The translations under genes and the position numbers were made by a program. A stretch of DNA of 40,908 nucleotides. Origin: an uncultured Bacteroidota bacterium. Lineage in GTDB: Bacteria > Bacteroidota > Bacteroidia > Flavobacteriales > Flavobacteriaceae. This document shows positions 1 to 40,908 of this stretch, one piece after another. Numbering within the stretch: the first letter of the stretch is position 1; every line of letters begins with the position of its first letter. The stretch lies in contig CABYFY010000013.1 of the NCBI GenBank assembly GCA_902518355.1, positions 1-40,908 of the forward strand, read 5' to 3'. The notes beneath the pieces are model-generated. The model saw only the letters and a list, made by a program, of their open reading frames with translations. It was not told the origin of the DNA and ran no database searches.

Positions 1-16
1 GCTGGAGATATAAAGT

Positions 17-403
17 TTAGCCCTCTAAAACCCCCTTTATATTCGGCTTAAAATAATTAGGCCCCTTTAGTACTTTCCCATCTTCTCTGTAAATTGGGTT
101 TCCATCAGCACCTAACTTACTCATATTACTATTTTGAATTTCGCTAAATATTTCATCGATTTTGTGTTGCATTCCATGTTCAATTATGGTTCCACAAAGA
201 ATGTAAAGCATATCTCCTAGTGCATCTGCAACTTCTACCATGTCATTATTGTTTGCAGCTTCAAAATATTCTTCATTTTCCTCCTTCATTAAATTAAATC
301 TTAATTTATTTTTATCTGTACCAAGATCAGCTTTAGGTTCGTCTAAGTAATCAAGTTTAAATGCTTTATGAAATTCTTTAACAGCTAATATTTTATCCTT
401 CAT
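17..403 (-). CDS. MazG-like nucleotide pyrophosphohydrolase
   Basis: A 128-residue all-alpha protein of the PRA-PH/MazG superfamily, which hydrolyses nucleoside triphosphates or phosphoribosyl-ATP to the monophosphate and pyrophosphate in the cytosol. The metal-binding pattern is visible: EExxE at residues 41-45 and ExxD at 57-60, with D64 following in a helix (ADALGDMLYIL). The C-terminal 35 residues form a tail ending in a GPNYFKPNI segment seen in bacterial homologues. A single domain of this length fits house-cleaning enzymes rather than HisE, and no his genes are nearby. The exact substrate cannot be read from the sequence. It is divergent from the small membrane protein at 446, with only 42 nt between them. 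Confidence 0.8.
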   Translation of the reverse strand: MKDKILAVKEFHKAFKLDYLDEPKADLGTDKNKLRFNLMKEENEEYFEAANNNDMVEVADALGDMLYILCGTIIEHGMQHKIDEIFSEIQNSNMSKLGADGNPIYREDGKVLKGPNYFKPNIKGVLEG

Positions 404-445
404 GACATTAAATTATTTTAATATTTATTAGTTTCGCAAAAAAAA

Positions 446-631
446 ATGTTTTCACAAGGTCAATTAGTTTTTGCAGTATTGTTCACAATATGTTTTTCTA
501 TAATACTATTTATGGCGTATAAGAAAGATGCTAAACTTCACAAAAAATACTATAAAGGAAGTGCTTGGGTACTATTAGCCTTCATAGCTTTTATAGGATT
601 AATAGCAACAATAAAATTTATTTTTGTCTAA
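446..631 (+). CDS. small two-helix membrane protein
   Basis: A 61-residue protein with two hydrophobic segments (about residues 6-24 and 40-60) separated by a basic loop (YKKDAKLHKKYYKGS). The lysine-rich loop predicts that both ends face the periplasm and the loop faces the cytosol. It resembles short conserved hypothetical proteins of Flavobacteriaceae, but no function is known to me. It reads away from the MazG-like gene and converges on the HupE-like gene 121 nt downstream. That gap holds only a weak 6-bp AT hairpin (684-699) without a T tract. Confidence 0.65.
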   Translation: MFSQGQLVFAVLFTICFSIILFMAYKKDAKLHKKYYKGSAWVLLAFIAFIGLIATIKFIFV

Positions 632-752
632 TATAAAATTTAAAAATTACCATCCTTAAAAAACAAGCAATCCTATCTCAAAACTATAAAATGTTATAGA
701 AAATTTGATTAAAGTAATGATCTAGTTATTAAAAAAATACTATTATTTATTA

Positions 753-1499
753 TCAAATTATTCTTTCAATAAACCAAAATAAACCAATGGCGGCAATTAT
801 TAGGGAAGCTGGTATTTTTATTTCATTGCTGTACCAGTTTTTTTTCATAATTAGTTTTATGAGTATAAAAGCTAAAAGTAAAACAGCCAACTGTCCAAAT
901 TCAACTCCGATATTAAATGCCAATAACATAGAAATAAAATTATCTTTTGGCAACCCATATTGTGTTAGAAGAGCTGCAAAACCAAGCCCATGTAATAAAC
1001 CAAATGCAAATACTATTGAATATCTCCATTTACTAGTTTCCTTGAAAAGAACATTTTCAATAGCTACCCAAACAATTGATAAGGCAATTATTGCTTCTAC
1101 AACATCTCCTCTGAGTTGAACAAAACCTTGAGCTGCAAGAATCAAAGTAATACTGTGAGCAACTGTAAATGCAGTTACTTGCCAAAGAAGTGCACGGAAG
1201 GTTATACATGAAAAAAATAGTCCAAGAACAAAAAGGATATGATCAATTCCCTGTGGAATTATATGTTCAAAACCAGCTTTGACAAAAATGTAAAACTTTT
1301 TATAAAATGGCATTGCTGCCAAGCGGCGAATCCTTTGTCTTTTTAAAGCAGCTCCATATTCTGCAGCTATCTCCTCATTTTCAAAATACATTTGACCACG
1401 TTCAATTTCTGCAATCATGAAATCTTCAGGATTATGAGAATGAGTGATAGAACAGCAGAAAAAGAAAAAACAAAAAAGAAAAAACTTAACAACTTTCAT
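753..1499 (-). CDS. HupE/UreJ-family membrane protein
   Basis: A 248-residue integral membrane protein of the HupE/UreJ type. An N-terminal hydrophobic signal (residues 1-20) ends in SHN. A soluble segment follows to about residue 70, then about six helices. The family signatures are present in order: GFEHIIPQGIDHILFVLG, FTVAHSITL, GLLHGLGFAALL and FNIGVEFGQ. Classical HupE/UreJ proteins sit in hydrogenase or urease operons and are linked to nickel, but neither enzyme is encoded here, so the substrate is unknown. The histidines in the EHIxxGxDH and AHS motifs are the likely metal ligands. It lies 22 nt downstream of the M3 peptidase on the same strand and is probably co-transcribed with it. 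Confidence 0.8.
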   Translation of the reverse strand: MKVVKFFLFCFFFFCCSITHSHNPEDFMIAEIERGQMYFENEEIAAEYGAALKRQRIRRLAAMPFYKKFYIFVKAGFEHIIPQGIDHILFVLGLFFSCITFRALLWQVTAFTVAHSITLILAAQGFVQLRGDVVEAIIALSIVWVAIENVLFKETSKWRYSIVFAFGLLHGLGFAALLTQYGLPKDNFISMLLAFNIGVEFGQLAVLLLAFILIKLIMKKNWYSNEIKIPASLIIAAIGLFWFIERII

Positions 1500-1521
1500 G
1501 TTGAAATGCTAGTTGAAAAAT

Positions 1522-3669
1522 TTATTCGCTTCCGTCTAATCCTCTAACCTTTAACAATGGCTCTATGACAGGTTTTCTGCCTCTAAAATCTACGAATAAA
1601 TCCATAGCTTCTTCAGTTGAACCCATCGAGTATATACTAGATCTCAATTTTGAAGAAAGATTTGGATCAAAGACATCTCCTGCTTCTTTAAATGCTTCAA
1701 ATGCATCAGAATCAAGAACGGCAGCGTGAACATAGCTATAATAACCTGATGAGTATCCACCAGAGAATATGTGAGCAAAATATGTGGTTCTATATCTTGG
1801 TGCTATTTCTCCAATCAATCCAACTTTTTTCATAGATTCAGATTCAAACTTATTTGCGTCTTTAAGCTCATCATCTGCAGAAATTGTATGCCAATCCATA
1901 TCTAATAATGAAGCAGCTAAATATTCCGTATTAATAAATCCTTGATTGAATTTAGAAGCATTTAATAATTTTTCAATTAATTCATCAGGAATTGGTTCAC
2001 CAGTCTCATAGTGTGTGGCAAAAGATTTTAATACTTGAGGCTCACTTGCCCAGTGTTCAAGTAACTGAGAAGGTAATTCAATAAAATCTCTTGGACCAGA
2101 TGTACCTGCCATACTTCCATATTTCACATCGGTTAAAGTACCGTGCATCGCATGGCCGAACTCATGAAATAATGTCACCACGTTATCAAAACTTAATAAA
2201 GCTGGATCATCACCAACAGGCGCAGGGAAATTACATACATTCACCACAATTGGGCGTTCTCTTCCGTCAAGATTTGACTGTCCCTTAAAACTACTCATCC
2301 AAGCTCCACCACGTTTATTAGACCTGGTAAAATAATCTCCGATAAAAATTCCTAAATGACTACCGTCCTTATCTGTAACTTCCCATATTCTTGCATCTGG
2401 GTGATAAAGATCTATGTCAAAAATTTCAGTAAAGTTTAATCCCCATAATTTATTGGTGGTATTAAAAACACCCTGAAGTACATTATCTAAAGATAAATAG
2501 GGTTTAATAGCGGATTCATCTAAATCATATTTTTCTTTACGAACTTTTTCAGAGTAATGCCACCAATCCCATGCAGCTACTTTAAAATCATGGCCTTCTG
2601 AATCAGCAACAGCTTGCATATCAGCAACCTCAACCTTGGCTCTTTTAACAGCTGGTTTCCATAGTTTATACAATAAGTCATATACTTCCTCTGGAGTTTT
2701 TAGCATGTTATCATCTAGGATAAAATGAGCGTGTGTTTTATATCCCATGATTTGAGCTCTTTCAGCACGGAGTTTAGCAATTTGAGCAGCAATTTCCTTG
2801 TTGTCTGTATCATTATTATTATCTCCACGCATCACATATGAATTATATAATTTTTCTCTCAAATCCCTTCGCGTTGATTCTGTTAAAAAAGGATACATAC
2901 TACTTCTGTGTGGAGTAAAAACATATTTGTCATTGTATTTATCTTTTTCTTCATCAGACTCAGCTGCATCCATTTTCTGTGAAGCTGCATCAGCTGCTGC
3001 CGCTATTACTCCTTCGGATAAACCTTCTAAATCTGATGCTTCCAAAATAAGTTCAAAACCATTTGTTTCTGCTAAAAGGTTTTGACCAAAAGAAGTTGAT
3101 AGACCAGAAATTTTTGAATTAATCTCAGATATTCTTTCTTTCTGATCTTCACTTAATAATGCACCACTACGTACAAACCCCTTTCTTGTATCATTTAACA
3201 ATTTAGTTTGTTTTTTGGTCAAATCAAGATTTTCTCTGTTTTGCCATATTGCATTAACCCTATTAAATAAACCTTCATTTAAAGAGATTTTATCATAGTG
3301 TGCTGAAAGCATTGGGCTTAACTCACGCTGTAATTCTTGTAATTTAGGGTTGGTATTAGAACTAGCTAAATTTGAAAATACACGTCCTACCTTAGAAAGT
3401 AATTGTCCTGTTCTTTCAAGTTCCTCTATGGTATTAGCAAATGTTGGAGCTTCAGGATTATTGACAATTGCGTCAATTTCTTCAAGATTTTCTTTCATCC
3501 CTTGTTCATATGCTGGCATATAGTGCTCGTCCTTGATGTCTAAAAATGGAGGTACTTCATATGGTGTATTCCATTCTTGGAAAAATGGGTTAATATTTGG
3601 ATCCATCTTTGATTCTTGTTGACAGCTTACAATAAAAAGTAAGGCCGTAATTAAAATTAGTCTTTTCAT
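1522..3669 (-). CDS. dcp: M3 family peptidyl-dipeptidase, lipoprotein
   Basis: A thermolysin-like zinc peptidase of family M3 (Dcp/oligopeptidase A type) that cleaves dipeptides or short peptides. The open frame extends to 3714, but the first 15 codons lack signal character. I chose the ATG at 3669 because it starts a good lipoprotein signal (MKRLILITALLFIVSC, lipobox IVS-C), giving 715 residues. From that start the zinc site HEFGH is at residues 502-506, with His502, Glu503 and His506 in TLFHEFGHAMHG. Further M3 blocks follow, including the C-terminal FSGGYSSGYYSYVHA segment with conserved Tyr and His. The signal predicts attachment to the periplasmic side of a membrane, unlike cytosolic E. 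coli OpdA. It is probably co-transcribed with the HupE-like gene. Confidence 0.9.
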   Translation of the reverse strand: MKRLILITALLFIVSCQQESKMDPNINPFFQEWNTPYEVPPFLDIKDEHYMPAYEQGMKENLEEIDAIVNNPEAPTFANTIEELERTGQLLSKVGRVFSNLASSNTNPKLQELQRELSPMLSAHYDKISLNEGLFNRVNAIWQNRENLDLTKKQTKLLNDTRKGFVRSGALLSEDQKERISEINSKISGLSTSFGQNLLAETNGFELILEASDLEGLSEGVIAAAADAASQKMDAAESDEEKDKYNDKYVFTPHRSSMYPFLTESTRRDLREKLYNSYVMRGDNNNDTDNKEIAAQIAKLRAERAQIMGYKTHAHFILDDNMLKTPEEVYDLLYKLWKPAVKRAKVEVADMQAVADSEGHDFKVAAWDWWHYSEKVRKEKYDLDESAIKPYLSLDNVLQGVFNTTNKLWGLNFTEIFDIDLYHPDARIWEVTDKDGSHLGIFIGDYFTRSNKRGGAWMSSFKGQSNLDGRERPIVVNVCNFPAPVGDDPALLSFDNVVTLFHEFGHAMHGTLTDVKYGSMAGTSGPRDFIELPSQLLEHWASEPQVLKSFATHYETGEPIPDELIEKLLNASKFNQGFINTEYLAASLLDMDWHTISADDELKDANKFESESMKKVGLIGEIAPRYRTTYFAHIFSGGYSSGYYSYVHAAVLDSDAFEAFKEAGDVFDPNLSSKLRSSIYSMGSTEEAMDLFVDFRGRKPVIEPLLKVRGLDGSE

Positions 3670-3776
3670 ATTAGGGTTATTAAGTGAACTAGTAAATATA
3701 GGGCTTTTTGGCATTATTTCTTATAATAATCAACGATGATTAAACAATTAATTTTAAATTAGTTAAGACAATAATT

Positions 3777-4145
3777 ATGAAAAGTTTTCTTTTAGTTTTT
3801 TTAGGTGGTGGTTTGGGTAGCAGTCTCAGATATTTAGTGACAATTGCAATGAACCAATACTCAAAAGTTTTACCATTTGGGACATTTACTGTTAATATAC
3901 TAGGATGTCTGTTGATTGGGCTTATATTAGGATATGCTCAAAAGGAAAATACACTTACATCTAATCAAACACTTTTATTAGCCACTGGGTTTTGTGGTGG
4001 ATTTACTACATTTTCAGCCTTTGCAAATGAGAATTTGGAACTAATAAAAAATGGAGAAATTTTGAATTTTTCCGTTTATACTATTGGTTCCATTTTAGTT
4101 GGGGTTTTGGCTGTTTTTATTGGTTTTTATCTTACCAATCGATAG
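3777..4145 (+). CDS. crcB: fluoride exporter CrcB/Fluc
   Basis: A 122-residue, four-helix protein of the Fluc/CrcB family, which forms dual-topology dimers that let fluoride leave the cell. Diagnostic motifs are GGGLGSSLRYL near the N-terminus, FGTFTVNILGCLLIG (residues 39-53, with the pore Asn) and GFCGGFTTFSAFANE (around residue 74, with the phenylalanine-box residues). A single complete copy fits a homodimer, and no second crcB is nearby. It lies 107 nt from the start of the divergent M3 peptidase. I found no fluoride-riboswitch consensus in that gap. Confidence 0.93.
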   Translation: MKSFLLVFLGGGLGSSLRYLVTIAMNQYSKVLPFGTFTVNILGCLLIGLILGYAQKENTLTSNQTLLLATGFCGGFTTFSAFANENLELIKNGEILNFSVYTIGSILVGVLAVFIGFYLTNR

Positions 4146-4147
4146 TT

Positions 4148-4753
4148 TTAATAGCTTGAAATAAAATTCTTAACCCCTGCCTCTACCCTGAAATTTAATA
4201 AGTTTTCCCTAGGTACAATTGGGCACGAAAAATTTTCATCATAAACACATTGAGGGTTATACGCACGATTGAAGTCAATTAATATTGAATCATTATCATA
4301 TTGATATAAATCGATATATCTACCTCCACCATAAGTTTCATATCCATTGGTTTGATCTAAAAATGGAAGAAATAAATAGTTATCATATTCTTCTACATCC
4401 AAATAATCAAGGTTTTCATATGCAGTTAATGTGTATTTTTCATCATTTAGATTAAATATTAATGAACCGTACTTTCTAAAGTCAGCAGGTGTGTCTGTGG
4501 TTGTTTTCATTTTAAAAGGAGGGCTATCAGGGGTTTCTTGAATTTTAGCATAAACAACATATAACGAATCAAATTCAAAAAAATCAAGTCCTCTGAAATT
4601 TTTCAAATCCCTTGGCTTTAATGGTGAGACAGAGGCATCTTTAAAATAATTATTAACCTGCTTTTGATAATCTGTCAAATTAAAATCTTCATACCTCTTT
4701 TCACCTCTGCAAGAAAAAAATAGACAAAAGATAAAAATTAACACTATTCGCAT
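4148..4753 (-). CDS. DUF1684 lipoprotein
   Basis: A 201-residue protein with a lipoprotein signal ending in LFFSC (Cys15) and the DUF1684 signature YGGGRYIDLYQ, DFNRAYNPQCVYD, SCPIVPRENLL, followed near the C-terminus by a VEAGVK motif. The clustered Cys residues in the NPQCxYDENFSCP block are typical of the family. Its function is not established. The signal suggests it acts in the periplasm or at the outer membrane. Its stop lies 2 nt from the convergent crcB stop, so the two messages must overlap. The gene is divergent from the M14 carboxypeptidase, with 80 nt between the starts. Confidence 0.85.
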   Translation of the reverse strand: MRIVLIFIFCLFFSCRGEKRYEDFNLTDYQKQVNNYFKDASVSPLKPRDLKNFRGLDFFEFDSLYVVYAKIQETPDSPPFKMKTTTDTPADFRKYGSLIFNLNDEKYTLTAYENLDYLDVEEYDNYLFLPFLDQTNGYETYGGGRYIDLYQYDNDSILIDFNRAYNPQCVYDENFSCPIVPRENLLNFRVEAGVKNFISSY

Positions 4754-4833
4754 TCCGTAAAATTAAAAATATACTTCAAAAACAAATCAATTAATTTTAA
4801 TTATTAAATTTATAATTCTTCAAAATTAAGATT

Positions 4834-7356
4834 ATGAGATTTACAATTATATTTTTTGCATTTATTATCAGCCTGAATACAATTACGGCCCAGGACTATT
4901 TTTTAGAAAATAATGGTCCATATGATGAAAACATCCAAAGTCCAGAAGAATTTCTTGGTTATAAAATTGGATTTGAACATACACGGCACGATATGATTGT
5001 AGCCTACTTCAATTATTTATCAAATGTTTCAGAAAAAGCCAACCTCATTAAATATGGAAAATCTCATGAGGGAAGACATTTAATTATGCTTGCTATTTCA
5101 TCAACTGAAAATTTGAAAAACCTAGACAAAATAAAAAGAGAGCATCTTAAATATACAATTCCAGGTGAAAAAATCGAAGTTGATGGAACTCTTCCTGTGA
5201 TTATAAATTTAGGATACAGTGTTCACGGAAATGAGCCATCAACATCAGAAGCTGCAATATTAGCAGCATATACACTAGTTGCATCAAATAATTCCAAAAT
5301 AAAAAAATTGATATCAAAATCCATAACTTTTATTGATCCGACTAAAAATCCTGACGGCAGAGATAGACATTCACAGTGGGCAAATAGGTACAAATCAATT
5401 AATCTTGTAGCTGACAGTAATGATGCTGAACACAATGAAGCTTGGCCGGGGGGTAGGACGAATCACTACTGGTTTGATCTAAACAGAGATTGGTTATTAG
5501 CAATTAATCCTGAAAGCAGAAGCAAATTGAATTGGTATCACAGCTGGTATCCTAACGTTGTTGGAGATTTTCATGAAATGGGAACAAATAGTAATTATTT
5601 CTTTGAGCCAATGAAAAGAAATGCATCATTAAAGCCATTGATACCAGATGAAAACTATAGTGTTTTAAGTCCAATATTTGCAGAATACTATGTAAAAGCA
5701 CTTGATAGTATTGGTTCCTTTTACTACACAAAAGAATCATTTGATGAAACTTATCCTGGTTATGGTTCCTCATACCCTGATGTACAAGGTGCTGTTGCAA
5801 TACTATTTGAACAGGCAAGCTCAAGAGGACATTTACAAGAAACTAACTATGGTACAATGTCATTTGAATTTGGAATAAGAAACCAATATTTATCAAGTAT
5901 AGCTACTGTTGAGGCGGCTGTTGATAATAAATTATTATTGAGAGACTATCAGAAAAGATTTTTCAATTCATCAGTAAATGAATTCAAAAATGAAAAGATT
6001 AAAGCTTATGAATTTGGTGATATGTATGATCAAAACAGAAACAAAGCTTTCATTGATAAATTATTAATTCATAATATCAAAGTATATAACAGCAAAGGAA
6101 AATTTGTTGTACCTGTCAATCAGCCACAATCCAGAATGGTCAAAAATTTCTTTGAGACACATAGTAAATACGTTGACAGTGTATTCTATGACGCATCAGC
6201 TTGGAGTGTTTCAAATATGTATAATATGAAATCAAAAGAACTTAAAAGTTTTTTTGGTGAATCTGAAATTAGAAGTGCTAAAGACTTTGTGAAAAATTTA
6301 AAGCCAAAAAAGTCTAAATATGCTTACATACTAGACTGGGATGATTATAACTCCCCTGCCGCATTGAATCACTTACAAAAAAATGGGATTATAACATACT
6401 CAGCATTCAAACCATTCACCTTAAAAGTTAATAACACAACCTCATTAAAGAAATTTAATTATGGATCAGTTTTAATTCCTGTGAGTAAGCAAAATATATC
6501 CCCTGATAAGTTATTTGATATTATAATCGAAATGCAAAATAAATATGAAGTTCCTGTTTATAATTCAGAATCGGGCTACAGTGTAAGTGGAATTGATTTA
6601 GGAAGCAATAATTTCAGAATTAATAAGCCTGTTAAGGTTGCTTTATTAGTTGGAGATGGAATCAATGCGTATGAAGCTGGAGAGGTTTGGCATCTGCTAG
6701 ATACAAGAATCGGTTTACCATTAACTAAATTAAAACTTAGTCAATTTCCGGGCATATCATTAAAAAAATATACGACTCTGATAATGGTTTCAGGTTCTTA
6801 TAAACAATTAGGAGAAGATGAAGTAAAAAAGATAAAAAAATGGGTTGAGGAAGGAAATACCCTAATTACAATAGCCAGAGGTTCAAGTTGGGCAATCAAT
6901 AGTGAATTAATAAATGAAAGTTTAGTAGAGTCAAAAAAAGATTCAAATTATTCAAGAAAAAGATATGTTGATTCAAGTGAATATATTGGAAGGGAAAAAA
7001 TTGGAGGTTCAATCCTAAGTATTGATCTTGATTTAACTCACCCCATTTCATTTGGCTACAACGATAATTCTATTCCAGTGTACAAGAATAATAATGTGTT
7101 TATAAATAAAACTAAAGATGAATACTCATCTGTTGCTGTCTATTCTGATGGCTTTCACATTGATGGATATATTTCTGAATTAAACAGAAAAAATTTTATA
7201 CCTGGTGCCGCATCTATTGTTATTTCGAAAATTGGTGCTGGCCGGGTTGTAGTATTTGCTGACAATCCTAACTTTAGGGGTACTTGGTATGGAACAAATA
7301 AATTATTTCTGAATGCAATATTTTTAGGCAATAATATTTCAGTACCAACTGATTAA
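4834..7356 (+). CDS. M14 family zinc carboxypeptidase, secreted
   Basis: An 840-residue exported peptidase. A signal peptide (residues 1-19, ending TITAQ) precedes an M14 domain whose zinc ligands are visible: HGNE (His131, Glu134) and His247 in GDFHEMG. A plausible catalytic glutamate is Glu345 in SFEFGIRNQY. The N-terminal GKSHEGRHLIML block is also typical of family M14. The C-terminal third (about 600-840) carries a glutamine-amidotransferase-like fold (KVALLVGDGINAYEAGE, then VEEGNTLITIARGSS), as in other large Bacteroidota M14 proteins. It probably degrades peptides outside the cytosol and feeds on marine protein. It converges on the DUF4396 gene with a 6-nt gap. Confidence 0.88.
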   Translation: MRFTIIFFAFIISLNTITAQDYFLENNGPYDENIQSPEEFLGYKIGFEHTRHDMIVAYFNYLSNVSEKANLIKYGKSHEGRHLIMLAISSTENLKNLDKIKREHLKYTIPGEKIEVDGTLPVIINLGYSVHGNEPSTSEAAILAAYTLVASNNSKIKKLISKSITFIDPTKNPDGRDRHSQWANRYKSINLVADSNDAEHNEAWPGGRTNHYWFDLNRDWLLAINPESRSKLNWYHSWYPNVVGDFHEMGTNSNYFFEPMKRNASLKPLIPDENYSVLSPIFAEYYVKALDSIGSFYYTKESFDETYPGYGSSYPDVQGAVAILFEQASSRGHLQETNYGTMSFEFGIRNQYLSSIATVEAAVDNKLLLRDYQKRFFNSSVNEFKNEKIKAYEFGDMYDQNRNKAFIDKLLIHNIKVYNSKGKFVVPVNQPQSRMVKNFFETHSKYVDSVFYDASAWSVSNMYNMKSKELKSFFGESEIRSAKDFVKNLKPKKSKYAYILDWDDYNSPAALNHLQKNGIITYSAFKPFTLKVNNTTSLKKFNYGSVLIPVSKQNISPDKLFDIIIEMQNKYEVPVYNSESGYSVSGIDLGSNNFRINKPVKVALLVGDGINAYEAGEVWHLLDTRIGLPLTKLKLSQFPGISLKKYTTLIMVSGSYKQLGEDEVKKIKKWVEEGNTLITIARGSSWAINSELINESLVESKKDSNYSRKRYVDSSEYIGREKIGGSILSIDLDLTHPISFGYNDNSIPVYKNNNVFINKTKDEYSSVAVYSDGFHIDGYISELNRKNFIPGAASIVISKIGAGRVVVFADNPNFRGTWYGTNKLFLNAIFLGNNISVPTD

Positions 7357-7362
7357 ATGGTT

Positions 7363-7782
7363 TTAATGACATCCGTATCCCCATTTTTTTAATCTGTAAT
7401 AGTTATATGGAAGTGGAGTTATAAATCCAGCAAATAACATAATTGGAATAACCCACCAAGTTAACATAGCACCCCCCGTTAAAAGAACATCTATTAAATT
7501 CATGGAAACTTCCATTGCTATCATACTGATAAAACTCATACCAATTGCTACTTTAAAAGCCTCTTTCAAAATCATTTGTCTTGAAAGAATAAATGTTTCC
7601 AATAAAATACTTGTTATTAAGCCATTGACGATTGCTAAACTCATTACTTGCCAGGTTAACAAAGTGTGTTCAATGTTCTGAAAGTAAAATATGGTTCCAA
7701 AATCACCAATGCTACATCCCAACAAACACCATAGTGTATTAACAGATGCCTTACTCCAAGTATGTTTACAATACCAATTCAT
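7363..7782 (-). CDS. DUF4396 membrane protein
   Basis: A 139-residue protein with four predicted helices. The motifs fit DUF4396: a first helix containing GCSIGDFGTIF, a third helix with SMIAMEVSMNLID and a C-terminal PLPYNYYRLKKWGYGCH. The conserved Cys and His near both ends could bind metal, but this is not demonstrated and the function is unknown. It lies 50 nt downstream of pyrF on the same strand. An exact TAGTTTTG (minus strand, 7793-7800) sits just before its start but lacks a TTG partner at the right distance, so it may be read with the purine/pyrimidine operon. Confidence 0.72.
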   Translation of the reverse strand: MNWYCKHTWSKASVNTLWCLLGCSIGDFGTIFYFQNIEHTLLTWQVMSLAIVNGLITSILLETFILSRQMILKEAFKVAIGMSFISMIAMEVSMNLIDVLLTGGAMLTWWVIPIMLFAGFITPLPYNYYRLKKWGYGCH

Positions 7783-7832
7783 TTTAGTAAATCAAAACTA
7801 TAAAGACAGAAAGATTAAATAACTTCATAAAT

Positions 7833-8654
7833 TTATTTTCTTTCTGATAAAATAGCACTCATTTGAGCTTGAAGAATCATGGCTTGATTTGCAGCAGCAA
7901 TCGCAAAGTCATCGTCTGTAGAAGCATAAATAATTGACCTTGATGAGTTAACAATTATCCCAATATTATCGTTAAATGCATGTTTACAAACTTCGATTAA
8001 ATCTCCACCCTGGGCACCTATTCCTGGAATCAATAAAAAGTGATCAGGTATTTCACTTCTTATCTTATTGATAAAATCAGTTTTTGTTGCGCCAACAACG
8101 TACATCATATTATTATGATTACCCCACAATTTTGAAGATTTTATCATTTCCATAAAAATGAAATCACCATTTGAAGTTTTGAGCTGAATATCCTCAGCTC
8201 CAATATTTGAAGTTAAACCAAGTAAAATCGATATCTTATTTTTGAATTCCAAAAATGGTTTCACTGAGTCCGAACCCATATATGGATTGATAGTTAGGCT
8301 ATCAAAATTCATTTCTGTAAAAAATGATTGAGCATACATTTTACTTGTATTACCAATATCACCCCTTTTAGCGTCAGCTATTGTAAATATTTCTGGATGG
8401 TTATCATTAATATAATCAATGGTTTTTTTCATGGATTCCCAACCATTTACTCCATGAGACTCGTAAAATGCAGTATTTATTTTATATGCAACACAGTATT
8501 TATTTGTGTGATCAATAATTGACTTATTAAAAGAAAAGATCGGATCATCTTCATTTAATAAAAATTTTGGGATTTTATCTATGTCGGTGTCAAGACCAAC
8601 ACATAAAAAAGAATTTTTATTTTTTATTTGAATTATTAGATCCTCTAATTTCAT
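7833..8654 (-). CDS. pyrF: orotidine 5'-phosphate decarboxylase, type 2
   Basis: Decarboxylates OMP to UMP, the last step of de novo pyrimidine synthesis, in the cytosol. The 273 residues match the longer type-2 form found in Bacteroidota. Motifs in order are FLCVGLDTDIDKIP near residue 17, the catalytic DAKRGDIGNTSK (Asp-Lys-Asp array), TINPYMGSDSV and LIPGIGAQGGD at the phosphate-binding loop. Its ATG directly follows the prfA TAA with no intervening base, which suggests translational coupling. It is the third gene of a purM-prfA-pyrF operon. Confidence 0.96.
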   Translation of the reverse strand: MKLEDLIIQIKNKNSFLCVGLDTDIDKIPKFLLNEDDPIFSFNKSIIDHTNKYCVAYKINTAFYESHGVNGWESMKKTIDYINDNHPEIFTIADAKRGDIGNTSKMYAQSFFTEMNFDSLTINPYMGSDSVKPFLEFKNKISILLGLTSNIGAEDIQLKTSNGDFIFMEMIKSSKLWGNHNNMMYVVGATKTDFINKIRSEIPDHFLLIPGIGAQGGDLIEVCKHAFNDNIGIIVNSSRSIIYASTDDDFAIAAANQAMILQAQMSAILSERK

Positions 8655-9722
8655 TTAGTTATTTGCTTTTAATATTTCAGAATTTTCAGCTAACATTAGC
8701 TCATCAATTATTTTTTGAATATCACCGTTTATTATTTTTGGTAAATCATACAGAGTTAAACCAATTCTATGTTCCGTGACTCTACCCTGAGGATAATTAT
8801 ATGTTCTAATTTTTGCGCTTCTATCTCCAGAAGATACCATACTTTTTCTTTTCAAAGAATCGGCTTGCCTTCTTTTTTCAACCTCTAATTCATATAGTCT
8901 TGTTCTTAACACCTTCAGCGCTTTATCAAGATTCTTGTGTTGTGATTTTTGATCTTGACAACTTACAATAATTCCGGTTGGCTCATGATGTAATTTTATA
9001 GCAGAATAGGTTGTATTTACCGACTGACCACCAGGACCAGTGGATGTAGTTCTTTCAATTCTAACATCTTGCATGTCTAACTCAACATCAAACTCTTCTG
9101 CCTCGGGTAAAACTATTACAGTTGCTGCACTAGTATGTACTCTTCCCTGTGTTTCCGTTTGAGGAACCCTTTGAACTCTATGAACACCAGCTTCAAATTT
9201 TAAGTTTCCATAAACATCCTCTCCATTTACCTCAAATATAATCTCTTTATATCCTCCCGAGGTCCCCTCGTTCAAATCAACCAAATTAACAGACCAATTT
9301 TTAGATTCAGAAAATTTAGTATACATCCTATATAAATCTCCAGCAAAAATACTTGCTTCATCACCTCCAGTTCCAGCACGAATTTCAACAACAACATTTT
9401 TGGAATCGTCAGGATCTTTAGGGATAAGTAAAACCTTAAGATCCTCCTCTATTTTTGGTAGCTCAGCTTCTACTTCTTCTAGTTGCATTTTAGCCATTTC
9501 AATCATTTCATCATCTTTCTCAATTGAAATTATTTCTTGAGCTTCTGATTTATTTGCAATCAAATTTTTATAAACTTCTCCCTTGTCAATTATTTTTTTT
9601 AGGTCTTTATACTCCTTGGAAATCTGAATATATCTTTTTTGATCAGAAATTATATCTGGCTGAATAATTAGTTCGCTTAATTCAGCAAATCTGTTCTCGA
9701 CTAATTTTAATTTTTCTACCAC
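8655..9722 (-). CDS. prfA: peptide chain release factor 1
   Basis: Class I release factor for UAA and UAG stop codons, 355 residues (normal length). The GGQ motif, whose Gln is methylated in other bacteria, is in [14 protein letters not shown]. The decoding PxT motif appears as [18 protein letters not shown]. The N-terminal coiled-coil domain (residues 1-100) is followed by the domain 2/3 boundary near [13 protein letters not shown]. It lies 28 nt downstream of purM and directly abuts pyrF. Confidence 0.97.
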
Positions 9723-9750
9723 TACTTAATTTTTTCAGATCTTATCCAAT

Positions 9751-10935
9751 TTAATAATTAAACTCACCAAATTCTGATTTTATTGTAAGTTTTTTTTCAT
9801 CTGAGCCAACCACTTTTCCGATGATTTTAGCGTCAATATTAAAAGAATTTGAAATGCTAATTATTTCGTCTGCAAACTCTGATTCTACATATAATTCCAT
9901 CCTGTGACCACAGTTAAACACCTTGTACATTTCTTGCCAACTTGTATTAGATTCTTTTTGTATCAACCTAAATAAAAAAGGAACATCAAATAACTTGTCC
10001 TTAATGACATGTAAATTATCATTAATGAAATGTAATATCTTTGTTTGAGCACCACCACTACAATGTATTATACCATTTATATTTTTATTCCCAATTGAAT
10101 TGATAATTTTTTTGATTACAGGAGCATAAGTTCTTGTTGGAGATAAAACCAATTTTCCAGCATCAATATCAACTTCAGTGAATTTTTCAGTCAATTTTTT
10201 TGTTCCAGTGTAAACCAATTCTTCAGGGATATCATTATCGTAACTTTCAGGATATTTTTCAGCAAGGATTTTATTAAATACATCATGTCTTGCTGATGTT
10301 AGCCCATTACTACCCATTCCTCCATTATAGTTAGATTCATATTTAGCTTTTCCGTGAGAGGCTAATCCAACAATAACATTTCCTGCAGAAATTTTTGAAT
10401 TGTCAATTACCTCTTCTTTTTTAATTCTGGCTACAACAGTACTATCAACAATTATTGTTCTAACAAGATCACCAACATCAGCAGTCTCACCCCCAGTCAT
10501 ATGAATATTTATATCACATTGTTTAAGTTCATCAACTAATTCTTTAGTGCCATTAATTATAGCAGAAATTACATCACCGGGTATTTTATTCTTATTCCTT
10601 CCGATGGTAGATGAAAGCATTATATTATCGGTGGCACCAACGCATATTAAGTCATCAATATTCATGATTAAAGCGTCCTGAGCAATTCCCTTCCATACAG
10701 AAAGGTCCCCAGTCTCCCTCCAATACATGTATGCTAAAGAACTTTTAGTTCCTGCTCCATCAGCATGCATAACGATACAATGTTCATCACTTCCAGTTAA
10801 ATAATCAGGTACAATTTTGCAGAATGCATTTGGGAAAAGTCCTTTGTCTAAGTTTTTAATTGCATTATGTACATCATCCTTGGAAGCTGACACTCCACGC
10901 TGTAAATATTTATCTGATGTTTTTGAGCTTGACAT
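9751..10935 (-). CDS. purM: phosphoribosylformylglycinamidine cyclo-ligase (AIRS)
   Basis: Makes aminoimidazole ribonucleotide from FGAM and ATP in purine synthesis. The 394 residues are longer than the roughly 345 of E. coli PurM and match the Bacteroidota variant. Recognisable parts are YLQRGVSASK at the N-terminus, HADGAGTKSSLAY (ATP/phosphate site), MNIDDLICVGA and HMTGGETADVGD, with a C-terminal VFNCGHRMELYV segment. First gene of the purM-prfA-pyrF operon. On the minus strand an exact TACTTTTG (10951-10958) lies just upstream, but no TTG is placed at 17-23 nt, so it is only a half-site promoter candidate. Confidence 0.93.
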   Translation of the reverse strand: MSSSKTSDKYLQRGVSASKDDVHNAIKNLDKGLFPNAFCKIVPDYLTGSDEHCIVMHADGAGTKSSLAYMYWRETGDLSVWKGIAQDALIMNIDDLICVGATDNIMLSSTIGRNKNKIPGDVISAIINGTKELVDELKQCDINIHMTGGETADVGDLVRTIIVDSTVVARIKKEEVIDNSKISAGNVIVGLASHGKAKYESNYNGGMGSNGLTSARHDVFNKILAEKYPESYDNDIPEELVYTGTKKLTEKFTEVDIDAGKLVLSPTRTYAPVIKKIINSIGNKNINGIIHCSGGAQTKILHFINDNLHVIKDKLFDVPFLFRLIQKESNTSWQEMYKVFNCGHRMELYVESEFADEIISISNSFNIDAKIIGKVVGSDEKKLTIKSEFGEFNY

Positions 10936-11207
10936 TGATTAATTTGAACACAAAAGTATTAAACAAAACACAAAAAATTTAGTAAGAAGCCGATAAGATT
11001 TTGAAAATAAAAAAAAAGAAAATTACGTTATTAACAATAAATATATAAAATGCTTAAAAATTGTGATTTTCATATGAATAAAACTTAATAATTAAAATGT
11101 TTATAAAAATATTTCAAAATCAAAAAAAAATTCTCAACGATTTTCAAATTTATTGATATATTATGCATTTATTTTAACGCAATAATTAACTATTATATTT
11201 TTTAAAA
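10936..11207. other. 272-nt divergent intergenic region
   Basis: The longest gene-free stretch in the window, between purM (leftward) and glutamine synthetase (rightward). It is extremely AT-rich with several A tracts. I see no hairpin, no dyad longer than expected and no two-element promoter on the plus strand. A 12-codon frame at 11050-11088 has no support. The length relative to neighbouring gaps suggests it carries the regulatory input for glutamine synthetase, but no operator can be pointed out. Confidence 0.5.
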
Positions 11208-12209
11208 ATGAACAAATCGAAACTAGAGTATATTTGGCTTGATGGATTTAAGCCAACTGCTAGCCTTAGAAGTAAGACTAAAATAATAAGCGACTTTGAC
11301 GGAAAACTTGATAGTTGTCCAATGTGGGCATTTGATGGAAGCTCAACTAGACAAGCGGAAGGCGGATCCTCTGACTGTCTACTAAAGCCAGTCTGTATTC
11401 ATCCTGACCCAGTTAGAAGAAATGGGTTTCTTGTAATGTGTGAAGTATTAAATCCCGATGGATCACCTCATGAATCAAATGGAAGAGCAACCATTGATGA
11501 TGATGATGATGATTTTTGGTTTGGATTTGAACAAGAATATTTTCTTTGGAATCCAGAAACAAACCTACCTCTTGGATTTCCAAAAGATCAAACCCCGCAA
11601 GGCCAATTTTATTGTTCCGTTGGTGGGAAAAATACCTTTGGTAGAGAAATAATGGACAGGCATCTTGATATCTGCTTAGACGCAGGAATTAATGTTGAAG
11701 GTACAAACGCAGAAGTTGCGGCTGGTCAATGGGAATTTCAAACCTTTGCAATGGGTGCAGCAAAAGCGGGAGACGAAATGTGGATAGCGAGATACTTGCT
11801 TGAAAGACTTGCTGAAGAATATGGCTTAGCGATTGAATATCACCCAAAACCTTTAGGTGCAACTGATTGGAATGGATCAGGAATGCATGCTAATTTTTCT
11901 AATACGACATTGAGAACATGTGGTTCTAAAGAAACGTATGAGAAAATATGTGAAGCTTTCAGGCCTGTTGTTAATGAACATATTGCGGTATATGGTGCTT
12001 ATAATGATCAAAGATTAACCGGAGATCATGAAACACAATCAATTACCGAATTTAGTTATGGAGTTTCTGATAGAGGTGCATCAATAAGAATTCCGATTAT
12101 GACGGTTGAAAAGGGATATAAGGGATGGCTTGAAGATAGACGTCCAGCATCAAATGCTGACCCTTATAGAGTTGCCGCTAGAATTATTAAGACTGTCAAG
12201 TCAGCTTAA
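11208..12209 (+). CDS. glutamine synthetase, type II (eukaryote-like)
   Basis: Condenses glutamate and ammonium to glutamine at the expense of ATP. At 333 residues it is a short GSII (beta-Grasp plus catalytic domain), not the 470-residue GSI. Key blocks are MWAFDGSST (residues 39-47), the metal-ligand segment FGFEQEYF (105-112), VEGTNAEVAAGQWEFQ, GSGMHANFS and the arginine-rich SDRGASIRIP, followed by an acidic-basic WLEDRRPAS region. Six Asp (97-102) encoded by a GAT run precede the FGFEQEYF block. The gene is monocistronic, with a clear hairpin terminator 21 nt after the stop. Confidence 0.95.
   Translation: MNKSKLEYIWLDGFKPTASLRSKTKIISDFDGKLDSCPMWAFDGSSTRQAEGGSSDCLLKPVCIHPDPVRRNGFLVMCEVLNPDGSPHESNGRATIDDDDDDFWFGFEQEYFLWNPETNLPLGFPKDQTPQGQFYCSVGGKNTFGREIMDRHLDICLDAGINVEGTNAEVAAGQWEFQTFAMGAAKAGDEMWIARYLLERLAEEYGLAIEYHPKPLGATDWNGSGMHANFSNTTLRTCGSKETYEKICEAFRPVVNEHIAVYGAYNDQRLTGDHETQSITEFSYGVSDRGASIRIPIMTVEKGYKGWLEDRRPASNADPYRVAARIIKTVKSA
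11496..11513 (+). repeat. (GAT)6 trinucleotide run in glutamine synthetase
   Basis: Six perfect GAT units encode Asp97-Asp102 immediately before the FWFGFEQEYF active-site block. The run is in frame, so slippage would change loop length by whole residues without breaking the gene. Confidence 0.9.
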
Positions 12210-12229
12210 AAAATCAGTTTAAGATTTTT

Positions 12230-12261
12230 AAAAAAGGGATTATAATAATAGTCCCTTTTTT
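12230..12261. terminator. hairpin terminator after glutamine synthetase
   Basis: A stem of AAAAAGGGA (12231-12239) with TCCCTTTTT (12252-12260) and a 12-nt loop. The A and T tracts on both sides make it look intrinsic in both directions. It ends exactly where the stop codon of the convergent exchanger gene (12261-12263) begins, so it probably also ends leftward transcripts just past that gene. It is one of two convincing intrinsic terminators in the window. Confidence 0.75.
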
Positions 12262-13199
12262 TATTGTACAAATGCTATATAGATAAAGTATAAGTACATT
12301 GAAAACATTATCAAACCCTTAAAACTGGTTAAATAATTTTTTCGTGGGATTATGGCTAGTATAATTACAATTAATGCAAAAATTAACATCCATATAATAT
12401 CTCTTTGAATTATTTCCTCAGCAATTGGAATCTCTTTAATCATTGCTGTTATCCCAAGGACAGATCCGATATTGTAAATATTTGACCCAATTAAGTTTCC
12501 TACAGAGATACCTTCTTCTTTTTTAGCAATTGCCACCAAGGATGCTGCCAATTCGGGAACACTAGTTCCAATGGCAACAATGGTTACTGAAATAACTGCC
12601 TCACTTATACTAATTTGTTTAGCAAGATTTACAGCTCCATCGACAAGAAATTCAGATCCAAAATAAAGATTAATCGATGAGATAATTAACCATACAAAAA
12701 TTTTAAAATTTGACGTTTTTAATAATTCATCGTCGATACTTCCCTTAAAGTCAAGATTATTGGATTTTTTTATAATAGTTAAAGTAAAAAATATTAATAT
12801 CAAGAAAAGGATTAGACCTTCATATTTTTTCAAAACACTGTCTTGTGATATGAAAAACCACATTAGTAAAGAAAAGAAGAACATCCACGGCCAGTCCCTC
12901 TTATAAAAATAATTATCTACCGTGATTTTCCCAAGAATAGAAATAAGCCCTAGAACTAAGCCTATATTTGCGATATTTGAACCAATTACATTGTTTATAG
13001 CAATAGACGGTGAATTATTTAATGCAGCGTTAACACTAACTATTAATTCCGGCAGTGATGTAGCAAAAGAAACAATTGTCATTCCAATAACAAACTTGGA
13101 AATATTAAATTTCAATGATAATGCTACGGATGATCTCACGATAAATTCACCTCCGACGACTAACAAAAGAAAACCTAAAAAAATGAAGATTATATTCAT
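12261..13199 (-). CDS. Na+/Ca2+ exchanger family antiporter
   Basis: A 312-residue inner-membrane protein of the YrbG/CaCA type with two inverted alpha repeats. The first reads GMTIVSFATSLPELIVS...IGSNIANIGLVLG and the second VTIVAIGTSVPELAAS...IGSNIYNIGSVLG. Each has the acidic residue in (S/T)xPE that coordinates the ion and the GSNI(A/Y)NI helix. It probably extrudes calcium in exchange for sodium, which suits a marine habitat, but K+ or other ions cannot be excluded. Its ATG directly follows the TAA of the endonuclease gene, so the two are one transcription unit despite unrelated functions. Confidence 0.92.
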   Translation of the reverse strand: MNIIFIFLGFLLLVVGGEFIVRSSVALSLKFNISKFVIGMTIVSFATSLPELIVSVNAALNNSPSIAINNVIGSNIANIGLVLGLISILGKITVDNYFYKRDWPWMFFFSLLMWFFISQDSVLKKYEGLILFLILIFFTLTIIKKSNNLDFKGSIDDELLKTSNFKIFVWLIISSINLYFGSEFLVDGAVNLAKQISISEAVISVTIVAIGTSVPELAASLVAIAKKEEGISVGNLIGSNIYNIGSVLGITAMIKEIPIAEEIIQRDIIWMLIFALIVIILAIIPRKNYLTSFKGLIMFSMYLYFIYIAFVQ

Positions 13200-14333
13200 T
13201 TATTTGATAATAATTTTAGAATTTATAACCCTATGATTATTTGAAACTTTTAGTAAATAAATACCACTATTTAAGTTCAATTTTAATGAATTTGTGTTGG
13301 TCGCTTCTCTGCCAAATACTTTTTGACCAGTTAATGAAAATATTTCAATTTTTTCATTTTGAAGTTCTTCCGTAAAATTTAAAATACCATTTGATGGATT
13401 TGGAAAAATAATTAAATCTTCATCAAGGTTAACATTGTTAACACTTAAATTTTCGTTCCAACTTTGACCAATATTTTCTCCCCATAAAAAATTAACCAAA
13501 TTTGGGTGATCAATAAATGGATTCCTGTTTTGTTGAAATCCAAAAATTACCTCATTTCGATTGATTTCAAAGTCATCAACTGGATCATCAAAATGCCATT
13601 GAATTAAGGAAGAAAGCTTCCCTAATATAGGGTCATTATTCCCTGGTGTTGTATAATCAACTAATTCTAAATCAAAACTATTGTTATTATGGTCATAACC
13701 AGGGTCATAACGTACAACCATGTAAAATAATATCCTAGCAATATCTCCCTTTACAAAGTCAGATGGCTCCCAACTATCAGAATCAGTTAGACAGTCTGAA
13801 GCCTCAGAGTGCTGACTACCACCATAATCATAATCTTTTGTTCCTCTAGATGAATTAACAGAGCGATCACTTGGCTTTAAATTATGAACATCAGTGTAGG
13901 CATTATCGTCCTCATCTGGAAAACCATGAGATTTTGGCCAAACATGTTCCCTGTTCCAAGAATTATTTTGTGTACCATTTCCGTTTTCATACTGGGAATA
14001 ATTCCCACTGCCATCTCTGTATCCCTTGTCTTGTGATCGACCTGTATACACAAGTATCATATTATCATGATTTTCAGGATCTTGATCTGATAATTGTAAA
14101 ATATTCCATGTATCAGTTGATGATGAAGTATATGGAAAAACTGTATGGTTTGAAATTATTTGATGCAGTGCCTCTTTAAGTTGCTCAGATGATTTACCAT
14201 TAGCCTCTTGGTAATAGTCTTGAGGAATACTTGATTGAACTATACCATACGTTGGATCAAAGGAGGATCCAAAATCTGACTGAGAATAGATGTTTGATAC
14301 GAATGTAACAAATAGTATAATTAAATATCTCAT
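13200..14333 (-). CDS. secreted endonuclease I with T9SS sorting domain
   Basis: A 377-residue exported nuclease. Signal peptide 1-17 (ending IYSQS) is followed by an endonuclease I domain with the catalytic WNREHVWPKSHGF and DVHNLKPSDRSVNSSRG segments (histidine-metal nuclease). The C-terminal 75 residues are a type A sorting domain of the type IX secretion system (FPNPSNGILNF, then FSLTGQKVF and LNSGIYLLKV). It is therefore expected to cross the outer membrane and degrade extracellular DNA for nutrients. It directly abuts the exchanger downstream. A TATCTTTG only 5 nt before its start is too close to be its promoter. Confidence 0.92.
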   Translation of the reverse strand: MRYLIILFVTFVSNIYSQSDFGSSFDPTYGIVQSSIPQDYYQEANGKSSEQLKEALHQIISNHTVFPYTSSSTDTWNILQLSDQDPENHDNMILVYTGRSQDKGYRDGSGNYSQYENGNGTQNNSWNREHVWPKSHGFPDEDDNAYTDVHNLKPSDRSVNSSRGTKDYDYGGSQHSEASDCLTDSDSWEPSDFVKGDIARILFYMVVRYDPGYDHNNNSFDLELVDYTTPGNNDPILGKLSSLIQWHFDDPVDDFEINRNEVIFGFQQNRNPFIDHPNLVNFLWGENIGQSWNENLSVNNVNLDEDLIIFPNPSNGILNFTEELQNEKIEIFSLTGQKVFGREATNTNSLKLNLNSGIYLLKVSNNHRVINSKIIIK

Positions 14334-14441
14334 TGGTCAAAGATAATGCATTTAATAGTTTATTTTTTAAGCCTAATAAAAATTATATTAGACTGATACT
14401 ATTGACAAAATAACTGGCATAGGGTTTGTTCTTAAAATTAT

Positions 14442-14837
14442 ATGAAACTAAAGCACTACACACTTTTAACCGCCATTATTATTTTCTGTTCTTGCGGAAG
14501 CCAAAATAATAACATATCAAAACCCTCAGCAGGTTTATCAATTTCACCTGCAGCAACGACACTTCTGGATGTAATTGTTGGTAAATTTCCTGGCATAAGA
14601 GTTATTGGCGATAATGTAGCTAACGGAAATCCAAAAATATTAATCAGAGGAGGAAGTCTCTCTATTAATAACCAGGCCTATGCAATTTTTGACGTGGATG
14701 GTTCTTTACAAACCGATTTTCCGTCATATATAGATCCTCAACAAGTAAAAAGTATTTCTATATTAAAATCACTTTCCGCTACAAATAGATATGGAGGAAT
14801 CGCTCGTGGTGGTGCAATTATAATTAAACTCAAATGA
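14442..14837 (+). CDS. stand-alone TonB-plug-like lipoprotein
   Basis: A 131-residue lipoprotein (signal to FCSC, Cys18) whose mature part resembles only the plug domain of TonB-dependent receptors: the VIVGKFPGIRV block, an ILIRGG strand, a YAIFDVDG strand, VKSISILKSLSATNRYG and a final GGAIIIKLK. No beta-barrel follows, and the gene is complete, with its TGA inside the ATGA overlap with the SOUL gene. Free plug domains occur in Bacteroidota with no settled role. It could regulate a receptor or bind ligand at the outer membrane. The overlap argues for coupled expression with the heme-binding neighbour. Confidence 0.8.
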   Translation: MKLKHYTLLTAIIIFCSCGSQNNNISKPSAGLSISPAATTLLDVIVGKFPGIRVIGDNVANGNPKILIRGGSLSINNQAYAIFDVDGSLQTDFPSYIDPQQVKSISILKSLSATNRYGGIARGGAIIIKLK

Positions 14838-15376
14838 AATATATTTTATTAACACTATTTATGATTTTAAGTACCACTAAATATGAAACCCAAAAATATG
14901 ATCTGGTTTTTTCTGAAGATGATTTTGAAATAAGATTTTATCATTCTTCTTTAAAGGCAAAAGTTGTTTCTCAAAGAAATGCTAATGGTAACTTTTATAA
15001 GTTGTTTCAATTTATTAGTGGTAACAACTCAAAGGGTGAAAAGATAGCGATGACTACTCCCGTCTACATGAAAAATAACGATAATTCTAATACAATGGAA
15101 TTTGTTATGCCCGCATCATATGATATTGAAACTATCTCAAAACCAAAAGACGAAAATGTTATAATTTACGAGTCAGAAGCAAAACATTTTGCATGCATTA
15201 GATATGGAGGATATTCAAATACTGGAAAGTTTAATATGCATTCAAAAAAGTTAATCGAGAAGTTGTCAGAGTTAAATATTAAGACTGTAGGAGATTTATT
15301 TTATGTTTCTTACAACAGCCCATATAAAGTTTTTAATAGACGAAATGAGGTTATGATTGAAATAGAATACAATTAG
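14834..15376 (+). CDS. SOUL family heme-binding protein
   Basis: A 180-residue SOUL/HBP-type protein. The conserved EKIAMTTPVYM, MEFVMPASY, ACIRYGGYSN and YNSPYKVFNRRNEVMIEI blocks are all present and the length is typical. SOUL proteins bind heme or porphyrin on a hydrophobic surface. The bacterial role is uncertain. A weak N-terminal hydrophobic stretch (residues 1-14) could be a signal. It starts inside the plug lipoprotein stop (ATGA) and its own TAG overlaps the convergent DUF4920 stop by 4 nt. Confidence 0.88.
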   Translation: MKYILLTLFMILSTTKYETQKYDLVFSEDDFEIRFYHSSLKAKVVSQRNANGNFYKLFQFISGNNSKGEKIAMTTPVYMKNNDNSNTMEFVMPASYDIETISKPKDENVIIYESEAKHFACIRYGGYSNTGKFNMHSKKLIEKLSELNIKTVGDLFYVSYNSPYKVFNRRNEVMIEIEYN

Positions 15377-15822
15377 TTATCTCTAATTGCCACAGCATTA
15401 GCAATCATATTAATTTTATATTCAGGAACCGTAATTAGCTCAATTTCTTCTTTTGATTTTTTTGCATCTTCAGCATAGTGTCTTAATCTATCTACTGAAA
15501 TTGTATCTCTGAAAATCTTTCCTGACATCAAAATCTGCTTACCTTCAATTCCTGTTTTAGGAACAAAAAATCCATAATCTTTAAATTTTACGAAAACAGT
15601 ATCTGTATTTACTTTAACATTCATCCAGCATCCCTTTTTGGGACAAACATCTATTATTCGACCTGAAATATTAGTTATCTCAAAATTATCTTCAATGTTT
15701 TCAGAGTAACTTAACTCAATATCAATATCATCTCCATAATTAACATAAGTAATGCTTTTATCACATGAATAACTTGTTAATAAAGTCAAAAAAACTAATA
15801 AAAAATTAAGCTTCATATTCAT
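15373..15822 (-). CDS. DUF4920 lipoprotein
   Basis: A 149-residue lipoprotein (signal ending in SYSC, Cys20) with the DUF4920 hallmark VCPKKGCWMNVK, followed by VFVKFKDYGFFVP and the HYAEDAKKSKEEI helix. The paired cysteines and methionine in CPKKGCWM look like a soft-metal (copper-like) site, which is my inference because the family has no proven function. It is divergent from the SRPBCC gene with only 31 nt between starts. Confidence 0.82.
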   Translation of the reverse strand: MNMKLNFLLVFLTLLTSYSCDKSITYVNYGDDIDIELSYSENIEDNFEITNISGRIIDVCPKKGCWMNVKVNTDTVFVKFKDYGFFVPKTGIEGKQILMSGKIFRDTISVDRLRHYAEDAKKSKEEIELITVPEYKINMIANAVAIRDN

Positions 15823-15853
15823 TATTTTTGATACTCAAATTTATAATATTTAA

Positions 15854-16366
15854 TTGAGAGATTTAAACAATATTAAGGATAAGTGGAAAGTATATTACGA
15901 AGAAAAAATAAACTCCTCGGTAGATTCGCTCTGGGATTTAATTTCATCACCCTCAAATCTTGAGATATTTCATCCGTTTTGCAAATCCAATAAAATTATA
16001 AAATGGCCTGGTGAACATTCAATTGACGAATTAATTTACCTTAACGGACTTACATTTATCAGAAAGTTTAAATCATGGGATAAAAAGAAGGGATATAGTT
16101 TATTAATAGGGGAAAAAGAAAAAGAGCAATCATATGTTGTTTGGGAAATAACAAAAAAGAATGAATCAGTTTATTTGAAAATAACCGTTTACCCTTATTT
16201 CTTACAAAATATGCCTAAAATTATTTCTTTTTTACCTTATAAATTTATTGTTATTCCTGCACTAGAATCCTATTTAAAAAGCGTAATTGGCGGAATAAAT
16301 TATTATTTAAAAACAAAAAAAATAGTACCAAAAAATTATTTTGGAAAACACAAGTGGTTTTCTTGA
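15854..16366 (+). CDS. SRPBCC-fold protein, TTG start
   Basis: A 170-residue protein with the START/SRPBCC (polyketide cyclase-like) pattern: an N-terminal strand (WKVYYEEKINSSVDSLWDLIS), then PSNLEIFHPFCKSN and a long C-terminal helix (ALESYLKSVIGGINYYLKT). This fold binds hydrophobic ligands in a deep cavity, but the ligand is unknown. No ATG occurs before residue 120, so the TTG at 15854 is the likely start. It lies 53 nt before the unknown gene at 16420. Confidence 0.75.
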   Translation: MRDLNNIKDKWKVYYEEKINSSVDSLWDLISSPSNLEIFHPFCKSNKIIKWPGEHSIDELIYLNGLTFIRKFKSWDKKKGYSLLIGEKEKEQSYVVWEITKKNESVYLKITVYPYFLQNMPKIISFLPYKFIVIPALESYLKSVIGGINYYLKTKKIVPKNYFGKHKWFS

Positions 16367-16419
16367 AAATTAGTGTTGTTTGGTATAAATTTTGGTATTG
16401 AGTTATATTTAAAATTATT

Positions 16420-17127
16420 ATGAAAAAAGTAAACCTGTTTGAAGAGTTATTACAAGAAAGAAACAAGCAAATTAGTACTAATGAGCTTACTTCTTTGCTT
16501 AAAAATATTTGGACTAAAGAAGATTCTAAAAAAGAAAGAATAACTCAATCATTAAAGGATACAAACAATGGAAGTTTCAATCAACTCAAATTTGAAGAGA
16601 TGGAAACAAAAAATATTTTTCACAAAGACACCATAAAAAACATATGTGTCAGATATAGGTTAAGGTTCTTAGATTCTAATTTATTCAAAGGTGAATACCC
16701 AAAAAATATTACAAAAATAATAAGTGATATTGAAAAGAAGCATGATACCAACCTCAATAACTTTATGATAATGGCTCCATCGAAACTATTCAAAATTAAA
16801 AGTCCTGATGATCCAATTCTTTTTATTCCCATAGGAAACAACTATTATTACATGATTCACAAATGGGGTGAAGAATTTAATTATCTTAGAAAATTATTAG
16901 TTCTTCCATTCAAAAATATTGACAACCTAACTATATTCTCGGTTTTGGTAAGTGTGTTTTTTGCATTACTTGGAAAGCTGTTTATTCCTAGCCTAACATC
17001 CTCAGAAGTGTTCATCCTATTTTTATTCTTGGTAAAAGGCTTCATATTTATTTTCTTCTATACTTTCTTTTTAACAAGAAAAAATTTCAGTGAAAGTATT
17101 TGGAATAGTAAGTATGATTCTTTTTAA
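16420..17127 (+). CDS. unknown protein with two C-terminal membrane helices
   Basis: A 235-residue protein I do not recognise. Residues 1-165 are hydrophilic and lysine-rich and appear soluble. Two hydrophobic segments follow (about 170-188 and 197-220), then a charged tail. The ATG at 16420 gives a clean N-terminus. It is followed by a hairpin terminator at 17157-17184 shared with the leftward tRNA-Arg. The base composition is like its surroundings, so transfer is not indicated. Confidence 0.7.
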   Translation: MKKVNLFEELLQERNKQISTNELTSLLKNIWTKEDSKKERITQSLKDTNNGSFNQLKFEEMETKNIFHKDTIKNICVRYRLRFLDSNLFKGEYPKNITKIISDIEKKHDTNLNNFMIMAPSKLFKIKSPDDPILFIPIGNNYYYMIHKWGEEFNYLRKLLVLPFKNIDNLTIFSVLVSVFFALLGKLFIPSLTSSEVFILFLFLVKGFIFIFFYTFFLTRKNFSESIWNSKYDSF

Positions 17128-17156
17128 GAATATTTAAGAATTTAGCTCTATCCAAA

Positions 17157-17184
17157 AAAGACCCACTTATAAAAGTGAGTCTTT
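17157..17184. terminator. bidirectional hairpin terminator
   Basis: The stem AAAGAC-CACTT pairs with AAGTG-GTCTTT with a single C/A mismatch and a 4-nt loop (169-172 of the 17 kb block). A and T tracts flank it on both sides. It lies between the stop of the 16420 gene and the 3' end of tRNA-Arg and can serve both. Confidence 0.75.
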
Positions 17185-17191
17185 ACAAATG

Positions 17192-17265
17192 TGACCTCGG
17201 AGGGATTCAAACCCCCAACCTTCTGAGCCGTAATCAGATGCACTATTCAGTTATGCTACGAGGCC
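17192..17265 (-). tRNA. tRNA-Arg (anticodon ACG)
   Basis: A 74-nt cloverleaf on the minus strand. The acceptor GGCCTCG pairs with CGAGGTC, the D stem is GCAT/GTGC, the anticodon stem TCTGA/TCAGA with loop TTACGGC gives anticodon ACG (read as ICG after deamination), and the T stem is GGGGG/CCCTC. CCA is not encoded. The D loop has G18-A19 and the T loop TTTGAAT, so the usual G19-C56 tertiary pair appears as A19-U56. The gene lies 30 nt downstream of the haloperoxidase gene on the same strand. Confidence 0.93.
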
Positions 17266-17276
17266 TTTTTGGCAAG

Positions 17277-17284
17277 CAAATTTA
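17277..17284 (-). promoter_or_regulatory. candidate -7 element for tRNA-Arg
   Basis: An exact TAAATTTG on the minus strand, ending 11 nt before the tRNA 5' end. It fits the Bacteroidota -7 consensus TAnnTTTG, but no TTG lies 17-23 nt upstream (only TTA). It could allow the tRNA to be made independently of the haloperoxidase operon. Confidence 0.3.
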
Positions 17285-17295
17285 ATAAACAAAAA

Positions 17296-20200
17296 TTATC
17301 TAACTATAATCTTAAAGATAATTTCACCAGATCTTAATAAGTAGATCCCGGAGGTTAAATTATTTGAAAAAATTTCGGTTATTCCGCTGTGAAATTTGGA
17401 AGAAATTTTCACAGATTGACCTGTTAATGTAAATAATTCAAACGATTCATAACCTTTGGTATTTATAAGTTTGATAATACCATTTTTTGAAATAGGGTTT
17501 TGAGTTAGTTTAATATTTGGAATTTGAATTTCAGGATTTGAAAGATTCTCTTGAAAGTACTGAGCACCAAATTCAAAACTCTCATTTCCGATGATTTGGC
17601 CAATCAATCTACCTGGAATATCGTCAATATATGGATGAATTCCTCCCCAAATTCTAGAAAGACTACATTGATCTGCAGCATCTTTATACGAAACCCACTG
17701 TAATTCGATATCTTGACTCGGGCCATCTTCAAAAACTAAAAATTCTTTTTGTTTAGCCAAATGTGTTTCCAATCCTCCAGGAAAATATGGACTTCCAGTG
17801 AAATTTTCTAACATTTCAGCAGCTGCTCTGGAATATGTTGAATGTCCAGAAACGTAACCTGCAAAGTTTGGTGTAACAAAAGTTGGTCTTTGATATGGCC
17901 ACCAATTATCAGCTAAAATCCAGTCGACTCCTGCAAAATCTGTTTCAGTATTTTCCACATAAGTATGTCCCTTCCATGTGTAAAGCTTTATTTTACCAAC
18001 ATTCTCATTATCATCTCCTGCAAGCGGATCGCCCGCTTGAACAATTTCTATTAGCCCATCAATTAATTCAAAGCCATTTTCATTGTAATTATCTAGTGAC
18101 GAATCTGTTCTTTGTCCTTGTTCAGAAAAGTATCTTATTGCAGAAATTGGTCGTATATAATCATACCAGCCTTTAATTCCCCAAACAGAGATTGCAACAT
18201 CATGCATAACTCCTCCTAAAACAAAGTAAGACTTTACATCCCACTCTAAATCTGATAATTCATCTCCTTCACCCTGAAATTTCTTTTCTAATAAGGGGTT
18301 ATCACTTACTGAATTTAATAAAACAAACCAATGTCCTGGAGGTGTTTCAGAATCAGGCCCATCTGCCCAGTATTCAGCAAGTACTCTGGTATAGTCTCCT
18401 CTTTTTACATTCTGAATTTCATATGAATCGTTTGTAACAGGGTTTAACGAATATCCCTGACTTGTGTCTCCACCGTCATAATAATTATAAAAACTTGTGA
18501 AATCTGAAAAATCTGTTGGATAAGTGTCATCATTTACATTTCCCAATGAATTAGGTGAAATATCCCAAATAGTATCATCTTCTGGTGAGAGGTGGGATCC
18601 CCAAACTGAAACCATTGAAAATGACTCAATAAATAATTCATTTGTTTGTTCATTATCATCAATTAAAGGTGGAGTCCCTGGATCGTGATAAACTTTGTAT
18701 GTGTTTCCATCCCTTTCAAATTCTGTTAAATCTTCATCATTTAATCCAAATGGCCACACACTTCCCCATTCTGCACCCAAAAATTCCGGTGTAGTTTCGG
18801 ATAATATATTTCCACTTTGGTCAACAAAAATATCTAGTGATAATGGCTGCCATCTATTTGGATTTGTTACAGTCGGATTGCCGGCAAAAATCGGTGCAAG
18901 TGGTTCATTTACAGGCTCATAGTGCTGATTTATATAATCAGATTGCTCATTCGATCCATCAAGTAATCCATATTGAATGTACTGTTCAGCAATAAAGTTT
19001 CCAAGACTTGAAGAATTTGATTCGTAGCCGTCAGATTCTAGAAAGTTTATATCTAGTCCCAGTATATTCATTAATGAATTAGCCTTTGCGATAATTCTGT
19101 CACTTCCAGGTGAATTATTAAATCTATGTACTATAAGTCTGTATGCTGCGTAACTTATTGAATTTATATCATTTATATAATTTGTGTCTTCATTTACAAA
19201 TCCGTCAAATTCTGAAGTAAAACCATGTAAACTGTTTCCGATAAGGTAAGTTGAGCCTTTATCGTTAACAATAGACCACGCATCATACATAGCGGCACTG
19301 ACATGAAATAAATTTCTTGCATGCACAGTTGGCCTAGCTAAATCATTTCTTATTGAAAATAATAAGACCTCATTCCAAAGTCTTGCAACTGAAAAACTAT
19401 AATCTTCATAAGAAATCGGAAGTTGAAGTGAAACATCTAGCTCAACCTGACCTGTGGAGCAATCGTCATTAGTAGCAACTATTGACACCACGCCAGATTC
19501 TGCCACATCCCACAAAACTTCAATAGTTGAGGTACCATTACCGGAAATTATAGTTCCGTTTTCAACTTCCCACTCATATGAAATAATTGATTCGTCAATA
19601 TACTCATACAAATGTGTTTCCAGTGGTTGTACTAAGACTTCGCCTAAAATTGATTGAGCATCAATATAGAGACATGAATTATCATCTAATGTTGCTTCTG
19701 GGTTATAGCTACATGATGATTCATCAGTGCATCCTTCAATTTTAATTGCAGTATTATTATTTAATGTTTGTATTCCTTGACCCTCAACAATTTTATAAGT
19801 TGAGTTTGTTTGCAAATTATAGAATGTTTCTTGACCACTGCTGGGCCAAGTAATCACAATACTTGAAATATTATTATTCGCAGCAGCTCCAAAATGTATC
19901 GATTGCAAAGATTGGTTTTGATAACCAGAACCTGTGTACTGTCTAATTTGACTAGTTCCATCCTCAAAATTTAATTGAATTATTGAACCAAGTGCGTCCC
20001 TGTTTGAGGTTGTACCTTGCAAAAATATTTTAACCCATGACCCCATCACCTCATCGGTAAAATAAGTGTCAACAGATTTATTTTCCCAAAGATTTACATT
20101 CAGATTAAAATCTGTTACTAACAAGTCTAAATCACCATCATTATCATAATCAAAAGAATTGACCGATCTACTTTTAGACATTAATGGTGGATTTCCGGAA

Positions 20201-21306
20201 AAATCTCCATATGTAAAATTTATTCCGTTGTTATTAACGAAAAACCTATCATCTTCTGGATTGAAAAAACCATTTGCAACATAAAAATCCTCATATCCGT
20301 CGTGATTGAAATCCGAAAAAGTTACACCCCAAGCCCAATCGGTGTCATATAAATTTGCTTGTTCAGAATAGTTGGTATATGGGGTACTTGCATTAACAAC
20401 ATCCTTTGTATAAAGACTGTTTTCTTTAATGTTTGTAACAAAAAAATCTATATCTAAATCATTATTAAAATCACATGTAGTGAGTCCCATCCCGTCAAAA
20501 GGATCTTCAACTCCATATTCTTGTGCCATTTCAGTAAATCCATTTCCATCTTGATTAATTAAAAGTTGATTAAATTGGTCAAAATCATTGGCAACGTAAA
20601 TATCTGGATACATATCATCATTTGCATATATAGGTAAAGCTGAAAAGCTGTTAGCATTTTCAATTGTTTCACTTAAATTGATTAGCTGAAAGGTTTCATT
20701 ACCTAAATTTTTATATAATTTATTTTGGGATACTTGATTATAATCGGATAAGAAAATATCCAGATAGCCATCTAAATCATAATCTAACCATAATGCGCCT
20801 GCTATATAACATTCCTCACAATATGTTTCAAAACCGGCGGTTTCAGTAATATTTGAAAATGTACCATTTCCGTTATTTTTATACAATTCACTTTGGACTG
20901 CATTTCCTAAAAATAAATCAGGATATCCATCGTTATTAAAATCTCCCCAAGAGGCCGCTAATCTATCACCATGTTCAATTGTATCAAAACTAAAATTACC
21001 CTCTTCATCATAATTAATTAAATCAATGTCATGATTAAGATTTTGGTTGATTCCAGAACTTTCTGTAATATCGATAAAGTTGCCATTATTTGTGTTTTCA
21101 AAAAGACGACTCCAGTATTCTTCTCCATCTTGGGATCTGGCAGATACAATAAATATATCGAGGTCACCATCATTATCATAATCAGCAACAGCTACTCCAT
21201 TATTACCAACCACTCCGTTTAAATCTGAAATGTTTGTAATATTTCTAAACTGCTGTGAATATAAAATATGGGATATAAAAAATATATATAGAAATTTATA
21301 TTTCAA
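17296..21306 (-). CDS. secreted FG-GAP / vanadium haloperoxidase mosaic protein
   Basis: A 1336-residue exported protein. Domains in order: signal peptide (1-17), FG-GAP/VCBS propeller repeats with DYDNDGDLD-type calcium loops (about 25-420), ASPIC/UnbV domain (about 423-510), a short Cys module (GCTDESSCSYNPEAT, about 524-546), a PKD-like domain (about 547-622), a vanadium-dependent haloperoxidase domain (about 627-1242) and a type A T9SS sorting domain (about 1262-1336). The vanadate site is complete: Lys1045 and Arg1052 in KGWYDYIRP, Ser1153-Gly1154-His1155, and Arg1218, His1224 and Asp1228 in SRIWGGIHPYID. It should oxidise halides with peroxide outside the cell, although phosphatase-like activity is possible. 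Last coding gene of a compact minus-strand array. Confidence 0.88.
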   Translation of the reverse strand: MKYKFLYIFFISHILYSQQFRNITNISDLNGVVGNNGVAVADYDNDGDLDIFIVSARSQDGEEYWSRLFENTNNGNFIDITESSGINQNLNHDIDLINYDEEGNFSFDTIEHGDRLAASWGDFNNDGYPDLFLGNAVQSELYKNNGNGTFSNITETAGFETYCEECYIAGALWLDYDLDGYLDIFLSDYNQVSQNKLYKNLGNETFQLINLSETIENANSFSALPIYANDDMYPDIYVANDFDQFNQLLINQDGNGFTEMAQEYGVEDPFDGMGLTTCDFNNDLDIDFFVTNIKENSLYTKDVVNASTPYTNYSEQANLYDTDWAWGVTFSDFNHDGYEDFYVANGFFNPEDDRFFVNNNGINFTYGDFSGNPPLMSKSRSVNSFDYDNDGDLDLLVTDFNLNVNLWENKSVDTYFTDEVMGSWVKIFLQGTTSNRDALGSIIQLNFEDGTSQIRQYTGSGYQNQSLQSIHFGAAANNNISSIVITWPSSGQETFYNLQTNSTYKIVEGQGIQTLNNNTAIKIEGCTDESSCSYNPEATLDDNSCLYIDAQSILGEVLVQPLETHLYEYIDESIISYEWEVENGTIISGNGTSTIEVLWDVAESGVVSIVATNDDCSTGQVELDVSLQLPISYEDYSFSVARLWNEVLLFSIRNDLARPTVHARNLFHVSAAMYDAWSIVNDKGSTYLIGNSLHGFTSEFDGFVNEDTNYINDINSISYAAYRLIVHRFNNSPGSDRIIAKANSLMNILGLDINFLESDGYESNSSSLGNFIAEQYIQYGLLDGSNEQSDYINQHYEPVNEPLAPIFAGNPTVTNPNRWQPLSLDIFVDQSGNILSETTPEFLGAEWGSVWPFGLNDEDLTEFERDGNTYKVYHDPGTPPLIDDNEQTNELFIESFSMVSVWGSHLSPEDDTIWDISPNSLGNVNDDTYPTDFSDFTSFYNYYDGGDTSQGYSLNPVTNDSYEIQNVKRGDYTRVLAEYWADGPDSETPPGHWFVLLNSVSDNPLLEKKFQGEGDELSDLEWDVKSYFVLGGVMHDVAISVWGIKGWYDYIRPISAIRYFSEQGQRTDSSLDNYNENGFELIDGLIEIVQAGDPLAGDDNENVGKIKLYTWKGHTYVENTETDFAGVDWILADNWWPYQRPTFVTPNFAGYVSGHSTYSRAAAEMLENFTGSPYFPGGLETHLAKQKEFLVFEDGPSQDIELQWVSYKDAADQCSLSRIWGGIHPYIDDIPGRLIGQIIGNESFEFGAQYFQENLSNPEIQIPNIKLTQNPISKNGIIKLINTKGYESFELFTLTGQSVKISSKFHSGITEIFSNNLTSGIYLLRSGEIIFKIIVR

Positions 21307-21327
21307 AAGTGCAAAAGTTAAATTTCC

Positions 21328-21519
21328 TTAAAACTCACACAACATATCTTCGCCACAACATTGTGGAGATTTTATCTTTCCTTCGCAGGTAGGACAAATC
21401 GATATTTGAACCTTATTTCCATCTTCTAATGTCAAATAATCATTTCTTAGAGGCTCATCACATGAAGCACAACTGGCATTTACCGCCATACCACACTTAT
21501 TACATTTGTATGTTTCCAT
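21328..21519 (-). CDS. small zinc-ribbon protein
   Basis: A 63-residue protein with four CxxC-like knuckles: CNKCG (residues 5-9), CASC (17-20), CPTC (42-45) and the CC pair at 53-54 with C61. This layout fits a rubredoxin/zinc-ribbon fold. No catalytic domain is present. It starts 3 nt after the 35-aa peptide stop and ends 21 nt before the haloperoxidase gene. Function unknown. Confidence 0.75.
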   Translation of the reverse strand: METYKCNKCGMAVNASCASCDEPLRNDYLTLEDGNKVQISICPTCEGKIKSPQCCGEDMLCEF

Positions 21520-21522
21520 AAA

Positions 21523-21630
21523 TTAATTTTTACGTTTATCAAACTTTTCTTTATCAGTTTGGTTTACTCTGTTAATAATCAACCATATAAATAAAATTAC
21601 TACTCCTGTACCAATTATAAAACTCAACAT
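21523..21630 (-). CDS. 35-residue single-pass membrane peptide
   Basis: A short open frame from ATG 21630 to TAA 21523. The peptide starts MLSFIIGTGVVILFIW, giving one membrane helix of about 18 residues, followed by a charged tail (NRVNQTDKEKFDKRKN) predicted to be cytosolic. It fits exactly between the YbjQ stop (5 nt before) and the zinc-ribbon start (3 nt after), leaving no unexplained bases. This packing is the main support that it is translated. No homologue is known to me. Confidence 0.6.
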   Translation of the reverse strand: MLSFIIGTGVVILFIWLIINRVNQTDKEKFDKRKN

Positions 21631-21635
21631 AGTAT

Positions 21636-21950
21636 TTATTTTAGTGAAACGGCTGTTCCATATGCTAATATTTCGGATGTTCCTTGAGCTATAACCGATG
21701 TCGTAAATCTTATATTTAAAACTGCATCTGCATTTAATTTTTGAGCATCTACAATTAATCTTTCTAGAGCTTGTTCTCTGGCGTAGGCTTGTAACTTTGT
21801 GTATTCTTCAATCTCTCCTCCAATAATATTTTTGAGTTGAGCTACTAAATCTCTTGCCACATTTCTTGATCTTACTGTTGATCCTCTAGCTATTCCTAGA
21901 ATCTTTTCAATTTCTCTTTCAGGAATAAACTCGGTAGTTGAAAGTATCAT
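21636..21950 (-). CDS. YbjQ/UPF0145 heavy-metal-binding-domain protein
   Basis: A 104-residue protein of the YbjQ family, a pentamer-forming fold of unknown function often labelled heavy-metal-binding domain. Signatures are ILGIARGSTVRSRN, the glycine and glutamate of IIGGEIEEYTKL, ALERLIVDAQKLNADAVLNIRF and a final EILAYGTAV. It starts 5 nt after the SerK-like gene stop, so the two are almost certainly co-transcribed. Confidence 0.9.
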   Translation of the reverse strand: MILSTTEFIPEREIEKILGIARGSTVRSRNVARDLVAQLKNIIGGEIEEYTKLQAYAREQALERLIVDAQKLNADAVLNIRFTTSVIAQGTSEILAYGTAVSLK

Positions 21951-21955
21951 ATAAT

Positions 21956-22408
21956 CTATTTTATAATTTCTTTTGTTTCAATCTTAAACATCGAGGATAA
22001 TAAAATTATTGGCTCCCAATTTTTTGATTTATTACAATATACGGCATGTTCAGTACTTTTTGGCTCAAGTAGAACCGAACTTTTAGCTATATCAATAATA
22101 TATTTTTTTTCAAGTGGATTTGTTTTACCCGTTCTAATACTATCACTTTTATAATCTATCAGTGTAACTGGTGCTTTTTTAAAACCCAACTCCTTTAAAG
22201 CAAAATACCTATGATGCCCATCAATTATCAATAAACTTTCATGACAACAAACGATCGACGATATAATATAATAGCTTTCATAGGACTTAATAAACTTAGC
22301 TAGCGATGTCTTCTTTTTTTCAATGATTTTTTCATGAGGATTAAGTGTGTCAATATCTATTAACATGACACCTTTAATTAGATTTTGATTAAAATCAATT
22401 GAATACAT
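21956..22408 (-). CDS. ParB/sulfiredoxin-fold protein, SerK-like
   Basis: A 150-residue protein with the ParB/Srx fold pattern. The two motifs typical of free-serine kinases of the SerK/SbnI type are present: PHE at residues 24-26 (Glu26 in the position of the proposed catalytic base) and DGHHR at 63-67. No DNA-binding helix-turn-helix follows, unlike chromosomal ParB. SerK makes O-phosphoserine from serine, which can enter cysteine synthesis. That activity is inferred from motifs only. A general ParB-like nucleotidase or regulator is the alternative. First gene of the minus-strand array, 60 nt from the divergent 59-aa gene. Confidence 0.65.
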   Translation of the reverse strand: MYSIDFNQNLIKGVMLIDIDTLNPHEKIIEKKKTSLAKFIKSYESYYIISSIVCCHESLLIIDGHHRYFALKELGFKKAPVTLIDYKSDSIRTGKTNPLEKKYIIDIAKSSVLLEPKSTEHAVYCNKSKNWEPIILLSSMFKIETKEIIK

Positions 22409-22468
22409 CTGAATATTTTACATAAAGATATTAAAACTTTCATTAGTAAAGATTTGTAAATTTATGGT

Positions 22469-22648
22469 ATGAAAATTATTTCAATTTATATTCTAATAGC
22501 TGGTAGCTTATATTTGATAACAAAGCCTTATAAAGAAAAGATCGATCAAATATTGAGTTCAATTAAATTATCAACTTTTGATGCGTTATGGCTCTCGTAT
22601 ATTGAAGGAATGGCCATAGGTGGAATAATTATGCTAATTATTTCATAA
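22469..22648 (+). CDS. 59-residue two-helix membrane protein
   Basis: A short frame from ATG 22469 to TAA 22648. Two hydrophobic segments (about residues 3-17 and 39-58) flank a basic-polar loop (TKPYKEKIDQILSSIKLS). The stop lies 11 nt before the CstB-like gene, consistent with co-transcription. The second segment ends in a glycine-rich stretch (EGMAIGGIIML). It does not resemble the TauE or sulfur-transport families in its short length. Function unknown. Confidence 0.55.
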   Translation: MKIISIYILIAGSLYLITKPYKEKIDQILSSIKLSTFDALWLSYIEGMAIGGIIMLIIS

Positions 22649-22659
22649 TTTTGCAATAA

Positions 22660-24081
22660 ATGAAAATTGAGCAAATTTATACCAGCTGCCTTTCCCAAGG
22701 TTCATATTATATTGTTTCTGAGAAAGAAGCGGTAATAATTGACCCCTTAAGAGAAACACAACAGTATATTGACAAAGCCAAAAAAGATGGAGTTAAAATA
22801 AAATATGTTTTTGAGACTCATTTTCACGCTGACTTTGTTTCTGGTCACATAGATTTAGCAAGAAACACAGGTGCAGAAATTATTTTTGGTCCTAATGCAC
22901 AAACAGACTATCCTGTACATAATGCTAAAGATTCAGAAATTTTTAATGTGGGTAAAATTAAAATTAAAGCCATCCATACTCCAGGTCATACACCAGAGTC
23001 AACATGTTATTTACTTTCTGACGAAAATGGAAAAAATAAGGCAATTTTCACTGGAGACACTTTATTCATTGGAGACGTAGGCAGACCTGACTTGGCCACT
23101 AGCTCGAATGTAACAACTGAAGACTTAGCCGGTACTTTATTTGACTCTTTAAGAAATAAAATTTTGCCATTAGATGACGACATTATTGTCTATCCAGCAC
23201 ATGGAGCTGGTTCGTCGTGTGGTAAAAACCTTAGTAAAGAAACGTTTAGCACACTTGGTATACAGAAAAAAACAAACTACGCATTAAGAGAAAATATGTC
23301 TAAACAAGAGTTTATTTCAGAACTTTTAGATGGTATGCCTACACCACCCAGATATTTTAAAGAAAATGCCTTGATGAATAAGCACGGCTATAGCTCTTTT
23401 GATGATGTCATTCGACAGGGTGATAGAGCTTTAGAAGTTAAAGAGTTCAAAAACTTTCTTCTAAATCCTGATATCATCCTTCTTGACGTTAGGCATCAAA
23501 AAGATTTTATAAAAAAACACATTCCCAATTCGATTTTCATTGGATTAAACGGAAGTTTTGCCCCCTGGGTAGGAAGTATTATTGGTGATACCAATAAAAA
23601 AATTATACTAATCACACCAAAAGGAAAAGAAAATGAAGCTGTAACTAGACTTTCCAGAGTTGGTTTTGACAATTGCTTGGGCTATTTAAAAGGTGGAGTT
23701 GAAAAATGGGAAAAAGATGGAAACAGTGTCTCATCCTTAGAAACCATAAAATCTAAAAACTTTATTGATATTTTAAAATTGAACAAAATAAATATTCTCG
23801 ATGTTAGAAAAGAATCCGAGTTTTCAAGTAAACACATCGAAGGGGCAACCAATATACCACTAAGATTACTCAGCAACAGATTTCAAGAAGTCAAAGTTGA
23901 TGAGAATTTATATGTTCATTGTGCTGGTGGATACAGATCTGTCATAGCAATTTCAATTTTAAGAAAAAAGGGGTATGGTGGAATGATCAATATTACAGAA
24001 GGCTTCAATGAGATTTTAAAATCTGATTTGAATGAAAAATGTTACAATACATCTTTAGAAGCTAGTTGTAACAATATTTAG
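22660..24081 (+). CDS. CstB-like persulfide dioxygenase-rhodanese fusion
   Basis: A 473-residue cytosolic enzyme with three modules. Residues 1-240 are a metallo-beta-lactamase-fold persulfide dioxygenase: THFHADFVSGH (His54, His56, Asp58), HTPGHTPES, FTGDTLFIGDVGRPDL and YPAHGAGSSCG. Residues 255-355 are a rhodanese-like domain with no Cys in its active loop (LITPKGKENEA), and the C-terminal rhodanese has the active Cys421 in HCAGGYRS. This order matches CstB, which turns low-molecular-weight persulfides into thiosulfate. It detoxifies sulfide or sulfane sulfur. The last 20 nt overlap the convergent prmA. Confidence 0.9.
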   Translation: MKIEQIYTSCLSQGSYYIVSEKEAVIIDPLRETQQYIDKAKKDGVKIKYVFETHFHADFVSGHIDLARNTGAEIIFGPNAQTDYPVHNAKDSEIFNVGKIKIKAIHTPGHTPESTCYLLSDENGKNKAIFTGDTLFIGDVGRPDLATSSNVTTEDLAGTLFDSLRNKILPLDDDIIVYPAHGAGSSCGKNLSKETFSTLGIQKKTNYALRENMSKQEFISELLDGMPTPPRYFKENALMNKHGYSSFDDVIRQGDRALEVKEFKNFLLNPDIILLDVRHQKDFIKKHIPNSIFIGLNGSFAPWVGSIIGDTNKKIILITPKGKENEAVTRLSRVGFDNCLGYLKGGVEKWEKDGNSVSSLETIKSKNFIDILKLNKINILDVRKESEFSSKHIEGATNIPLRLLSNRFQEVKVDENLYVHCAGGYRSVIAISILRKKGYGGMINITEGFNEILKSDLNEKCYNTSLEASCNNI

Positions 24082-24895
24082 AAGCAACCCAACGATTTTT
24101 TGTTTTAAATTCTATTAATTCAAACCCATAATCTTTAAGCATTTGGTTAACATTTTTCAGGTCTTTTTTATAAAAGCCACTAATTATCAATATCGTGTTT
24201 ATTTTTGCAATATTTTCAAAATTTTTAAAATTATCTTTTAAATTATTTAATGTAATATTTGACAAAATTAAATCATAAGTTTTTCCTAGTAAACCCTCAG
24301 AAGAACAAAGTTTTGTGTTTATTTTTTTACAATTATTTCTTTTGATATTATCAATTGTATTTTCTATGCAATTAATTACTATATCTACTGCATCAACCTC
24401 AATTGCACCAACTTTTTCTGCAATAATTGACAAAATACCGGTTCCACATCCAACGTCACAAATTTTTTTGTTTTCTAAATTCTGTTCAAACAAAAAATCG
24501 ATCATAAGTTGAGTTGTTTCATGATGACCTGTTCCGAAACTCATTTCAGGCTTAATTATTATATCATGAGTTTTTTTTGAACTTTTATGAAATGGAGCTC
24601 TTACAGTACAATACTCATTAATTTCAACTGGATCATAATTTTTCTCCCATTGTTCATTCCAATTTTTATTTTCAATTTTTTCAACTTCAAATTCAACTTC
24701 AAATTCTTTAGAATTTAAAATTTTAACTTTTTCAAAAATATTTTGTGAATATTCGGATGATTTAATGTAAGCGATAAGTCCGTACGGCTTTTCTTCAAAC
24801 AAGTCAAATTCTAATAAGCTAAGCTCAGCAATAAGAATTTCAATACCTGAAATGGGATAAACTTTAAAACTTATAGATAGATAAGAATCATCCAT
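24062..24895 (-). CDS. prmA: ribosomal protein L11 methyltransferase
   Basis: A SAM-dependent methyltransferase that modifies ribosomal protein L11. The SAM site is DVGCGTGILSIIAEKVGA, preceded by the family block MSFGTGHHETTQLM and followed by SNITLN in the catalytic position. The open frame reaches 24904, but I start at the ATG at 24895 (MDDSYLSISFKVYP, 277 residues), which matches the usual N-terminal strand of Bacteroidota PrmA. This start overlaps the tpiA stop by 8 nt. The 3' end overlaps the CstB-like gene by 20 nt. Confidence 0.93.
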   Translation of the reverse strand: MDDSYLSISFKVYPISGIEILIAELSLLEFDLFEEKPYGLIAYIKSSEYSQNIFEKVKILNSKEFEVEFEVEKIENKNWNEQWEKNYDPVEINEYCTVRAPFHKSSKKTHDIIIKPEMSFGTGHHETTQLMIDFLFEQNLENKKICDVGCGTGILSIIAEKVGAIEVDAVDIVINCIENTIDNIKRNNCKKINTKLCSSEGLLGKTYDLILSNITLNNLKDNFKNFENIAKINTILIISGFYKKDLKNVNQMLKDYGFELIEFKTKNRWVASKYCYN

Positions 24896-25643
24896 TAGCT
24901 GCATTGATAATACTGTGAAAATCAGAAAAATTTAATGACGCCCCACCAATCAAACCACCATCAACATCATTTAAAGAAAATATCTCTTTTGCATTATTTG
25001 GTTTTACACTTCCACCATATAAAATTCGAATATTATCAGCAATGTCATTACCGAATTTTTTATTAATTAATTCCCTGATAAACTCATGCATTTCTTGAAT
25101 TTGGTGATTATTTGCGCTCATTCCTGTTCCTATGGCCCAAACTGGCTCATAGGCAATAACAATATTTTTTATTTCAATATTATTTAAATCGATTAAAGCA
25201 TTTGTTAATTGATTTTTTATTATATCAAAATGATTTCCACTTTCCCTTTCCGATAATTCTTCTCCGATACAAAAAATAACATTTAATGAATTTTCCACTG
25301 CAGCTTTAACTTTTTTAGATAAAATAGTATCAGTTTCATTGAAATATTTTCTTCTCTCACTGTGGCCGATAATCACAGTATTTACTCCAATACTTTTAAG
25401 CATTTCAGTAGAAATTTCACCAGTATATGCACCTCTCTTTTCAGAGTGAACATTTTGAGCTATAACTTCAATTCCTGAATTCGTCAATAATGAAATTGCA
25501 TTGTAAAGATTAGTAAAACTTGGTGCAATTTTAATTTCAACATTGTTTTCAGATACTTCTTTTAGTTCATTAATAAGATCATTTGACTCATCAATTGTCA
25601 TATTCATTTTCCAGTTACCAGCTACAATTTTTTTTCTGCTCAT
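24888..25643 (-). CDS. tpiA: triosephosphate isomerase
   Basis: Interconverts dihydroxyacetone phosphate and glyceraldehyde 3-phosphate in glycolysis and gluconeogenesis, cytosolic TIM barrel. 251 residues, normal length. Catalytic features are NWKMN (Lys12), GHSERR (His95 region), YEPVWAIGTG (catalytic Glu) and the phosphate loop YGGSVKPNN. It lies 1 nt downstream of the DppB-like permease and overlaps prmA, so it is inside one minus-strand operon. Confidence 0.97.
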   Translation of the reverse strand: MSRKKIVAGNWKMNMTIDESNDLINELKEVSENNVEIKIAPSFTNLYNAISLLTNSGIEVIAQNVHSEKRGAYTGEISTEMLKSIGVNTVIIGHSERRKYFNETDTILSKKVKAAVENSLNVIFCIGEELSERESGNHFDIIKNQLTNALIDLNNIEIKNIVIAYEPVWAIGTGMSANNHQIQEMHEFIRELINKKFGNDIADNIRILYGGSVKPNNAKEIFSLNDVDGGLIGGASLNFSDFHSIINAANG

Positions 25644-25644
25644 T

Positions 25645-26718
25645 TTAATTAATTTTAATTCTAGGATCTAATTTGATATATATAATATCAACTAATATAT
25701 TTATTATTATGAAAATAAATGCTATGACCAAAACTGCTCCCATTATCACAGGTAAATCGAGAAGATTTAAAGCATTTACAATTTCTTTTCCAATTCCATT
25801 CCAACCAAAAATAAACTCAACAAAAACAGCTCCGGCAAGAAGAGAGGCAAACCAGCCTGATATAACTGTTACAACAGGGTTTAAAGCATTCTTCAAAGCA
25901 TGGTTTTTAATAATATCAATTTGAGATAAGCCTTTAGCTCTTGCAGTTCTAATATAGTCTTGATTCAATACATGAAGTAACTCGTTTCTAACTAATTGAC
26001 TTATTACAGCTAAAGGTCTAATACCTAAAACTATTGAAGGTAAAATCAAATTCTTTAATTTAAGATTAAATGATTCACCATAATCATCAAGTTCAAATAA
26101 GCTTCCAGTCATTTCCAGACCTGTAAGATCTTTAAGCAAAAAACCAAAAATCCATGCAAATATTATAGCACTAAAAAAAGAAGGAATACTCATTCCAACT
26201 GTACTTATAAACTGAATAAATAGATCAATATAATTTCCTTTGTTAAGTGCTGATATTATTCCAAAGACTAATCCGATAAATATTGCTATCAAAATAGCAG
26301 AAAATGCCAAAACAAATGTATTTGGAAGTATTTCAGAGATAATTTTGGATACCTTTTTACCTTGATTGACAAAAGAAGTTCTTAAATATGGGTATTTAAG
26401 GTTAACGGAAAATTTACTGAAACTCACCAGTTCAATTCCTGAATAATTTTCATCGAAAAAAGAATAGTCACTCTCTTTTTTTGAGTGAAATGATATTGGG
26501 GATAAATCATTTAAGTACAAAAAATATTGATCGGATAATGGCTTATCGAAACCATATTTTTTTTTAACAACATCCAACTGCGCCGAGTTTTGATTTTGTC
26601 CCAGCATCATCTGAGCGGGATCTCCAGGAAGAATATTAAATAGAAAAAATATTACAGTAACTACTCCAAACATTGTGAATGCAGAGTAAAAGATCTTATC
26701 TAAAATGTAGTTCAACAA
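25645..26718 (-). CDS. DppB-like ABC transporter permease, TTG start
   Basis: A 357-residue inner-membrane permease of the peptide/nickel type: an N-terminal helix followed by GDPAQMMLG (residues 32-40), a periplasmic insert (about 50-125), then five helices containing the EAA-like loop VRNELLHVLNQDYIRTARAKGLS that contacts the ATPase. No ATPase, DppC-type partner or binding protein is adjacent. The start is TTG at 26718, placed directly after the TAA of the BT_3928 gene. The next ATG is codon 16, inside the first helix. The substrate, presumably oligopeptides, is inferred from family only. Confidence 0.88.
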   Translation of the reverse strand: MLNYILDKIFYSAFTMFGVVTVIFFLFNILPGDPAQMMLGQNQNSAQLDVVKKKYGFDKPLSDQYFLYLNDLSPISFHSKKESDYSFFDENYSGIELVSFSKFSVNLKYPYLRTSFVNQGKKVSKIISEILPNTFVLAFSAILIAIFIGLVFGIISALNKGNYIDLFIQFISTVGMSIPSFFSAIIFAWIFGFLLKDLTGLEMTGSLFELDDYGESFNLKLKNLILPSIVLGIRPLAVISQLVRNELLHVLNQDYIRTARAKGLSQIDIIKNHALKNALNPVVTVISGWFASLLAGAVFVEFIFGWNGIGKEIVNALNLLDLPVIMGAVLVIAFIFIIINILVDIIYIKLDPRIKIN

Positions 26719-27819
26719 TTAATCAAAATTTAAATAAGAAAAATCCTTGTAATGTTTTTTATCGATAACATTTCCTGCTTTTAAAACTATTGCTCCAGGA
26801 TTTGACCTAACGACAGTTTTTAATGCAGTTTCATCACATGTGTAAAATTCAAAAGATAGATTATTTTCTTTTATAAAAATATTTCTATCCTCAATTGAGG
26901 AAGCAGTTAGACCTATTATCTTATATCCTTTATTTTTTGCCTTTTGTACTGAGAGTTTTAAGTTTTCAACCGCATTTGAAGAAAAATTTTCAATATTGTA
27001 TGATATATAAATAAGTAATTTTTCTTCGCTTAGTATTTCATTAGTAAGATTATTACCGTTTACCTCAATTGAAAAATCATATATTGAAGGCTCATAGCCT
27101 TTTTGAATTAATTTTGTTTCAACTTCAATAAAATCACCAGAAACATTTGGGTATTCACCGTTAGTTACGTAGGTTTTTTCTTGTCCATCCTCTATAAATT
27201 TCCACTCATACTCATACAAGTCTTTTGGAGCATCTTCTGGAATAGCCATATTTTGAATTAAATTATCTCCTATTTTATATGCTCTAAAATCTAAGATTGG
27301 CAAATGATTGAGAACATAATAAGTTATGTAAAAGCAAGAAACCAAGGATAGACCTATGATAATTTTTTGAGTATTCTTTCCAACAATTGGTTTTATCATT
27401 TCTTGTTTAAAAAATATAAAACCTATCATAACAAGAAGTACTACATCTTTTGTAAAAGATTCCCATGGTGTCAATTTGATTGCATCTCCGAAACAACCAC
27501 AATCAGTAACCTTATTAAAATATGCTGAATACCAGGTTAAAAAAGTAAAAAATATAATCATCAAAAGTAAACTCCATAAGGTAAACTTCTTCTTAAAACC
27601 AATAATCAAAAATATACCTAAAACTACCTCCAGAATGACAATAAATATTGCCATCGGTAAAACGATTGGTATTAAAAATTCAAGGTTAAAAACAGTTGGG
27701 CCAAAATATTCCTCTAATTTAAAAGAGAAACCAATAGGATCATTTAATTTGATGAGGCCTGAAAAAATAAATAGAACTCCGACAAAATATCTGAATAGAT
27801 GAACAATTATTTTAATCAT
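26719..27819 (-). CDS. BT_3928 family protein (DoxX/MauE plus thioredoxin-like)
   Basis: A 366-residue protein. The N-terminal half has four helices of DoxX/MauE type (FRYFVGVLFIFSGLIKLNDP, then TDCGCFGDAIKLTPWESF between helices). A fifth helix lies near 152-170. The C-terminal part (about 265-360) looks like a thioredoxin/peroxiredoxin half-fold with NPGAIVLKAG as the cis-Pro strand, but no CxxC is present. MauE-type proteins support disulfide or redox processes. A redox role here is inference. The ATG overlaps the DUF1599 stop (ATGA). Confidence 0.82.
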   Translation of the reverse strand: MIKIIVHLFRYFVGVLFIFSGLIKLNDPIGFSFKLEEYFGPTVFNLEFLIPIVLPMAIFIVILEVVLGIFLIIGFKKKFTLWSLLLMIIFFTFLTWYSAYFNKVTDCGCFGDAIKLTPWESFTKDVVLLVMIGFIFFKQEMIKPIVGKNTQKIIIGLSLVSCFYITYYVLNHLPILDFRAYKIGDNLIQNMAIPEDAPKDLYEYEWKFIEDGQEKTYVTNGEYPNVSGDFIEVETKLIQKGYEPSIYDFSIEVNGNNLTNEILSEEKLLIYISYNIENFSSNAVENLKLSVQKAKNKGYKIIGLTASSIEDRNIFIKENNLSFEFYTCDETALKTVVRSNPGAIVLKAGNVIDKKHYKDFSYLNFD

Positions 27820-28352
27820 ATCTTGAGATGAATTAATGCAAAAATTGCATAATTAATAATATCTGTATAGTTAGCATCTATTCCTTCACTGACAAGAGTG
27901 TTTCCTTGATTATCCTCAATTTGTTTAACCCTTAATAATTTTTGTAAAATTAAATCAGTCAAAGAACTAACTCTCATTTCTCTCCAAGCTTCACCGTAAT
28001 CATGATTTTTATTCATCATTAAGTCTCTAGTTTTGTTAATCATTGTGTCATAAAGCTGCATACATTCTTTTCCCTCAAGGTCTGGGATTTCTGATACGCC
28101 CTTTTCAATTTGAATTAATGCCATTACCGAATAATTAATAATGCCGATAAACTCATCAGCTTCACCTTCGTCAACTTTTTGAATTGAATTTTTTTGAAGT
28201 CCTCTAATTCGTTGTGCTTTAATGAAAATCTGATCAGTCAATGATGATAATCTTAATATACGCCAAGCAGATCCGTAATCATACATTTTTTTTTCAAAAA
28301 GTGATTTACATTTTGATGTAACATTATCGTATTGCTCTAATGTTTTTTGCAT
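27816..28352 (-). CDS. DUF1599 protein with two tandem copies
   Basis: A 178-residue protein made of two copies of one unit. Residues 22-52 (KMYDYGSAWRILRLSSLTDQ...) match 115-146 (NHDYGEAWREMRVSSLTDL...), and the end of each unit matches as well (INYSVMALIQIE at 72-83, INYAIFALIHLK at 166-177). DUF1599 has also been called a nucleotide-modification-associated domain. In this chromosomal context no DNA hypermodification genes are present, so its job is open. First gene of the DUF1599-BT_3928-permease-tpiA-prmA operon and divergent from folP. Confidence 0.85.
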   Translation of the reverse strand: MQKTLEQYDNVTSKCKSLFEKKMYDYGSAWRILRLSSLTDQIFIKAQRIRGLQKNSIQKVDEGEADEFIGIINYSVMALIQIEKGVSEIPDLEGKECMQLYDTMINKTRDLMMNKNHDYGEAWREMRVSSLTDLILQKLLRVKQIEDNQGNTLVSEGIDANYTDIINYAIFALIHLKI

Positions 28353-28434
28353 AAATCGGAGTAATTTTACGTAAATTTCGATTAAATATCTTTAATCATC
28401 AAAGAAACAAGTTTAAATTTTTTAACATATAACA

Positions 28435-29259
28435 ATGACTATAAATATCAAGGGTAATCTACTGAATTTTTCCACTCCAAAAATAATGGGAATTTTAAAC
28501 GTAACTCCAGATTCTTTCTTTGATGGAGGTAAATATAGTACGAGCGATAAAATACTAAAGCAAGTTGAAAAAATGATAAATTCTGGAGCTGATATTATTG
28601 ACATTGGAGGATATAGTTCGCGTCCAGGTGCGGCTGATATCAGTGTCGATGAAGAATTAAAAAGGGTTATTCCAATAGTAGAACTTACCAGAAAACAATT
28701 TCCAAGTGCATTAATCTCTGTTGATACTTTTAGAAGTAAGGTGGCATATGAATCAATAATTTCTGGAGGAGATATAATAAATGATATTTCAGCAGGGAAT
28801 TTAGATCCCAAAATGTTTAAAACCGTTGCAAGTCTTAAAGTTCCCTACATTTTAATGCATATGAAAGGTAACCCTAGAAATATGATGGATAATTCAAATT
28901 ACTCTGATTTGACAAATGAAATATGTAAATATTTTTCAGAAAAAATTGAAAAAGCAAGAGTTGAAGGAATCAATGATTTAATAATTGACCCAGGTTTTGG
29001 ATTTTCAAAAACAACTGAACAAAATTATGAGCTTTTGAATAATTTAGATTTCCTGAAGCAATTTCAAAAACCATTACTTGTCGGAGTTTCAAGAAAATCA
29101 ATGATTTACAAAATACTTAATTCTACCCCTGAAAAAGCATTAAATGGTACTTCAATCCTACATACAATTTCAATTTTGAAAGGAGCAAATATTTTAAGAA
29201 CTCATGACGTTAAAGAAGCTGTAGAGTGTGTTAAAATCATTGGTCAATTAAAAGGCTAA
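28435..29259 (+). CDS. folP: dihydropteroate synthase
   Basis: Joins p-aminobenzoate to hydroxymethyl-dihydropterin pyrophosphate in folate synthesis, the target of sulfonamides. 274 residues, normal length. The conserved blocks are GILNVTPDSFFDGGK, DIIDIGGYSSRPGA, GDIINDISAGN, LMHMKGNPRNM, IDPGFGFSKT and VGVSRKSMI. It is divergent from DUF1599 with an 82-nt gap and is followed 33 nt later by cdaA. Confidence 0.97.
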   Translation: MTINIKGNLLNFSTPKIMGILNVTPDSFFDGGKYSTSDKILKQVEKMINSGADIIDIGGYSSRPGAADISVDEELKRVIPIVELTRKQFPSALISVDTFRSKVAYESIISGGDIINDISAGNLDPKMFKTVASLKVPYILMHMKGNPRNMMDNSNYSDLTNEICKYFSEKIEKARVEGINDLIIDPGFGFSKTTEQNYELLNNLDFLKQFQKPLLVGVSRKSMIYKILNSTPEKALNGTSILHTISILKGANILRTHDVKEAVECVKIIGQLKG

Positions 29260-29292
29260 ATTTTTTTAATCCTATATTTGTATTAAATTAAA

Positions 29293-30084
29293 ATGGATTT
29301 TTTCAAAGAAATACTCAATTTTTCAATAGTAGATGTGTTAGATATTTTTCTTGTTGCTACACTTCTCTATTATGCATATAAATTACTTAAGGGGACTGTA
29401 GCGATTAACATCTTTACTGGGATTATTCTAATCTACGTTTTATGGAGAGGAACTGTATTTCTTGAAATGGAATTACTCTCAAGTATCATTGGCGGCTTTA
29501 TGAGTGTTGGGATTATTGCTTTAATTGTTGTTTTCCAACCTGAAATAAGAAAATTTCTACTAATGATCGGTTCAGCTAATCTTTCAAAAAAAGGCTCTTT
29601 TTTTGAAAGAATTAAATTCTTTAAAAACCAAAACTTAGAAAGAGATACAACTGACATAAAATCGGTTATTTCTGCATGTTCTAACATGAGTGCATCAAAA
29701 ACCGGTGCTTTAATTGTTATTGAAAGAAGTAATAACTTAACTTTTTTAGGTGACTCCGGAGATGAAATGAATATCACTGTGACTCAGCCAATTCTAGAAA
29801 GTATATTTTTTAAGAATAGTCCTCTACATGACGGCGCTATAATTATTTCAAATAATATAATAAGAGCAACAAGAGTTGTACTTCCTATAAATAATGAAAC
29901 AAAAATTGCTGGAAAATATGGTCTTAGACATAGGGCTGCGGTTAGTATAACAGAAAAGACGGACGCAGTTGCTATTGTAGTTTCAGAAGAGAGTGGAAAA
30001 ATATCTTATATCAAAAATGGAGAATTTATCGGCTTTAATTCCGATGACGAGCTTTTAAAATTAGTAGAAAAAGACATTTCTTAA
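29293..30084 (+). CDS. cdaA: diadenylate cyclase CdaA
   Basis: Makes cyclic di-AMP from two ATP. The 263-residue protein has three N-terminal membrane helices (about 15-85) and a DAC domain with the two catalytic motifs, DGA at 180-182 (PLHDGAIII) and RHR at 212-214 (GLRHRAAV). No cdaR follows. c-di-AMP regulates potassium, osmotic balance and the envelope in other bacteria, and its targets here are unknown. It is co-transcribed with folP. An exact TATATTTG (29273-29280) lies upstream without a TTG at 17-23 nt. Its stop overlaps the convergent ABC exporter gene by 4 nt. Confidence 0.95.
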   Translation: MDFFKEILNFSIVDVLDIFLVATLLYYAYKLLKGTVAINIFTGIILIYVLWRGTVFLEMELLSSIIGGFMSVGIIALIVVFQPEIRKFLLMIGSANLSKKGSFFERIKFFKNQNLERDTTDIKSVISACSNMSASKTGALIVIERSNNLTFLGDSGDEMNITVTQPILESIFFKNSPLHDGAIIISNNIIRATRVVLPINNETKIAGKYGLRHRAAVSITEKTDAVAIVVSEESGKISYIKNGEFIGFNSDDELLKLVEKDIS

Positions 30085-31850
30085 ATAACTAACTCATTTT
30101 CTTTTTTGAGTTGAGCTTGATATAACTTGTAGTAAATACCTTGCTCATTTTTAAGTAATTCTTTGTGCTTACCAACCTCAATAATTTTTCCTTTATCCAT
30201 TACAATTATTTTGTCGGCTTTCATAATTGTGCTTAATCTGTGAGCTATAATAATTGATGTTCTATTCTTCGTAATTTTATCAATTGCTTTTTGAATTAAT
30301 ATTTCTGAGTCAGTATCAATTGATGAAGTAGCTTCATCTAAAACTAAAATTTGGGGATTTTTTATGTATGCTCTTAAAAAAGAAATTAATTGCCTTTGGC
30401 CTGTTGATAAACCAACTCCTCTTTCCCTAACATTATAATTGTATCCATCCGGCAAAGAACTTATAAATTCATCAAGTTCTATTTCTTTTGCAGCATCCTT
30501 AACCCTTAAAAATGAAATGTTAGTATTCTGTAATGTAATGTTACTTAAAATTGAGTCTGAAAACAGGTGAATATCCTGTGATACAAATCCAATATTTTTT
30601 CTTAGAGATGAAATTGAATAGTCATTTATATTAATATTGTCAATATAAATCGATCCTGAGTCTAATTCATAAAACCTATTTAGAAGTTTTATAATTGTTG
30701 ACTTTCCAGAACCCGTAGCGCCAACAATTGCATTTGTTGAACCTGCACTTATTTCAAAATTTAAGTTAACTAAAACCTTCTCCCCTTCGTTATAAGAAAA
30801 ATTAACATTTTCATATTTGATTTGTCCTGTAATTTCATTAGCGGAAATTAATCCTTTATCAAAAATTTGTGAATCTGTATCCAATATCTTAAAGACTCTC
30901 TCTGCTGCAACCATTCCCATAAGTAAGGTATTAAACTTATTTGCAATTTGATTTAATGGTCTAAATAACATTGGTATCATCATTATAAATGCTGTCAATT
31001 CACCAATTGATGCAGTATTATCGAGAACCGTATTCATACCCCCATACCATACGACTAGCCCCAAGGTTAATGAAGAAAATATTTCTGCTACTGGAAAGAA
31101 AATAGAATTGTACCAGACTGTTTTTAACCAAGCTTTTTTGTGTCTTTCATTTATTTCTTTGAATTTTTCATACTCAATTTTTTCCCTTGCAAATAATTGC
31201 AAGACATTCATGCCCGTTACCCTCTCCTGAACAAATGAATTTAAGTTAGCCACTTCATTTCTAACTTCATCAAAGGCTAACTTCATATATTTTTGAAAAA
31301 TTTTAGTTGCTAAAAGTATGAATGGTAATGAAATAAAAACAATTAAACTTAATTCCCAGTTCATATAAATCATAACAATCGCAACAATCAACATTTTAAG
31401 TATATCACTGATAATCATGAATAGTCCTTGCCCAAAAATATCAGCAATTCTTTCCATGTCTGTTACAGTTCTTGTGATAAGAATTCCGACAGATGATTTA
31501 TCGTAATATTTCATCTTAAAACCTTGAATATGATCAAATAATTTTACCCTGATATCTTTTACAACAGATTGACCTAAAAGTCCGGCATTAAATATGAACG
31601 AGTAATTACTAATTACCTCTAATAGTAATAAAGAAATCATGAGAATTATGTATTCAACAAAAAAATCGTAGTTGGATGCAGTAAGATTTTCGTCTACTAT
31701 TTTTTCTAATACAACAGGTCTAAGCGCTCCAAATATAGAAAGGCCAAAAACTGAAATAATTGAAGTAATAAAAATACTCCTGTAAGATTTTATATACCTT
31801 AATAATCTTTTAAAAAGAGTTAAATTATACACTTTAATTTTATTACTCAT
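30081..31850 (-). CDS. MsbA-like ABC exporter, ATPase plus permease
   Basis: A 589-residue half-transporter. Residues 1-330 form six helices of the type I exporter fold, followed by a nucleotide-binding domain: Walker A GATGSGKST (about 381), signature LSTGQRQLISF (about 481), Walker B ILVLDEATSSID and the H-loop IIAHRLST. A homodimer or heterodimer could export lipids or hydrophobic compounds. The substrate cannot be inferred. It starts inside truA (8-nt overlap), so translation is coupled to that gene. Confidence 0.93.
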   Translation of the reverse strand: MSNKIKVYNLTLFKRLLRYIKSYRSIFITSIISVFGLSIFGALRPVVLEKIVDENLTASNYDFFVEYIILMISLLLLEVISNYSFIFNAGLLGQSVVKDIRVKLFDHIQGFKMKYYDKSSVGILITRTVTDMERIADIFGQGLFMIISDILKMLIVAIVMIYMNWELSLIVFISLPFILLATKIFQKYMKLAFDEVRNEVANLNSFVQERVTGMNVLQLFAREKIEYEKFKEINERHKKAWLKTVWYNSIFFPVAEIFSSLTLGLVVWYGGMNTVLDNTASIGELTAFIMMIPMLFRPLNQIANKFNTLLMGMVAAERVFKILDTDSQIFDKGLISANEITGQIKYENVNFSYNEGEKVLVNLNFEISAGSTNAIVGATGSGKSTIIKLLNRFYELDSGSIYIDNININDYSISSLRKNIGFVSQDIHLFSDSILSNITLQNTNISFLRVKDAAKEIELDEFISSLPDGYNYNVRERGVGLSTGQRQLISFLRAYIKNPQILVLDEATSSIDTDSEILIQKAIDKITKNRTSIIIAHRLSTIMKADKIIVMDKGKIIEVGKHKELLKNEQGIYYKLYQAQLKKENELVI

Positions 31851-32619
31851 TTACAAAAATATTTTTAGGGTATTCAACCCTTGTTAAAAATAAACCATGA
31901 GCTGGTACAGATGGCCCAGCATATATTCTGTCTGATTTATCAATAATTTCTTTAAGTTTATCTGTAGATATTTTATGCAACCCAACCTCTAAAATTGTTC
32001 CAATTATTGCACGTACCATATTTCTTAAGAATCTATTTGCACTAATAGTAAAAATTACTTCTGAATTTTTTGCTTCATATTCAAAATTAGCGATAGTACA
32101 TTCATAGTTTGTCACATCTGTTCTGGATCTACAAAAGGATTTAAAATTAGTGTTCTCTTTAATTATTTCTATTGCTTTATCAATCTGATCAAAATTTAGT
32201 TTTTTTGTAAAATGATACTTTGTATCAGAGCTAAACACATCCTTTTTGGTTGTTAAAAAATATTTATATTCCCTTAAGCTCGCATCAAATCTTGCGTGAG
32301 CTTTACTGTGAACTTTTGATATATTATTTATGACAATATTTTTATCAAGAAAAGAGTTTAGTTTAAAAATTAAATTATTTACATCAAATTTTTGATTGAA
32401 GTCAAAATGGGCGTACATCTGTAATGCATGAACTCCTGTATCTGTCCTCCCAGCCCCAACTATTTTTAACTGCTTATTTTTTAGAACTAACTGTAATGAA
32501 TTCTCAATAGTCTGTTGAATAGTTATTGCGTTTGGTTGACTTTGCCATCCATGATATTCAGAGCCATTGTAAGAAAGTTCAATAAAGTATCTCAATCTAT
32601 TTGTAAATTTGTCTAACAA
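31843..32619 (-). CDS. truA: tRNA pseudouridine(38-40) synthase
   Basis: Converts uridines 38-40 of the anticodon arm to pseudouridine. 258 residues, typical length. The catalytic Asp60 lies in GAGRTDTGVHALQM, and FLRNMVRAIIGT near residue 200 is the family's C-terminal motif. The frame also has the N-terminal YNGSEYHGWQSQPN block. Its end overlaps the ABC exporter start by 8 nt and it is divergent from the YfcE-like gene. Confidence 0.95.
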   Translation of the reverse strand: MLDKFTNRLRYFIELSYNGSEYHGWQSQPNAITIQQTIENSLQLVLKNKQLKIVGAGRTDTGVHALQMYAHFDFNQKFDVNNLIFKLNSFLDKNIVINNISKVHSKAHARFDASLREYKYFLTTKKDVFSSDTKYHFTKKLNFDQIDKAIEIIKENTNFKSFCRSRTDVTNYECTIANFEYEAKNSEVIFTISANRFLRNMVRAIIGTILEVGLHKISTDKLKEIIDKSDRIYAGPSVPAHGLFLTRVEYPKNIFVNE

Positions 32620-32650
32620 ATATATACTTAATAATTATTTAAAAATTTAT

Positions 32651-33142
32651 TTGAAAAAGATTCTTCTAATATCAGACACTCATGGATATATTGATGATAA
32701 AATATTATCCTATTGTAAATCAGTGGATGAGGTTTGGCATGCTGGAGATATTGGAAATATTGAGGTTATCGATAAAATTAAGCAGCTTAAACCCGTAAAG
32801 GGTGTATATGGGAATATAGATAATCATTTGATAAGAAAGGAGTTTCCTCTTGATAATAAATTTAATTGTGAAAATATTAAAGTTTGGATAACCCATATAG
32901 GTGGCTATCCAGGTCGTTACAGTAGAAGAGTTTCTGATTGCTTAAAATCAGAAAAAGTTGATTTATTTGTATGTGGCCATTCTCACATCTTAAAAGTAAT
33001 CAATGATAAGAAACACAATCTTCTTCATATAAACCCAGGAGCAATTGGCAAACACGGATTTCACAATAAAAGAACCATGGTAAGATTTAATATTAACGGG
33101 AAAAAAATTGAAAATTTAGAAATTATTGAGTTTAATAGATAA
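32651..33142 (+). CDS. YfcE/MJ0936-type metallophosphoesterase, TTG start
   Basis: A small calcineurin-like phosphodiesterase, 163 residues. The di-metal motifs are present in order: SDTHG (Asp, His), HAGDIG (Asp), VYGNID (Asn), ITHIGG (His) and CGHSH (His-x-His), ending NPGAIG. The substrate is unknown, but relatives hydrolyse small phosphodiesters. The open frame begins at 32609, but that extension overlaps divergent truA. The TTG at 32651 gives the standard N-terminus MKKILLISDTHG when read as Met. It abuts the DUF4293 stop with no gap. Confidence 0.85.
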   Translation: MKKILLISDTHGYIDDKILSYCKSVDEVWHAGDIGNIEVIDKIKQLKPVKGVYGNIDNHLIRKEFPLDNKFNCENIKVWITHIGGYPGRYSRRVSDCLKSEKVDLFVCGHSHILKVINDKKHNLLHINPGAIGKHGFHNKRTMVRFNINGKKIENLEIIEFNR

Positions 33143-33604
33143 TCATCTAATTCTTTCAAGAGAATTAATTAATTCGTTGTCTCTCTTAATATATTTCAAG
33201 GCTAAGAATAAAAGATAACAACATAAAAACGGATTAACTATCGCTGCATACATCAATAATTCTAAAAATTTAGAAGGCATAAGCTCTGTTAAATAACTTA
33301 AGCAATTATAGAAATAAAAAATCGTAAATAAACTCATTACTAGGCTAAATCTAAAACCTAATTGTGTTAATTTAATCTGTAATTTTCTGTTTTTAAATAT
33401 AAAAATCGAAACAAAAGAAATTCCCGAAATAATTAAAGGTATGAATGAAATAGAGATTAAAACCGTATTGATATATTCAGAGCCGTTAAATATGTTTATA
33501 ATCACAGGGTAACCTTTCTCATACCATTCTAAGCCAAAAAGCCAATAAGAAAAGTAAAAAACCGAAGTAAGAAGTAGAAATATTGTTTGAACTCTTTGTA
33601 TCAT
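33143..33604 (-). CDS. DUF4293 membrane protein
   Basis: A 153-residue four-helix membrane protein. The N-terminus MIQRVQTIFLLLTSVFY and the C-terminus ALKYIKRDNELINSLERIR are the diagnostic ends of DUF4293, which is restricted to Bacteroidota and often located beside rho, as here. No function is established. It is divergent from rho with 183 nt between the starts. Confidence 0.88.
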   Translation of the reverse strand: MIQRVQTIFLLLTSVFYFSYWLFGLEWYEKGYPVIINIFNGSEYINTVLISISFIPLIISGISFVSIFIFKNRKLQIKLTQLGFRFSLVMSLFTIFYFYNCLSYLTELMPSKFLELLMYAAIVNPFLCCYLLFLALKYIKRDNELINSLERIR

Positions 33605-33651
33605 TTTTTAATTTTATTGTACAAATTTAACAGAAATAAAAAAAAATTAGG

Positions 33652-33679
33652 TTGATTTTAAAATAATGTCGTATAATTG
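33652..33679 (+). promoter_or_regulatory. candidate rho promoter
   Basis: TTG (33652-33654), 17-nt spacer, TATAATTG (33672-33679), one mismatch from TAnnTTTG. It would leave a leader of about 100 nt before rho. The same leader contains the hairpin at 33743-33758. Confidence 0.35.
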
Positions 33680-33742
33680 TAGCAGATTTTACTGGTTCAG
33701 AGGTAATTTCGATCTTCAAAGATTACATTCCAAAAAAATAAA

Positions 33743-33758
33743 AGCTCAAAAATGAGCT
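33743..33758 (+). promoter_or_regulatory. leader hairpin upstream of rho
   Basis: AGCTC (33743-33747) and GAGCT (33754-33758) pair around an A-rich loop, 29 nt before the rho start, followed by TAATTTTC. rho is autoregulated in other bacteria, so this hairpin may act as an attenuator, but the T tract is short. Confidence 0.35.
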
Positions 33759-33787
33759 AATTTTCAAAAATAATTTAACAATAAAAA

Positions 33788-35272
33788 ATGTTTGAAATTT
33801 CAAAATTAAAAGAAAAAAAACTTTCTGAGTTACAAGAGATTGCTGAAGAGTTAAAAATCTCTAAATATAAAACTTTAAAAAAATTAGATCTAGTATATAA
33901 AATTTTAGATCATCAAGCTTCTAACCCTGATGAAAAGGAGTCGGATAAAAAAAATTCACCAAAACCAAGTTTTGATCGTAAAAATAGATCCAATACAAAG
34001 AGGAATAATGACTCCAATTCAAATGATGAGGTGAATGATGATAAACCTGAAAAAAAATCTAATAACCATACAAGAGATAAAAGAAATCGTAAGCCAAAAG
34101 GTGAACCAAATGGTAATAGAGATACAAGAAATAGATATAAAGAACCAGATTTTGAGTTTGATGCAATAATTGAAAGTGAAGGTGTTCTTGATATAATGCA
34201 AGATGGATATGGTTTTTTAAGATCATCGGATTACCACTATTTATCATCTCCTGATGATATCTATGTATCTCAATCTCAAATTAGATTATTTGGATTAAAA
34301 AAAGGTGATACTGTACTTGGAAATGTTAGACCTCCAAAAGAAGGTGAAAAATACTTTCCTCTTATACAGGTAAATAAAATTAATGGGCTTGATCCTAAAA
34401 TAGTAAGAGATCGAGTCTCATTTGAGCATCTTACTCCACTTTTTCCTGATGAAAAATTCAATCTTGCCGATAAAAATAACACTATTTCAACTAGAGTAAT
34501 CGATTTATTTTCTCCGATTGGAAAAGGTCAAAGAGGTATGATTGTATCTCAACCCAAAACAGGTAAAACAATGCTTTTAAAGGATGTAGCTAATGCTATT
34601 GCTGCTAATCATCCTGAAGTATATCAATTAATATTATTAATTGACGAAAGACCTGAGGAGGTTACCGATATGCAGAGAAATGTTAAAGGTGAAGTTATAG
34701 CTTCCACCTTTGATAAAGAGGCTAATGAACATGTAAGAATTGCTAATATAGTTCTTGAAAAGGCAAAGAGATTGGTAGAGTGTGGATATGATGTTGTGAT
34801 ATTGCTTGATTCAATAACAAGACTTGCAAGAGCATATAATACAGTTCAACCAGCTTCAGGAAAAATACTTAGTGGTGGTGTAGACGCAAATGCTTTACAT
34901 AAGCCAAAAAGGTTCTTTGGAGCAGCAAGAAATATCGAAAATGGAGGTTCACTTTCAATTATAGCGACAGCTCTTACAGAAACTGGATCTAAAATGGATG
35001 AAGTTATTTTTGAAGAATTTAAGGGTACCGGTAACATGGAACTTCAGCTCGACAGAAATATTGCAAATAGAAGAATATTCCCAGCTATTGATCTTACATC
35101 ATCAAGTACAAGAAGAGATGACTTATTATTAGATGAAAAAACTGTTCAAAGAATGTGGGTGATGAGAAAGTATCTTGCTGATATGAACCCAGTTGAGGCG
35201 ATGGAATTTATAAATGACAGGTTCAAACAAACTCTTAATAACGAGGAGTTTTTGATTTCAATGAATGGCTAA
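33788..35272 (+). CDS. rho: transcription termination factor Rho
   Basis: Hexameric ATP-dependent RNA helicase that ends transcription. 494 residues versus about 420 in E. coli, because residues 44-120 are a disordered, highly charged Asn/Lys/Asp/Arg insert between the N-terminal helix bundle and the RNA-binding domain. The primary RNA-binding fold spans about 125-200 (DGYGFLR). Walker A is SQPKTGKT (254-261), followed by [12 protein letters not shown] and the Q/R-loop [12 protein letters not shown]. The core is complete. Bacteroidota Rho with such inserts is reported to undergo phase separation, which this insert could support. Confidence 0.97.
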
Positions 35273-35296
35273 TTTTTCTGAAATATAATAGCTTCT

Positions 35297-36259
35297 GTGC
35301 GTTTATTTATTATTACTTTCTTATTAATTTTTTATAATTGGAATGCACAAAAAACGGAGAAGATAGTTTTTAAGAGTGCAAACCCCTTTGCTTTAAGTGA
35401 TATAATTACAGACCTCGAAAACCAGCAAGAACAAGAAGTTTTTGGAAAACTAACCTTTCCTAATGATTCATTTGATGTGAAAAAAAAATACCCATTGATT
35501 ATTGGGGTTGCTGGAAGCTTAGGATGGAGAAAACATCATTATGAGTACATGAAAATGTATCAGGAAAATGGTTTTGCAACTTTTGAACTTAATAGCTTTC
35601 AAAGCAGAAATATAGTATCAACCGTTGGCTCTCAGGTTGAAATAACAACAGCTACAATGATTTTGGATGCCTACAAGGCTTTTGAAAAATTAGCAAAACA
35701 TCCAAATATCGATGTAGAAAAAGTATCTATAACCGGCTGGAGTTTAGGTGGTGCAGTTACATTATTTTCAGCCTGGAAACCAGTGAAAGAAGCTATAACT
35801 TCGGATTTAAAATTTGCATCTCACCTAGCCTTCTATCCACCTTGTTTTTTTGACCCTGAAAATACTGAATTTACAGATTCACCTATTCATATTTTAATTG
35901 GCGAACTAGATAATTGGACGCCAGCAGACCCATGCCGTAACTTTGTCAATAAAATTTCTAAAAAGTCAAATGTAGATTTAACTATATATACAAATTCACA
36001 TCACTCTTTTGACAGTGAAGAACCAGTTACGTTTAATGAAAAAGGGTATAGTTTTAAAAACTGTCTTTTTAAATTAAGTAAGGAAGGGGATGTTTTGATG
36101 AATTACTTACATTTACCAATGTCATCACCAATTATGCAAAAAATTGGGTTTTTGTTCTGTGTTGAAAGAGGAGTAAACTTGGGCGGAAATCCTGAAAGCA
36201 GGAAAAGGGCGTTTGAATTCTCCAAATATTTTATGAAAAAAACTCTACTAGAGAATTGA
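35297..36259 (+). CDS. exported alpha/beta hydrolase, GTG start
   Basis: A 320-residue dienelactone-hydrolase-like protein with a signal peptide (1-18, NWNAQ). The triad candidates are Ser149 in GWSLGG, Asp205 in IGELDNWTPAD and His235 or His236 in TNSHHSFD. The ADPCRNF region supplies extra Cys. The start is GTG at 35297, which gives the signal peptide. No ATG is nearby in frame. The substrate is unknown. It converges on rpsT with 14 nt between stops. Confidence 0.85.
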   Translation: MRLFIITFLLIFYNWNAQKTEKIVFKSANPFALSDIITDLENQQEQEVFGKLTFPNDSFDVKKKYPLIIGVAGSLGWRKHHYEYMKMYQENGFATFELNSFQSRNIVSTVGSQVEITTATMILDAYKAFEKLAKHPNIDVEKVSITGWSLGGAVTLFSAWKPVKEAITSDLKFASHLAFYPPCFFDPENTEFTDSPIHILIGELDNWTPADPCRNFVNKISKKSNVDLTIYTNSHHSFDSEEPVTFNEKGYSFKNCLFKLSKEGDVLMNYLHLPMSSPIMQKIGFLFCVERGVNLGGNPESRKRAFEFSKYFMKKTLLEN

Positions 36260-36273
36260 AAATAATGTCTAGT

Positions 36274-36531
36274 TTATTTCTTTAAGCCACTGGCATGCTT
36301 TGCAAAATTTGCCTTTAAGTTTGCAGCTTTATTATCGTGGATTATATTATTTTTTGCCAGCTTATCAATCATTGAAGTTAATGAAGGTAATTCCTTTTCA
36401 GCATCTTTCTTTTTAGTTATTTCAAAGAATTTTTTCATAGCAGTTCTGGCAGTCTTATGCTGGTATCTGTTTCTTTGTTTTTTTACTTCGCTACTTCTAA
36501 TTCTTTTGATAGCTGATTTATGATTTGCCAT
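36274..36531 (-). CDS. rpsT: 30S ribosomal protein S20
   Basis: An 85-residue basic helical protein of the small ribosomal subunit (MANHKSAIKRIRSSEVKKQR, then a C-terminal NIIHDNKAANLKANFAKH). It lies 16 nt after tRNA-Glu on the same strand. The only clear promoter upstream is the one at 36648-36677, so the message probably starts as a tRNA-mRNA transcript and the tRNA 3' cut leaves a 16-nt leader. Confidence 0.97.
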   Translation of the reverse strand: MANHKSAIKRIRSSEVKKQRNRYQHKTARTAMKKFFEITKKKDAEKELPSLTSMIDKLAKNNIIHDNKAANLKANFAKHASGLKK

Positions 36532-36547
36532 AATTATTTAAATTTTG

Positions 36548-36619
36548 TAGCCCGTAGGGGAATCGAACCCCTCTTACCAGGATGAAAACCTGGCGTCCTA
36601 GCCGATAGACGAACGGGCC
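36548..36619 (-). tRNA. tRNA-Glu (anticodon TTC)
   Basis: A 72-nt cloverleaf on the minus strand. The acceptor is GGCCCGT/ACGGGCT (G1-U72 wobble), the anticodon stem CCAGG/CCTGG with loop TTTTCAT gives anticodon TTC, and the T arm is AGGGG-TTCGATT-CCCCT. CCA is not encoded. It is placed between proS (minus) and rpsT (minus). Confidence 0.95.
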
Positions 36620-36622
36620 AAT

Positions 36623-36637
36623 TATTGTTTAACAATA
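36623..36637. repeat. perfect dyad in the tRNA-Glu leader
   Basis: TATTGTT-T-AACAATA, two 7-nt arms around one base, 3 nt upstream of the tRNA 5' end and just downstream of the expected transcription start. It may be an operator or a short leader hairpin. Confidence 0.55.
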
Positions 36638-36647
36638 GTTGCGCGTG

Positions 36648-36677
36648 CAAAAATACAACTATTTTTAAATGTTACAA
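36648..36677 (-). promoter_or_regulatory. tRNA-Glu/rpsT promoter
   Basis: On the minus strand, TTG (36675-36677), 19-nt spacer, TATTTTTG (36648-36655). Both elements match the Bacteroidota consensus exactly. A GC-rich stretch (GCACGCGC) follows directly. The expected start, near 36641, leaves about 22 nt before the tRNA. Confidence 0.7.
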
Positions 36678-36706
36678 CTTCTTGAAAGAAAAATGTAAAA
36701 TAATTA

Positions 36707-38182
36707 CTAATAGGCTTTAGCAAATAATACTCTTTGGGATGAAGGATTTCCTGAAAAGACACATTTACCAGGAATATTGTTTTCTTCAGGTATACATCTT
36801 ATGGTAGCTTTTGTTAAATCTTTTATTTTATTCTCTGTTTCATCAGTCCCATCCCAATGAGCAGATATAAAACCACCTTTATTTTCTAAAGTTGTTTTAA
36901 AGTCTTCGAAATTTTCGACTTCGGTTATGTTATTATCTCTAAAATTTTTGGCTTTATCAAAAAGATTTTTTTGGATTTCGTCAAGTAATTTTGATACAAA
37001 ATCTAAAGATTCTTCAATTTTTATAAATTGCTTCTCAAGTGTATCCCTTCTGAATATTTCAATTGATTTTTTTTCTAAATCCTTTGGTCCGATTGTAATC
37101 CTGACAGGAACTCCTTGGATTTCGTGTTGAGCGAACTTTTCTCCGGGTCTTTTTGTATCACGATTATCAAATTTAGAACTGATACCTCTTTCGTTAAATT
37201 GATTTCTTAAATCCTCAACAACTTGGGTTATCGAATTTAATTGTTCTTCATTTTTATAAATAGGAACAAAAATTACCTGGTGAGGTGCTAATTTAGGTGG
37301 TAGAACTAGACCTCTATCATCGCTGTGAGTCATAATTAAAGCTCCCATAAGCCTTGATGAAACACCCCAAGAAGTAGCCCAAACATAATTTAATTGTCCA
37401 TCTCTATCAGCAAACTTAACATCAAAAGCTTTAGCAAAATTTTGCCCTAAGAAATGTGAAGTACCTGCTTGCAGTGCTTTACCATCTTGCATTAAAGCTT
37501 CAATGCAATAGGTTTTTTCAGCTCCTGCAAAAGTTTCATTTTTAGATTTGACTCCCTTAATAACTGGCATAGACATATATTTTTCAGCAAAATTTGCGTA
37601 TAAATTATTTATCATAACAGTTTCTTCTAATGCTTCATTTTTTGTTTCATGTGCAGTATGTCCTTCCTGCCATAAAAACTCAGCTGTTCTTAAAAATAAT
37701 CTAGTTCTCATCTCCCATCGAACAACATTAGCCCACTGATTGATCAAGATTGGTAAATCTCTGTAGGACTGAATCCAATTTTTATATGTATTCCATATAA
37801 TTGCTTCGCTGGTTGGTCTGATTATAAGCTCTTCCTCAAGTTTAGCATTGGGGTCAACCCTGAGTTTTCCCTTGTTATCAGGGTCATTTTGGAGTCTGTA
37901 GTGAGTTACAATTGCACACTCTTTGGCAAAACCTTCAGCATTTTTCTCCTCAGCCTCAAACAAACTTTTAGGAACAAAAAGTGGAAAGTACGCATTTTCA
38001 TGACCTGTATTCTTAAACATCTTATCTAATTGTGATTGCATCTTCTCCCATATTGCATATCCATATGGCTTAATTATCATGCATCCTCTAACAGCAGAAT
38101 TTTCAGCTAATCCAGCCTTGACTACAAGCTCATTATACCACTTCGAATAATCTTCTTCTCTGCTAATTAATTTTTTATCCAT
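36707..38182 (-). CDS. proS: prolyl-tRNA synthetase (archaeal/eukaryotic type)
   Basis: Class II synthetase charging tRNA-Pro. At 491 residues it lacks the editing insertion of the bacterial type and is the archaeal/eukaryotic form. Motifs include [18 protein letters not shown] near residue 32 (motif 1), a motif-2 region with [13 protein letters not shown] and [24 protein letters not shown], and the motif-3 region [14 protein letters not shown] followed by GVSSRLMG. Its leader of about 40 nt starts at a consensus promoter shared with the divergent lipoprotein. tRNA-Glu lies 87 nt downstream with its own promoter. Confidence 0.96.
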
Positions 38183-38216
38183 TTTTTGTAACTTGGCATA
38201 AGAATTGGACTTCTTA

Positions 38217-38246
38217 TTGCATAGATTGCAAATCTAATTAATTTTA
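38217..38246 (+). promoter_or_regulatory. candidate promoter of the 38274 lipoprotein
   Basis: TTG (38217-38219), 19-nt spacer, TAATTTTA (38239-38246), one mismatch from TAnnTTTG. The dyad at 38222-38236 fills the spacer. Confidence 0.45.
38222..38236. repeat. perfect dyad within overlapping divergent promoters
   Basis: TAGATT-GCA-AATCTA, two 6-nt arms with a 3-nt centre. It coincides with the -7 element of the leftward proS promoter and with the spacer of the rightward lipoprotein promoter. Confidence 0.6.
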
Positions 38247-38259
38247 GAATGTTCAACAA
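38229..38259 (-). promoter_or_regulatory. proS promoter
   Basis: On the minus strand a doubled TTGTTG (38254-38259) is followed at 17 or 20 nt by TAGATTTG (38229-38236), an exact Bacteroidota consensus. The expected start near 38222 gives a leader of about 40 nt to the proS ATG. Confidence 0.65.
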
Positions 38260-38273
38260 TTAAAATTAAAGAT

Positions 38274-39389
38274 ATGGACCTTAAAAATTTTTACAGCATA
38301 ACTAAACCAATATATTTCATACTAATCGCGTTAGTTATTTCTTCGTGTGGAACATACCAATACAGTGGAAATGTTAATGATGGAATATACAATTCAAATA
38401 TTTCATCTGAAAATGCTATAGTTGTTGAAACTAAAGAAGTAAACAATAAAGCAAACAACGATTATTATAAATCTGCATTTAGTGAAAAAGCACTTATATA
38501 CTCTGAGTCAGAGTCTAGTGATCAACTATTTACAGATGTTGAAAACTACAGAACCTCTGATAATGACTCTATCAGAGAAAACTATGGCCCATGGGGTGAT
38601 TATAAGGACTCTGTTGTAATAAATATTCATTCTTATCACAACGATGGTTTTTGGTCCAGATGGAGATACCCTAACTGGATGTGGAATTACGGATATGGCT
38701 ATGGAAATGTGTGGGGGTACGGATATAATAACTTTTGGTCAAGACCATACCCATATTATGGGGGTTTTTATGATCCATTTAATCCTTTTTGGGGATATTA
38801 CGATTCTTTTTACTACGGATACGGATACGGTTATGGATACCCATACGGTTATTATTCTTGGTGGAGACCATACAACTCTTGGTATAACTACAGCCCCTAT
38901 GGCAGAAATCTAAATACTAATATATCATTTGTCAGTGGTAGAAGAGGTTCAAGAAATGCTCTTTCATCAAGATCAAATAATATTTCTAATTCAAATATTA
39001 GAGATAGATTCAACAGAACTAGCTCTAATACCCTAAGTGATAGGTTATCAAGAATAGACAGGATTAATAGCTCTGCTAGGGTTAATCCAAATATGTACAA
39101 TAAACCTTTTAACTCTGCTGGATCTTCAAATAGCTTATCAAAACCCCGTACTGACGGTGGTGATTATAATAATTCTAGGCCTAGTGGTAATTATTCTAAA
39201 CCAAGTAATAACTACTCTAGACCAAGTAATAATAATTATAAACCATCCGGAAGCTCAAATTATTCAAGTCCAAGCTACTCTAGACCAAGTTCTGGTTACA
39301 GCCCATCATCAAGCTCATCATTTTCAAGAGGTGGTGGAGGTATGTCGTCAGGATCAAGTTCATCTAGAGGTGGTAAATCTGGTAGATAA
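38274..39389 (+). CDS. Tyr/Gly-rich lipoprotein
   Basis: A 371-residue surface-type lipoprotein (signal to ISSC, then GTYQYSG). Residues 120-210 are extremely rich in Tyr, Gly, Trp and Pro (GYGYGYGYPYGYY among others). Residues 210-371 are Ser/Asn/Arg-rich and end in SSSSRGGKSGR, which suggests a disordered basic tail. No catalytic domain is visible. Such aromatic low-complexity proteins occur in Bacteroidota beside outer-membrane proteins, and the next gene, 17 nt downstream, is an OmpP1/FadL-type protein. A structural or adhesive role is inference. Confidence 0.8.
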   Translation: MDLKNFYSITKPIYFILIALVISSCGTYQYSGNVNDGIYNSNISSENAIVVETKEVNNKANNDYYKSAFSEKALIYSESESSDQLFTDVENYRTSDNDSIRENYGPWGDYKDSVVINIHSYHNDGFWSRWRYPNWMWNYGYGYGNVWGYGYNNFWSRPYPYYGGFYDPFNPFWGYYDSFYYGYGYGYGYPYGYYSWWRPYNSWYNYSPYGRNLNTNISFVSGRRGSRNALSSRSNNISNSNIRDRFNRTSSNTLSDRLSRIDRINSSARVNPNMYNKPFNSAGSSNSLSKPRTDGGDYNNSRPSGNYSKPSNNYSRPSNNNYKPSGSSNYSSPSYSRPSSGYSPSSSSSFSRGGGGMSSGSSSSRGGKSGR

Positions 39390-39406
39390 TATTTAAATTT
39401 TTTCTT

Positions 39407-40908
39407 ATGAGTTATAAATTAAATCTTTTTTTAATTTCTATGCTTACTACATGTGGCATTATGTATTCGCAAAATATTAATGATGCACTAAATTATACTG
39501 ACAATTCATATCAAGGAACAGCTAGGTTTAATTCAATGAGCGGTGCTTTCGGGGCGCTAGGTGGAGACTTGAGTTCAATTGCAGTAAATCCTGCCGGATC
39601 TGCAATTCTTAGCAATGGTTATTTTTCTTTAAGTTTTGGAACTGATAACAAATCTGGTCAGGCTAATTTAATTAGCTCTTCAAACAATTTTGATAAAAGC
39701 AACTTTACATTAAATCAAATTGGTGGAGTTATAAATTTTGAAAATTTAGACGGAGATAAAAAATGGAAAAAAATTTCTCTTGGTATTTCATACAACCAGT
39801 CGAAAAATAATTTTAATGAATATTCGGTTTTTAATGTAACTAATAACAACTCGATTGATAGTTATTTTTTAAATAATGCTGATGGACTAAGGTTAGACCA
39901 AATATCAGCTTTTGAAAATGAAAGCATCACTGATGCATATGTTGATATTGGCAATGTTTATGGTTACGGTCATCAACAAGCTTTTTTAGGATATGAGTCC
40001 TTTATTATTGATCCTGTAGAATTTAATGACAGTAACAGTTCCTATTATTCAAATGTTCCGGCTGGAACATTTAATCAGAGTTACAGTTCGATTTCAAGAG
40101 GCTACAATGGAAAACTTTCGTTCAACTTGGGTTTTCAATATGACAATAATTTATATTTTGGAGTTAATTTAAATAGTCATTTTATTGATTATGATAATTA
40201 CACTATTCTGAATGAAACAAATAATAATGGTGGTACTGGTCAATTTAGAGTAAATGGAATATATTTTGAGAATAGACTTTCTACGTTTGGAGAGGGATTC
40301 TCTTCGCAATTTGGTATGATAGCAAAAGCTTCGAATGTTTTGAGATTTGGTTTTACATATGATACACCAACATGGTATACTATTTCAGAAGAAACAAGTC
40401 AATATCTTGAAACATCAATTATTGACGAAGAAGATAATATTTCCTTGTTGGTTACAAATCCAAATGCTATTAATATATATGAAGATTATACATTAAAATT
40501 ACCTTCCAAGATTACTGCAAGTACTGCATTAGTTTTTAAGAATTTCGGTTTATTCAGTTTTGATTATTCTAGAAGAGATTACAGTTCTATTAAATTTAAA
40601 CCTCAAAATGATATACACTTTTCTAATTTAAATCAAGAAATTATACAGAGACTTGAAGACGTGAATACATATAGGTTTGGAACGGAGATACTTGCTGACA
40701 GATTAAGTTTTAGAGCAGGTTATATGATTGAGGATTCACCATACAACTCATCAGCCGTTTCAGAATTTGAAAATATTGATGACTCTACTAATGGATTCTC
40801 TCTAGGTTTAGGATATAAATTAAATGATACTGTCATAGATTTATCATTTGTAAAAATCAACTCTTCAAAGTACAAAAGACTTTACGATACTGGCTTAACA
40901 AATCAGAT
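39407..40908 (+). CDS. OmpP1/FadL-type outer-membrane protein, partial
   Basis: The 5' part of a gene that runs off the right edge, 500 codons so far with no stop. After a signal peptide (to MYSQN) the N-terminal block GTARFNSMSGAFGALGGDLS, followed by VNPAGSAI, is characteristic of the OmpP1/FadL/TodX beta-barrel family. The rest shows alternating beta-strand patterns with aromatic ends. FadL-type barrels carry hydrophobic compounds across the outer membrane; the ligand here is unknown. It begins 17 nt after the Tyr/Gly-rich lipoprotein and is probably co-transcribed with it. Confidence 0.85.
   Translation, partial: MSYKLNLFLISMLTTCGIMYSQNINDALNYTDNSYQGTARFNSMSGAFGALGGDLSSIAVNPAGSAILSNGYFSLSFGTDNKSGQANLISSSNNFDKSNFTLNQIGGVINFENLDGDKKWKKISLGISYNQSKNNFNEYSVFNVTNNNSIDSYFLNNADGLRLDQISAFENESITDAYVDIGNVYGYGHQQAFLGYESFIIDPVEFNDSNSSYYSNVPAGTFNQSYSSISRGYNGKLSFNLGFQYDNNLYFGVNLNSHFIDYDNYTILNETNNNGGTGQFRVNGIYFENRLSTFGEGFSSQFGMIAKASNVLRFGFTYDTPTWYTISEETSQYLETSIIDEEDNISLLVTNPNAINIYEDYTLKLPSKITASTALVFKNFGLFSFDYSRRDYSSIKFKPQNDIHFSNLNQEIIQRLEDVNTYRFGTEILADRLSFRAGYMIEDSPYNSSAVSEFENIDDSTNGFSLGLGYKLNDTVIDLSFVKINSSKYKRLYDTGLTNQ

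Follow-up and report, generated by a model that had tools for sequence, protein, structure and literature searches.

The locus examined here raises the question of why a predicted vanadium haloperoxidase (VHPO) shares one chain with an FG-GAP/ASPIC propeller, and whether such a pairing recurs in other genomes. The C-terminal domain of the chain is predicted to be of the VHPO type, a family in which bound vanadate and hydrogen peroxide serve to turn halide into hypohalite. Within the window, the whole 40,908-nucleotide stretch of DNA that was analysed, the gene and its parts are as follows.

17296..21306, minus strand: whole gene, a single open frame of 1336 amino acids with a TTG start
21256..21306, minus strand: putative signal peptide, residues 1-17, with Gln18 as the probable mature N-terminus (predicted from sequence)
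20032..21249, minus strand: FG-GAP beta-propeller, residues 20-425 (Pfam, model and motifs)
19795..19995, minus strand: ASPIC/UnbV domain, residues 438-504 (UnbV_ASPIC, E 4.7e-12, 46.1 bits)
19663..19743, minus strand: Cys module (C526, C532, C545), residues 522-548, kept in 16 fused rows aligned
19444..19587, minus strand: PKD_6-like domain, residues 574-621 (27.6 bits, cut-off 25)
17542..19401, minus strand: VHPO domain, residues 636-1255 (Pfam, alignment and model)
18151..18174, minus strand: vanadate motif 1, K1045-x6-R1052, conserved in 82/82
17842..17850, minus strand: vanadate motif 2, S1153-G1154-H1155, conserved in 82/82
17635..17655, minus strand: vanadate motif 3, R1218-x5-H1224, conserved in 82/82
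17302..17502, minus strand: T9SS type A sorting domain, residues 1269-1335 (NCBIfam, 24.5 bits, cut-off 23)

The earlier note had read the chain as a signal, FG-GAP repeats, ASPIC/UnbV, a Cys module, a PKD-like domain, a VHPO and a type A T9SS tail, and both profile models and predicted structures agreed with this architecture. In the domain search, FG-GAP_3, UnbV_ASPIC, PKD_6, VCPO_2nd and T9SS type A passed their cut-offs. The FG-GAP repeats (FG-GAP_3, E 4.9e-30 over seven stretches) were followed by ASPIC/UnbV, above the curated Pfam cut-off, and the propeller carried five calcium-type D-x-[DN]-x-D-G-x-x-D motifs at residues 42, 122, 175, 332 and 386. VCPO_2nd matched residues 1126-1224 (E 2.6e-6) with 28 bits, barely above its cut-off of 27, and DUF6851 matched residues 671-821 under its cut-off. 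The Cys module was given an HMM of its own. The TTG start was also present in the six congeners whose sequences were compared. A Gln after the cleavage site is given as the rule for Bacteroidetes signal peptides in the excerpt of one study (PMC5837995). The window protein is predicted to be a secreted VHPO, probably located at the cell surface.

Of the relatives of the gene, the best 80 of 584 were kept, which gave 80 named loci and 81 VHPO proteins. Among these, 54 of the 81 proteins (L128 included) carried a propeller fused to the VHPO, with one cut frame in addition. The fusion is not rare: Flavobacteriaceae relatives commonly have it, Winogradskyella and Maribacter among them, and so do a few lineages beyond. 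Among the papers listed in searches of the open-licence PMC literature, none dealt with this fusion. In 12 of 20 congeneric genomes (assemblies 56-86% complete) the window gene stood beside the same YbjQ-like gene, and this recurrence shows that it is not there by chance. Eleven of the 12 frames were complete, that of L037 being cut by the contig end, and other window neighbours recurred at these loci too. That the genus of the window acquired the gene recently, by insertion or horizontally, was not favoured, given the VHPO domain in 12 of 20 congeners and the conserved neighbours. No adjacent peroxide source or operon was recognised within about 6 kb of the window gene (Pfam, larger frames). 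The genes near it encode YbjQ-like, SOUL and DUF4920 proteins, a small TonB-plug protein, endonuclease I, a Na/Ca exchanger, glutamine synthetase, a rhodanese/metallo-beta-lactamase protein, PrmA, triosephosphate isomerase, a transporter, a MauE/DoxX protein and three further proteins without a Pfam match.

The propeller also occurred as a separate gene, with FG-GAP/ASPIC genes next to those of VHPOs in Cognaticolwellia, one Aestuariibacter MAG and several Bacteroidota. In Cognaticolwellia mytili the two separate genes of such a pair lie at 6886-8589 and 8647-10653 of L176. Within the order of Cognaticolwellia and the Aestuariibacter MAG, all three full-length propeller-free VHPO genes of the subfamily adjoined an ASPIC gene, in three different arrangements, and in two of the genomes it was the sole ASPIC gene. 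Genes of the Zobellia iodoperoxidase type were likewise found beside FG-GAP/ASPIC genes; the ASPIC-linked short VHPOs tested were all of this type (5/5, matches to 4cit with E 4e-73 to 6e-211), and L185, the sole unlinked short VHPO compared with the PDB, was NapH-like. Within this subfamily, a propeller gene was absent near 24 of 26 propeller-free named proteins (flanks up to 6 kb, some contigs short), at nine of 14 further VHPO loci and near both VHPOs in L198. None of the nine VHPOs of 469-504 residues in L182-L190 had an ASPIC neighbour, nor did L048 and L049, nor L180, L181, L192 and L196 within the stretches examined; in G542, where the VHPO is a distant one, an ASPIC gene was lacking altogether.

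Across 35 Bacteroidota genomes outside the family there were at least 51 VHPO loci, with at most four candidates scored per genome and several rows of one gene merged, and 23 of these 51 had an ASPIC gene no more than 6 kb away. Under a null of uniform placement, which ignores operon clustering, 0.65 were expected and at most 6 were reached in 200,000 simulations. The genomes comprised 30 of 31 'same phylum' and five of 24 'same class' members; Flavobacteriaceae, 19 class-level genomes and G975 were left out because ASPIC positions were lacking for them. Eight of the 35 had been picked before their neighbourhoods were known, and the other 27 were the remaining 'same phylum' genomes minus G975. 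As a control, ten of these genomes were used, each chosen for a VHPO-ASPIC pair, a choice that raises the VHPO rate only. Here, 13 of 19 VHPO genes, 9 of 24 SusD genes and none of 13 sulfatase genes (six of them in one cluster of G854) lay within 6 kb of ASPIC. Since SusD genes lie near ASPIC too, the co-location of the iodoperoxidase type may partly reflect the SusC/SusD locus; four of the 13 VHPO-ASPIC pairs had no SusD match on the same contig.

A propeller tree was built with 18 of the fused propellers, leaving out the short or cut second gene of L050, first gene of L191 and 504-residue frame of L195. A single origin of all 18 was rejected (p-AU 2.6e-28), as was one group made of the fused propellers and the proteobacterial fusion (p-AU 1.1e-7). 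In the proteobacterial MAG the VHPO was fused with another propeller lineage, and in one Bacteroidota fusion the propeller had been replaced. The separate neighbouring genes L199, L200 and L202 grouped with the propellers of the fusions (support 90, unstarred). Taken alone, the VHPO tree was compatible with a single fusion (p-AU 0.70 and 0.215 in two tests). The partnership takes the form of one chain in a large Bacteroidota clade and in the proteobacterial MAG, and of a separate neighbouring gene in other lineages and beside iodoperoxidases of the Zobellia type. Comparison across genomes points to the propeller as a recurrent partner of VHPOs, which is the new point here.

It could be argued that the protein is an ordinary modular secreted enzyme, with the propeller as an interchangeable adhesive or structural add-on and with proximity arising from common outer-membrane loci. 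Other VHPOs of the subfamily bear LRR and Ig domains (L129) or MopE repeats (L131, L095) instead of the propeller, and many are without one. The catalytic half is also better conserved, with 55-60% identity to the window protein against 29-48% in the N-terminal half in all rows but the five nearest, and the SusD genes near ASPIC fit this explanation as well. However, under this explanation one would not expect several lineages to have a separate propeller gene next to a VHPO gene, different propeller lineages to have been joined repeatedly, or VHPO-ASPIC pairs to occur without SusD on the contig, and we consider it rather doubtful, if far from negligible.

Whether the catalytic half is a haloperoxidase depends on its active site and fold. 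The VHPO motifs K-x6-R-P, S-G-H and S-R-x5-H were all present in this order. The complete vanadate site was found at the positions proposed earlier, with K1045, R1052, S1153-G1154-H1155, R1218, H1224 and D1228 invariant in 82/82 aligned proteins (the window protein plus the 81 from the best 80 of 584 relatives). Val before SGH and a spacing of about 100 residues between RP and SGH had been noted as departures from the textbook pattern; both are present but are not peculiar to this gene. Among the 82 aligned proteins, the residue before SGH was V in 67, I in 11 and L in 4, and the distance from R1052 to S1153 was 101 in 76, 102 in 4 and 103 in 2. As both features hold across the subfamily (82/82), a novel active-site variant was ruled out. 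W1042 and F1148 were also invariant (82/82), and we take them to be the counterparts of W350 and F397 in the fungal chloroperoxidase of Curvularia inaequalis (1vnc).

Structure prediction yielded a VHPO half resembling VHPOs and an N-terminal half resembling CRTAC1. The VHPO-domain model (626 residues, pTM 0.90) had the two-bundle VHPO fold, and all 17 PDB matches at E <= 0.001 were VHPOs or named homologues. Its top Foldseek match was 9l8x (E 4.5e-16, TM 0.54 by query and 0.72 by target), and others included NapH1 3w36 (2.1e-15), fungal VCPO 1vnf (1.5e-11) and Zobellia VIPO 4usz (1.2e-9). The N-terminal model (pTM 0.83) matched CRTAC1 with E 2.6e-26 and TM 0.72 by target length, the runner-up having 8e-10. 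CRTAC1, cartilage acidic protein 1 (9etn), shares the propeller and ASPIC fold with the window protein (sequence match E 3.3e-6), but is an animal protein whose 586-residue chain lacks an enzyme domain. The Curvularia inaequalis chloroperoxidase has the same two-bundle fold and, to our knowledge, no propeller, ASPIC, PKD or T9SS tail. The vanadium iodoperoxidase of Zobellia galactanivorans (4cit/4usz) has the VHPO fold and SGH in common with the window protein, whereas its 458-residue PDB chain contains no propeller or T9SS tail and its profile match to the family of the window protein is confined to the motif regions. The best fold matches, NapH1 (3w36), NapH3 (8cxl) and XhnO11 (9l8x), have a W three residues ahead of the Lys as in the window protein (in the alignments obtained), with chains of 478-531 residues compared to 1336.

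NapH3 is named in its PDB title as the catalyst of a rearrangement reaction, so the VHPO fold does not prove halide oxidation. A VHPO homologue that no longer halogenates and, like NapH3, employs its vanadate in a different reaction is nevertheless improbable: the window protein keeps SGH like Zobellia VIPO 4cit, where 9l8x has SGS and 8cxl SGF, and W1042 and F1148 do not vary. A PAP2-superfamily phosphatase is very improbable, for although VHPOs and class A acid phosphatases have the three motifs in common and L099 gave a weak PAP2 match (16.9 bits, under cut-off), the whole 626-residue model aligned with two-bundle VHPOs at E down to 4.5e-16, did not show the single-bundle class A acid phosphatase (PAP2) fold and matched acid phosphatases over 108-134 columns only, with E values of 0.56 or worse, and VCPO_2nd exceeded its cut-off.

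We therefore lean towards a secreted VHPO with a recurrent propeller partner, in which the calcium-loaded propeller would localise the enzyme and T9SS would export the chain and attach it to the surface. As in the VHPO family, the predicted domain would bind vanadate and oxidise halide with hydrogen peroxide. Attached through the propeller either to the substrate or to the surface of the cell, the enzyme might then produce short-lived hypohalite at the place of use. Anchoring to algal or particle polymers, as the earlier note proposed, would be one possible form of this. Iodide or bromide, the easier halides, would be our guess for the substrate; halide specificity is determined outside the conserved site, according to the excerpt of PMC11871015.

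More tentatively, FG-GAP/ASPIC propellers may possibly be a general calcium-dependent partner subunit of two large groups of bacterial VHPOs, this subfamily and the iodoperoxidases, and confine hypohalite chemistry to the cell surface. For its iodine uptake, Arenibacter strain C-21 requires calcium plus a peroxide source (PMC5064120). If propellers were such general partners, this would give a molecular reason for the calcium need of that strain, and SusC/SusD-ASPIC-VHPO loci would be uptake loci that deal with halogens. Deletion of one gene makes the calcium need of iodine uptake in bacteria testable, and bacterial FG-GAP/ASPIC (CRTAC1-like) proteins gain a lead to their function. The chemistry of iodine and bromine in the sea has bacterial VHPOs among its candidate drivers, and the fused or adjacent propeller offers a concrete handle on the cellular location and the partners of these enzymes; the pairing of propeller and VHPO could contribute to an explanation of the way in which marine bacteria deal with the two halogens.

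The gene at 17296-21306 on the minus strand is a frame of 1336 residues that fuses an FG-GAP/ASPIC (CRTAC1-like) propeller and a predicted vanadium haloperoxidase (VHPO) in one chain. Profile searches (Pfam, NCBIfam) recovered most of the module chain described in the earlier note: scores above cut-off were obtained for the FG-GAP repeats, for ASPIC/UnbV, for a PKD-like domain, for the VHPO second helical bundle and for a type A T9SS tail, and DUF6851, which spans the N-terminal part of the enzyme, scored below its own (Pfam). An alignment of the window's protein with 81 proteins from 80 named loci (n = 82) bore out the complete vanadate site, with K1045, R1052, S1153, G1154, H1155, R1218, H1224 and D1228 invariant in 82/82. 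The valine before SGH and the spacing of about 100 residues, which had been regarded as departures from the usual pattern, proved to be the norm: the residue before SGH was V in 67, I in 11 and L in 4 of the 82 aligned sequences, and R1052 and S1153 lay 101 residues apart in 76, 102 in 4 and 103 in 2. Three more distant VHPOs of the Flavobacteriaceae (L048-L050) have T before SGH and a shorter spacing. Judged from the sequences, V/I/L before SGH and the long spacing are marks of a subfamily, not anomalies.

Structure prediction assigned a VHPO fold to the C-terminal half and a CRTAC1 fold to the N-terminal half. The VHPO-domain model (626 residues, 31 sequences, pTM 0.90) matched VHPOs from E 4.5e-16 and acid phosphatases at 0.56 or worse. 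Since the top TM-scores were 0.55 (by query) and 0.73 (by target length) and sequence identity was 14-17%, the match is remote and interrupted by large insertions. The model of the N-terminal half (629 residues, 27 sequences, pTM 0.83) matched murine CRTAC1 at E 2.6e-26, the next match being at 8e-10.

The window's gene sits among genes that are syntenic on the chromosomes of congeners. Two genes 3-4 kb away (12261-13199 and 13200-14333), for a Na/Ca exchanger and for an endonuclease I with a T9SS tail, recur nearby in several congeners. The window's genome (80% complete) yielded no second VHPO of this type, and its sole other ASPIC match was G000:C9.

VHPO profile matches, distant VHPOs included, occurred in 246/397 genomes of the Flavobacteriaceae and in 70/296 genomes of the Bacteroidota. 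At least 594 stretches in named genomes fitted the search patterns, 584 of which encode a relative; the best 80 loci were used. Of the 81 VHPO proteins in these best 80 loci, 54 carried a propeller with ASPIC (the differently built L128 counted in), from Winogradskyella, Polaribacter, Wenyingzhuangia, Bizionia, Maribacter, Flavobacterium, Marinoscillum and a Prolixibacteraceae MAG, among others. One protein (L081) ends at a contig edge with the Cys and PKD modules still visible, and 26 lacked a propeller. One MAG, whose name Algicola would make it a gammaproteobacterium, encodes a Bacteroidota-type fusion (L083:4087-8109) that clusters with Psychroserpens in the VHPO tree; misnaming seems likelier than transfer. 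VHPOs of the same subfamily are also joined to LRR and Ig-like domains or to MopE metal-binding repeats (L129:4657-8142, L131:5929-9042, L095:1049-3994).

Separate propeller genes were found beside propeller-free VHPO genes of the subfamily. In Cognaticolwellia's order and an Aestuariibacter MAG, an ASPIC gene adjoined the VHPO gene in 3/3 genomes:

L176, Cognaticolwellia mytili: ASPIC gene directly upstream of the propeller-free VHPO gene
L177, Aestuariibacter MAG: ASPIC gene directly downstream of the propeller-free VHPO gene, with a 4-base overlap
L175, genome G715: ASPIC gene convergent with the propeller-free VHPO gene

The adjoining ASPIC gene is the only one in C. mytili and the Aestuariibacter MAG (4.5-4.7 Mb genomes), and G715 has eight. 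Across 295 genomes of Cognaticolwellia's order, any VHPO match occurred in 4 and a full-length one in 2. An ASPIC gene was present in 7 of 40 tested genomes of the order, including 2 of the 3 selected for a VHPO match; in G687, one of those selected, the single ASPIC gene and a distant VHPO are on opposite strands, some 3.4 kb apart. The C. mytili locus (L176:2261-11643) has in series on one strand a TonB-dependent receptor, a Trp_halogenase homologue, the FG-GAP/ASPIC gene, the VHPO and an aldo/keto reductase; the homologue (flavin-type tryptophan halogenase, 427 bits) means that the locus pairs two unrelated halogenating enzyme types. At locus L128, from a proteobacterial MAG, a single chain of 1760 residues contains a VHPO together with two propeller-ASPIC units. 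In Bacteroidota outside the Flavobacteriaceae, an ASPIC gene adjoined the VHPO gene or lay within about 2 kb in 5/14 propeller-free loci (L199-L202, L210); neither of the two VHPO genes of L198 had an ASPIC neighbour. Counting against a partnership, the available flanks of 24 of the 26 propeller-free named proteins held no ASPIC frame; two of these 24 (L116, L129) have one ASPIC gene per genome, located elsewhere. From gene content and order, the propeller is a recurrent VHPO partner.

The pairing extends to short-type VHPOs. In L050, two FG-GAP/ASPIC genes precede a short VHPO that is closely related to the iodoperoxidase of Zobellia (4cit, E 6e-211). A similar pairing was found in L191, L193, L194 and L195 (one intervening gene in L191 and L193), and 4cit is the best match of their VHPOs as well (E 4e-73 to 4e-152). 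None of nine VHPOs of 469-504 residues (L182-L190) had an ASPIC neighbour; the 485-residue VHPO of L185 matched NapH-like chains best (E 3e-61; 4cit 4.5e-23). Only certain VHPO groups thus show the ASPIC link. Under uniform placement, 0.65 of 51 VHPO loci (35 genomes) would be expected to have an ASPIC gene within 6 kb, vs 23 observed (long type, 4/13 vs 0.21; short type, 19/38 vs 0.43). In a control of ten of these genomes, each selected for having a VHPO-ASPIC pair, 0/13 sulfatases and 9/24 SusD genes were near ASPIC, so the link is not exclusive to VHPOs. A SusD match lay within 12 kb of 9 of the 13 pairs in the control genomes; for 4 there was none on the contig. L194 and L195 combine iodoperoxidase-type VHPO genes, SusC-/SusD-type genes and 1100-residue FG-GAP/ASPIC proteins, a possible type of uptake locus; Pfam confirmed both Sus types in L195 and likewise in L194, where SusD fell below cut-off. 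Many of these VHPO-ASPIC loci look like SusC/SusD-ASPIC-VHPO units.

When mapped on the 97-row VHPO tree, the label "fused" required 2 changes vs 31.5 in shuffles. The main fused clade had an SH-aLRT of 100 (93/99 in a careful 59-row tree), and the L128 VHPO clustered with three neighbouring-gene VHPOs (98; 100/98 in the 59-row tree). VHPO data alone did not reject a single fusion (p-AU 0.70, and 0.215 with the 59-row tree). The propeller tree (61 rows) is clearer: 17 of 18 fused propellers clustered with the separate neighbours L199, L200 (two) and L202 (support 90, unstarred), and both L128 propellers with the neighbours L175-L177 (100), that group joining the iodoperoxidase-linked propellers (96). 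Because L201 and L210 fall elsewhere, neighbouring propellers are not all of one lineage. The fused propeller of Snuella sedimenti (L059:4162-8133) clustered (100) with tandem propellers that stand alone in other genomes; its lineage differs from that of the other 17 tested Bacteroidota fusions, a domain replacement. In Winogradskyella marincola (L178:8473-11937), two tandem stand-alone FG-GAP/ASPIC genes lie directly upstream of the fused gene, near the L059 propeller in the tree. Monophyly of the 18 fused propellers, a grouping fixed before tree building, was rejected (p 2.6e-28); so was a group picked once the tree had been seen, which combined the fused propellers other than that of L059 with those of L128 (1.1e-7). 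The history is best read as that of an old gene pair, with two or more joining events and one propeller replacement.

No paper combining haloperoxidase with FG-GAP, VCBS repeat, ASPIC/UnbV or CRTAC1 was found among the papers listed in searches of open-licence literature; the main text of a 2026 halogenase preprint has no mention of Bacteroid-, fused or domain architecture (PMC12871659). On marine haloperoxidases together with SusD, these searches gave one paper, a study of Arenibacter C-21, for whose iodine uptake, requiring glucose, oxygen and calcium, a haloperoxidase was proposed, and whose genome holds at least five 4USZ homologues (PMC5064120). One Zobellia iodoperoxidase is reported to be upregulated on a brown alga (PMC9296495).

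The window's protein combines this module order with an intact vanadate site, predicted VHPO and CRTAC1 folds and a pairing that recurs. The His of SGH is conserved in the VHPO subfamily of the window's protein as in the Zobellia iodoperoxidase, unlike in the chains 9l8x (XhnO11) and 8cxl (NapH3), which would favour free hypohalite release over a selective halogenase. In the mechanism we propose, T9SS would export the protein, the VHPO domain would form hypohalite, and the propeller, presumably loaded with calcium, may put the enzyme at its substrate or a surface.
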